DNA from: Candidatus Gastranaerophilales bacterium
GTDB taxonomy: Bacteria; Cyanobacteriota; Vampirovibrionia; Gastranaerophilales; Gastranaerophilaceae
Direction of reading: 5' to 3'
Assembly: GCA_944323275.1 (NCBI GenBank)
Contig: CALUSA010000009.1
Location: forward strand, 1 to 45,132
Length of the DNA stretch: 45,132 bases
This document shows positions 1-45,132 of the stretch, piece after piece. A program made the position numbers and the translations under genes. Each line of letters starts with the position of its first letter. Within the stretch, counting starts at the first letter, position 1. A model generated the notes under the pieces. It was not told the DNA's origin. It saw only the letters and a program-made list of their open reading frames with translations, and did no database searches.

Positions 1-39
1 GAAGGTTTGTTACCCGGTGTAGTTAAAGCAAGCTGGTAG
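1..39 (+). CDS. rpsN: 30S ribosomal protein S14, C-terminal end only
   Basis: Twelve codons from the window edge read EGLLPGVVKASW and then stop. This is the characteristic S14 C-terminus (family pattern G-x-I-P-G-x-x-K-x-S/A-W). S14 assembles into the head of the small ribosomal subunit. Its place directly before rpsH is the normal spc-operon order. The zinc-binding or long form cannot be distinguished because the N-terminus lies outside the window. Confidence 0.85.
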   Translation, partial: EGLLPGVVKASW

Positions 40-115
40 TGATTGCCGGATTTTGCTTAACTATACTGCTTGACAAAATTTCATAACCTATATTGTTCAA
101 GTAAGTAGTTAAGGG

Positions 116-131
116 GGCTGCAATGGCAGCT
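116..131 (+). promoter_or_regulatory. Small hairpin around a 9-codon mini-ORF start
   Basis: In the 171-base spacer between rpsN and rpsH, GCTGC (117-121) and GCAGC (126-130) can pair with an ATG (123-125) in the loop. The ATG opens a 9-residue frame (MAADKKGSG, 123-152) and follows a purine run AAGGGGG (111-117) that resembles a Shine-Dalgarno site. Upstream, TTGACA (70-75) and TATTGT (91-96) could form a weak internal promoter with a short 15-base spacer. Function unknown; this could be translational control of rpsH or chance. Confidence 0.2.
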
Positions 132-210
132 GATAAAAAAGGAAGCGGATAAAATCAGACCTTTTTATTGGTTGAACAATCTTTAAGCCCCGAAGAAAAG
201 GAAAATAATT

Positions 211-606
211 ATGTTTACAGATCCAATAGCAGATATGCTGACAAGAATCAGAAACGCAAATATCGTTTCTCATCCGGAAGTTGAAATGCCATCTTCCAAA
301 TTAAAATTGGAACTCGCTAAAGTTCTTAAAGAAGAAGGTTACATTACCGATTATACAGAAAAAGAAGTCGGCAAATTCAAAGTTTTGTCAATCACATTGA
401 AATACGACGAAAGAAACAAACCCGTTATTTCTAACTTAAAAAGAATTTCTAAAACAGGTTTGAGAGTATATTCTAAAGCAAAAGATCTTCCGCAGGTATT
501 CGGCGGTTTAGGTATCGCAATCATTTCTACAAGCAAAGGTCTTATGACTGACAGAAAAGCAAGAAAAGAAAACCTCGGCGGCGAAGTTCTTTGCTACGTA
601 TGGTAA
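211..606 (+). CDS. rpsH: 30S ribosomal protein S8
   Basis: The 131-residue product has the S8 start [16 protein letters not shown] and the conserved C-terminal segment [27 protein letters not shown]8 binds the central domain of 16S rRNA during 30S assembly, and in E. coli it also represses its own operon. Length is typical of the family. The start follows an AAAAGGA Shine-Dalgarno sequence. It sits in the usual order after rpsN and before rplF. Confidence 0.98.
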
Positions 607-685
607 TCGTCCGGCAATTTAATTTAGAATTGCAATGACGTAAAGATTAAATAAGATATTAATAATTAAAATTGGAGATAAAAAA

Positions 686-1228
686 ATGTCACGTATAGGT
701 AAAAAACCTGTTATAATACCGGATGGCGTTGAAGTAAAAATTGAAGACCACGTATTAACTGCTAAAGGACCTTTAGGTACAGAAACAGTTGAGTTCCGTC
801 CGGAAATTTCAGTAAAAATCGAAAATAATGAAATTATCGTTGATGTACACAATCACGATGACAGAAAATCAAGAGCTCTCTGGGGCTTAACAAGAACATT
901 AATCCACAATGCTGTTGACGGTGTAAAAACAGGATTCACTAAAAAATTAGAAATTCAGGGCGTCGGCTACAGAGCTAACATGGAAGGTTCTAACCTCAAC
1001 TTAGTATTGGGTTACTCTCACCCGATTTTGATTACACCTCCTGAAGGTATTAAAATCGCTGTTGAAGCTAACACAAAAATCACTGTATCAGGTTCAAACA
1101 AACAACTCGTTGGTGATGTTGCAGCTGAAATCAGAAGCAAACGTCCGCCTGAAGTTTACAAAGGAAAAGGTGTTAGATACGAAGGCGAATACGTAAGACG
1201 CAAAGCTGGTAAAACAGGTAAGAAGTAA
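686..1228 (+). CDS. rplF: 50S ribosomal protein L6
   Basis: The 180-residue product begins MSRIGKKPVIIPDGV and carries the two-domain L6 pattern, including the C-terminal signature KRPPEVYKGKGVRYEGEYV and a basic tail. L6 binds 23S rRNA near the factor-binding site of the large subunit. Length is normal. A TTGGAGA Shine-Dalgarno sequence precedes the start. The next gene is not rplR, as expected, but an unrelated small gene 11 bases downstream. Confidence 0.98.
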   Translation: MSRIGKKPVIIPDGVEVKIEDHVLTAKGPLGTETVEFRPEISVKIENNEIIVDVHNHDDRKSRALWGLTRTLIHNAVDGVKTGFTKKLEIQGVGYRANMEGSNLNLVLGYSHPILITPPEGIKIAVEANTKITVSGSNKQLVGDVAAEIRSKRPPEVYKGKGVRYEGEYVRRKAGKTGKK

Positions 1229-1239
1229 GGCTTAAGTAA

Positions 1240-1563
1240 ATGAGTATAAATCCTGTATCATTCGGTAAAATATTCGTAATTCGCTATAAAAAGAAAGACG
1301 AAAACACTACGCAGAATCTTATTAATTTGTTTATGAACAGTGACGAATACAAGCTTATGGATGAAGTTAAGGCAAAAAATATTACAAAAATCGAAACCAG
1401 CTACAATTTGTGTCCTGATGCCAGTTTGCGTATATCTCAAAACGAAATAAGATTTTTTACCGACAACTCATACAAGGAATACTCAATACTTAAAAAAATT
1501 GATAAGAGTGCTGCTGAGCAGTACGCAGACAAAGAAGCAATTCGTTTATATGTTGAAGTATAA
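1240..1563 (+). CDS. Unknown 107-residue protein inserted between rplF and rplR
   Basis: I do not recognise this protein. It has a Shine-Dalgarno-like AAGG, starts 11 bases after rplF, and lies inside the ribosomal operon with the same orientation, so it is probably co-transcribed. No membrane segment or signal peptide is visible; the sequence is mixed charged/hydrophobic with one cysteine. The N-terminus SINPVSFGK resembles the N-terminal signature of three other unrelated proteins in this window (34664, 35986, 42061). A role in translation is suggested only by position. Standard spc operons have no gene here. Confidence 0.75.
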   Translation: MSINPVSFGKIFVIRYKKKDENTTQNLINLFMNSDEYKLMDEVKAKNITKIETSYNLCPDASLRISQNEIRFFTDNSYKEYSILKKIDKSAAEQYADKEAIRLYVEV

Positions 1564-1649
1564 TTAATAAAAGCCGGCATAAGCCCTTATAGATATTTTG
1601 AATGAAATCAAAATTCCAAGTAAGAAGGCTTCGGTGAAAGGAAAGAAAA

Positions 1650-2018
1650 ATGATTAAAACAAGAAACAGAAAAGAACAAGTTAGAAAAAGACACCAGCGT
1701 GTAAGAACAAAAATCTTCGGTACTGCTGAATCTCCGAGATTGGCTGTTTACAGAAGTACAAAACACATTTACGCTCAGTTGATTGACGACGTAAATAAAG
1801 TTACACTTTGCTCGGCTTCTTCTATTGACAAAGACTTGAGAGAAAAACTCGCTCACGGCGGTAACGTAGAAGCAGCAAAAGTAGTTGGTGAAGCTATTGC
1901 TAAGAAGGCTCTAAAAGCAGGCGTTAAAGAATGCGTTTTTGACAGAGGCGGATTCCTTTATCACGGCAGAGTTTCCGCTCTTGCTGAAGCAGCCAGAGAA
2001 GCAGGCTTAGACTTCTAA
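1650..2018 (+). CDS. rplR: 50S ribosomal protein L18
   Basis: The 122-residue product contains the L18 core [21 protein letters not shown] and the C-terminal [26 protein letters not shown]18 binds 5S rRNA and, with L5, places it in the large subunit. The N-terminus is strongly basic, as usual. A GAAAGGA Shine-Dalgarno sequence precedes it. rpsE, rpmD, rplO and secY, which normally follow, are absent; a terminator follows directly. Confidence 0.98.
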
Positions 2019-2052
2019 TTTTTTAAAATTAGCAACCCTAAATATAAAAAGC

Positions 2053-2088
2053 AAAAGGTCTTCCTTGATTAACAAGGAAGGCTTTTTG
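2053..2088 (+). terminator. Intrinsic terminator closing the ribosomal operon
   Basis: CTTCCTTG (2060-2067) pairs perfectly with CAAGGAAG (2073-2080) over a 5-base loop. Flanking A-rich bases upstream and a T-run downstream extend the stem into a classic rho-independent terminator, 35 bases after the rplR stop. Confidence 0.9.
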
Positions 2089-2193
2089 TTTGTGTCGATT
2101 TTGTTGCGATTATAGTTTAGTAAAAATATTTGTTGAATTATATAAAAGTGTTATTATTTGTTTTTATTAATTTTGGGCAAATTGTTGTAATCA

Positions 2194-2224
2194 TTGCTTT
2201 TATCCTCTATTATAGAGTTATAAT
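2194..2224 (+). promoter_or_regulatory. rfbF promoter with an embedded palindrome
   Basis: TATAAT (2219-2224) lies 17 bases before the rfbF start, with a possible -35 TTGCTT (2194-2199) at 19 bases. Between them sits a perfect palindrome, CTCTAT-T-ATAGAG (2205-2217), which ends one base before the -10 hexamer. A dimeric repressor bound there would block RNA polymerase. The regulator is not identified. Confidence 0.5.
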
Positions 2225-2241
2225 TAATTTACGAGGTTGAT

Positions 2242-3036
2242 ATGAAAGTTCTGATTCTTGCAGGCGGTTATGGTACAAGATTGAGTGAGGAAACGGATTT
2301 AAAGCCGAAGCCTATGGTCGAAATCGGAGGAAAACCGATATTGTGGCATATTATGAAAATATATTCATACTACGGCTTCAATGATTTTATTGTACTAACC
2401 GGCTATAAATCTCACATGATAAAAGACTATTTTATTAATTATTACAACAGGTATTCCGATATTACTGTTGATATGTCAAATAATTCAGTAGAAGTTCATA
2501 AAACGCATAATGAACCGTGGAAAGTTACAATGCTTTATACGGGGCAGCATACCCAAACAGGCGGCAGAATTAAAAAAGCTCAGAATTATATAGGTGATGA
2601 GCAATTCCTTTTAACATACGGTGACGGGGTGGCTGATGTAAATATTAATGATGTCATAAAATCGCATAATATTTCGGGGAAAATTGCTACAGTTACTGCA
2701 GTACAGCCGTCAGGACGTTTCGGTGCTCTTGATATTGATGAAAATAACACTGTCAATTCTTTCAGAGAAAAACTCAAAGGTGACGGCTCTTGGGTAAACG
2801 GCGGATTTTTTGTTTGTAATCCCGAGGTATTTGATTATATTGACGATTCAGAGGATAGAATTTTTGAACAGGAGCCTCTGGAAAATCTTGCAAAAGACGG
2901 TCAGTTGAATGCATACAAGCACAAAGGTTTCTGGCAGCCGATGGATACTGTCAGAGATAAAAAACTGCTGACTGATATGTGGATTAACGGCAAGGCTCCG
3001 TGGGCTTTATGGCTAAAGGATTCTGTTAATGTTTAA
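2242..3036 (+). CDS. rfbF: Glucose-1-phosphate cytidylyltransferase
   Basis: This 264-residue enzyme makes CDP-glucose from CTP and glucose 1-phosphate, the first step toward CDP-3,6-dideoxyhexoses of O-antigens. The N-terminal nucleotidyltransferase motif MKVLILAGGYGTRLSEET with KPKPMVEIGGKPILWHIM is the RfbF/DdhA signature. The C-terminal GFWQPMDTVRDK is also typical. A GAGG Shine-Dalgarno sequence precedes the start. The 3' end overlaps rfbG by 8 bases, indicating translational coupling in a three-gene operon. Confidence 0.95.
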   Translation: MKVLILAGGYGTRLSEETDLKPKPMVEIGGKPILWHIMKIYSYYGFNDFIVLTGYKSHMIKDYFINYYNRYSDITVDMSNNSVEVHKTHNEPWKVTMLYTGQHTQTGGRIKKAQNYIGDEQFLLTYGDGVADVNINDVIKSHNISGKIATVTAVQPSGRFGALDIDENNTVNSFREKLKGDGSWVNGGFFVCNPEVFDYIDDSEDRIFEQEPLENLAKDGQLNAYKHKGFWQPMDTVRDKKLLTDMWINGKAPWALWLKDSVNV

Positions 3037-4099
3037 TAATATCTACAATAATAAGAAAGTTTTGATAACTGGCAGTACAGGGTTTAAAGGCTGCTGGCTG
3101 AGTTTGTGGCTTCAATCTCTCGGGGCAGAGGTGTTAGGCTATGCACTTGAACCTGATACCGAGCCATCGATGTTTGAAGTACTCGGACTTAATCATAAAA
3201 TAAATACTGTTTTTGCCAATATTCTGGATACTGATACACTTGAAAAAATATTTAAAGATTTTTCGCCTGAAATTGTTTTTCACCTTGCTGCACAGCCTCT
3301 TGTCTTGCGTTCGTACAAAGAACCTGTTTTGACTTATGAAACAAACGTAATGGGTACGTTGAAAGTATTAATGGCTGCTAAAAATTGTCAGTCAGTAAAG
3401 GCGTTTGTTAATGTGACAACTGACAAATGTTATGAAAATAAGGAAATCAGTGCCGGCTATAAAGAAGATGACCCTATGGGCGGATATGATATGTATTCTT
3501 CTTCAAAAGGTTGTGTTGAGATTATGTCTGCATCATTCAGACGCTCTTTTTTGCAAGACGAAAGTGCGTTTGCGCTTGCAACTGCACGTGCCGGAAATGT
3601 TATAGGCGGTGGTGATTGGGCGAAGGATAGACTGATTCCTGATTGCATTAAGGCGATAAATAACAATACGGTTATAGAAATAAGAAATCCTGCGGCAGTA
3701 CGACCGTGGCAGCATGTTCTTGAACCCCTGAGCGGATATCTTCTTCTCGGACAAAAATTATTGGAAGGCGGGAAAAAGTATGCACAGGGGTATAACTTTG
3801 GACCTTTGCAAACAAGTGCTTTAACCGTTGCAAGCGTTGCTGAAAAAGTTGTTGAATGCTATTCAAAAGGCAAGGTAGTTGTCGGTGAGAAAAAGCCGTT
3901 TCATGAGGCAGGACTTTTGATGCTTGATATTACAAAGGCTAAAGAAGAACTGGGCTGGACACCGTCTTTGACAGCTGATGAAGCAATAAAAAATACTGTT
4001 GACTGGTACAAACTGTATTATAATAAAGAGAATATGTATGATTATACTATGCATCAGATAGCGGATTATGAAAAGTTTTGCGGAGAAAAGTACGCATGA
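3029..4099 (+). CDS. rfbG: CDP-glucose 4,6-dehydratase
   Basis: This 356-residue short-chain dehydrogenase-fold enzyme converts CDP-glucose to CDP-4-dehydro-6-deoxyglucose. The NAD-binding glycine motif is ITGSTGFKGCWLSLWL at the N-terminus. A catalytic-type Y-x3-K occurs as DMYSSSKGCVE, preceded by a NVTTDKCYEN segment typical of RfbG/DdhB. Length fits the family. It overlaps rfbF by 8 bases and its TGA overlaps the ATG of rfbH (ATGA), so the three are co-translated. Confidence 0.95.
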   Translation: MFNNIYNNKKVLITGSTGFKGCWLSLWLQSLGAEVLGYALEPDTEPSMFEVLGLNHKINTVFANILDTDTLEKIFKDFSPEIVFHLAAQPLVLRSYKEPVLTYETNVMGTLKVLMAAKNCQSVKAFVNVTTDKCYENKEISAGYKEDDPMGGYDMYSSSKGCVEIMSASFRRSFLQDESAFALATARAGNVIGGGDWAKDRLIPDCIKAINNNTVIEIRNPAAVRPWQHVLEPLSGYLLLGQKLLEGGKKYAQGYNFGPLQTSALTVASVAEKVVECYSKGKVVVGEKKPFHEAGLLMLDITKAKEELGWTPSLTADEAIKNTVDWYKLYYNKENMYDYTMHQIADYEKFCGEKYA

Positions 4100-5460
4100 G
4101 TGATACAGAAATAAAGTTGAGAAATAAAGTTAAAGAAGCGGCTAAAGAATATTTCGAGGCAATATACGGCGGAGAAAGGAAGTTTGAATATATCCCTGCA
4201 TCAGGCAAATTGCTTGGCATTGAAGAACTGGAGAATATGATAGACGCCTCGCTTGATATGTGGCTTACTGCAGGACGTTTTAATAAAGAATTTGAGGATA
4301 AGTTCGCAAAATATCTTGGCGTAAAGTATGCTTTGTCGGTTAATTCAGGCTCGAGTGCGAATCTGCTGGCATTGTCAGCTTTGACTTCGTATAAAATGAA
4401 GGAACGTGCTTTGAAAAAAGGTGACGAGGTTATTACTGTTGCAGCGGGATTCCCTACTACGCTTAACCCTGTTATTCAAAATGGACTTGTGCCTGTATTT
4501 GTCGATTGCAAAGTAGGTACATACAACATTGATGCGCAGAAAATAGAAGAAGCTCTTTCCGAAAAAACAAAGGCTGTTTTTATAGCCCATACCCTTGGCA
4601 ACATGTTTGATATGGCAAAGGTAAAAGAAATTTGTACAAAACATAATTTATGGTTGATTGAAGACTCGTGTGATGCTCTGGGTGCTGAATACCAGGGACA
4701 GAAAGCAGGTACAATCGGGGATATCGGTACATTCAGCTTTTATCCGGCACATCATTTGACAATGGGGGAAGGCGGTGCCGTTGTAACAAATAACCATGAG
4801 CTGTATAAGATTTTGATGTCCTTCAGAGATTGGGGGCGTGATTGCTGCTGTCCTCCTGGCAAGGACGGAGTATGCGGAAAAAGATTTTCTCAACAGTTAG
4901 GCAAGCTGCCATTTGGTTATGATCATAAATATACGTATTCACACATTGGATATAACCTTAAAATTACGGACTGGCAGGCTGCCATAGGATGTTCTCAGAT
5001 TGAAAAACTCGATAAGTTTTTAAAAATAAGAGAAAACAATGCAAAATATTTAATTGAAAAATTATCGGATTTAACACGTTATTTGATTTTACCGGAGATT
5101 GAAAAAGCTTGTAAACCCTCGTGGTTCGGTTTTTTGATATCCGTAAAAGATGAGGCTCCGTTTAGCAAGCAGGAACTTGTTGAATATCTTGAAAAAAATA
5201 ATATTGGTACACGTCAGTTATTTGCCGGTAATATTTTACGTCAGCCAATGATTGTAGAAAATGACATTCCGTTGAGAATCGGAAACGGGAAATTGATTTC
5301 TTCAAAACAGTTGTCGGAAGAAGATTATAAATTGCTGCCTAATACGGAATTTATTATGAATAATACATTCTGGGTAGGGGTGTTTCCTGCACTCGGTACA
5401 AAAGAGCTTGATAGGACTGTTGATGTTATACACAGGTTTATAGAAACTAAAGTCAGTTGA
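4096..5460 (+). CDS. rfbH: CDP-4-dehydro-6-deoxyglucose 3-dehydrase (E1)
   Basis: This PLP/[2Fe-2S] enzyme removes the 3-hydroxyl of CDP-4-dehydro-6-deoxyglucose. The 454-residue form starting at 4096 is chosen because its ATG overlaps the rfbG stop and a GGAGA precedes it. The aminotransferase fold has the PLP lysine replaced by histidine in SFYPAHHLTMGEGG (H219/H220), the hallmark of E1. Cysteines C192, C250, C252 and C260 match the published C-x57-C-x-C-x7-C cluster motif exactly. The partner reductase E3 (RfbI/AscD) and the final reductase are not in this window. Confidence 0.95.
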   Translation: MSDTEIKLRNKVKEAAKEYFEAIYGGERKFEYIPASGKLLGIEELENMIDASLDMWLTAGRFNKEFEDKFAKYLGVKYALSVNSGSSANLLALSALTSYKMKERALKKGDEVITVAAGFPTTLNPVIQNGLVPVFVDCKVGTYNIDAQKIEEALSEKTKAVFIAHTLGNMFDMAKVKEICTKHNLWLIEDSCDALGAEYQGQKAGTIGDIGTFSFYPAHHLTMGEGGAVVTNNHELYKILMSFRDWGRDCCCPPGKDGVCGKRFSQQLGKLPFGYDHKYTYSHIGYNLKITDWQAAIGCSQIEKLDKFLKIRENNAKYLIEKLSDLTRYLILPEIEKACKPSWFGFLISVKDEAPFSKQELVEYLEKNNIGTRQLFAGNILRQPMIVENDIPLRIGNGKLISSKQLSEEDYKLLPNTEFIMNNTFWVGVFPALGTKELDRTVDVIHRFIETKVS

Positions 5461-5500
5461 TTTTCTTGAAGGATGATAATAGGTATTATGTAATTTGTAA

Positions 5501-7612
5501 TTAAAGTTTTATTTCAAAAATCTTGACTTTTTCCGGAGAATTTTTTGTTCTTATTGCACCTATATACTCAGCAGGAATTTTTTCATCAATGTTGTCGAGT
5601 GTACTCTGGGTTACAACAATACTTTTACCAAATTCAGAGCAAATATCTTTAATTCGTTCAACAATATCTACTGTTTCGCCCATAACTGTAAAATCAGCCA
5701 GATTAGAAGAACCTATTTGCCCGACAAGTGCATTACCCGTGTTGATTGCAATTTTTACATCTACTGAATAGTTATTTGGCGATTTTTCTTCAAAAGTCTG
5801 TTCATCATATTCTTCAAAGTTCAAATTGCTTACACTTGTATTAATCTCGTCTATTTTTTCCTGAATCTCTATTGCCGCACGCAGGGCATTTTCACTGTCT
5901 TTGCGGGAATGGATAGGATATCCCCAGTAAACAAGCACAGAATTCCCGACAAATCTGTTAATTGTTCCGTTATATTTAAAAATAATTTTTTCTATTGAGT
6001 TAAAAATTTTGTTTATTAATGCAACATATTTTTCCGGAGGAAGTTCGCTTGAAATTTGTAAGTCATTATATATATTGCATGACATAACCGTAACTTTTTG
6101 AACGGTAGATTTCAGGTTAAGCCTGTGAGGTTTGTTCACGAGTTGTTTTAGAACTTTTTCAGATACAAGATTGCCAAATATGCGCTCTATTTTCCTTTTT
6201 CGTTTAATTTCGTGGTGAGCTTTTAGGGAAAAAGCCAGAATAAATATAGACAAAATCCAGTATAAAGGCTCTGCCATATCAATAACCAGTCTGAAACGGG
6301 GATGCGCAAATAAAAATACGGACAAAAGAAGGTATGTAACAATTATTAAACTGCCGTTAATAAAGGCAAGCGGCATATTAGTGGCAATAAGCATAGTTAT
6401 GATTATTGCCATACAAAAGGCTGCCGTAATTATTGCACCTTTTACGGGATTAATGTGTTTTACAAAATTTTTTCTGAGTTTTGCCTGTGTATCTGCGTCA
6501 TTAATGTAATTATCAATGATGGTTGCTTTTATCTGCGCATCAGGCATGTCTTTTGCAACCGGTGTGTTATGTGTTTCCGTCGCAGTTTGTGTCTGTGCGA
6601 TTATTATTATTTTATCTTTAAAAAATTCCAGAGGAATTTTTGTATTATCGTATTCAAAATAATTTGTTCTTCTGACCATACTTAACAGTATTGCATTTAT
6701 CGGAATGTCTGTATAAGTGTTCACATACTTGTGCCAGTTAATAAGAGCCCTGCCTTTTTCATCAAGACGAATGGAATGTTTTGCAGTTTGCAGCGAATTA
6801 TTTTTAATAACAACTTCTTCCGTAAGAGGGTCAATGTCTTTATATTTCATCATTGCAGCAAGCGCAAGCGATGGGATATAAAATTCTTTGTTGCCTTTTA
6901 TTAATCTATAAACCGGCTGGGAGTATCGTATATTTGCATCACGATTTTCTTTGTCCGTAACAAGATTCGTCACAGCCATTGTTGTGCTGTTTGTAAAAAT
7001 ATCAGGTATCGGAGTGTGTGCAAAATATGTTATATGAGAATCGAGTCCTTCATCATAAATATGCATGCTCAAAGCATCGCTTGAGGGAGAATAAGGATTT
7101 TCAAAATTATCAAGGATTTTTGAGGCATCGTATTTTTCTTCCTGTCCTATCTGGGTTTTTAAAGCGGTGGCAAGCACTATATTTTTATAATAACCGAGAG
7201 TATCCGCAAGCTGCATATCAGCTGACGCATAATTACGGGACAAGTCTTCGTAGTTAGAAAAATTTAAATCCACGACAATTACTTTAGGATTTTGTTTTTC
7301 AAGAAAATTTATTACTTTTGCCCATACTTCACGTGACCAGGGCCATCTTTTTAAATTTAATTCCGGCGAATTTGCCGCTTCAAATTGTGTTAAATCGTTT
7401 ATTGAAACTATGACTATATTGCTGTCTGCTTGCTTATATCGCTGCGAAAACAATCCGCCGTCGAGTGTAAGATTGCTTCTTAAATCAACAAATTCATTTT
7501 CCACAATCTCAAATACATTTTTTAAACACTGTGCAAACACAAAAAGTAACACTATTACAGTTGTTGTTAAAAAGACTTTTAATTTATTTATATGCTTAAT
7601 CTTAAAACTCAT
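5501..7612 (-). CDS. CHASE2 sensor with degenerate class III nucleotidyl cyclase domain
   Basis: The 703-residue product starts at 7612, behind GAGGG. Layout: one N-terminal membrane helix, an extracytoplasmic CHASE2 domain (roughly residues 30-370), two to three membrane helices (about 395-470), then a class III cyclase homology domain (about 505-690). The cyclase fold is recognisable (NRFVGNSVLVYWGYP; AINTGNALVGQIGS; DFTVMGETVDIVERI). Both metal-binding aspartates are asparagine, in SCNIYND (about 509) and VGNSV (about 554). The transition-state Asn is Asp (ETVDIVER). It is therefore probably inactive as a classical cyclase and may act as a nucleotide-binding receptor. Its tail converges with rfbH. 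Confidence 0.85.
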   Translation of the reverse strand: MSFKIKHINKLKVFLTTTVIVLLFVFAQCLKNVFEIVENEFVDLRSNLTLDGGLFSQRYKQADSNIVIVSINDLTQFEAANSPELNLKRWPWSREVWAKVINFLEKQNPKVIVVDLNFSNYEDLSRNYASADMQLADTLGYYKNIVLATALKTQIGQEEKYDASKILDNFENPYSPSSDALSMHIYDEGLDSHITYFAHTPIPDIFTNSTTMAVTNLVTDKENRDANIRYSQPVYRLIKGNKEFYIPSLALAAMMKYKDIDPLTEEVVIKNNSLQTAKHSIRLDEKGRALINWHKYVNTYTDIPINAILLSMVRRTNYFEYDNTKIPLEFFKDKIIIIAQTQTATETHNTPVAKDMPDAQIKATIIDNYINDADTQAKLRKNFVKHINPVKGAIITAAFCMAIIITMLIATNMPLAFINGSLIIVTYLLLSVFLFAHPRFRLVIDMAEPLYWILSIFILAFSLKAHHEIKRKRKIERIFGNLVSEKVLKQLVNKPHRLNLKSTVQKVTVMSCNIYNDLQISSELPPEKYVALINKIFNSIEKIIFKYNGTINRFVGNSVLVYWGYPIHSRKDSENALRAAIEIQEKIDEINTSVSNLNFEEYDEQTFEEKSPNNYSVDVKIAINTGNALVGQIGSSNLADFTVMGETVDIVERIKDICSEFGKSIVVTQSTLDNIDEKIPAEYIGAIRTKNSPEKVKIFEIKL

Positions 7613-7771
7613 AATACCCTCATTGAGGCTATTATAATTAATAAATGCTATTAACACAATTAATGTTAAACTTTTTGTAAAATTAATCTCATATATTTGG
7701 CGGTTTTAAAAAAAAGCCTGACAGAGGATTATTATAATAATACCCCGTACTAAAAGGTCCAAATAGCATTT

Positions 7772-8638
7772 ATGCCACAATTTATTTTTTATATTATCGT
7801 AATGATTATAGGTGTAGCACTTCGTGGTGCTGCCGGACGTAGTCTGTACGGCTACGGCGGATATGGTGATTATTATGGAGAAGCTCCCGTAAACAACATT
7901 TTTTCCTGGGGTGCAAATCTCGTTAGAAAAAGAAACAGAAGAATAGCCGCATTAAAAACAGCTGCAAACTATATTAAACCGTACGAAAAACTTTTCGGTT
8001 CGCTCACTTTATCCAACAAATACTGCTCGCTTAACAGAAACAAAGCAGGCGACACAATTGTATGCATCAGCAAAGAGTATGATGAAAACGGAAAATGCAT
8101 GATGCTTTCGGCAAAAAAATTCAGCCCGCTTGATGTTGATGAATATTTTGATATGATGTGCGAAATGTTTAATTATAATACCCGTTATATTGATGTATAT
8201 AATTCTCTGAAAGCAAATGCAATAATAACAGAAACTGTTTATTCTTCCAAACCGTCGGAACAACAAAACAATATCCCGCCTCTGATTCCAAAATCTCAAG
8301 TTGCGCAAAAATATGAGGCAGCAGCTTCCTCAAAAAAAGATAAACAAAAACTTAATAAAGAAATAGAAAATTTTGTAAAACTCACTGACGGATTAACTGA
8401 CGTAAATAACGCTTCCGAGGCTGAACTTACTGCATTGAGCGGCATAAATATTGTTATTGCAAAAAAAATTATCCGCTACAGAGATACAGTAAGACCTTTT
8501 AAATCTGTTGATGATTTTATTGAAGTGATGAATATAAAACCTCATTTTGCAGAGAAATTAAAAAATGAAATTTGTGTAAAGAAAGTTAATATGAAAAAAG
8601 TAAAAAAAGCAAAATCAGAAAGAATTATTGACCTGTAA
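7772..8638 (+). CDS. Membrane-anchored helix-hairpin-helix protein
   Basis: The 288-residue product has one N-terminal hydrophobic helix (about residues 4-20), a Gly/Tyr-rich stretch, a central domain I do not recognise, and a C-terminal ComEA-like helix-hairpin-helix module (DVNNASEAELTALSGINIVIAKKIIRYR, then a second hairpin), followed by a lysine-rich tail. HhH pairs of this kind bind DNA non-specifically in ComEA, or mediate protein contacts. It is first in a five-gene operon; its TAA overlaps the ATG of the next gene by one base. It is unlike ComEA in its large central region. Confidence 0.75.
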   Translation: MPQFIFYIIVMIIGVALRGAAGRSLYGYGGYGDYYGEAPVNNIFSWGANLVRKRNRRIAALKTAANYIKPYEKLFGSLTLSNKYCSLNRNKAGDTIVCISKEYDENGKCMMLSAKKFSPLDVDEYFDMMCEMFNYNTRYIDVYNSLKANAIITETVYSSKPSEQQNNIPPLIPKSQVAQKYEAAASSKKDKQKLNKEIENFVKLTDGLTDVNNASEAELTALSGINIVIAKKIIRYRDTVRPFKSVDDFIEVMNIKPHFAEKLKNEICVKKVNMKKVKKAKSERIIDL

Positions 8639-9255
8639 TGAATATAAATGTTTTTAAAATATTGAATAAAACAAATGCAGAAGGACCTGGAACAAGATTT
8701 TGTCTGTGGGTGCAGGGATGCTCCCGTCATTGCAAAGGCTGTCACGCAAAAAGTACATGGTCGCATAACATTAACAAGCTTATGAGTACAGAGGAAATTT
8801 TCAGCCTGATAAAATCGCAAAAAGATATTGAAGGAGTAACTTTCCTTGGCGGTGAACCTTTTGAGCAGGCGCAGGGTGTGTCGGAGTTAGCACAAATGGT
8901 TAAAGAGTCAGGGCTTTCTGTTATGACTTTTAGCGGCAATTCTTATGAAAAATTAAAACAGAGTAAAGATATTTTTGTTCAAAAGCTTTTAAAATACACT
9001 GACCTGCTGGTTGACGGAGCGTTTGAGCAGGAGAATTTTGACCTTTCACGTCCGTGGGTCGGTTCAAAAAACCAGCGTTACATATTTTTGACAGACCGTT
9101 ATTCAATGCAGGAAATATTACAGTACAAAAATAAAATAGAATTGCATATTAACAAAAACGGAAGCATTTTTGTTAACGGAATGGCAGATTTTAAAAAATT
9201 GAAATTATATCTTACAAAAAATTGCAAACTATCGGAGAATAATTATGCTTGTTAA
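8638..9255 (+). CDS. NrdG-like radical SAM activating protein
   Basis: The 205-residue product has the 4Fe-4S radical SAM motif C-x3-C-x2-C (GCSRHCKGCH), preceded by EGPGTRFCLWVQ as in the anaerobic ribonucleotide reductase activase NrdG, and the GGEP motif (FLGGEPFEQA) that contacts SAM. NrdG-type enzymes make a 5'-deoxyadenosyl radical and install a glycyl radical on a partner. No NrdD or other glycyl-radical enzyme is in this window. Instead it overlaps the Ycf46 ATPase gene by 11 bases, so its partner is probably in this operon. It is longer than typical NrdG (about 155-170 residues). Confidence 0.8.
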   Translation: MNINVFKILNKTNAEGPGTRFCLWVQGCSRHCKGCHAKSTWSHNINKLMSTEEIFSLIKSQKDIEGVTFLGGEPFEQAQGVSELAQMVKESGLSVMTFSGNSYEKLKQSKDIFVQKLLKYTDLLVDGAFEQENFDLSRPWVGSKNQRYIFLTDRYSMQEILQYKNKIELHINKNGSIFVNGMADFKKLKLYLTKNCKLSENNYAC

Positions 9256-10873
9256 AAAGTTATCGAACCTTATAAGAGCAAGATTTCCTTACATTTACAT
9301 CACGACATACGAAGAAGAACGTGTAACTAACCTGCTAAAAAAAATAGTCAGAGAACCTAAGCTTGTAAAAGTACCGAGAGAGGTTTACATCTGGACACAG
9401 ACAAACGGTTTTATTAACGATGAAACAGAAAAGCCTATTCCAGGGACGATTACCCCTTCTAAAGCACTTGAATTTGTTGAAAAATGCGATAAAGACGCTG
9501 TATTTTTATTTTATGACATGCACGTAAATTTTGGTGTAAAAAACAGGGGGTGTGATTATGAACTCGTAAGACGTCTTAGAGATTTAGTAGGCGTTTTAAA
9601 AACCGGTCAGGTTCGCAAAAATGTTTTCTTTATTTCTCCGGATCTGATAATCCCCGATACTTTGCAAAAGGATATAACCATCTGTAACTTCCCGCTGCCT
9701 ACATTAAAAGAAATTAGTGCAAAATTAAACAGCATGATTTCCCAAAATGTTATGGTTAAATCAGATACATTAACGGAAGAAGACAAAGAAAGACTCTGTA
9801 AAGCAGCTCTGGGTTTGACCCTGCAGGAAGCGGAAAATGCTTTTGCGCTTGCAATGGTAAACGACGGAACCATAAGTATTGATGATTTAAAAATTATTAT
9901 GGATGAAAAAATGCAGGTTATTAAAAAAACCGGCATACTTGAATTTGTAACAACAAATCTTAGCATAGATGACATAGGCGGTCTGGATAATCTTAAAAGC
10001 TGGCTTAAAAAGCGAAACAATTCCTGGTCGGAAAACGCTAAAAAATATTGCATCCCTGCACCAAAAGGCGTTCTTATCACCGGAGTTCCTGGCTGCGGTA
10101 AAAGCTTAACGGCAAAAGCAATGAGTGCAATCTGGCAGCTTCCTTTACTAAGGCTGGATTTAGGCAAAATATTCAGCGGGCTGGTCGGAAGTTCCGAGGA
10201 AAATATGCGCAGAGCAATTGCCACTGCAGAAGCTGTAGCACCATCAATTTTGTGGGTAGATGAAATTGAAAAAGGTTTAAGCGGTGTAAATTCAGGCGGT
10301 GACAGCGGTGTTACTTCAAGAATATTCGGACAGTTTTTAACCTGGATGCAGGAAAAAGAAGCACCGGTATTTGTTATTGCAACAGCAAATAACATAAATA
10401 ACCTGCCGCCGGAGCTTATGCGAAAAGGTAGATTTGATGAAATTTTCTTTGTTGACATACCGACCTTTAATGAAAGAGTTGAAATTTTCAAACTGCACTT
10501 GAAAAAACGATTGAAAGATAAAGAAGTATCGCAAAAGGTTCCGATTACGGATGAAGTATGCAAAAAACTCGCCTCGCTCACGGAAGGATTTATCGGTGCA
10601 GAGATAGAACAGGTAGTAATTTCAGCACTTTATGAAGCATTTTTTGAAAAAAGAGCACTGGAATTTAAAGATTTGGAAAAAACAATCAAAAATACGGTGC
10701 CTCTTTCCACTACCCAGAGAGAACAAATACTGGCTTTGAGGGCGTGGGCTAATGTGAGAGCAGTTGCAGCTACTAAAAAAGAAGATTTAACTGCTTATAG
10801 CAATGATGTTGAAAATAATACGGAAGCCAGAGATGTGTCCAAAACACGTGGCGGACGCTCGCTTGATTTTTAA
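9245..10873 (+). CDS. ycf46: Ycf46-type AAA+ ATPase
   Basis: The 542-residue product has an N-terminal alpha/beta region (about 1-235) and a C-terminal AAA+ core: Walker A GVPGCGKS near 280-287, Walker B ILWVDEIEK near 335-343, and an arginine-finger-like MRKGRFDE near 393-400. This layout matches Ycf46, found in cyanobacteria and some plastids; a role in CO2 use has been reported in Synechocystis, but the biochemical substrate is unknown. It overlaps the radical SAM gene upstream by 11 bases and is followed by Ycf35-like and DUF2997 genes. It likely remodels a partner protein using ATP. Confidence 0.88.
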   Translation: MLVKKLSNLIRARFPYIYITTYEEERVTNLLKKIVREPKLVKVPREVYIWTQTNGFINDETEKPIPGTITPSKALEFVEKCDKDAVFLFYDMHVNFGVKNRGCDYELVRRLRDLVGVLKTGQVRKNVFFISPDLIIPDTLQKDITICNFPLPTLKEISAKLNSMISQNVMVKSDTLTEEDKERLCKAALGLTLQEAENAFALAMVNDGTISIDDLKIIMDEKMQVIKKTGILEFVTTNLSIDDIGGLDNLKSWLKKRNNSWSENAKKYCIPAPKGVLITGVPGCGKSLTAKAMSAIWQLPLLRLDLGKIFSGLVGSSEENMRRAIATAEAVAPSILWVDEIEKGLSGVNSGGDSGVTSRIFGQFLTWMQEKEAPVFVIATANNINNLPPELMRKGRFDEIFFVDIPTFNERVEIFKLHLKKRLKDKEVSQKVPITDEVCKKLASLTEGFIGAEIEQVVISALYEAFFEKRALEFKDLEKTIKNTVPLSTTQREQILALRAWANVRAVAATKKEDLTAYSNDVENNTEARDVSKTRGGRSLDF

Positions 10874-10890
10874 GAAAGGATTATAAATTT

Positions 10891-11439
10891 ATGTCTTGTA
10901 CTATATCGTTGTTGCCTTTCGGACTTTTATACGCAGTTGTTTCTTCAATATCGTACGGTATTAAAGCCGAAAGAGAAGCCCGTCTTGCCGAATCGGAAGA
11001 AGCAATAAAAGCTAAAATAAACAGCAAGTTCCAAGAATCCCTTAATTCGCCGCAGGAATTAACACGTGAGCGTCTTAATAAAATTTGTAACGAATATGAC
11101 ACTGTATTTATGGACAGAGATTTGCTTATGAAAACTCTGCAGGAATACGGGATACAAACACTTATGGTAAACAAAAATAAAGTTGAAGCTGACATAGAAA
11201 ATTTTCATTTAAATTTTACAAGAGAAAATGAAACAGTACCGTTTAAATTAAAAGTAACCTGTGAAGAAAGCTGTGATGATACAGTTATACTTGAAGATTT
11301 GAACTCTGAGTACGGAATGAATGCACAGGAAGAATCCTACATAAAAATAAAAGAACGCCTTGCACAAAAAAATCTTCAAATTGACGAGGAAGAAATTCTT
11401 GAGGATAACACAATTGTGCTTACGGTAAATATTAATTAG
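10891..11439 (+). CDS. Ycf35/DUF1257-like protein
   Basis: The 182-residue product starts 17 bases after ycf46 behind AAAGGA. It has a hydrophobic N-terminal stretch (about residues 5-22), a charged alpha-helical linker, then a C-terminal region resembling Ycf35/DUF1257: a D-x-x-x-L-x-x-x-L-x-x-x-G segment (DRDLLMKTLQEYG) and the ending KNLQIDEEEILEDNTIVLTVN, like the family's 'GF-x-I-x-x-E-x-x-x-D-G-x-I-x-L-x-V' tail. The match rests on pattern and gene order (Ycf46, DUF1257 and DUF2997 commonly travel together), so it is moderately sure. The N-terminal hydrophobic extension is unusual. Confidence 0.6.
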   Translation: MSCTISLLPFGLLYAVVSSISYGIKAEREARLAESEEAIKAKINSKFQESLNSPQELTRERLNKICNEYDTVFMDRDLLMKTLQEYGIQTLMVNKNKVEADIENFHLNFTRENETVPFKLKVTCEESCDDTVILEDLNSEYGMNAQEESYIKIKERLAQKNLQIDEEEILEDNTIVLTVNIN

Positions 11440-11449
11440 AGGTATTTGT

Positions 11450-11656
11450 ATGGATAAAAAAAAGCTTAAGATAAAACTTTTACCAAACGGCGAAATAAAA
11501 ATGCACACAGAAGGCATAAAAGGAAAAAAATGCCTTGATTATGCAAAACTGCTTGAGCAACTTGCAGATGCCAAAATTACAACTCAGGAGTTAACTCCGG
11601 AATACTACGAAACGGAAATATACGAAGATAATAACCTGTATAATACCGATCAGTAA
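11450..11656 (+). CDS. DUF2997 family small protein
   Basis: The 68-residue product has the DUF2997 pattern: an N-terminal strand with 'P-N-G-E-I' (KIKLLPNGEIKMHTEGIKGKKCLDYAKLLEQL), with a G-x-x-G-x-x-C motif followed by a helix. The conserved cysteine in GKKCLDY is notable. Function is unknown in the family; it is often adjacent to DUF1257 and AAA ATPase genes. It is the last gene of the operon, 10 bases after the Ycf35-like gene. Confidence 0.7.
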   Translation: MDKKKLKIKLLPNGEIKMHTEGIKGKKCLDYAKLLEQLADAKITTQELTPEYYETEIYEDNNLYNTDQ

Positions 11657-11683
11657 GTACAATATTGGTCTGTGTTTACAAGA

Positions 11684-11724
11684 TATTGATAATAATTTAA
11701 CTTGATTAATGCATATTATCAATA
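11684..11724. terminator. Stem-loop between convergent operons
   Basis: TATTGATAATA (11684-11694) and TATTATCAATA (11714-11724) are perfect 11-base inverted repeats around a 19-base loop, lying between two convergent transcription units. It probably acts as a bidirectional terminator or RNA 3'-end protector. The stem is AT-only and weak, and no long T-run follows. Confidence 0.5.
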
Positions 11725-11736
11725 CCGTTTTAATAA

Positions 11737-13065
11737 TTAACAGCAGGCTGTTTCTTTACTTTGAGTATTTTTGCCTACGCAGGTATATTCAAAACCTCTT
11801 TGTATAAGTCGTTTTGCGTCATATTGATTTCTGCCGTCAAAGATAACAGGTGTTTTTAACAGGTCTTTTATTCTGTCAAAGTCAGGACGTCTGAATTCGT
11901 TCCATTCTGTTAAAAGCAGCAGAGCATCTGCATCTTTGAGTGCATCATAAGAGGATTTTGCGTAAGTTATTTTGCTGCCGAAAATCATCTCTGCACAATC
12001 AAATGCTTTCGGGTCATAAGCCTGTATTTTTGCCCCACGTTCTAAAAGTGCATTGATGATTGTGATGGCAGGTGCTTCTCTCATGTCGTTTGTTTTGGGT
12101 TTAAACGCAAGTCCCCATACTGCAAATGTTTTGCCTGTAAGGTTTTCGCCGAAGCGTTTTAATATTTTATTTATAAATATTTGTCTTTGCAGCTTGTTAA
12201 CTTTGTCTGCGGATTCTAAAAGCTGATAGTCGCACCCGTAATCTTTTGCTGTTTTTAACAGTGCTTTAACATCTTTGGGAAAACAGCTTCCGCCGTAACC
12301 AAGCCCTGGGAATAAAAACTGCGAGCCTATACGTTTGTCGGCGCACATACCAATTCTTACCATTTCAGCATCGGCACCGACTTTTTCACAAATATTGGCA
12401 ATTTCATTAGCATAAGAAATTTTTACGGCTAAGAATGAGTTGGCTGCATATTTTGTCATTTCTGCGGATTTAACGTCCATAATTATAACAGGGTTGCCGG
12501 TTCTCAAAAACGGAGCGTAAAGTTCCTGCATAATTTCCGTAGCTCTGTGCGAATTTGATCCGATAACCACTCTGTCCGGTTTTAAAAAGTCATCAACTGC
12601 TGCCCCCTGTTTTAAAAATTCAGGGTTTGAAACAACATCAAATTCTTCGTTTGTTTGGGCTTTGATTATCTCTGTAACTTTTTGTGCTGTACCAACGGGT
12701 ACTGTTGATTTGTCGATTATAACTTTATATCCATTCAGTGCCTTGCCGATTGATTTTGCTACGTCATAAACATATTGTAAGTCAGCAGAACCGTCTTCAC
12801 CCTGCGGAGTTCCGACAGCAATAAAGCAGACCAGTGATTTTTTAACCGCTGCATCAAGGTCGTTTGTGAAGGACAGTCTGTTTTCCGAAACATTTACTTT
12901 AATTAATTCTTCCAGCCCCGGCTCGTAAATAGGGATAATTCCCTGTTCGAGTTTTGCCAGCTTTTCCGTATCTTTGTCAACGCAGATGACATCGTTGCCC
13001 ATCTCTGCCAGACATGTGCCTGCAACCAACCCTACATAACCCGTTCCAATAACGCATATTTTCAT
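11737..13065 (-). CDS. ugd: UDP-glucose 6-dehydrogenase
   Basis: This enzyme oxidises UDP-glucose to UDP-glucuronate with two NAD+. The 442-residue start at 13065 is chosen because AAGGAG precedes it and the product opens with the Rossmann motif MKICVIGTGYVGLVAGTC. The catalytic cysteine lies in GYGGSCFPKD (C261). Further family marks are VGTPQGEDGSADL and WGLAFKPKTNDMREAPA. It is the last gene of a minus-strand operon with two glycosyltransferases, suggesting UDP-glucuronate or a derivative is used for envelope glycans. Confidence 0.95.
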   Translation of the reverse strand: MKICVIGTGYVGLVAGTCLAEMGNDVICVDKDTEKLAKLEQGIIPIYEPGLEELIKVNVSENRLSFTNDLDAAVKKSLVCFIAVGTPQGEDGSADLQYVYDVAKSIGKALNGYKVIIDKSTVPVGTAQKVTEIIKAQTNEEFDVVSNPEFLKQGAAVDDFLKPDRVVIGSNSHRATEIMQELYAPFLRTGNPVIIMDVKSAEMTKYAANSFLAVKISYANEIANICEKVGADAEMVRIGMCADKRIGSQFLFPGLGYGGSCFPKDVKALLKTAKDYGCDYQLLESADKVNKLQRQIFINKILKRFGENLTGKTFAVWGLAFKPKTNDMREAPAITIINALLERGAKIQAYDPKAFDCAEMIFGSKITYAKSSYDALKDADALLLLTEWNEFRRPDFDRIKDLLKTPVIFDGRNQYDAKRLIQRGFEYTCVGKNTQSKETACC

Positions 13066-13131
13066 GTGTTTATACTCCTTTTTTATATATTTATATTCTA
13101 GCACATCAACATTTTATGTCTTGCTTGTTTT

Positions 13132-14652
13132 TTACTTGATTTTTTCAAAGTGTATCAGGTATTTTGTTTCATCTACAGGATTTTGCCATATTTTTAAAAC
13201 CTTGAGGTTCGGGTTATTATAAATATATTTTTTCAGATTTAAAGAATAATGACTTTTTTTGTTAGAATAAGAAACTTCAACCCAGTAATCGCCTTTGGGA
13301 AAATTTGTAATTTTTTCAGGAATTGTGGATTTTTCAAAATCTTGCCAAGGATTATCCCTTAAAATATTTTTGGATTTTAGATCTAAATAGTATCCGTATT
13401 GAAACGGCGTTGTAAATATTACATTAGAAAAATCTTTGTTTGCATTTTCCTGTAATATAAGAGCAAAATTTCTGTAGTAGTCTTTATGCATTAAGTATCT
13501 TTTTGCTGAAACAGAAAATTGATTTATGCTGACAAATGCAAGTAATAATACTAAAACAGCCGTCGTAAGTTTGGATTGTTTTACAACAAACAAAAGCTGG
13601 CAATATAAAATTATAAACAACGGCAATAGAAATAAAATCAATCTTTGGTCAAAAGGATAATGTTCCATAAAACTCGCTGTTATGCATAACAGTATAGGAA
13701 TAAGTGTTACACACTTATTCCTATACTCTCTTGTTGTAAAAAATATTATTAAATTTAAAAACAAAAATAAAAACAGGTATTGCGGGTACGGAAATTCAAT
13801 TAACTTCTGTATTTTTTCAACAAACATCTGTGAAAAGTTGTGGAAGCTTAAAAATGAAGGATCTTTAGACAACCAGTACTGGTGCATCCAATCAAATAAT
13901 GATTTGTTAACTGGTTTGTACCATAATAAAGCCCAAACCAGAAAATTTGCAATAAGAGGAATAAACAGTATTGCAATCTTTGTTTTGTCAAAATGTTTGT
14001 TTTTTATCATATCAATGATAGTTACCGCAAAGCCTGCCGCCATAATAAACCATGCTGAGCTTGAAAACCACGGAGCAATGGTAAACAACAGAGAATACAA
14101 TGCCAGTTTTTTATAACAAATATTTTTTATATCCAGTGACAAAAAAGCAAGCAAAAGGATAATCGTAAACATCATCTCGCAGGAATACTGCTTAAGCTCC
14201 TGTGCGTAATTTATTGCAGCCGGATTAAAAACAAGCATGGCTGTGCTTATCCAGGTAAAATATCTGTTTTTAAACATTTTTTGTACAAGTATCGCAAACA
14301 ACGGCAGCGAAACTATTGAACAAATACACGGGAATAAACGTAAAACAAGATCTTTTGTATAAAAATTATTTACCTGATGTGAAATATCAAGTAAAAATTT
14401 GCAAGTGACCATAAAAAACGGCGGAGCTACCTGATATCTATCAAGTGCTTTAAAAAGCTTGAAATATGACCTATGTAATATATTGCCCCCTAAAGAGCAC
14501 TCGTCTAACCATAGGGACTGATTGTAAAAATATACTTTTAGTCTTAAAATTATCCCGCAAAGAATTATTAACCCCGTAATCAGATATGTTAAATTTATCT
14601 TTTTTATTAGTGGCAGAGTGTTTGAGTAAATCTCTTTCAGGTTCGTTTTCAT
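13132..14652 (-). CDS. Multi-pass membrane glycosyltransferase (GT39/GT83-like, PMT/ArnT clan)
   Basis: The 506-residue product has about ten hydrophobic helices and a soluble C-terminal domain. After the first membrane helix it carries SLWLDECSLGG, matching the acidic 'D-E' motif in the first periplasmic loop of PMT/ArnT-clan enzymes that use polyprenyl-phosphate sugars as donors. Its ATG overlaps the stop of the upstream GT2 gene (4 bases), so the two are coupled. The natural reading is that the GT2 enzyme loads a sugar on undecaprenyl phosphate and this enzyme transfers it outside the inner membrane. The acceptor is unknown. Confidence 0.8.
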   Translation of the reverse strand: MKTNLKEIYSNTLPLIKKINLTYLITGLIILCGIILRLKVYFYNQSLWLDECSLGGNILHRSYFKLFKALDRYQVAPPFFMVTCKFLLDISHQVNNFYTKDLVLRLFPCICSIVSLPLFAILVQKMFKNRYFTWISTAMLVFNPAAINYAQELKQYSCEMMFTIILLLAFLSLDIKNICYKKLALYSLLFTIAPWFSSSAWFIMAAGFAVTIIDMIKNKHFDKTKIAILFIPLIANFLVWALLWYKPVNKSLFDWMHQYWLSKDPSFLSFHNFSQMFVEKIQKLIEFPYPQYLFLFLFLNLIIFFTTREYRNKCVTLIPILLCITASFMEHYPFDQRLILFLLPLFIILYCQLLFVVKQSKLTTAVLVLLLAFVSINQFSVSAKRYLMHKDYYRNFALILQENANKDFSNVIFTTPFQYGYYLDLKSKNILRDNPWQDFEKSTIPEKITNFPKGDYWVEVSYSNKKSHYSLNLKKYIYNNPNLKVLKIWQNPVDETKYLIHFEKIK

Positions 14653-15746
14653 TTATTTCTTCCGGTTTCTAAAAATACAAAATATTTTCTTAATAAGAAG
14701 TTGCCGATAACTCCGACTACACTGGAGATTGCTTTAGCCCAGAAGCTGCTTAAGCCTATTGCAATAAGTCCGTAAGTGCATCCGTAGTCAACAGAGCCCA
14801 TAATTATCAGAGTCAGTATATAAGACATAATCTCGCCAAAGGCACTCCAGTGTGCTTTGTGGCGGAATAATAGCAATATGCAGAGAAAATAATTTATCAT
14901 TGCCGAGATAAAGAAGGATATGCCTACACTGTAGAGCAAAATAACACCTGAATTTATCAGTGACATGAATATTAAAATGTTAGCAATTGCGCTCACGCCA
15001 CCTATGAAAAGGTAAAGTAAAAACTGCATCGGTATGGGGGCGGTGTGTGCACCGTAGTGAAGTATGCAATACAGAGCACGTAATCCGTCTTTTGCACCTA
15101 TTTTTTTACCTTCTTCAAAGGTTCTCGGGTTATAGCTGATAGCGCATTCGTAAACCCTGTATTTTCCCTGTGCTACATAGACAGTTACTTCCGGTTCAAA
15201 ACCAAAACGATTTTCTTTTAACTTTGGCGCAATGGTTTGTATAACTTCTCTTTTAAATAATTTGTAACATGTTTCCATGTCTGTAATATCGAGGTTTGTG
15301 TACATATTGGTTAAAAGAGTCAAGCCTTTGTTCATAAAAGTATGCCAGAAATACAAAATTCGTCTGGTATCAGGTTTCAGGTATCTGCTTCCGTAAACAA
15401 CATCAGCTTTATCTTCAAGCAGCGGTTTTATCATTTTTAAATAGTCTTTCGGGTCATATTCCATATCGGCATCCTGAATACCGATATAATCTCCCGTTGC
15501 GGAAATAAAACCTGTTCTCAAGGCTGCACCTTTGCCCATGTTTTTTTCATGCTTAAATACTTTTACATTGGGGATTTCTTCCGCAAGCTGCAGCGCAATG
15601 TTATAACTGTTATCTGACGAGCAATCATCAACCAGCACAAGTTCCAGTTGAATTTCATCTGTTTGAATTTTTAATACTTCTCTGACGATATCTTTTAGGG
15701 TGCTTTCCTCATTATAAACGGGAATAACTAAACTGAGCGTTTTCAT
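14649..15746 (-). CDS. Polyprenyl-phosphate GT2 glycosyltransferase fused to a GtrA domain
   Basis: The start at 15746 (365 residues) begins MKTLSLVIPVYNEESTLKDI, a typical GT2 opening, with GAGG a little upstream; an in-frame upstream ATG lacks a ribosome site. The N-terminal domain (1 to about 225) is DPM1-like, with DDCSSDNS and the DADMEYDP metal-binding motif. The C-terminal GtrA domain (about 235-360) has four membrane helices and probably flips the lipid-linked sugar. It is the first gene of the operon with the membrane glycosyltransferase and ugd. Such GT2-GtrA fusions are known from O-antigen or teichoic acid modification. Confidence 0.88.
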   Translation of the reverse strand: MKTLSLVIPVYNEESTLKDIVREVLKIQTDEIQLELVLVDDCSSDNSYNIALQLAEEIPNVKVFKHEKNMGKGAALRTGFISATGDYIGIQDADMEYDPKDYLKMIKPLLEDKADVVYGSRYLKPDTRRILYFWHTFMNKGLTLLTNMYTNLDITDMETCYKLFKREVIQTIAPKLKENRFGFEPEVTVYVAQGKYRVYECAISYNPRTFEEGKKIGAKDGLRALYCILHYGAHTAPIPMQFLLYLFIGGVSAIANILIFMSLINSGVILLYSVGISFFISAMINYFLCILLLFRHKAHWSAFGEIMSYILTLIIMGSVDYGCTYGLIAIGLSSFWAKAISSVVGVIGNFLLRKYFVFLETGRNK

Positions 15747-15879
15747 TATTTGCTTATCCTCTATCCTCTTAACCATGTTTATTTTTATTCTACAGGAAAA
15801 ATAATATCGTATTAAATATTTATAAAAATCCTTGCCAATATGTAAAAAAATCGCCATAATAAAATAATTAAAATTATTA

Positions 15880-15907
15880 GTCTGTCACAGCCGAAAGGAG
15901 ATTCGAG
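15880..15907 (+). promoter_or_regulatory. ilvE leader with a conserved-looking box
   Basis: GTCTGTCACAGCCGAAAGGAG runs into the ilvE ribosome-binding site. A similar sequence (GTCAGTCACGGCGAAAGGAT, 41891-41910) occurs in the leader of the repeat-protein gene at 42061. The AAAGGAG is the Shine-Dalgarno site; the preceding shared bases are unexplained. Confidence 0.3.
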
Positions 15908-16828
15908 ATGACAACAGAATATGTTTATTTAAATGGTGAATATGTTGATGCAAAAACAGCTTCAATCCCTGTAAGAAATCATGCTTTTTTATACGGAACA
16001 TCGGTGTTTGAAGGGATTCGTGCCTATTATAATAAAGAAGAAGACCAGCTTTATGCTTTCAGAATGAAGGAGCATTTTGAAAGATTGATTAACAGCTGCA
16101 AAATTATGCACATGGAGCCTAAATTTTCTGTTGAAGAATTTTGCGGACTGACAAAACAACTTTTGCAAAAAAACGGTTATAAAACTGATGCCTACATAAG
16201 ACCGCAGGTATATAAAAATGCATTAAAAATAGGTCCGGGGCTTTTGGATAATCCTGATGCCGTTTTAATATTTTCTTTTGCAATGGGTGATTATATTGAT
16301 TTAGAAAAAGGCTTAAGCGTGTGTGTTTCCAACTGGAGAAGAAATGACGACAATGCTATTCCGCCTAGAGCAAAAGTTTCAGGCTCTTATGCAAACACTG
16401 CATTGATTGTGACAGATGCAAAACTGGCAGGCTTTGATGATGCAATTGTGCTGGATCAGGCAGGAAAAGTTACCGAAGGCTCTGCTATGAATTTATTCCT
16501 TATTGAAGGTAATACTCTTGTCACGACAAAGACTACAGATAATATTCTTGTCGGTGTTACAAGAAATACTATCCTTGAATTGGGTAAAAATGTTCTTGGC
16601 ATGAATGTTTGCGAAAGAGAAATTTCCAGAACCGAGCTTTATGTTGCCGATGAAGCTTTCTATTGCGGAACAGGGGCACAGGTCAGCCCGATTACCTCTA
16701 TTGATCACAGACCGATTGGCACCGGTTCTGTAGGTGAACATACGAAAGAACTTCAAAAACTCTATTTTGATGTAGTAAAAGGGAAAGTAGAAAAATACAA
16801 AAAATGGTGCACACCTATTTATGATTAG
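15908..16828 (+). CDS. ilvE: Branched-chain amino acid aminotransferase
   Basis: This PLP fold-type IV enzyme transfers amino groups between glutamate and the keto acids of Leu, Ile and Val. The 306-residue product has RNHAFLYGTSVFEGIRAY near the start, PLP lysine K156 in PRAKVSGSYAN, and the ending motif TGTGAQ-type CGTGAQVSPITSIDHRPIGTG, all diagnostic. Length matches the family. A strong AAAGGAG precedes the ATG. Its 3' end overlaps the mlaE-like gene by 8 bases, although the two functions are not obviously related. Confidence 0.95.
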   Translation: MTTEYVYLNGEYVDAKTASIPVRNHAFLYGTSVFEGIRAYYNKEEDQLYAFRMKEHFERLINSCKIMHMEPKFSVEEFCGLTKQLLQKNGYKTDAYIRPQVYKNALKIGPGLLDNPDAVLIFSFAMGDYIDLEKGLSVCVSNWRRNDDNAIPPRAKVSGSYANTALIVTDAKLAGFDDAIVLDQAGKVTEGSAMNLFLIEGNTLVTTKTTDNILVGVTRNTILELGKNVLGMNVCEREISRTELYVADEAFYCGTGAQVSPITSIDHRPIGTGSVGEHTKELQKLYFDVVKGKVEKYKKWCTPIYD

Positions 16829-17564
16829 TTTTTTAGGATTATGTGTCCAAAACTTAATACGAACGATGAAATATATTATTGACGGGCGAACTAAAATTAC
16901 GTCCGTCATATCTCAGGCTGCAATGATTAGCTATGACTCGTTGTCAATATCATTAACTATTGTCTTTATTGCTGCTGCCGTAATCTCTTTACAAATTTCC
17001 AAACAATTCCTTATGAGCGGTGCGGAAAGTTATGTCGGCGGGTTTATTGCTGTTTCTCTTGTTCGTGAAATAGCACCCGGATTCGCTGCTCTGGCAATAG
17101 GTGCACGAGCAGGAACTGCGATTTGTGCCGAGGTCGCTAATATGCAGGTAACAGAACAGGTGGATGCAATAAAAACTTTGGGTGTCGATCCCGTAGGTTA
17201 TTATTTTGCCCCGAGATTGATTGCCTCTGCCCTGACAGTGCCGATGGTTGTTGTTCTTGCAGAGTTTATCGGGATTGTAGGCGGCATGATGGTTGCATAT
17301 TTTGCAATAGGTCTGCATCCTAATCGTTTTATGAACACGGTATGGCTGCTTCTTGAAGCCAAAGATATTTATATCAGTATTTTAAAAGCGTTTGTGTTCG
17401 GAGTATTGATTACGCTTGTTTGTGCTACTCAGGGGTATAAAACTCACGGCGGCGCAAAAGATGTAGGCAACTCGACAACACAGTCAGCTATTTTATCAAC
17501 TTTTTATCTTCTTGCGGCTGATTTTATTATTAATATTATATTTTATGTCCACGTCGGGATATAG
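16821..17564 (+). CDS. mlaE: MlaE-family ABC transporter permease
   Basis: The 247-residue membrane protein has five to six hydrophobic helices and MlaE/DUF140 signatures: VREIAPGFAALAIGARAGTAICAEVANMQVTEQVDAIKTLGVDP, then PRLIASALTVPMVVVL. MlaE is the permease of a lipid transporter that moves phospholipids between inner and outer membranes; in cyanobacteria and plastids the related TGD1 system imports lipids. The ATPase (MlaF) and MCE-domain (MlaD) partners are not adjacent here. The start is the overlap ATG inside ilvE; no clear ribosome site, so it is likely coupled. Confidence 0.92.
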   Translation: MISFLGLCVQNLIRTMKYIIDGRTKITSVISQAAMISYDSLSISLTIVFIAAAVISLQISKQFLMSGAESYVGGFIAVSLVREIAPGFAALAIGARAGTAICAEVANMQVTEQVDAIKTLGVDPVGYYFAPRLIASALTVPMVVVLAEFIGIVGGMMVAYFAIGLHPNRFMNTVWLLLEAKDIYISILKAFVFGVLITLVCATQGYKTHGGAKDVGNSTTQSAILSTFYLLAADFIINIIFYVHVGI

Positions 17565-17686
17565 TTTGCAGGCAAATATTGTTTTTTGTAAATTTATTTA
17601 ACAATTTTAAATTTTGCGCAATTTTTTTTAAGCAAATGTTTTTATATATTTAGGGAAGATTATAACTAAATTTGGGGAAAAGGTAA

Positions 17687-18193
17687 ATGACACATACCGT
17701 AAAAGCGATGTCATCTGATCCTGTGCTGCAAAAACATATGCAAGCATATTACACTAGCTCCCAGTTATCAAAAGGGGCACTGGAATCAATAGACGAATAC
17801 AATCAGCGAATGGAACAGCGCAGGGCAGAAGCTCAAGAAAGACTTCAGGCAGAAAATACCGAGCTGCTGCGCAATAAGATTGCGGGAATTAATCCTACAA
17901 TTAATTCAAATATGAATGATTTAAAAAATGCTTATGCTCAGATTGATTCTTTGAAATTCTGGCAATTTGCACTTGACAGATATGACACATCTGTTGATGC
18001 ACAAATAGCCAAATTAAAAAGACAGCAGGGCGTAATTCAGCAAAGAATCGAGGAACTGAAAAAAGGTAAAGCAAGCGGCGGTCGTTTGAATTTGCAAGAG
18101 CAGAACGCTTTTGATTATTCTTATAACCCTGCAACAAGCGGTATATATGATAACGATGTTATGGCAACAGGACAGCGTAATTTGCTATCTTAA
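17687..18193 (+). CDS. Unknown coiled-coil protein
   Basis: I do not recognise this 168-residue protein. It is soluble, Gln/Glu/Arg-rich, with two predicted coiled-coil stretches by heptad-like pattern (about residues 38-75 and 108-140, e.g. KLKRQQGVIQQRIEELKKGK) and a polar, probably disordered C-terminus. No cysteines or catalytic motif are visible. GGGGAAAAGG precedes the ATG. It follows mlaE by 122 bases and converges with rimO, overlapping its end by 4 bases. Its role could be structural. Confidence 0.7.
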   Translation: MTHTVKAMSSDPVLQKHMQAYYTSSQLSKGALESIDEYNQRMEQRRAEAQERLQAENTELLRNKIAGINPTINSNMNDLKNAYAQIDSLKFWQFALDRYDTSVDAQIAKLKRQQGVIQQRIEELKKGKASGGRLNLQEQNAFDYSYNPATSGIYDNDVMATGQRNLLS

Positions 18194-19503
18194 TCAAGAA
18201 TACCGTATAAATCGTAATCATCACATCCTGTGATTTTTACGTTTTCTATGTCACCGGGAACAAGTAATTCATCAGTTTTTATATACACTAGTCCGTCAAC
18301 TTCAGGAGCATCTCTGTAAGAGCGGGCTATTGTTGTGCCTTTGTCTGTAATTGATTCCACTATACAGGGAATCGTTTTGTCAATAAAATTTGAGTTTACT
18401 TCTAATGAAATTTGTTTTTGAAGCTTCATCAGTTTGTTTTTACGTTGTTTCTTTATTCCGGAAGGAACTTGTGATGGCAATGTGTATGCGTAGGTTCCAT
18501 TTTCTTTTGAAAATTCAAATGCCCCCATTTTGTCAAATTTTGCCCATTTGGTAAATTCATATAAGTGGTTAAACATCTCATCTGTTTCTCCGGGGTATCC
18601 AACGATAAAAGTTGTTCTTATGGCTACGCCGTTTATTTTTTCTCTTAATTTTTCTATGAATTTTTGGTAATCCATAACAGGTCTGCGCATTGCTTTAAGC
18701 ATTTCAGGGTGTGAATGCTGCAGAGGAATATCAACATATTTGACAACTTTATCACAATTTGCATAGGCGTCAATTAATTCGTCATCAAACATTGACGGGT
18801 ATGTGTACATTATGCGTATCCAGTTAATTTCTTCAATTTTGTTCAGTTCTTTTAACAACACAGCAAGTGAAGGTTTGTTGTATAAATCGATACCGTATGC
18901 TGTTGTGTCCTGGGCTATCAGTACAATTTCAGATACACCTTTTTGTCCGAGTTCTTTGACTTCTTTTATAATATTTTCTAATGGGCGTGAGCGGTAAGGA
19001 CCTCTTAATTTTGGTATAATACAGTACCCGCAGCGGTAATTGCAGCCTTCTGCTATTTTTACATAAGAACTTGAGCCTACAGTGATTTGTTGTCTGTGTA
19101 TGTTTTCAGGGTACGTATAAACAGGATTTTGTGATATTGAACAAAAATAACCTTCATTATTTATTGTGGATTTTACTGCATTTATAATTTCTGCAATGTT
19201 TGCTGTACCAAGCATTGCGGCAGCCTCGGGGATGGCTTTTTTCAGTTCGTCTTTATGCTTTTGCGGCAGGCAGCCGGTTATTATTATTTTTTTATTTTTT
19301 GCAGCAGTTTGGATTATGGATTGAACTGATTCCTTTTCTGCATCATGTATAAAAGAGCAGGTATTTATTATGACAATATCTGCTTCGTCGTCGTTTAAAG
19401 TTATATCAAAACCATTTTGTGCGAGCATACCGAGTATAAGCTCGGAATCTACAAGATTTTTGGCACAGCCGTGATTTATTAATGCAATTTTATGTTTTTT
19501 CAT
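18190..19503 (-). CDS. rimO: Ribosomal protein S12 methylthiotransferase
   Basis: This radical SAM enzyme adds a methylthio group to the conserved aspartate of ribosomal protein S12. The 437-residue product has an N-terminal UPF0004 domain (GCAKNLVDSE, INTCSFI), the radical SAM cluster motif C154-x3-C158-x2-C161 in EGCNYRCGYCIIP, and a TRAM domain. RimO rather than MiaB is shown by FEFSKENGTYAY and the C-terminal SYRDAPEVDGLVYI. The ATG at 19503 is chosen because TACAAT (19515-19510) lies just 6 bases upstream with no ribosome site, suggesting a leaderless mRNA. Confidence 0.93.
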   Translation of the reverse strand: MKKHKIALINHGCAKNLVDSELILGMLAQNGFDITLNDDEADIVIINTCSFIHDAEKESVQSIIQTAAKNKKIIITGCLPQKHKDELKKAIPEAAAMLGTANIAEIINAVKSTINNEGYFCSISQNPVYTYPENIHRQQITVGSSSYVKIAEGCNYRCGYCIIPKLRGPYRSRPLENIIKEVKELGQKGVSEIVLIAQDTTAYGIDLYNKPSLAVLLKELNKIEEINWIRIMYTYPSMFDDELIDAYANCDKVVKYVDIPLQHSHPEMLKAMRRPVMDYQKFIEKLREKINGVAIRTTFIVGYPGETDEMFNHLYEFTKWAKFDKMGAFEFSKENGTYAYTLPSQVPSGIKKQRKNKLMKLQKQISLEVNSNFIDKTIPCIVESITDKGTTIARSYRDAPEVDGLVYIKTDELLVPGDIENVKITGCDDYDLYGILD

Positions 19504-19509
19504 ATTTTT

Positions 19510-19515
19510 ATTGTA
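19510..19515 (-). promoter_or_regulatory. rimO -10 element, leaderless start
   Basis: TACAAT on the minus strand ends 6 bases before the ATG at 19503. A transcript from the usual start point would begin at or next to the ATG. No Shine-Dalgarno sequence is present. Confidence 0.5.
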
Positions 19516-19752
19516 CATGAAAATAGTTTTGTTTATACTCCGGCAAATTTATTTGTGTATGAATGCGCCTTTGGCAAATATAACAAAAGAATCATGTTTT
19601 ACAGAGTAATTCCGGATAATTTAAAAATTTTGACGTTAAGATTCCTGACAAACACTCACAAAAACACAATAATCGGCAAAATTCTTGTAAAACCTGTTTA
19701 TTTTTTGTACCATAAAAATTAAGGATACATAAATGAAAAAGAGGAACCAAAA

Positions 19753-20850
19753 TTGTTAAGAGCAGGGATTGTTGGGCTGCCCAACGTAGGAAAATCGACA
19801 TTATTTAACGCATTAACTTCAACCGCAAATGCACAGAGTGCAAATTATCCATTCTGTACAATTGAGCCTAACGTTGGTGTTGTAAGTGTTCCCGATGAAC
19901 GTCTTTCTGTTTTGCAGCCGATGGTGAAAGCTGCAAAAATTGTTCCTACAGCTATTGAATTTGTTGATATTGCCGGACTTGTTAAAGGGGCAAGCAAAGG
20001 AGAGGGGCTTGGCAATCAGTTTTTAGCCAATATCAGAGAAACAGATGCAATTATAGAAGTAGTAAGATGTTTTGATGATCCCAACACTATCCATGTTACC
20101 GGTAAAGTAGATCCGATTGATGATATAGAAACTATTAACACAGAACTGGCACTGGCTGATATGGCGAGCCTTGAAAAACGCCAGCAGAGATTGGCAAAAG
20201 TTGCAAAAACAGGTGACAAAGATGCTGTTGCAGAGCTTGCTGTTGTAGAAAAACTTTTAAAACTTCTTGAAGACGGAAAATTTATTAACGTAAAAGATCA
20301 TTTCAACGAGGATGAATTACCTTTTATAAAACTTATGCACCTTATGACAACAAAACCGGTTATATACGCAGCAAATGTATCAGAAACCGACCTTGCTACA
20401 GGCAATGACTATGTGGAAAAAGTTAAAGCCTATGCAAAAACTCATAACGCAGATGTTGTTGTTATTTCTGCAAAAATAGAAGCAGAATTATCAGAACTCG
20501 GCGAGGAAGAAAAAAAAGCTTACCTTTCAGAGCTTGGTGTTGAAGATTCCGGCATAGAAAGAATGATAAAATCTGTTTATCATCTGTTGGATTTAAGAAC
20601 CTTCCTCACCGCAGGAGAAATGGAAGTTCGTGCCTGGACAATACCTGCCGGTGCTAAAGCTCCTCAGGCTGCAGGCGTTATACATACTGATTTTGAAAAA
20701 GGGTTTATTCGTGCTGAAGTAACAAGCTATGACGACTTTGTTGCCTGCGGTTCTTATACGGCAGCCAAAGATAAAGGTCTTACCCGACTTGAAGGTAAAG
20801 ATTACGTTGTACAAGACGGTGATATTGTTCACTTTAGATTTGCTGTTTAA
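19753..20850 (+). CDS. ychF: Redox-regulated ATPase YchF (Obg family)
   Basis: The 365-residue product is an Obg-related P-loop NTPase that binds ATP rather than GTP and associates with ribosomes. The G1 loop is GLPNVGKST (residues 8-16), followed by [18 protein letters not shown] and the switch-II motif [20 protein letters not shown]. The C-terminal TGS domain contains [12 protein letters not shown] and the ending [14 protein letters not shown] start is used: GAGGA lies 7 bases upstream, and the protein would lack its beta-1 strand if started later. A small secreted-peptidase gene follows one base downstream. Confidence 0.97.
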
Positions 20851-20851
20851 T

Positions 20852-21544
20852 ATGATAAAAAAATTTATCGCAGCGTTATTTATAATAACTTTTTTACTTT
20901 TTACCGCAGGTTTTTCTGATATTAAGCAGCGGAATGATTACACCTGCGCACCTGTCTGTGCTGCAAATTGTATAATCAATTACGGATTGATTAACAAAAA
21001 TAATCTTTCAGACGATATTACCGTACAAAATCTGGTAAATTATTTTGCAAAACAGGCAAAAACGACTACAAAAGGCACTAAAGCAAACAAGCTTTGCAAA
21101 GCTATAGAAAAATATTTTAGACAAAACAAGCGTATTGTGACAATAAAATACGACGGAATAAGACCTGTTGATAAAAAATTTAAAACTCAAAGCCCGCTTG
21201 ATATAAAACAAGAATTGCAAAACGGTAAATCTGTTATCGTGAATATCGGTGTCTATAAAACAGAGGCAGCAACTTATCAAAGGCAATACGGACACTATGT
21301 AAATGTAATCGACATCAATGAACAGGGGCAATTACTTGTTTCTGACCCTTATTATCAGGGGAGTGCTTATTATGTGGAAATAACTCCTATACAGACGCCC
21401 AAAATTATACACAACAAAAATGACAATGAACGTGTTGTTAAAAATAATTTTAAATATCAAAAAATAACAGGCATCCCTTATCTTGAAAAAGACGAGTCAG
21501 CACTGTTAAACGGTATAATTTCAATTTATCTTGAGGTCTTTTAA
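20852..21544 (+). CDS. Secreted C39-like cysteine peptidase
   Basis: The 230-residue product starts one base after the ychF stop with a signal peptide (MIKKFIAALFIITFLLFTAG). The mature part has a papain-like C39 layout: candidate nucleophile C32 in DYTCAPVCAANCIINYG, His H148 in YGHYVNVIDI and Asp D165 in LLVSDPYYQG. C39-like proteins cleave Gly-Gly leaders or act as envelope peptidases. There is no ABC transporter domain, so a stand-alone periplasmic or secreted peptidase is likely. The substrate is unknown. It ends in a 4-base overlap with a convergent gene. Confidence 0.7.
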   Translation: MIKKFIAALFIITFLLFTAGFSDIKQRNDYTCAPVCAANCIINYGLINKNNLSDDITVQNLVNYFAKQAKTTTKGTKANKLCKAIEKYFRQNKRIVTIKYDGIRPVDKKFKTQSPLDIKQELQNGKSVIVNIGVYKTEAATYQRQYGHYVNVIDINEQGQLLVSDPYYQGSAYYVEITPIQTPKIIHNKNDNERVVKNNFKYQKITGIPYLEKDESALLNGIISIYLEVF

Positions 21545-21876
21545 CTATTTGGCGGAAAATCAGGTGTTATAACATTTGTAGTTTTTTCACCTACAATATA
21601 AATATTTCTTTTTAGTTCTAAAAGCTGCATAAACAAGTTTTCGTTTAAGATTATATCATTTGTGTCCATAATGACATTATTTAAAGAATCATCATTTTTT
21701 AGGGCTTTAAGCATATCCAAAAAAGCCTCGGTTGAGTTTATTTTTTCAAAATAGTGGTTAACAATTTTTAAATTACTTTTTTTAGCTGTTTCGTATAACG
21801 GCAACAGTTTTGCGCTAACTTGCTCCTTTGTTAATTTTTCATCGGGGAAATTTACGTAAATAACAGATTTTTGCAT
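21541..21876 (-). CDS. Small protein resembling a degenerate serine-recombinase catalytic domain
   Basis: The 111-residue product reads like the N-terminal resolvase fold: SVIYVNFPDEKLTKEQ (compare A-I-Y-V-R-V-S-T-E-x-Q), a helix, SNLKIVNHYFE, a helix FLDMLKALKNDDSLNNVIMDTNDIILNENL (compare the 'L-D-R-L-x-R-N' segment), then a strand. The catalytic Arg-x-Ser is replaced by Asn-Phe-Pro and the conserved arginines are missing, and there is no DNA-binding domain, so it cannot recombine DNA. It may be a repurposed dimerisation or signalling module. The match is by eye only. Confidence 0.5.
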   Translation of the reverse strand: MQKSVIYVNFPDEKLTKEQVSAKLLPLYETAKKSNLKIVNHYFEKINSTEAFLDMLKALKNDDSLNNVIMDTNDIILNENLFMQLLELKRNIYIVGEKTTNVITPDFPPNS

Positions 21877-22089
21877 ATAACCAACCTACAGATTTTTATT
21901 CAAATGCTCGTAATTCTGCAGCATCGGTTTAACCAAATAAAATATCTGTTTAATAGCTTATTCTGATTCATAATAGCATAAAATTTTTTGCTTTTAAATA
22001 GTACAGGTGTCGTGATTGTTTTTATAAAAATAAATGTAAATTTATGTAAAATATATACAAAATATATGTTATTTGTATAAAAATTTGGG

Positions 22090-22187
22090 TATTATTAATA
22101 TGTAGCCAATTCTCTTTATACTTTCTCTTCCACTCCTTTTCTCCATGATGAAAACTTTGCCGCCAACTACCCCTGGCGGCATTTTTA
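22090..22187 (+). ncRNA. Candidate small RNA with C/U-rich single strand and terminator
   Basis: A -10-like TATTAT preceded by TTGGG (22085-22095) is followed about 60 bases later by a strong intrinsic terminator (22158-22187), with no plausible ORF between. The predicted RNA (about 22102-22187) has a pyrimidine stretch (22109-22145, e.g. TCTTCCACTCCTTTTCTCC) that is complementary to AAAGGAG-type ribosome sites. The architecture resembles the unpaired ACUCCU core of cyanobacterial Yfr1, but the first Yfr1 hairpin is not evident. The preceding 213 bases (21877-22089) hold no gene that I can see. Confidence 0.45.
22158..22187 (+). terminator. Intrinsic terminator of the candidate small RNA
   Basis: TGCCGCCA (22158-22165) pairs perfectly with TGGCGGCA (22174-22181) across an 8-base loop, followed by TTTTTATTT. 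No gene ends on the plus strand within 600 bases upstream, so it must serve a non-coding or very long transcript. Confidence 0.85.
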
Positions 22188-22206
22188 TTTGTGTTAAAAT
22201 TGTATT

Positions 22207-22463
22207 ATGGAAAATAAAAATGACTTTGTAAAAAAGAAAAAATGCCCCGAAATAAAAATAAAAAATATGGGTGTTGATATAGACAAAAATGAATATCGAG
22301 AAATTGTTCTGTCAAATTCAGCACGCCCCGAAGCCTCCTTTTATGACAGATACAGGTAGATATAAATGAAGAAATCGGCATAACTCTGCTTGTGATGACA
22401 GTTACCGGTTTGATTTTATCATATTTTTATTTCACCAGGAAGGTAGTGTTGACGGTAATATAA
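22207..22463 (+). pseudogene. Broken small membrane-protein ORF
   Basis: A 50-codon frame (22207-22359: MENKNDFVKKKKCPEIKIKN...) ends in a stop. A second frame, open from about 22341, continues QIQVDINEEIGITLLVMTVT and a further hydrophobic run SYFYFTRKV to 22463. Together they look like one small single-pass membrane protein split by a frameshift. No ribosome site is evident before the first ATG. It could also be two unrelated short frames. The rest of the gap to dnaK (22464-22546) shows nothing else. Confidence 0.35.
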
Positions 22464-22546
22464 ATTCTCATATAATGGGGTGTCTTTATTGCGGGAAATA
22501 TATTTTGTCGTTTATAGCAGTTATTTACTGTTTTTTATTGAATAGT

Positions 22547-22578
22547 AAAAGCCCTTAGTTTTTTAACTAAGGGCTTTT
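22547..22578. terminator. Bidirectional terminator after dnaK
   Basis: AAAAGCCCTTAGTT (22547-22560) and AACTAAGGGCTTTT (22565-22578) form a perfect 14-base stem with a TTTT loop, 25 bases beyond the dnaK stop on the minus strand. The A/T arms provide a U-tract in either direction. Confidence 0.9.
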
Positions 22579-22603
22579 GTATTATTAGGGTAAGTGAAAT
22601 TAA

Positions 22604-24475
<1,872 letters not shown>

Positions 24476-24637
24476 TTAATTATTAAGCTTATCTGTTATA
24501 ACTCTTTTATAACACCGTTTTTTTTAAATAATTAAAAAATAAACAAAAAATTAATATTTTAAAATTTTTATAATAGTCCCATATAAATAAAACAAGTTTT
24601 TTATTACGGATAAATAAACTATGTATCTAAAAATGGC

Positions 24638-24664
24638 AAAAAAAAACCTGAGTTAAATCTCAGG
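24638..24664 (-). terminator. Intrinsic terminator of the 54-codon gene
   Basis: On the minus strand CCTGAG-ATTTAA-CTCAGG (24664-24647) is followed by a run of nine T (24646-24638). It lies 74 bases beyond the small gene at 24738-24902 and before dnaK, so the small gene has its own transcript. Confidence 0.85.
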
Positions 24665-24737
24665 CAAAACTAGACTAATAGGGAAAACTCCATAAATCTC
24701 CAATATTTGTACACATAAGGTACGTTGTAGATTAATT

Positions 24738-24902
24738 TTATTTTATATGCATCATTGCTTTATTTGTGACTGCTATCATCTGCATCGTCTTCCAGAAATC
24801 TTCCGGATCAAGAGTGGAACGATTTTCCAGATTCACGGTCATTTTTTCCGCATACATTTTTGCAAGCTTTTTATCTATTGCATTGTTAGGACACAAAGCC
24901 AT
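24738..24902 (-). CDS. Unknown 54-residue protein
   Basis: A minus-strand frame reads MALCPNNAIDKKLAKMYAEK, then MTVNLENRSTLDPEDFWKTM and QMIAVTNKAMMHIK. A GAGG ribosome site (in ACGAGGTTACTAT) precedes the ATG, and a dedicated terminator follows, so it looks like a real monocistronic gene. The composition is that of a soluble, mostly helical protein; no membrane segment. The family is unrecognised. It lies between dnaK and rpsO, with an unusual GTAA-rich stretch upstream. Confidence 0.65.
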   Translation of the reverse strand: MALCPNNAIDKKLAKMYAEKMTVNLENRSTLDPEDFWKTMQMIAVTNKAMMHIK

Positions 24903-24921
24903 ATAGTAACCTCGTTTATAA

Positions 24922-24988
24922 TACTTTACTTACTTTACATTTTCTACTTACTTTTACTATTTGTTTGTTTTTTATTTACTTTACTTAC
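24922..24988. repeat. GTAAGTAAAGTA repeats upstream of the 54-codon gene
   Basis: On the minus strand the 12-mer GTAAGTAAAGTA occurs at 24933-24922 and 24988-24977, 55 bases apart, with related GTAA units between. They lie in the promoter/leader of the small gene at 24902. The rest of 24989-25195 contains AT-rich spacer and the leader of rpsO. Possible protein-binding sites; not tandem enough for a microsatellite. Confidence 0.45.
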
Positions 24989-25195
24989 ATATATATAAAG
25001 TATATAAAAAGTATCTAATTTCAGTTTTTGTTCTTTTCGTTACAATTGTTAACATTAATGGTTATATATATAAATATTTCAAGTTTTGTGCTTGACGTGA
25101 GGGTTTTAAATGCTATGATTTAGAAACAAATAATGTATTTTATTTAGTTTACGCCACCAACTTAAACTGATTAAAATAGATAAAGGAACAAAAAA

Positions 25196-25471
25196 ATGGC
25201 AATAAATTTAGCAAAAGAAGAAAAAGCACAAATCATCAAAAAATTCGGTAAAGATGCTAAAGACTCCGGCTCTGCAGAAGTTCAAATAGCACTTTTAACA
25301 CAAAAAATTGCCGAATTAACCGAACACCTTAAATCCAACAAAAAAGATTTTCAAGGCAGGAGAGGTCTTTTGATGATGGTTGGTCAAAGAAAAAGACTTT
25401 TAGCTTATGTTAAAAAACAAGATTTACAAAAATTCAGAGATTTAATCAAAACATTAGGTATCAGAGGTTAA
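25196..25471 (+). CDS. rpsO: 30S ribosomal protein S15
   Basis: The 91-residue product contains the S15 motifs [30 protein letters not shown] and [19 protein letters not shown], which contact the central domain of 16S rRNA. Length is within one or two residues of the family. AAAGGA precedes the ATG. It is monocistronic, with its own terminator; pnp, its common neighbour elsewhere, is absent. Confidence 0.97.
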
Positions 25472-25517
25472 TTTTCTGTTCTTAACTAAATCTTAAACCA
25501 TTTTAACCAAAACCAGA

Positions 25518-25557
25518 AGACTCCGTAAAATTAAAATCAAAAAACGGAGTCTTTTTT
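25518..25557 (+). terminator. rpsO terminator
   Basis: AGACTCCGT (25518-25526) and ACGGAGTCT (25544-25552) form a perfect 9-base stem with a T-run directly after it, 46 bases past the rpsO stop. Confidence 0.9.
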
Positions 25558-25591
25558 ACATAAATTAACGCTCACAAAACATTGGATATAG

Positions 25592-25597
25592 TATAAT
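25592..25597 (+). promoter_or_regulatory. -10 element of the PBP gene, leaderless start
   Basis: TATAAT ends 7 bases before the ATG at 25605. No Shine-Dalgarno sequence lies between, so the transcript probably starts at or beside the start codon. Confidence 0.5.
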
Positions 25598-25604
25598 TAT
25601 TAAT

Positions 25605-27413
25605 ATGGGACGGAATTATAAAAGCGATAAAGAGAAGTTCAAAGAATTTGATAAAAAGCTTATCTGCTGGCAAATACTAAGTATAGCAATAAGCTTTGTT
25701 ATAATAGTTTATCTTTTTTTGATAATGGTGGTTGATATAAAAGACTATCGTGAACAGGCAAAGCGTCAGAGAACCGCCAAGACTTTTGTTATGCGTGGTG
25801 CAATTTTTGACCGTAACGGTATAAAATTGGCATCTGATCAGACGTCATACGATATTTTTGCCATTCAGGATGATTATGACCACACGCCAAATGAACTTGC
25901 TGCAATGCTTGCGCCTATATTAAATATGAATAAAAATAAATTGGCAAAAACTCTTGCAAAAGATGAAAAAGTTATTGCAATCAAAAAAGACGTTCCAAGA
26001 AGTATTGAACAAAAAATCCGTAAATTGGGGCTTAGAGAAATAAGCCTTGATAAAAGGAATAAACGTGTTTATCCGCAGGGGACAATGGCTGCTCATGTTC
26101 TGGGATATTACAATCCGAACGCAGATGTTTCCGCAGGTGTGGAATACACTGCAAAAGATAAACTCGAAAAAGTGGAACAAAATGTTGATCTGGAATTAAC
26201 CCGCAAGGGAGATATTATTTATGAGGTGGACACAGATCCGGAAGCCACTACTTCACCGTTAAAGGGAAAATCTATAACTTTAACTATAGATTCTGCAATT
26301 CAACATATTTGCGAAGTTGAATTAAACAAAATCATAAAGGAGAAAAAAGCCCTTAGAGGTACAGTGATTGTAATGAACCCGAGAAACGGTGAGATTTTGG
26401 GATATGCTGTTTACCCGAGCTACAACCCCAATGATATCAGTAAGGCAACTCTGACCCAGTTGACAAACTGGACTTTGAGTGATGTTTTTGAACCGGGTTC
26501 AACCTTTAAAACTCTTACAATCTCCTCTGCAATTGAAAACGGAAGACTTAAGGAAGATTCAAAAATTCTTGATACCGGTAAAATCGAAATTGACGGCTGG
26601 ACTATTGCAAATTATGACTATAACCAGCATCCGTATCCCGGAAATATCGATTTGTACTCACTTTTTGAGCATTCAAGCAACGTCGGCAGTGTAAAAGCAG
26701 CTTTGTCTATGACAAAAAGTGAACATTATAATGTGCTTAAGAAATTCGGTATCGGCGAAAAAACAGGTATTGACCTTCCTGGAGAATCAAAAGGACTTTT
26801 GCCCCAACCGTCAGAATGGTATAAATCAACACATGCTTCTATCGGTTACGGCTATGGTGTTTCTGTTACTGCAATACAAATGGTATCTGCCATATCTGCT
26901 CTGGCAAACAACGGCGTAAGAGTTACTCCGCACGTTATAAAATATTCTCCTGAAGAAGAAGCGGTTAAAGTCAAACATATTCAGACTATAAAACCTGAAA
27001 CTGCGCAAACGGTAACTAAACTTCTTGCCGGCAGCATTGGTCGTTCAAAATCACCTGCTAATTTAGACTTTTATCATGTAGCTGCCAAAACAGGTACTGC
27101 CAAAAAAACAATGACAGGAGAAAAAGGATATTCAGGCAAACTTGTTACCTCTATAATAGGATATTTTCCGGCTACGAATCCTCAAATAGAAATATATGTT
27201 GTAATAGACTCGCCTGAAGGAATCAACCTGTGGGGAAGTACCGTTGCTGCACCTGTATTTAGAGAAGTTGCTCTGCAAACTGCAAGAATATTAAATATAA
27301 CTCCTGATAAAACACCGCCTCAACCTAAGACTGTTAAAAAGACAGTAAAAAAAAAACAAACTGATTCAAACAAAGGACTGCCTGTTAAAAATGATAAAAA
27401 ACAAAATTCTTAA
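25605..27413 (+). CDS. ftsI: Class B penicillin-binding protein (FtsI/PBP2-like transpeptidase)
   Basis: The 602-residue product cross-links peptidoglycan. It has one N-terminal membrane helix (about 20-42), a dimerisation domain opening with MRGAIFDRNGIKLASD, and a transpeptidase domain with S299-T-F-K302, SSN near 356 and KTG near 494. The C-terminal tail is Lys/Pro-rich and probably disordered. It precedes murE by 30 bases, the ftsI-murE order of division clusters, which favours the septal FtsI over the elongation PBP2. No ribosome site; the start sits just after a -10 element. Confidence 0.9.
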   Translation: MGRNYKSDKEKFKEFDKKLICWQILSIAISFVIIVYLFLIMVVDIKDYREQAKRQRTAKTFVMRGAIFDRNGIKLASDQTSYDIFAIQDDYDHTPNELAAMLAPILNMNKNKLAKTLAKDEKVIAIKKDVPRSIEQKIRKLGLREISLDKRNKRVYPQGTMAAHVLGYYNPNADVSAGVEYTAKDKLEKVEQNVDLELTRKGDIIYEVDTDPEATTSPLKGKSITLTIDSAIQHICEVELNKIIKEKKALRGTVIVMNPRNGEILGYAVYPSYNPNDISKATLTQLTNWTLSDVFEPGSTFKTLTISSAIENGRLKEDSKILDTGKIEIDGWTIANYDYNQHPYPGNIDLYSLFEHSSNVGSVKAALSMTKSEHYNVLKKFGIGEKTGIDLPGESKGLLPQPSEWYKSTHASIGYGYGVSVTAIQMVSAISALANNGVRVTPHVIKYSPEEEAVKVKHIQTIKPETAQTVTKLLAGSIGRSKSPANLDFYHVAAKTGTAKKTMTGEKGYSGKLVTSIIGYFPATNPQIEIYVVIDSPEGINLWGSTVAAPVFREVALQTARILNITPDKTPPQPKTVKKTVKKKQTDSNKGLPVKNDKKQNS

Positions 27414-27443
27414 ATTATTTAATACCGATGAGGAAATCTTATT

Positions 27444-28922
27444 ATGAAACTAAGTGAACTTATAAAAAACATAAAAATAAAAGAGATTATAAATAACCGG
27501 GAAACTGATATTACCGGCGTTTCATATAACTCAAAAACAATTCAAAAAGGAGAAATTTTTGTTTGTCTTAAAGGTGAAAATTCAGACGGACATGATTATG
27601 CAAAAATGGCAGTAGATAACGGCGCAAGTGCATTGTTTTGTGAAAAACAGCTTGAGCTTGCTGTACCTCAGGTGATTGTAGAATCAACAAGACATCAAAT
27701 TGCCGACCTTGCCGCTGCGTTTTATGAATATCCGTCTAAAAAAATAAACCTTATAGGTGTTACCGGAACAAACGGGAAAACTACCGTAACACATCTGATA
27801 CAGAGAATTATCGAGGATGCAAAACATAAATGTTCCTTGATTGGTACACTCGGATATAAAATGTCGGGAAATGATACTTATCACGATGCAAAACATACAA
27901 CCCCGCAGGCTCCGGAGCTTCAAAAAACATTAAAAATGATGTGCGATAATAATATTGATTATGTTGCAATGGAAGTAAGTTCACACGCTCTGGAACAAAA
28001 TCGTGTCGGCTGCTGTGATTTTAACGGTGCCGTGTTTACAAACCTTACGCAAGATCATTTGGACTATCACATAACAATGAACAATTATTTTGAAGCTAAA
28101 GCTCTTTTGTTTAAGAGTTTAAAAGCAGGCGGTTTTGCTGTTATAAATAATGATGACGATTATGCCGAGCGTTTTAAAAATGTTGTACCTGACGGTGTAA
28201 CTATTTATTCATACGGAATAAAAAATGAAGCGGATATCATGGCTTCTAACATAGAGTTTTCAATTCACGGTGCAAAATTTGATTGCAGGATTAACGGAAC
28301 TGTTAAAAAAATAAACTTGCAAATGAATGGCATGTTCAGTGTGTATAACGCATTGGCGGCATTGTGTGCCGGTATAGCAGCAGGTTTTTGTGCTGATATC
28401 TGCATAAAAGCACTCGAGGAAACCAAAAGCGTTGACGGTCGGTTTGAAATAGTCAATAAGCAGCCGCTTGTTATTGTCGATTATGCACATACACCCGACG
28501 GGCTTTTAAATGTGTTAAAAGCAGCCAGAGAGCTTACTCCAAAAGACAGTAATCTCATTTGTATGTTTGGCTGCGGAGGTGACAGAGATGCTACAAAACG
28601 TCCTAAAATGGGGAAAATTGCACAGGAATCAGCTGATATAGTTGTTGTAACCTCTGATAATCCCAGAAGTGAAGACCCGCAGCTTATTATCTCAGATATT
28701 CTTGCAGGAATAAAAACAGTAAACACTCAAACAGTATATGTAGAACCTGACAGAAAAACGGCTATATCAATGCTTAAAAATATTGCTAAGGAAAATGATG
28801 TGGTTGTTCTTGCAGGAAAAGGGCATGAAGATTATCAAATTCTTAAAGATAAAACAATACACTTTGATGACAGAGAAGAAGCACGTAAAGTTTTTGCAAC
28901 AAATAGCCCAATTAATGTTTAA
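27444..28922 (+). CDS. murE: UDP-MurNAc-L-Ala-D-Glu:meso-diaminopimelate ligase
   Basis: The 492-residue Mur ligase adds the third residue of the peptidoglycan stem peptide. It has the ATP-binding GVTGTNGKTTVTHL, the HTTPQAPEL and EVSSHALEQNRV segments, VDYAHTPDGL, and DNPRSEDP, whose DNPR signature indicates meso-DAP rather than lysine. Length matches the family. GAGGAAA precedes the ATG. With the upstream PBP it forms a small cell-wall operon; the other dcw genes are not in the window. Confidence 0.96.
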   Translation: MKLSELIKNIKIKEIINNRETDITGVSYNSKTIQKGEIFVCLKGENSDGHDYAKMAVDNGASALFCEKQLELAVPQVIVESTRHQIADLAAAFYEYPSKKINLIGVTGTNGKTTVTHLIQRIIEDAKHKCSLIGTLGYKMSGNDTYHDAKHTTPQAPELQKTLKMMCDNNIDYVAMEVSSHALEQNRVGCCDFNGAVFTNLTQDHLDYHITMNNYFEAKALLFKSLKAGGFAVINNDDDYAERFKNVVPDGVTIYSYGIKNEADIMASNIEFSIHGAKFDCRINGTVKKINLQMNGMFSVYNALAALCAGIAAGFCADICIKALEETKSVDGRFEIVNKQPLVIVDYAHTPDGLLNVLKAARELTPKDSNLICMFGCGGDRDATKRPKMGKIAQESADIVVVTSDNPRSEDPQLIISDILAGIKTVNTQTVYVEPDRKTAISMLKNIAKENDVVVLAGKGHEDYQILKDKTIHFDDREEARKVFATNSPINV

Positions 28923-28935
28923 AAATTAAAAAAAT

Positions 28936-28944
28936 GGGTATTAT
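28936..28944 (+). promoter_or_regulatory. Promoter-like GGGTATTAT before a 31-codon ORF
   Basis: GGGTATTAT lies 6 bases before an ATG at 28951. The same nine bases occur at 22087-22095 before the candidate small RNA, and GGGTATAAG precedes ksgA. It looks like a -10 hexamer with a GGG upstream extension. Confidence 0.4.
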
Positions 28945-28950
28945 TATAAT

Positions 28951-29046
28951 ATGGAACAAATTATTTCCATATTAAAAAAAATAGTTTCAAACTGCGCCTT
29001 TATCTGTCGAAAAGGTCTTGCCACAATGTTTGGCACATTCTGCTAG
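28951..29046 (+). CDS. Candidate 31-residue cysteine-containing peptide
   Basis: A short frame, MEQIISILKKIVSNCAFICR followed by KGLATMFGTFC, starts 6 bases after a TATTAT -10 element and stops 20 bases before a strong terminator, so it has its own promoter-ORF-terminator unit of about 150 bases. It has three cysteines, including the C-terminal residue, and an amphipathic basic N-terminal helix. No Shine-Dalgarno site; translation would be leaderless. It occupies the position upstream of dnaG-rpoD where rpsU often sits. It could instead be a non-coding RNA. Confidence 0.4.
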   Translation: MEQIISILKKIVSNCAFICRKGLATMFGTFC

Positions 29047-29066
29047 GAAGAAAAAACGGATTAAGA

Positions 29067-29094
29067 AAGCTCCTGATAAACTTATCAGGAGCTT
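29067..29094 (+). terminator. Strong hairpin terminator before dnaG
   Basis: AAGCTCCTGATAA (29067-29079) and TTATCAGGAGCTT (29082-29094) are perfect inverted repeats; GATT and AATC flank them. A T-run (TTTTTT) follows 9 bases later. It ends either the 31-codon transcript or murE. Confidence 0.75.
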
Positions 29095-29143
29095 AATCAC
29101 AATTTTTTATTTGTATATAATACAAATTATATAAATATTACTG

Positions 29144-29152
29144 TGATATAAT
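29144..29152 (+). promoter_or_regulatory. Extended -10 promoter of dnaG
   Basis: TGATATAAT is a consensus extended -10 (TG-n-TATAAT). It ends 9 bases before the dnaG ATG, so the mRNA leader would be only 2-3 bases. No ribosome-binding site is present. Confidence 0.6.
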
Positions 29153-29161
29153 TTTATTAAT

Positions 29162-31078
29162 ATGAATACTGTTACCTATCAAGATGTTGTAACCCAAATA
29201 AAAGACAGGCTGGATATTGTCGACGTCATTTCCAAATATGTTATCCTCAAAAAGCAGGGAGGCAATTACTGGGGCTGCTGCCCGTTTCATAATGAAAAAA
29301 CTCCGTCTTTCAGCGTAAGTCCCGCAAAACAAATTTATAAGTGTTTTGGCTGCGGCGAAGGCGGTGATGTTCTCAGCTTTTTGATGAAAATAAACAATCA
29401 GTCTTTCCACGAGGTTGTAAAAGAACAGGCTGAAATTTTAGGAATAGAGCTTCCGTCATCTTTTGAAAAAACTAAAGATAATAAAGATATAAAAGAACAG
29501 ATTTATTCCTGTATGAAAGACACAGCGGAATTTTTTAAAAAGAATCTTCTTTCCGATAAAAACACCGCTGCATACACCTATATTGCCGGCAGAAGTATTA
29601 CGGAAGAAAATATAGAAACTTATATGCTGGGTTTTGCTCCTAATTCTTATGATGCATTGCAGCAGCATCTAAAGGGTAAATATAAAGAAGATATTCTGGA
29701 AAAAGCAGGACTTATAATTAAAAGAGAAAACAATACCGCTTATGTCGACAGATTCCGCAACAGAATAACAATTCCGATTTTTGACGAAAAAGGCAACATT
29801 GTAGCTTTCGGTGCACGTGCCATTGAATCAGGACAGAATCCAAAATATCTTAACTCTCCTGATACGCTTGTGTATAACAAAAGCCATATTTTATACGGTT
29901 TGTACCATGCCAAAGAGGCTATAAAAGAAAATGATTCTGTCGTTATCATGGAAGGATATTTTGATGTAATCTCTGCACAGGTAAACGGGGTCAAAAACGC
30001 AGTTGGCGCATGCGGAACTGCCTTAACCGACAGCCATGTCAAAATGATTTCACGTTATACGCCATCCGGACGAATTTATCTGGCTTTTGACACTGACAAA
30101 GCAGGTCAGAATGCGGCAAAAAGAGGTGCTCAGGTTATAAGAGAAGCTTTTGCCGGTCTTGGAAACATAAAACAGTTTGATGAAAGTTTTTCTTCCTTAT
30201 CCGAAAACAAAAACAGATATGCATGCGAATTAAGAGTAGTTGTTCCGCCTCAAGGTAAAGACCCTGATGAATTTATAAGAGAAAACGGTGCAGAGGCTTA
30301 TCAACAGGTATTAAAAAAAGCTCCGCTGCTTGTGGATTTTCAAATTGAAAGCGTACTTAAAGAATACACAACAGGCATGTCGCCGACGGAAAAAAGCAGT
30401 ATAGTTAAAGATGTAATGCCATATCTGGCGGAAATAAACAATGATATAGTAAGAGGTGAATATTTAAAAATAATTTCTAACAGGCTTGAAATAAATGAAA
30501 AAAGTCTGTATCAGGAAATAAAAAGATATTTGAATAATGGTTTAAGTAACACTTATACCTCAAAACCAAAGCCGCAGACACAACTTGCCCCAATTGTAAA
30601 GAAATCTTTAAATATATCCGAAAAAGCGCAAAAAAATTTATTGTCGATGTATTTAGTAAATGAAAGTACATATAGTCTTCAAACACTAAATACTATTTTA
30701 AAAGATGTAGACTTTACGAATGAAACATTAATAATTGTAAAAAATACAATTGACAAATTGGTTCAACGGATAAATAATGTTAAAGAATTAACAGAAACCC
30801 TGTATGCAGAATTTGCCGAGGACTATGAAGTCAAAGATATAATTACAGATTTGATATACTTATCCGACAGTTTTAAAGATTTGTCGGCTAATGATTTTAA
30901 AACAGCTATTAGTGAAAATATTGAAACTATTAATGCTTTTAAAGAAAAGGAAGTCCAAAACCAGTTAAGATACCAGTACAAAGAGGTTAACGACGACGAT
31001 ATAAAAGCAATTGAAAAACAGATTCAATTAAAAGAGCTTTTAAAAAATAAAAACAAGCTAAGAACTGGAGACAATTAA
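29162..31078 (+). CDS. dnaG: DNA primase
   Basis: The 638-residue enzyme makes RNA primers for replication. The N-terminal zinc finger ligands are C40, H43, C61 and C64 ([24 protein letters not shown]). The TOPRIM domain has [13 protein letters not shown] and [14 protein letters not shown]. The C-terminal region would contact DnaB helicase. It is translationally coupled to rpoD: its TAA shares a base with the rpoD ATG. This is the conserved dnaG-rpoD pair of the macromolecular synthesis operon, here without rpsU. Confidence 0.97.
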
Positions 31079-32160
31079 TGAGCAGAAAAAGAATGTCAGA
31101 CAAATCACTCGTCAGTATAATCGATGAAGATGAACTTCAAGATGATGATACTGCAGGTGATGATTTATTTAGCGAACCGGAAACTATTACAACAGACAGT
31201 ATCGATGTTATCATCGGTAAATCAGGCTCAGTAGCCGCAGACGAAATTTATATGCAGTCATCTGAAGATGATGATTTAGATGGTGATGACGAACAGCAAA
31301 TAGCAGTCCCCAGAGGTATTTCTCTTGATGACCCTGTAAGAATGTATTTAAGAGAAATAGGTCGTATAAAACTTTTAACGGCAGAAGAAGAAATCGACCT
31401 TGCAAGGAAAATTATTCAAGGCGGAAATGTCGGTGCAATTGCAAAAAGAAAATTAGTGCAGGCTAACTTAAGGCTTGTTGTTTCTATCGCAAAAAAATAT
31501 GTAGGCAGAGGCATGCTGTTCTTAGACCTTATTCAGGAAGGTAACCTCGGGCTTATCCGTGCAGCTGAAAAATTTGACCATGAAAGAGGTTATAAATTCT
31601 CTACTTATGCTACATGGTGGATTCGTCAGGCTATTACAAGAGCAATTGCCGATCAGGCTCGTACAATACGTATCCCTGTTCACATGGTAGAAACAATTAA
31701 CAAACTAAAAAAAGTTACCAGAAAATTGGCTCAGGAGCTTTCAAGAAAACCGACCGAGGACGAACTTGCGCAGGAAATGAATATTTCTATCTCAAAATTA
31801 AGAGAAATAATTAAAGTTGCGCAAGAACCGTTGTCTTTAGAAACACCTATCGGCAAAGAAGAAGATTCCAGACTCGGTGATTTTATTGAAGACAAAGATG
31901 CTGATGCTCCTGTTAAAACAGTTGCTCATGAACTTTTAAGAGAAGATCTTGCAGAAGTTTTAAGCGGACTTTCTCCTCGTGAAAGAGATGTTTTGAGATT
32001 ACGTTTCGGTATGGATGACGGTCGTCAAAGAACACTTGAAGAAGTGGGACAACTCTTTGGTGTTACTCGTGAACGTATCAGACAAATCGAAGCAAAGGCT
32101 TTAAGAAAACTCAGACATCCTAACAGAAGCAAACGTTTAAGAGAATATGTTGAAGTATAA
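31078..32160 (+). CDS. rpoD: Primary RNA polymerase sigma factor
   Basis: The 360-residue group 1 sigma-70 has an acidic N-terminal stretch ([14 protein letters not shown]), region 1.2 [23 protein letters not shown], region 2 with [37 protein letters not shown] and [19 protein letters not shown], region 3, and region 4.2 [31 protein letters not shown]. It directs RNA polymerase to housekeeping promoters, consistent with the TATAAT elements seen here. Shorter than E. coli RpoD because the non-conserved insert is missing, as in cyanobacteria and Firmicutes. Confidence 0.97.
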
Positions 32161-32178
32161 AAACAATAATAAATAAAA

Positions 32179-32206
32179 AATACCGGATTTTGTCCGGTAT
32201 TTTTTT
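32179..32206 (+). terminator. dnaG-rpoD terminator
   Basis: AATACCGGA (32179-32187) pairs with TCCGGTATT (32193-32201) across a 5-base loop and is followed by T residues, 18 bases past the rpoD stop. Confidence 0.9.
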
Positions 32207-32244
32207 ATGCTTGAGCGTAAGAAATCATATCAGTTTTTTCAGGT

Positions 32245-33234
32245 TTAATCCTGCAGTATTTTGCTTGTGTTTTTTTCTTTTTGAACTTCTTCTAAGAAGC
32301 AGGCACCTACAACACCTGAAAAATCGCCTAATTTTGCTTTTTTAAATTTGATTTTAGATGCAGGTACAGGCAGAGCTTTGGTTTTAGCTTTTGTTATGGT
32401 TCTTTCGTAGAACTCGTCAACAGCTTCTATCAAGCCGCCGCCGAGTACAATCAATTCAGGGTTATAAAAGTTAATTATTGTTGCAAGCCCGTTAGACAAA
32501 TAATCAGACGCTTCAAATAAAATTTGGGTAATGAGCTCGTCTTTGTGTTCAAGTGATTTTCTTATCATTTTAGAACTTATTGCTTTATCGTCACGCATAT
32601 ATTCAGTAATAACAGAAGCCCTTCCTTTTTTTAGTGCTCCCATTATTCTTGCTTCGATTGCACTGCGGGAAGCATAAGCTTCTAAACATCCGTTAGAACC
32701 GCATCCGCAGGGTCGTCCGCCTGCATCAACAATAATATGCCCGATTTCACCGGCAGTGCCTGTTGCACCGCTGCGAACATGTCCGTTTTGAACAATGCCA
32801 GAACCTATCCCCGTACCGACAAAGATACAAACAAAATCATTACATCCTTTGCCTGCTCCGAATTTCATTTCTCCGAGAGTAGCTATTTCAACATCATTGC
32901 CTAAAAATACAGGAACATAAAATTCTCTTTCAAAAATAGCTTTAAGGTTTAAATTTTCGCAGTTAAGATTAGGAGCGGAAATTAAAATACCTCTATCTCT
33001 GTCAACCTGTCCCGGAGCACCGATGCCAATTGAATCAATCTGAGCTATGTCAAAATGAGAATTATCCAAAAGTTCGTTTACCGATAATTTTATTTTTTCA
33101 ACAATAGATTCCGCATCTTTTTCTTTGCCGGTTTTTTGTTTTATTGAAAAAAGGACCTCACCGCTGCCTTTATTAACAAGACCGGTTAAAATCTTTGTTC
33201 CGCCTAAATCTATTCCTATTGCGTAATTTGGCAT
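32245..33234 (-). CDS. glk: ROK-family glucokinase
   Basis: The 329-residue product phosphorylates glucose (or a related sugar) with ATP. It has the phosphate loop AIGIDLGGTKILTGLV, the catalytic segment FLGNDVEIATLGE, FVGTGIGSGIV, and the ROK zinc site GEIGHIIVDAGGRPCGCGSNGCLEAYAS. The EIGH histidine and the three cysteines bind the structural zinc. GGAG precedes the ATG. N-acetylmannosamine or other ROK substrates cannot be excluded. It is monocistronic and divergent from the next gene. Confidence 0.9.
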   Translation of the reverse strand: MPNYAIGIDLGGTKILTGLVNKGSGEVLFSIKQKTGKEKDAESIVEKIKLSVNELLDNSHFDIAQIDSIGIGAPGQVDRDRGILISAPNLNCENLNLKAIFEREFYVPVFLGNDVEIATLGEMKFGAGKGCNDFVCIFVGTGIGSGIVQNGHVRSGATGTAGEIGHIIVDAGGRPCGCGSNGCLEAYASRSAIEARIMGALKKGRASVITEYMRDDKAISSKMIRKSLEHKDELITQILFEASDYLSNGLATIINFYNPELIVLGGGLIEAVDEFYERTITKAKTKALPVPASKIKFKKAKLGDFSGVVGACFLEEVQKEKNTSKILQD

Positions 33235-33377
33235 ACTCGACTCCGCTTAACTGTTTGTGATAAAAATTATAACACAATTTGCTCTCTAATACTAAAATCA
33301 AACAGTTTTAACTTTACTGCTAAAAAAAAATATGCTATTTTATAAATGTTTTTTATTTATATTATCGGGTAAAATAA

Positions 33378-33722
33378 ATGAAATATGTACGCTGGTATGA
33401 TAAAGATCCGGATTTAAGCAGCCTTATGTCTTTTCTTGAGTCATTAAATGAAGACGTGAGAGATGAAGTCGCACAGGATTTGATTCAAATTATTCTGTCA
33501 GAAATAAAAACAAATCCCGACGGTGAAATTTCTCTGCTTAATGAAAATAAAATTACGGAATACAAACGCTGGTATGACAAAAACCTTTCGTTGCACTCGG
33601 CAATTGAGATAATAAAAAATTTGAACGATGAACAAAGAAAAGAAATTATTTCTTTAATTATGGAGTCAATTGTACAAATTTTAACTGAATACAATTATGA
33701 AAAATCCGACGAAAAAAAATAA
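33378..33722 (+). CDS. Small protein with an internal tandem duplication
   Basis: The 114-residue product is two copies of one module: residues 4-40 (YVRWYDKDPDLSSLMSFLES...) and 62-98 (YKRWYDKNLSLHSAIEIIKN...), sharing Y-x-R-W-Y-D-K-x-x-x-L-x-S and then L-N-x-x-x-R-x-E. Single-copy relatives with an 'RWYDK' start occur as small uncharacterised bacterial proteins. Predicted all-alpha, no membrane segment. GGGTAAAAT ends two bases before the ATG. Its 3' end overlaps the SDR gene by 26 bases, so the two are co-translated. Confidence 0.75.
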   Translation: MKYVRWYDKDPDLSSLMSFLESLNEDVRDEVAQDLIQIILSEIKTNPDGEISLLNENKITEYKRWYDKNLSLHSAIEIIKNLNDEQRKEIISLIMESIVQILTEYNYEKSDEKK

Positions 33723-34446
33723 AACCGTTCTTGTAACAGGAGCTTCTAAAGGTATAGGCAAGGTCATTGCTCAGGAGTTTTGCAACGACGGATACAATGT
33801 TTTTATATGTGCAAGAAATAGCGAGCTTTTAAGAAATACTGCTGAGCAAATTAATGCCACAGGTTATCTGGCTGTTGACTTGACTCAAGATGGAGTCTGC
33901 AGACAACTCGTAGATTATATTATTGAAAAAGCCGGCAGTCTTGATATTCTTGTTAACAATGCTGGAGAATATGTATATTCCCCGTTGGAAAAAACTTTGG
34001 AAAGGGATATTGACAGGCTTATTAACCTTAATATAAAAGTACCGTATTTGCTGAGCCAATATGCTGTAAAATATATGAAAGAAAAAAAATGGGGCAGGAT
34101 TATAAACATAGGTTCTATTAGCGGAATTGTCGGAGAAGCAAATGCCTCATTGTATTCGATGACTAAATCGTCTTTTACCGGCTTAACTAAAGCTCTCGGG
34201 CTGGAACTTGCTGAGTATAATATAACGGTAAATACTGTTAACCCGGGATGGGTGCAGACAGAACTTGCTGAAGCTGCAGTGCAGCAGAGCGATTTTAGTT
34301 ATCAGGAAGAAATAGATATGATACCTCAGAAAAGATTCCTCCAGCCGTATGAGATTGCTAAGTTTGTAAAATATTTATCATCTGAAGATGCTAAAGGGCT
34401 GACAGCCCAGTCTGTAAGTCTGTGTGCCGGTTTGAGTGCTGGATAA
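33697..34446 (+). CDS. Short-chain dehydrogenase/reductase (FabG-like)
   Basis: The 249-residue NAD(P)-dependent oxidoreductase has the Rossmann motif VLVTGASKGIGKVIA, the structural NNAG, and the catalytic Ser-Tyr-Lys in IGSISGIVGEANASLYSMTKSS, followed by NTVNPGWVQTEL. It resembles 3-oxoacyl-ACP reductase, but no fatty-acid genes are near and FabG cannot be assigned over other SDR functions. Its start lies inside the upstream duplicated-domain gene (26-base overlap), an unusual partner. Confidence 0.85.
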   Translation: MKNPTKKNKTVLVTGASKGIGKVIAQEFCNDGYNVFICARNSELLRNTAEQINATGYLAVDLTQDGVCRQLVDYIIEKAGSLDILVNNAGEYVYSPLEKTLERDIDRLINLNIKVPYLLSQYAVKYMKEKKWGRIINIGSISGIVGEANASLYSMTKSSFTGLTKALGLELAEYNITVNTVNPGWVQTELAEAAVQQSDFSYQEEIDMIPQKRFLQPYEIAKFVKYLSSEDAKGLTAQSVSLCAGLSAG

Positions 34447-34663
34447 TTTATACTAAAGTTGTACACGTAACGTCTATAAATCCTCCATAAGGATGATTAT
34501 GTAGCTTCCTTATAATGGTAATTTAATAAAGTATTCTGATTTGTTCGAGAAAATTTCGTGCTAAGGAATATTATGCTGAACAAAAACAGCCGTCGGTTGT
34601 TTTTGGGAGAGAAAATAAAAACGAGTTATGAGTATCATTAAAATAAGGAAGGCAAAGTAAAAG

Positions 34664-35155
34664 ATGAAAATCACCAACACAAATTTTTCACTATTCAACA
34701 AGCCTCTTTCTAAAGAAGAAAGACAGGAAGTACATTCAAATCCCTTTGGTATCAATTTCAAAGGTAACGTATTAACATCAGATGTTTTTGAATCTTCAAA
34801 AGCAAAAGAATCAAACAATTCTACAACAAATCCGTTTGCTGCTGTCAGCGGCAAGTCTAAAATGGTGGCAAGTGCCTTTGTTGGCGGTATAAATTCATTC
34901 AACGAAGCCTTCCGTTCAAGAATTAACTCTATTATTTCTTTCGGCAGACAGGTTAAAGACACTATCACAAGCTCCTGGGAAAAAGCTAAAAATACTGAAA
35001 TAACACTTGATTTCAGAACACTGGCTGATTCTATTTCTTCAAAATTCAACAACCAGTATAGTGTGAACAATCTGCTGAAACAGCCTGTGGATGACCTATC
35101 GTCTATGTTAAAAACATGCGAAGCAGATTACAAATTAGAAATGGCGAAAGCGTAG
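34664..35155 (+). CDS. Unknown protein with N-terminal 'INFKG' signature
   Basis: I do not recognise this 163-residue protein. It has no membrane segment; residues 30-70 are Ser/Asn/Lys-rich and probably disordered, and the C-terminal half is helical. The segment NPFGINFKGN (residues 26-35) resembles the [VIC]-[SN]-F-[GKT] signature found at the N-termini of the proteins starting at 1240, 35986 and 42061. AAGGAAGG precedes the ATG. It is followed 8 bases later by a HEAT-like gene, forming a two-gene unit. Confidence 0.7.
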   Translation: MKITNTNFSLFNKPLSKEERQEVHSNPFGINFKGNVLTSDVFESSKAKESNNSTTNPFAAVSGKSKMVASAFVGGINSFNEAFRSRINSIISFGRQVKDTITSSWEKAKNTEITLDFRTLADSISSKFNNQYSVNNLLKQPVDDLSSMLKTCEADYKLEMAKA

Positions 35156-35163
35156 GGTGAAGA

Positions 35164-35532
35164 ATGAAAACAATAAATAAAATTGACAATATTATCGAAG
35201 CTCTTTCAAGACACGAAGACCCTAAATCTATAACTGTACTTGAAGAAATCGGAACAAATTCCGAAATTGATGAAATCAGAGAAAAAACAGCTCACGCACT
35301 TATTAAAAAAAATACACCTGAAGCTTTAAAAATTGTTGTCGCAAAAAGCGGAAAAGGTATCAATGACTTAAGCGCAAGAGTTGCTATGAGTTCTATCAAT
35401 GAAATACTCTCATTAAACGACAAAACCGAAATTTTAAAAATTTTGGAAGAAACTATGAACAATGAAGAACAAAAGCAGGATATCAAAGATACTGCACGTT
35501 CAGTAAAAGCATTAATTACATATTCTATGTAA
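35164..35532 (+). CDS. Small HEAT-repeat-like helical protein
   Basis: The 122-residue product is entirely alpha-helical by pattern, with repeating units such as NIIEALSRHEDPKSITVLEEIG, then EIREKTAHALIKKNTPEALKIVV, then ARVAMSSINEILSLNDKTEILKIL, resembling armadillo/HEAT repeats. Such folds bind other proteins. It has no catalytic motif. It follows the INFKG protein by 8 bases and is closed by a terminator, so the pair may form a complex. Confidence 0.6.
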   Translation: MKTINKIDNIIEALSRHEDPKSITVLEEIGTNSEIDEIREKTAHALIKKNTPEALKIVVAKSGKGINDLSARVAMSSINEILSLNDKTEILKILEETMNNEEQKQDIKDTARSVKALITYSM

Positions 35533-35553
35533 TTAAAAAGAAAAACTCAACAC

Positions 35554-35582
35554 AAAACCCGCTTATTATAGCGGGTTTTTTT
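35554..35582 (+). terminator. Terminator after the HEAT-like gene
   Basis: AAAACCCGC (35554-35562) and GCGGGTTTT (35571-35579) form a 9-base stem with an 8-base loop, leading into a T-run. Confidence 0.9.
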
Positions 35583-35605
35583 ATATAAAATAAAATCAGG
35601 TAATA

Positions 35606-35986
35606 TTAAGCCGTATATGTAACTGTGGGTTGACCTGCACCCTGTGGAGAATCATTTGCTCCATCAACAGGGGAGTTTTCATTTGCCGGTTCACCTGCAT
35701 TGTTTTTGTTGTTCGGGTCATTATTTTTAGGAGGCTGCATAAACGGCAAATTGTTGCCGAAAATTGCAATTATTTCATCCTGAAACATTGAGAACAATGC
35801 AGCGATTTGATCTTCCGTAATATTTAAATCTTCAAGATTTAATGTTGAAAAATCAATTTCTTCGCCATTTTCACCGTTATTTCCATATAAACCAGCCTCA
35901 AAAAGTGTTTCGCTTCTTGCGGTATTAAAATTAGTTGCTGACTTTAATGCTTCTTGTAACCCGAAACTACATCTGTTTACCTGCAT
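35606..35986 (-). CDS. Unknown protein with N-terminal 'CSFG' signature
   Basis: Starting at 35986, where AAAGGAG is correctly spaced (an in-frame ATG 45 bases upstream is not), the product is 126 residues: MQVNRCSFGLQEALKSATNF..., a mid-part rich in acidic residues (EEIDFSTLNLEDLNITEDQI), a helix, and a Pro/Asn/Gly-rich tail from about residue 88. The tail is low-complexity and likely disordered. The N-terminus N-R-C-S-F-G matches the signature N-P-V-S-F-G of the gene at 1240. No family recognised. Confidence 0.7.
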   Translation of the reverse strand: MQVNRCSFGLQEALKSATNFNTARSETLFEAGLYGNNGENGEEIDFSTLNLEDLNITEDQIAALFSMFQDEIIAIFGNNLPFMQPPKNNDPNNKNNAGEPANENSPVDGANDSPQGAGQPTVTYTA

Positions 35987-36120
35987 GAAAAATCTCCTTT
36001 GTTTACGACTTATTATTTTGACTGACGACATTTGTTTGTTAATCGTTCCCTGTTTTTTTGAAAGATTATGACTTCCAAATTAGTTATCGGATTTTTTCAT
36101 ACAAACTTAATAGATTTTTA

Positions 36121-36972
36121 TCAATTATTTACATTTGTTAATATTTTTACTCCATCAGGCACAAATTTTAAATCTTCTATTACGCAGAATTTATCCCTGT
36201 TAAAATCAACAGAACAATATCTTTGCAGAATAAAATAAGTTGGTCCTGAACCGCTCATTAAAGAATCAGGCAGCTTTGACTTTATTTCTTCAAGCTCAGG
36301 ATAATCAGATAAAACAGCCTTTTCAAGACTGTTATACAAAAATTTTTTATTAAAATTTTTAACCATCATATCTGTATAGCAAACCTCGTGCGTTATATTT
36401 TTGTTTTCAAATTTGGAATACGCTTCTTTGGCTGAAATACCATAGCCCAGCGGTTTAATTAAGGTTACAAAACTTTTTAAATCCGGTATTTTTTTAATAA
36501 TCTCTCCTCTGCTGCTGCATACAGCCGTACCGCCGTGAAGGCAAAAATTTAAATCCGAACCTAAAGAGGCGCATAATTCTTCTATATCTTTTTTGAGCAG
36601 AACATTGTCAAATATCAGGTTTAAACCGAAAAAAGTTGCTGCGGCATCAGTACTTCCGCCGGCAAGACCTGCTTCTACAGGTATATTTTTTTCTATATAG
36701 ATATCAATTTTTTTGTTGTTTAATTTTGCTTTAGACAAAAACTTATCTGCAGCTTTATAAACAAGATTTTTTTCATCATAAGGAATTTTATCGCTGCTGC
36801 CGTCAAGGCAAATCAGGTTTTTGTCAGCATCTCTGACTTTTATTGTTAAAAAATCATAAAGACTTATTGCCTGCATAATGCTTTTGATATTATGATAGCC
36901 GTCAGGTCTTTGGTCTAGGACTTCCAGTGTCAAATTGATTTTTGCAGGTGCTGCAAGCTTTATTGTTTTCAT
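36121..36972 (-). CDS. ispE: 4-diphosphocytidyl-2-C-methyl-D-erythritol kinase
   Basis: This GHMP kinase phosphorylates CDP-methylerythritol in the MEP isoprenoid pathway. The 283-residue product begins with LAAPAKINLTLEVLDQRPDGYHNI, has the ATP loop PVEAGLAGGSTDAAATFFGL and the C-terminal MSGSGPTYF, all IspE marks. It follows ksgA by 13 bases, a common pairing. The pathway supplies undecaprenyl phosphate for the polyprenyl-sugar enzymes encoded at 13132-15746. Confidence 0.95.
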   Translation of the reverse strand: MKTIKLAAPAKINLTLEVLDQRPDGYHNIKSIMQAISLYDFLTIKVRDADKNLICLDGSSDKIPYDEKNLVYKAADKFLSKAKLNNKKIDIYIEKNIPVEAGLAGGSTDAAATFFGLNLIFDNVLLKKDIEELCASLGSDLNFCLHGGTAVCSSRGEIIKKIPDLKSFVTLIKPLGYGISAKEAYSKFENKNITHEVCYTDMMVKNFNKKFLYNSLEKAVLSDYPELEEIKSKLPDSLMSGSGPTYFILQRYCSVDFNRDKFCVIEDLKFVPDGVKILTNVNN

Positions 36973-36985
36973 TTTGCATAAATTC

Positions 36986-37822
36986 CTATTTGTTTTTTTT
37001 CAATTCTTCTGCAAGTTTTGCAAATTCTTCTATTGAAAAAGTTTCACCTCTGATATTTTCGGTTATGCCGAGTTGTTCAAGCGTTTTTATAACAGTTTCT
37101 TTGTCAAAACCGCCGTTTATAAGCGAATTTTTTATATTCTTTCTTCTTGCTCCAAAACAGGATTTTATGACCCGTTTTAGAAACGTATAGTCGCTTACGG
37201 CAACTCTGGGTTTAGAATTAATTTTGATTCTGACAAGTGCGGAATCAACTTTAGGCGAAGGATAAAAAGAACGCCTGCCGACTTTTTGTATTATTTCAAC
37301 ATCAGCGTTAAACTGTGCAAGTATGGATAAAAGACCGTATTGTTTAGATGGTGAATGTTCGTTAGCAACAAGCCTTTGAGCAACTTCCCATTGAACCATG
37401 AGTATTATTTCCGAGATTCTTTTACGATTTTCATTTTCGAGTTCATCGATTTCGCCTAACAGATGAGCCAGTATGGGGCTTGTAATATAATACGGTATAT
37501 TTGCAACGACTTTAAATGTTGTGTCTTCTAAATCTTTTAAATTAACTTTTAAAATATCATTATGTACCAGTTTAAAATTATCTTTGTTTATATAGGATAA
37601 CGCCTCAACAGCATCTTCATCCAGTTCAACAGCATAAACTTTTTTTGCTTTTTTTACTATATTTTCCGTGACAAAACCTGCACCGGGACCGATTTCCAGA
37701 ATTATATCATCAGCAGAAATTTCTTCAACAATCCTATTTATAATAGTTTCATCAATAAGAAAATTTTGTCCGAGTCTTTTTTTGGTTTTAAATAATTTAG
37801 CTCTTAAAAAATAATTGTTCAT
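36986..37822 (-). CDS. ksgA: 16S rRNA dimethyladenosine transferase
   Basis: KsgA dimethylates two adjacent adenosines near the 3' end of 16S rRNA. The start at 37822 gives 278 residues, opening with FLRAKLFKTKKRLGQNFLID. SAM-binding motif ILEIGPGAGFVTENI and catalytic NIPYYITSPI are present. GGGTATAAG (minus strand, 37843-37835) lies 12 bases upstream as a probable -10 element; no Shine-Dalgarno site is seen, so the leader is very short. It is divergent from the spermidine-synthase-like gene, with a 38-base shared promoter region. Confidence 0.95.
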   Translation of the reverse strand: MNNYFLRAKLFKTKKRLGQNFLIDETIINRIVEEISADDIILEIGPGAGFVTENIVKKAKKVYAVELDEDAVEALSYINKDNFKLVHNDILKVNLKDLEDTTFKVVANIPYYITSPILAHLLGEIDELENENRKRISEIILMVQWEVAQRLVANEHSPSKQYGLLSILAQFNADVEIIQKVGRRSFYPSPKVDSALVRIKINSKPRVAVSDYTFLKRVIKSCFGARRKNIKNSLINGGFDKETVIKTLEQLGITENIRGETFSIEEFAKLAEELKKNK

Positions 37823-37834
37823 TGCGCAATCTTT

Positions 37835-37853
37835 CTTATACCCATGATACAAT
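37835..37853. promoter_or_regulatory. Overlapping divergent promoters
   Basis: Within 38 bases, TGATACAAT (37845-37853, plus) ends 7 bases before the ATG at 37861, and GGGTATAAG (minus, 37843-37835) ends 12 bases before the ksgA ATG. The upstream edges nearly touch, so the two promoters probably compete for polymerase. Confidence 0.5.
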
Positions 37854-37860
37854 AAAAACT

Positions 37861-38736
37861 ATGATTATTATACCTGAATATCTTGCCATACACGAACCTG
37901 ATGAAAAGCTGCTTGATATCATAAATAATAAGGTTTTTCACGACACTGTTCTCTATGAAAAACAGTCGGATTTTCATAATATCAGTGTTGTGCAAAATGA
38001 GATAGGGCGGTTTTTACATTACAAAGATACTTATCAGGCAGGCTTTATAGACACGCCTGTTTATAAAGGAAATTTGCCTTATATTAATTATTTTACGATT
38101 CCATATCTTATCAATCCGGATGTAAAAAATATACTACTTATAGGTTTTGGTACAGGTAAAATTGTAAATGACTGGGAGAAACTTTTTGAAAATATTGCTT
38201 CAATTGATGTTGTAGATATTGAAGAAAATATTTTTGACATTGCAGAAAAATATTTTAACTTTAAAAAATCCGACAAAATTAACTATATTCTGCAAGACGG
38301 AATTGTTTACCTCAGAGAAAATAAAAAGAAATATGATTTGATTGTTGTTGATACTGCAACGGATGACGGCATTGATGAAAGATTTTTGAGTAATGAATAT
38401 TTAAAGCTGATAAACAAATCTTTAACACCTGAAGGAATATTTGTATCAAACATGTGTTCCAGTGCTGATTTTACCCATAAAGACAACACATTTTTGCGTT
38501 CTATTCTGGAGCTGTACCATTCATTTTTCAAAAATACATTGATTTTTAAGGGTAATGAATCTGACAGAATATACTATAAAGCATTTTTTGATATTGATGT
38601 AAGGGTCATTGATATAACAAATGTTATATTAATTTCTTCCAATAAAAAAATGACCTTAAGTAATGACTACTCCGGTTATGAAACACTGAAAATAAACATA
38701 GAAGCATACATAAAAGATTTACAGAATCTCATATAG
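37861..38736 (+). CDS. Spermidine-synthase-like protein
   Basis: The 291-residue product has the spermidine synthase/methyltransferase layout: an N-terminal strand region with KQSDFHNISVVQNEIGRFLHYKDTYQAG (family: Q-S-x-Y-H-x-I...Q-S-G), the nucleotide loop NILLIGFGTGK, an acidic VDIEENIFDIAEKYF, and DLIVVDTATDDGID at the active-site aspartate position. The usual glycine loop G-G-G-D-G is altered to G-F-G-T-G, so activity as a true SpeE is uncertain. The start at 37861 follows an extended -10 by 7 bases (leaderless). Confidence 0.75.
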   Translation: MIIIPEYLAIHEPDEKLLDIINNKVFHDTVLYEKQSDFHNISVVQNEIGRFLHYKDTYQAGFIDTPVYKGNLPYINYFTIPYLINPDVKNILLIGFGTGKIVNDWEKLFENIASIDVVDIEENIFDIAEKYFNFKKSDKINYILQDGIVYLRENKKKYDLIVVDTATDDGIDERFLSNEYLKLINKSLTPEGIFVSNMCSSADFTHKDNTFLRSILELYHSFFKNTLIFKGNESDRIYYKAFFDIDVRVIDITNVILISSNKKMTLSNDYSGYETLKINIEAYIKDLQNLI

Positions 38737-39159
38737 TATTTTTATTGTCTTGAATAAAATTTCACCCTGCAAACTCAAAAAAAAACCTCCTTTTTTTAGT
38801 CCGGAGGTCTTGAAAAATATTATGAGTGTTTATTTTTCGGGTATTGTATGGTGATATTAAGTAAAGTATCTTTGTGTCTAACGAGGGTAAGAGATTTTTT
38901 TATCCTTACATTATCTATAACGAGGCAGCCACAAAAAAGTTCATTTTAAATTTAATAAAGCTTAATATAATCTGCCAATGACCGTAATAACCGGAAACAG
39001 TACAATCATTTTCAGTGCATTTTAATATTTAGTTATTTTAAAACCGACATTTTGTAATGAAAAATCAGAACAGATTTTATATAATTTTTGTATGATTCTG
39101 TTCTATGCACAATTCAATCCCTTTATATGTTTATACCTGTTTGATATATTGCTGAATCA
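38737..39159. other. Non-coding gap with two stem-loops
   Basis: Between convergent genes. ACCTCC/GGAGGT (38785-38808) with a 12-base loop forms a strong minus-strand terminator ending in nine T (38785-38777). AGAACAGA/TCTGTTCT (39067-39104) around 22 bases lies just past the exonuclease stop and may end its transcript. A GGGTATTGT (38839-38847) resembles other promoter-like boxes here. No convincing gene. Confidence 0.55.
38777..38808 (-). terminator. Minus-strand intrinsic terminator
   Basis: ACCTCC-(12)-GGAGGT followed on the minus strand by nine T. The nearest minus-strand gene ends 350 bases upstream, so it terminates read-through or an unseen RNA. Confidence 0.75.
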
Positions 39160-40083
39160 CTAATTATGTTTGTCCGGTTTTATAATCTGGATATTTCTTG
39201 TTTCAGAAAAATCAAACCTTGCCGCTTTTATTTTTTCTCTTGTTTCTTCATCCAGGCTGTGTCCGTTAACAAGTCTGTCCACAAAGCCGTTATTGAGTTT
39301 AACTGCTTTAGGCAGAGCACCTATATCATCTAATATATCTTTAATTTGTACAAAATCATAAGAATATGACTGTTTAGACTGATATACAAGAGTTTCGCCG
39401 GTCATGGATTCTACAGGTTTGCCTCCTTCATCAAAATACAGCTTGAAGATAGACTTTAAATCCTGCAGTTCAGACTGCATTGTCTGTACTGCCTGCTGAA
39501 TCCTTAAATATCTTTCAAACAGATACTCAATGTTGTCGATTTGCTTCATCTGCCAGTCATATTTTTTCTCATATAGTTTTTTCAATTTCGGGTAAGCCTG
39601 TGCAAGACCGATTGTGTCTGCCATTGCACGATGTCTTGTGTCAAATTCTACCCCAAATTTGTTCATCAAATTTTCAAGACCGTGAGATTCAAACTCCGGA
39701 TAAACTTCTTTAAATAAAAATTGGGAATCAATTCTTTGATTTTCTATAGGTTTGCCGTAAAGTCTTTTTGAAGCCTCGTTAATGAAATTATAGTCAAATA
39801 TAGCATTATGTGCGACTATAGGATAATTCCCGATAAATTCAAGAATTTTGGGCATGACTTCTTCTTCTGTCGGCTTATCGGCAACCATTTCCTCTGTAAT
39901 TCCATGTACAGCCATGCTCGATTTTCTTATATGCTGCTGTGGATTAATTAAGGTTTCATAACTGTCTTTTATAACCCCGTTTTCCAGTCTGACAGCCGCA
40001 AATTCAATCATTCTTTCTTTTTTATAATCAAGTCCTGTTGTTTCAACATCCAGAACTATTTCTATACATTTTTTTCTTGGCAT
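39160..40083 (-). CDS. DEDDh 3'-5' exonuclease (DnaQ/PolC epsilon-like)
   Basis: The 307-residue product has an N-terminal exonuclease domain (1 to about 170) with ExoI LDVETTGLD (D12, E14), ExoII AHNAIFDYNFI (D97) and ExoIII HRAMADT (H151, D156), the full DEDDh set. The remaining 130 residues are helical and charged, with no recognisable domain. DnaQ-like domains proofread for DNA polymerase III or process RNA/DNA ends. GAGGGAG precedes the ATG. The long C-terminal extension is atypical for DnaQ and may bind a partner. Confidence 0.85.
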   Translation of the reverse strand: MPRKKCIEIVLDVETTGLDYKKERMIEFAAVRLENGVIKDSYETLINPQQHIRKSSMAVHGITEEMVADKPTEEEVMPKILEFIGNYPIVAHNAIFDYNFINEASKRLYGKPIENQRIDSQFLFKEVYPEFESHGLENLMNKFGVEFDTRHRAMADTIGLAQAYPKLKKLYEKKYDWQMKQIDNIEYLFERYLRIQQAVQTMQSELQDLKSIFKLYFDEGGKPVESMTGETLVYQSKQSYSYDFVQIKDILDDIGALPKAVKLNNGFVDRLVNGHSLDEETREKIKAARFDFSETRNIQIIKPDKHN

Positions 40084-40221
40084 TCAAATCTCCCTCATAT
40101 TTATATTATCACAAACCTGTATTCGGTCATCTAATTAAAAAAACTTATTCTTTATATAAAATAATAATGCCTTTAAAAAGCAGTAATAATTAGCAATACA
40201 GGGGGTAAATGCTTACAGGAC

Positions 40222-40249
40222 TTGACTTTTTATCTTTATGAAGTAATAT
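40222..40249 (+). promoter_or_regulatory. Promoter of the lytic transglycosylase gene
   Basis: TTGACT (40222-40227) and TAATAT (40244-40249) are separated by 16 bases. Transcription would begin near 40256, leaving about 210 bases of untranslated leader before the start at 40465. Confidence 0.6.
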
Positions 40250-40255
40250 AAACAA

Positions 40256-40464
40256 GAAGCTGGTTTTTTAAACCTGTTGTGAATGTCAAAGCAATCAGAT
40301 TTGAAACACCTGTTTCCGGGGAGGGCTCCCGTTAGATTTCGGAGAGGAATCAGAATAGTTCTAAAAATATTGAGGAATTATCCGGATAAAATAAGCCGAA
40401 AATATTGAGCCCGCTGATTTAAAGCTTTTACCCCGTTTCGATTTACAAGACAGAGGATTAAAAT
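40256..40464 (+). ncRNA. Long structured 5' leader of the transglycosylase gene
   Basis: Two distant arms, AAAGC-AATCAG (40288-40298) and CTGATT-TAAA-GCTTT (40414-40428), can close a domain of about 140 bases. Inside are a GC-rich hairpin (CGGG/CCCG near 40317-40331), GATT/AATC around TCGGAGAGG (40335-40351), and a direct repeat AAAATATTGAG at 40364-40374 and 40399-40409. This suggests a ligand-sensing leader. Cyclic di-AMP (ydaO-type) leaders often control wall hydrolases, but I cannot fit its consensus. Confidence 0.45.
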
Positions 40465-41064
40465 TTGATTAGAAAGTTACTAACACTAACCTTACTACTC
40501 ATCTCCTGCATTTTAGCAAATCCGCAATACACACAAGCAGCAACGTCAAAGGCAACGGTCAAAGACTACATTGTTAAACACTCTCTGGAAATGGGAGTAG
40601 ATCCTGCTATCGGTCTGAGCATTGCTAAAATGGAATCAGGATTTGTTCATGAAAAAAGAAGCTCCTTCGGTGCAGTAGGCGTTTTTCAGTTAATGCCTTC
40701 AACCGCCAGAAGATTGGGCTACAATCCGTACCAGTTAAGTGATAACATTCGTGGCGGATTAATGTATTACAAAATGATGTATCAAAAATTCGGCTCCATG
40801 GAACTTGCACTGGCTGCGTATAATGCAGGTCCCGGAAACGTAAGTAAGTACAAAGGTGTACCGCCTTTTGCAGAAACAAAACGTTTTGTCAGCGGTATTA
40901 TGAATGAATACAACATGCAAAAAATTAACCCTGATCCGGCTATTTTGAAATACAAGCAAAACGGTGTTTACAAAGGACCTTTAACAATAGACAGAGAGGC
41001 AAATGTTATAAGAAAAACATCTCTTGAAAGTCTGCCTATCGTTACATTAACAGGTGCTATTTAA
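40465..41064 (+). CDS. Secreted lytic transglycosylase (SLT domain)
   Basis: The 199-residue product has a signal peptide (about 1-26, MIRKLLTLTLLLISCILANP) and one SLT domain: catalytic E57 in LSIAKMESGF, GVFQLMPSTARRLG, and AAYNAGPGNVSKY. It cleaves the glycan strand of peptidoglycan in the periplasm, forming 1,6-anhydro ends. A TTG start is used, with GAGGA upstream; no ATG start would keep the signal peptide. It sits behind a long structured leader, so expression is probably regulated after transcription starts. Monocistronic. Confidence 0.92.
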   Translation: MIRKLLTLTLLLISCILANPQYTQAATSKATVKDYIVKHSLEMGVDPAIGLSIAKMESGFVHEKRSSFGAVGVFQLMPSTARRLGYNPYQLSDNIRGGLMYYKMMYQKFGSMELALAAYNAGPGNVSKYKGVPPFAETKRFVSGIMNEYNMQKINPDPAILKYKQNGVYKGPLTIDREANVIRKTSLESLPIVTLTGAI

Positions 41065-41080
41065 AAAATTAAATTATAAC

Positions 41081-41130
41081 AAAAAGCATTTTGTAAAGAT
41101 TTATCAAAAAATTACAAAATGCTTTTTTTA
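41081..41130 (+). terminator. Transglycosylase terminator
   Basis: AAAAAGCATTTTGTAA (41081-41096) and TTACAAAATGCTTTTT (41112-41127) are perfect 16-base inverted repeats ending in a T-run. Confidence 0.92.
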
Positions 41131-41171
41131 TTATAAAATAATTAATATGGATATAAATTAGCTGAGGACGT

Positions 41172-41852
41172 ATGTTTAAAGAAACAAAAACGCACGAGGT
41201 CACAACCGACGTAGTTATTTTTACTATTAAAGACGACAAACTCAAAGTATTGCTGGTAAAACGTGCTAATGAACCTTTTAAAGGCAAATGGGCACTGCCG
41301 GGCGGGTATATTCGCATATCGGAAACCATTGACGAAGCTGCTTTACGTATTTTGAAAGAAAAAACAAACGTTCAAAATATTTATCTCGAACAGCTATACA
41401 CCTTTGGTGATCCTCTGCGTCACCCTGCAGCACGTGTAATTACGTGCGCATATTTTGCTCTTATACGCTCTGATGACATAGTTTTATCTTTTGAAGAAAA
41501 TACTGAGATTACAGAGGTAAAATGGCATCCGGTTAACAGTCTTCCGGCTCTGGCTTTTGACCACAAAGAAATTATAGAATATTCACTTAAACGCACACGT
41601 GAACGCCTTGAATTCTGTCCGATAGCTTTTCAGCTTTTGCCGCAAAAATTCACGCTGACGGAATTGCAAAAAGCTTATGAAATGATTCTTATGAAAAAGC
41701 TCGACAAACGTAATTTCAGAAAGAAATTCCTGTCGCTATCCATATTAAAAGAGTTGGATGAATATACAAAATCCGGCTCTAAAAGACCTGCCAGACTGTA
41801 TTCTTTTGACAAAATAACACTTGATTCCAAAAGAGGGCACTTCTTCTCTTGA
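41172..41852 (+). CDS. NrtR-like Nudix-domain transcriptional regulator
   Basis: The 226-residue product has an N-terminal Nudix domain and a C-terminal winged-helix region (about 145-215: FQLLPQKFTLTELQKAYEMIL then NFRKKFLSL, ending GSKRPARLYSFD), the layout of NrtR regulators of NAD metabolism. The Nudix box (G45-x5-E51-x7-R59) has lost key residues: I60, K64 and N66 replace Glu, Glu and Gly, so hydrolysis is unlikely; it probably senses ADP-ribose or a similar ligand. GAGGA precedes the ATG. No NAD gene is adjacent, so targets are elsewhere. Confidence 0.8.
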   Translation: MFKETKTHEVTTDVVIFTIKDDKLKVLLVKRANEPFKGKWALPGGYIRISETIDEAALRILKEKTNVQNIYLEQLYTFGDPLRHPAARVITCAYFALIRSDDIVLSFEENTEITEVKWHPVNSLPALAFDHKEIIEYSLKRTRERLEFCPIAFQLLPQKFTLTELQKAYEMILMKKLDKRNFRKKFLSLSILKELDEYTKSGSKRPARLYSFDKITLDSKRGHFFS

Positions 41853-41890
41853 TTTTTCAGGATAGTTTATAAATATTATATTAATGTAAG

Positions 41891-42004
41891 GTCAGTCACG
41901 GCGAAAGGATTTAGCTCTTTCCTTTGCTAAAACTATATATTAAAACTTATTAGACCTTATTTAATAAGATATGTAAAAAATCATAATCAAATTTTGGGTA
42001 ATTA
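41891..42004 (+). promoter_or_regulatory. Leader region of the triple-repeat protein gene
   Basis: GTCAGTCACGGCGAAAGGAT (41891-41910) resembles the ilvE leader box; AAAGGA can pair with TCCTTT just downstream (stem with loop TTTAGCTCT). GGGTAATTA (41996-42004) is a further promoter-like box 56 bases before the ATG. The order of these elements and the transcription start are unclear. Confidence 0.25.
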
Positions 42005-42060
42005 GCAAAACATTTATTGTCTGTTTTTTCAATCATTGTACAGGACTAAATGGAGAGATT

Positions 42061-43155
42061 ATGGCTATTCATTCTATCAATGTAATCAACAATATCAGTT
42101 TTACTTCAAGAAAAAGGACTAAAACGTCACAAAAAGAAACTAACCGTAGCGTAACGCCCGCAATAAAAGTTTTACCGGTTGCAATAGCAATGATTCCTGT
42201 CGGTACTGTCGTTACATCTTGTGTTCAAGATAATCGCAAGGTTTTTGAAGTAGGTTGGTTGGATGTTGCAGCTAACAGGTTAAGTGATGAGGATATCGAA
42301 AGGATAAATGAAACTCGTCAGGCACCTAAAAACACTGTCTTTCAAAAGATTAATGAAACAACAACAGAAACTTATACTGATTCTCAGGGGAATATGCAAA
42401 CCAGAATTGTAGAAACAGGCGGTTGGCATTACGAACTGGTTAATAACATAACGGGTACAGAAACAGGTACAACTGTTTTACCTGAGGGTTATACCGTACA
42501 AAAAGACATATTCGGCTTTATCGAAATTGTTGAAGATGGCTCCAAAGGAATATTTTTGAAAAAAAATAATAAAAACGAAGCAGAAATAAATAAAAAAGAT
42601 ACAATAAAAAATGATGTAGGCTTTCTACAGACTGCGACCGGATTATTGACGGATAAACAGATTGAGAACATGAACAAATCCGGTGTTGTCCCTGAGGGTA
42701 CAATTATTGTAAAAACTTCTGACGGCGGATATGAACTTGAAAATGACAGGCTTGGACTAAAAAAAGGTACAAGACAAATTCCTTCTGGATATGAAATCAG
42801 AAAAGATTTATTTGGATTTATGAAAATCGTACCGGTGGACCAAAAATCAATATTTTTAAGAAATAAAACCAAAACAATATCTGATACTGTTAAAAACAAT
42901 AAAGATATAAATTTTCTTCAAGCAGAAACAAGCCTGTTAACAGATAAACAAATTAAAGAAATCAACAAAACCAAAAAAATGCCTGAAGGTACGGTTATTG
43001 CTAAAGATGAGCTTGGAAATTATTATATTACAAGTGATATTTTTAATTTACAATCAGGTACACGAACACTGCCAAAAGGTTATGAAGTTAAAAAGGACAA
43101 GCTTGGTTTTGCAATTGTTGTACCGATTGGTACCAAAGGAATTTTGATAGATTAA
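42061..43155 (+). CDS. Unknown exported or membrane protein with three tandem repeats
   Basis: The 364-residue product has a basic N-terminus carrying NNISFTSRKR, a hydrophobic stretch (36-53, KVLPVAIAMIPVGTVVTS) ending at a cysteine (C54, lipobox-like), then three copies of one module at about 66-167, 187-267 and 284-363. Each copy has G/N-[FW]-L-x-x-A-x-x-x-L-[ST]-D-x-[DQ]-I, P-x-G-T, and P-x-G-Y-x-[VI]-[QRK]-K-D-x-[FL]-G-F ending in I-F/I-L. Copy 1 has an insertion of about 25 residues. No family recognised. GGAGAG precedes the ATG. Confidence 0.75.
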   Translation: MAIHSINVINNISFTSRKRTKTSQKETNRSVTPAIKVLPVAIAMIPVGTVVTSCVQDNRKVFEVGWLDVAANRLSDEDIERINETRQAPKNTVFQKINETTTETYTDSQGNMQTRIVETGGWHYELVNNITGTETGTTVLPEGYTVQKDIFGFIEIVEDGSKGIFLKKNNKNEAEINKKDTIKNDVGFLQTATGLLTDKQIENMNKSGVVPEGTIIVKTSDGGYELENDRLGLKKGTRQIPSGYEIRKDLFGFMKIVPVDQKSIFLRNKTKTISDTVKNNKDINFLQAETSLLTDKQIKEINKTKKMPEGTVIAKDELGNYYITSDIFNLQSGTRTLPKGYEVKKDKLGFAIVVPIGTKGILID

Positions 43156-43193
43156 TGCAAAAATAGGAACAGACTATATGCATTTTTTACAAT

Positions 43194-43231
43194 AAAAAAC
43201 AGGCACCTGTGCAATGTCAGGTACCTGTTTT
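43194..43231. terminator. Terminator between the repeat protein and nifJ
   Basis: AAAACAGGCACCTG and CAGGTACCTGTTTT (43196-43209, 43218-43231) form a 14-base stem with one mismatch and an 8-base loop. A- and T-rich arms allow it to work for both convergent genes. Confidence 0.85.
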
Positions 43232-43254
43232 AGTTTTATGAAGTTTTTAGTTGA

Positions 43255-45132
43255 TTACTTCAACAACTCACCGACTGATTTGAATACAGCCATTCTCTTA
43301 GCTGCATCGGATTCAGCCTGAGTATAAAGAGCTTCAGCGTGTTCAGGGTTAGTTTTCATCAATTGTTTGTAACGTCCTTCACTTCTGATGAACTCTTGAT
43401 AGTTTCCTTTAGGCTCTTTGGCATCCCAGCTGAACGGCTGTTCGTTTTCAGGGTTGTATCTGTATAACGGATAGTAGCCTGCTTCGACAGCACGTTTTTG
43501 TTCTGTCTGTGTTTTGCTCATATCAATACCGTGAGCGATACAAGGTGCATAAGCAAAGATGATAGAAGGTCCGTTGTATGCTTCAGCTTCCTGGAATGCT
43601 TTAAGAGTTTGTGCTCTGTCAGCACCGAGAGCAACTGATGCAACATATACGTAACCGTAAGACATGCTCATCAAGCCCATGTTTTTCTTGTAAGTCGGTT
43701 TACCGCCTGTAGCAAATTTTGCAACAGCACCTGTCGGTGTAGACTTGGAAGCCTGACCGCCAGTGTTAGAGTAAACCTCTGTATCGAGAACGAGGATATT
43801 AACGTTTTTGTTTTGAGCAAGAACATGGTCAATACCGCCGTATCCGATATCGTTAGCCCAGCCGTCGCCGCCTATAATCCATACTGATTTGTCTGTAAAG
43901 TAATCTTGTAATTCTCTTACTTTAGCCATGTCAGGGCATGGTACATCAGCGTACTTAGCCAGAACTGCTTTTACTTTGTTTTGAGCAGCAACTGCTTCTT
44001 CTGTTTTTGAGTTATCCCAGTGTGACATTGCTTCTGTTAAAGCTTCTTTAAGGTCAGCAGGAGTTTTTTCGTTTTCGAGAACTTTTTCAACATAAGTTTT
44101 TAAAGTATCTCTGTTCTGGTCAACTGCCAATCTCATACCAAAGCCAAATTCAGCGTTGTCTTCAAACAGTGAGTTAGCCCAAGCCGGACCTCTGCCTTCT
44201 TTGGTTGTTGTGTAAGGAATTGTCGGGAAAGTACCTGAGTAGATTGAAGAACAACCTGTTGCGTTAGCAACGATAGCATTTTCACCGAACAATTGAGAAA
44301 CGAGTTTAACGTAAGGTGTTTCTCCGCAGCCTGCGCAAGCACCTGAGAATTCAAACAACGGTTTTCTGAGCATTGCACCTTTGATAGTTTTGGTAGTGTT
44401 TTTGCCCATTACGTTGTCAGGTAATTCGTCAAAGAATTTTTCGTTTACGCATTCGCCTGCTGCTTCTTCAGCTTCTACAGAAGACCAGGTAAGAGCCTGT
44501 TTTTCAGGGTTCTTATTTGCAGGGCACTGATCTACGCAAACACCGCAACCTGTACAATCTTTGCAGTAAACCTGAACTTTGAAGTGTTCGCCGTTGAGGT
44601 TAGGTTTAGCTTCAACTGTGTTGAAAGATTCCGGAGCATTGCCGAGATTTTCTTTTTCAACAAGTTTAGTTCTGATTGCAGCGTGCGGACAAGCAGAAGC
44701 ACAGATACCGCACTGGATACAAGCTTCTGAATTCCAGTGAGGAACACGCGGTGCGATTGCACGTTTTTCAAGGCAGGAAGTACCTGTCGGGATTACACCG
44801 TCAACTGACATAGCTGATACAGGGATGTCGTCGCCTTTTTGTCTCATTGAAGGTTCAATGATTTTCTTAGCAAAATCGCTTGCGTCATCAGAGATGAATT
44901 TAACAGGAGCTGCTGCTTCTACTCCGTTTAATGAAGCAGGTACAACAACTTCTTCGCAGGCATCAACTGCTGCGTCAATCAAAGCAAGGTTCATATTAAC
45001 AACATCGTCGCCTTTTTTCTTGAAGGTTTTCTTAGTCATTTCTCTCATACCTTCTAAAGCTTGTTCAAAAGGAATGATACCTGATACTTTGAAGTAAGCA
45101 ACCATCATTACGGTGTTAGCACCTTTACCTCT
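43255..45132 (-). CDS. nifJ: Pyruvate:ferredoxin oxidoreductase, C-terminal part
   Basis: The frame is open to the window edge (RGKGANTVMMVAYFK at the cut), so about 625 of some 1,180 residues are present. Two 4Fe-4S ferredoxin motifs (CIQCGICASACPHAAI; CKDCTGCGVCVDQCPANKNP) precede the thiamine-diphosphate domain (FSGACAGCGETPYVKLVSQL, ATGCSSIYSGTFP, IGGDGWANDIGYGGIDHVLA, LDTEVYSNTGGQ). The enzyme oxidises pyruvate to acetyl-CoA, CO2 and reduced ferredoxin under anaerobic conditions, and supplies electrons for radical SAM and hydrogenase reactions. Confidence 0.97.
   Translation of the reverse strand, partial: RGKGANTVMMVAYFKVSGIIPFEQALEGMREMTKKTFKKKGDDVVNMNLALIDAAVDACEEVVVPASLNGVEAAAPVKFISDDASDFAKKIIEPSMRQKGDDIPVSAMSVDGVIPTGTSCLEKRAIAPRVPHWNSEACIQCGICASACPHAAIRTKLVEKENLGNAPESFNTVEAKPNLNGEHFKVQVYCKDCTGCGVCVDQCPANKNPEKQALTWSSVEAEEAAGECVNEKFFDELPDNVMGKNTTKTIKGAMLRKPLFEFSGACAGCGETPYVKLVSQLFGENAIVANATGCSSIYSGTFPTIPYTTTKEGRGPAWANSLFEDNAEFGFGMRLAVDQNRDTLKTYVEKVLENEKTPADLKEALTEAMSHWDNSKTEEAVAAQNKVKAVLAKYADVPCPDMAKVRELQDYFTDKSVWIIGGDGWANDIGYGGIDHVLAQNKNVNILVLDTEVYSNTGGQASKSTPTGAVAKFATGGKPTYKKNMGLMSMSYGYVYVASVALGADRAQTLKAFQEAEAYNGPSIIFAYAPCIAHGIDMSKTQTEQKRAVEAGYYPLYRYNPENEQPFSWDAKEPKGNYQEFIRSEGRYKQLMKTNPEHAEALYTQAESDAAKRMAVFKSVGELLK

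Follow-up and report, generated by a model that had tools for sequence, protein, structure and literature searches.

The closest described relatives of the locus analyzed here include those of cyanobacteria and plastids, where Ycf46, Ycf35 (DUF1257), and DUF2997 form a set represented by the slr0373-slr0374-slr0376 operon and by cluster g, DUF2997-ycf35-fed7 (PMC4284462, PMC7496141). Loss of ycf46 leads to a carbon-fixation phenotype, and both Ycf46 and Ycf35 are kept in plastid genomes (PMC7496141). Most cyanobacterial loci read, in order, a gene of ~115 aa, the AAA+ gene, and the DUF1257 gene. In spirochaetes, phage-tail-like injection clusters contain related components.

The window, a 45,132-nucleotide stretch from a Candidatus Gastranaerophilales bacterium, carries a five-gene module. 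As in cyanobacteria, an ATPase of the same type precedes a DUF1257-family gene, which DUF2997 adjoins, and the cyanobacterial ATPase ends in a tail, VAEYQR[ML]EF, related to that of the module. Unlike the module, cyanobacterial loci are almost devoid of a radical SAM gene (one, L115, has it) and have no HhH tail protein, while their DUF2997-ycf35 pair is accompanied by the ferredoxin Fed7. The spirochaete clusters share the ATPase, with a related tail, and the radical SAM gene, as well as DUF2997 in two of three cases, but they lie among sheath, tube, and baseplate genes, lack an HhH protein, and yielded no DUF1257. The short tag at the end of both the ATPase and the membrane protein offers a lead, open to experiment, on two families of chloroplast proteins of unknown biochemistry. 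The module places Ycf46 and Ycf35 in a widespread system together with a radical SAM enzyme and putative tail-tagged clients.

Results

All five ORFs were found on the forward strand at positions 7772-11656, packed exactly as tightly as the initial annotation had described, neighboring genes overlapping by 1 and 11 bases or standing 17 and 10 bases apart. The family assignments made there were likewise borne out, including the Ycf35-like assignment of the 182-aa protein.

The first gene (7772-8638, 288 aa) encodes the HhH protein. An N-terminal membrane helix is predicted at residues 4-22 (7781-7837; mean hydropathy of 2.1), in agreement with its earlier description as a membrane protein, and is followed by a middle region, a C-terminal HHH_3 domain (residues 210-267, 8399-8572; E = 2.9e-15, above the Pfam cut-off), a linker, and the tail E-R-I-I-D-L-stop (8618-8638). 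ComEA-type proteins share the membrane anchor and the HHH_3 domain; however, the window's HhH protein has module genes as neighbors, carries the module tail, and scores 41.8 bits against ComEA (TIGR01259), far below the curated cut-off of 152.35.

The second gene (8638-9255, 205 aa) encodes an NrdG-like radical SAM protein that matches Fer4_12 (E = 3.3e-38, above the Pfam cut-off) and belongs to the radical SAM superfamily by PF04055 (34.6 bits versus a cut-off of 29.5). Its CxxxCxxC motif (C28, C32, and C35; 8719-8742) is intact in all 53 homologues. The best curated model is NrdG (TIGR02491), although the score of 117.1 bits is under the cut-off of 126.1. With NrdG and the pyruvate formate-lyase activases it shares a minimal radical SAM domain and CxxxCxxC, but it lacks their glycyl-radical partner in operon and genome, and its usual neighbor is the HhH membrane protein. 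Neither NrdD (TIGR02487, PF13597) nor the glycyl-radical domain PF01228 was found in the genome, whose assembly is 96.8% complete; a working NrdG is therefore unlikely, and a canonical glycyl-radical activase was rejected for want of a PF01228 domain. An NrdG-type activase without NrdD is what the initial annotation had proposed, and no NrdD adjoins the operon.

The third gene (9245-10873, 542 aa) encodes the AAA+ protein (PF00004, E = 1.5e-28, above the Pfam cut-off). It is named Ycf46 for its resemblance to cyanobacterial relatives and for the layout of the operon, the libraries having yielded no curated Ycf46 model; it shares 41.6% identity, at 92% coverage, with an AAA protein of Geminocystis encoded on a plasmid that also holds DUF1257 and DUF2997. 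In VIA-align, residues 1-507 of the AlphaFold2 (AF2) model (pLDDT of 88.5) match p97/Cdc48 across its two ATPase domains (467 residues; Z up to 28). The protein thus models as a p97-like double AAA+ ATPase, with a putative pseudo-ATPase domain lacking Walker A at residues 1-230 (9245-9934) and a predicted active second domain carrying Walker B DEIEK and the sole Walker A, GVPGCGKS (residue 280, 10082-10105). A single Walker A, rather than two functional ATP sites, characterizes 103 of the 104 homologues. By sequence the N-terminal domain had no significant match in the PDB; its fold came from the AF2 model. The predicted tandem fold is shared with the p97/Cdc48 unfoldases, in contrast to which the module ATPase has no Walker A in its first domain, no p97 N domain, no aromatic pore loop, and unrelated partners. 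The pore loop of the second domain, GLVG, lacks the aromatic residue typical of such loops, which leaves threading by this ATPase uncertain. The protein ends, after R-G, in G-R-S-L-D-F-stop (10853-10873); the C-terminal tail of p97 also recruits cofactors. Against IteA_antiphage the protein scored 60.6 bits (NCBIfam cut-off of 510). PADLOC returned only generic AAA (IetA) and viperin-like matches, no partner of the IetAS anti-phage system was found among the operon genes, and a known defense system was rejected.

The profile checks envisaged for the two small proteins gave a divided answer: the 68-aa protein (11450-11656) is DUF2997 by Pfam (PF11211, E = 4.2e-13, 49.4 bits versus a cut-off of 24.1), whereas the 182-aa protein (10891-11439) had no significant Pfam or NCBIfam match and stayed under the DUF1257 gathering cut-off in hmmscan. 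The DUF1257 model PF06868 matched nothing in the whole genome. While direct hhalign comparison of small alignments with DUF1257 was weak (P of 0.05), deeper profiles aligned over the whole domain (Prob 97.6, E = 3.2e-12), a control comparison with DUF2997 giving Prob 0.2. By profile-profile comparison, then, the 182-aa protein is a divergent DUF1257/Ycf35 homologue, though it falls outside the family as Pfam defines it. Its AF2 model (pLDDT of 82.6) had no Foldseek match at E under 0.001, and the best fold match was a middling KA1-like one (Z of 8.2 over 76 residues). In DUF2997, the cysteine of the GIKGKKC motif (C28, 11531-11533) is present in 63 of 63 homologues, 57 of which have it within G..G..C.

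The five genes are a conserved accessory system. Among ~100 loci from several phyla, the order HhH-rSAM-AAA-DUF1257-DUF2997 was seen 18 times and the permuted order AAA-DUF1257-DUF2997-HhH-rSAM 12 times, recurrences that place the arrangement far beyond chance and bear out the co-occurrence expected earlier. The radical SAM gene directly follows HhH in 38 of the 43 loci holding both, DUF1257 follows the AAA+ gene 64 times, and DUF2997 follows DUF1257 43 times. Two blocks, HhH-rSAM and AAA-DUF1257-DUF2997, exchange their order between phyla. All five genes recur in Gastranaerophilales, Bacillota, Actinomycetota, Bacteroidota, and Planctomycetota, and the AAA-DUF1257-DUF2997 block also occurs in cyanobacteria and in large phages, which hold the system in part; the system, known from many bacterial phyla, is probably present in an archaeon too. 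Within the genus and its relatives the module is patchy (16 of 59 genomes), and it is also located on plasmids. The initial annotation had not mentioned that it extends past the cyanobacteria, onto plasmids and into phages. A search for natural gene fusions, as indicators of binding partners, found none: two core profiles never fell on one ORF, and the long ORFs of GC-rich loci resembled gene-calling artefacts. A literature search by DUF and Ycf names, confined to open-access papers and libraries, found no description of the five-gene system, which is new relative to those sources.

The HhH protein and the ATPase share a tail at the C terminus, R-x-[hydrophobic]-[D/E]-[hydrophobic]-COOH, and this is the principal new finding. 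The tail ends 54 of 57 HhH proteins collected with an HMM that excluded the tail; the exceptions are two fragments of one broken gene and one protein ending in GRRVD. Among ATPases it ends 52 of 102, and it is absent from the other core proteins (0 of 51 radical SAM, 0 of 52 DUF2997, and 0 of 71 DUF1257-like). Only 5 of 894 unlabelled neighboring genes have it, all in module operons and with differing domains. Four of 45 unlabelled genes adjacent to the module bear the tail, compared with just one among 878 others (p = 2e-5), and this fifth gene adjoins one of the other four in the same operon. TPR and Mrr nuclease domains are present among these five, so proteins of differing architecture carry the tail. 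In one tandem array, HhH paralogues show 70% identity over their final 6 residues and 25% over the linker that precedes them. When the 2.27-Mb genome was searched with a DNA pattern for the tail, the two module genes were the only real ORFs to match, the remaining matches being non-genes or lying inside a gene. The tail, the two-block build, and the double-AAA architecture are all additions to the initial annotation.

In raw counts, uncorrected for relatedness, the ATPase tail is strongly associated with the presence of DUF1257 and DUF2997, and in most loci where the module partners are missing, it is missing too. Exceptions occur in both directions: two Anaerolineae loci have the ATPase tail with neither DUF1257 nor DUF2997 found in the genome, and some phage and deltaproteobacterial ATPases lack the tail alongside both DUFs.

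Discussion

We tentatively propose, at somewhat under an even chance, that the tail serves as a docking address through which the ATPase engine is joined to its client, the membrane HhH protein accompanied by the radical SAM enzyme. The operon would then encode one ATP-driven protein-remodeling system with two sub-modules, an engine made of the p97-like AAA+ protein, the DUF1257/Ycf35-like protein, and DUF2997, and a client side made of the membrane-anchored HhH protein and its accompanying radical SAM enzyme. The same C-terminal peptide on engine and client would dock to one receptor for both, with DUF1257, DUF2997, and the ATPase ring itself as the likeliest candidates, and so gather ATPase, client, and radical SAM enzyme at the membrane. 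There the client would be remodeled by the ATPase, and either it or a bound partner would be modified by the radical SAM enzyme. Gene order, the distribution of the tail, and the p97-like fold favor this reading; the exceptions to the association of ATPase tail and DUFs, in both directions, and the GLVG pore loop weigh against it. If the tail is such a docking code, further clients could be searched for by sequence alone. For the broader claim that a portable five-residue C-terminal address on an AAA+ motor and varied clients defines a widespread, undescribed cellular and viral remodeling system, with Ycf46/Ycf35/DUF2997 as its client-poor branch, we consider the balance to be even.

Alternatively, the tail could mark clients for direct recognition and pulling by the ATPase ring, while the ATPase's own copy would act as a built-in pseudo-substrate, idling the ring until a tagged client displaces it. 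In keeping with such a tag, the proposed clients differ in make but share one free C terminus, preceded by a variable linker; the two Anaerolineae ATPases keep the tail in the absence of DUF1257 and DUF2997; and in the AF2 model of the ATPase, residues 531-540, comprising most of the tail, have a pLDDT of 79 versus 59 for the linker (the last two residues fall to 47). That only one of the five models is this confident tempers the last point, and a self-regulatory tail would not be expected to vanish from most ATPases without module partners; we regard a client tag as unlikely.

Docking also has to be weighed against the initial proposal of ATP-driven loading or activation of a radical or metalloprotein, in which the ATPase would load or open a target activated by the radical SAM enzyme, the DUF2997 cysteine being the candidate target. 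The intact radical SAM motif, the invariance of that cysteine, the NifU-NifS iron-sulfur genes that in several relatives immediately precede the module, and the association of cyanobacterial DUF2997 and ycf35 with fed7 (PMC4284462) are in keeping with it. However, the cysteine, whose proposed conservation holds, is equally conserved in systems without a radical SAM gene and so is not supported as a specific radical target; the genome lacks NrdD and the glycyl-radical domain; and the radical SAM gene usually neighbors HhH rather than DUF2997. Nothing direct was found for loading or activation, and we consider it quite improbable.

Similarly doubtful is a DNA-directed system, whose engine would act on DNA complexes of tail-tagged nucleic-acid binders or cutters, with DNA uptake, control of mobile elements, or defense as possible settings. 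The HHH_3 and Mrr_cat domains assigned by Pfam, the patchy and plasmid-borne occurrence, and the SWIM- and WGR-like appearance of tail-bearing phage neighbors point toward DNA, but the SWIM and WGR calls were made by eye and not by profile, TPR, GYF_2, and plain membrane proteins carry the tail as well, and the PADLOC matches were the generic ones given above.

It is highly improbable that the tail is itself the substrate of the radical SAM enzyme, modified at the Gly-Gly that is conserved ahead of Arg in the ATPase tail. Loci with the radical SAM gene do tend to have the G-R form of that tail (41 have both; uncorrected p = 1.6e-12), but kindred sequences drive part of this count, and the HhH tail of the window reads E-R rather than G-R, as do 21 of 53 HhH tails. 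Finally, a plain NrdG serving a distant NrdD, as the best curated match might suggest, can be all but dismissed on its sub-threshold score, on the lack of NrdD in the 96.8%-complete genome by two models, and on the arrangement in those sister genomes that have NrdD, where it lies away from the module, on a different contig and right beside a Fer4_12 match of its own.

A C-terminal tail shared by different proteins of the module

The module comprises five adjoining genes on the plus strand (7772-11656), encoding an HhH protein, a radical SAM (rSAM) protein, a Ycf46-like AAA+ ATPase, a DUF1257/Ycf35-like protein, and a DUF2997 protein; the genes and their overlaps and gaps are precisely as the initial annotation had them. 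In the window, the HhH protein ends in ...SERIIDL and the ATPase in ...RGGRSLDF, and across phyla both proteins end in R-x-[I,V,L,M,F]-[D,E]-[hydrophobic]. An HMM covering the HhH domain but not the tail retrieved 57 HhH ORFs, of which 54 carried the tail when up to two extra residues were tolerated; the exceptions were two fragments of one broken gene and one ORF ending in GRRVD. Strict counts were 52/102 for AAA genes and 5/894 for unlabelled genes, and zero for rSAM (0/51), DUF2997 (0/52), and DUF1257-like genes (0/71). All five tail-bearing unlabelled genes belong to module operons, four adjoining a core gene and one lying next beyond. Their domains differ, including, by Pfam, TPR arrays and an Mrr nuclease, and two are short membrane-like proteins without a Pfam match. 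The TPR proteins end with an HhH-like stretch missed by the profile. Additions in other HhH proteins are GYF_2 or six HhH repeats. Because simple ORF rules served for gene calling, starts are uncertain in GC-rich loci, but this does not extend to stops, and hence not to the tails. A DNA pattern for the tail matched eight times in the window's genome, and the only real ORFs ending at these matches are the HhH and AAA genes.

Among five complete paralogues in the tandem HhH array of one relative, identity is 22% in the N-terminal regions, 58% in the HhH domains, 25% in the linkers, and 70% in the last six residues. At locus L033 (8212-12001, minus strand), every member of a tandem set of six HhH paralogues bears the tail, and their N-terminal parts are strongly diverged; the end of the stretch truncates one of the six. 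Cyanobacterial ATPases end in VAEYQR[ML]EF, a related tail form, and spirochaete ATPases in VRKLEM, VRQLELNK, or YRKIEMK; in two of three spirochaete clusters a neighbouring protein of 138-139 aa has a tail-like end, FSNLEL or FGKLEMD. In raw counts the ATPase tail is strongly associated with rSAM (P = 7e-10) and with both DUFs (P = 3e-5), but relatedness accounts for some part of this; independent-pair tests yielded too few informative comparisons to correct for it. Independently of any correction for relatedness, one short terminal motif is common to different protein families within one operon type.

Gene order and a proposed docking model

Scanning GTDB genomes with an ATPase-family consensus yielded 80 loci from Gastranaerophilales, Bacillota, Actinomycetota, Bacteroidota, Planctomycetota, spirochaetes, cyanobacteria, other groups, and archaeal assemblies. 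The commonest complete orders in the sampled loci were HhH-rSAM-AAA-DUF1257-DUF2997 (18) and AAA-DUF1257-DUF2997-HhH-rSAM (12), with HhH immediately before rSAM in 38 of the 43 loci having both. Loci with the AAA block and no HhH-rSAM come from cyanobacteria, some other bacteria, and large phage contigs; every locus was drawn by its ATPase, placing HhH-rSAM pairs that lack one outside the sample's reach. This block pattern suggests one engine (ATPase, DUF1257-like protein, and DUF2997) and one client sub-module (membrane HhH protein and rSAM). We favor a mechanism in which the common tail would dock engine and membrane client onto one receptor, with DUF1257, DUF2997, or the ATPase ring as candidates. 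Gene order is the sole basis for proposing that the HhH protein is the client, and likewise for any radical chemistry. The main rival to docking is that the ATPase ring recognizes the tail as a client tag, the ring's own tail being an internal brake.

ATPase, rSAM, and DUF1257-like proteins

A Pfam scan of the module proteins identified HHH_3, Fer4_12, AAA, and DUF2997. Residues 1-507 of the AlphaFold2 model of the ATPase (pLDDT 88.5) align with both p97 ATPase domains (Z up to 28), so residues 1 to ~230 are predicted to form an AAA-like domain, although by sequence this region has no significant PDB match. The module ATPase has a GLVG pore loop instead of the usual aromatic motif, and its first domain lacks a Walker A, the sole one being at residue 280.

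The rSAM homologues all contain CxxxCxxC (53/53), and the top-scoring model was NrdG, under the cut-off. The module rSAM protein is unlikely to be a classical activase, because neither NrdD (two models) nor a glycyl-radical domain (profile search) was found in the window's genome and because, in relatives having NrdD, another Fer4_12 match adjoins NrdD, the module being on a separate contig. In four relatives NifU-NifS (iron-sulphur supply) immediately precedes the module, and in a fifth it adjoins a decayed copy. In the Gastranaerophilales loci L021, L022, L024, and L026 these genes directly precede the HhH gene, which is not so in the window. The decayed copy (L029, G007:C41, 571-1877) follows NifS and has an open DUF2997, a broken HhH, and a truncated DUF1257-like gene, with rSAM and AAA gone. 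At L250 (G013:C6:28500-39500), a solitary module rSAM gene (5655-6275, minus strand) lies upstream of NifU, and the site after NifS is without the module.

The 182-aa protein had no significant match in Pfam or NCBIfam profile searches, and with small alignments its link to DUF1257 was weak, bridged by an actinobacterial 141-aa family. Profile-profile comparison, for which 38 homologues and 31 sequences of DUF1257 were collected (filtering left fewer in the profiles), gave a probability of 97.6 and E of 3.2e-12 across the domain, against 0.2 for the negative control. The protein is therefore, as judged from its profile, a divergent DUF1257/Ycf35 homologue, and the initial label "Ycf35-like" was right in this sense.

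Distribution and genomic context

The assembly, whose contig C9 is the window, is 2.27 Mb and 96.8% complete, and its nearest matches elsewhere are Gastranaerophilales. DUF2997 is patchy (16/59 genomes, the window's own included), and most of the 16 conserve the five-gene order. Plasmids of Rhodococcus and Paenarthrobacter carry all five genes in permuted order, and a Paenibacillus plasmid carries AAA-DUF1257-DUF2997-rSAM. A Methanosphaera contig has the ATPase and a tail-bearing HhH protein and stops soon past the ATPase gene; neither DUF1257 nor DUF2997 was found in a search of that assembly.

Many viral contigs from IMG/VR (L168-L245), several exceeding 200 kb, have AAA-DUF1257-DUF2997, some with rSAM; in these contigs the tail was also seen on three neighbouring genes, one between the DUF1257 and DUF2997 genes. 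Spirochaete phage-tail-like injection clusters (L039, L111, and L123) hold the module ATPase and rSAM, with DUF2997 in two of three. In the window, a 718-aa protein (5501-7657, minus strand) resembles, on visual inspection, a sensor of the CHASE2 type carrying an adenylate-cyclase domain, and its homologues flank the module on the opposite side in two relatives (L025 and L026).

No description of the five-gene system or the tail was found in the open-access literature searched. DUF2997-ycf35-fed7 is a described cyanobacterial cluster (PMC4284462), and ycf35 and ycf46 belong to a set of plastid genes that differ in presence between red algae of marine and of freshwater habitats (PMC5940233). 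Loss of slr0374 (Ycf46), a gene of the stress operon slr0373-slr0374-slr0376, lowers carbonic anhydrase EcaB activity (PMC7496141); the like three-gene layout suggests that the sampled cyanobacterial loci correspond to this operon. In most cyanobacteria sampled (e.g., L131, L138, and L145), a conserved gene directly upstream of AAA encodes a protein of ~110-130 aa ending in ...ELVPC or near-identical residues.
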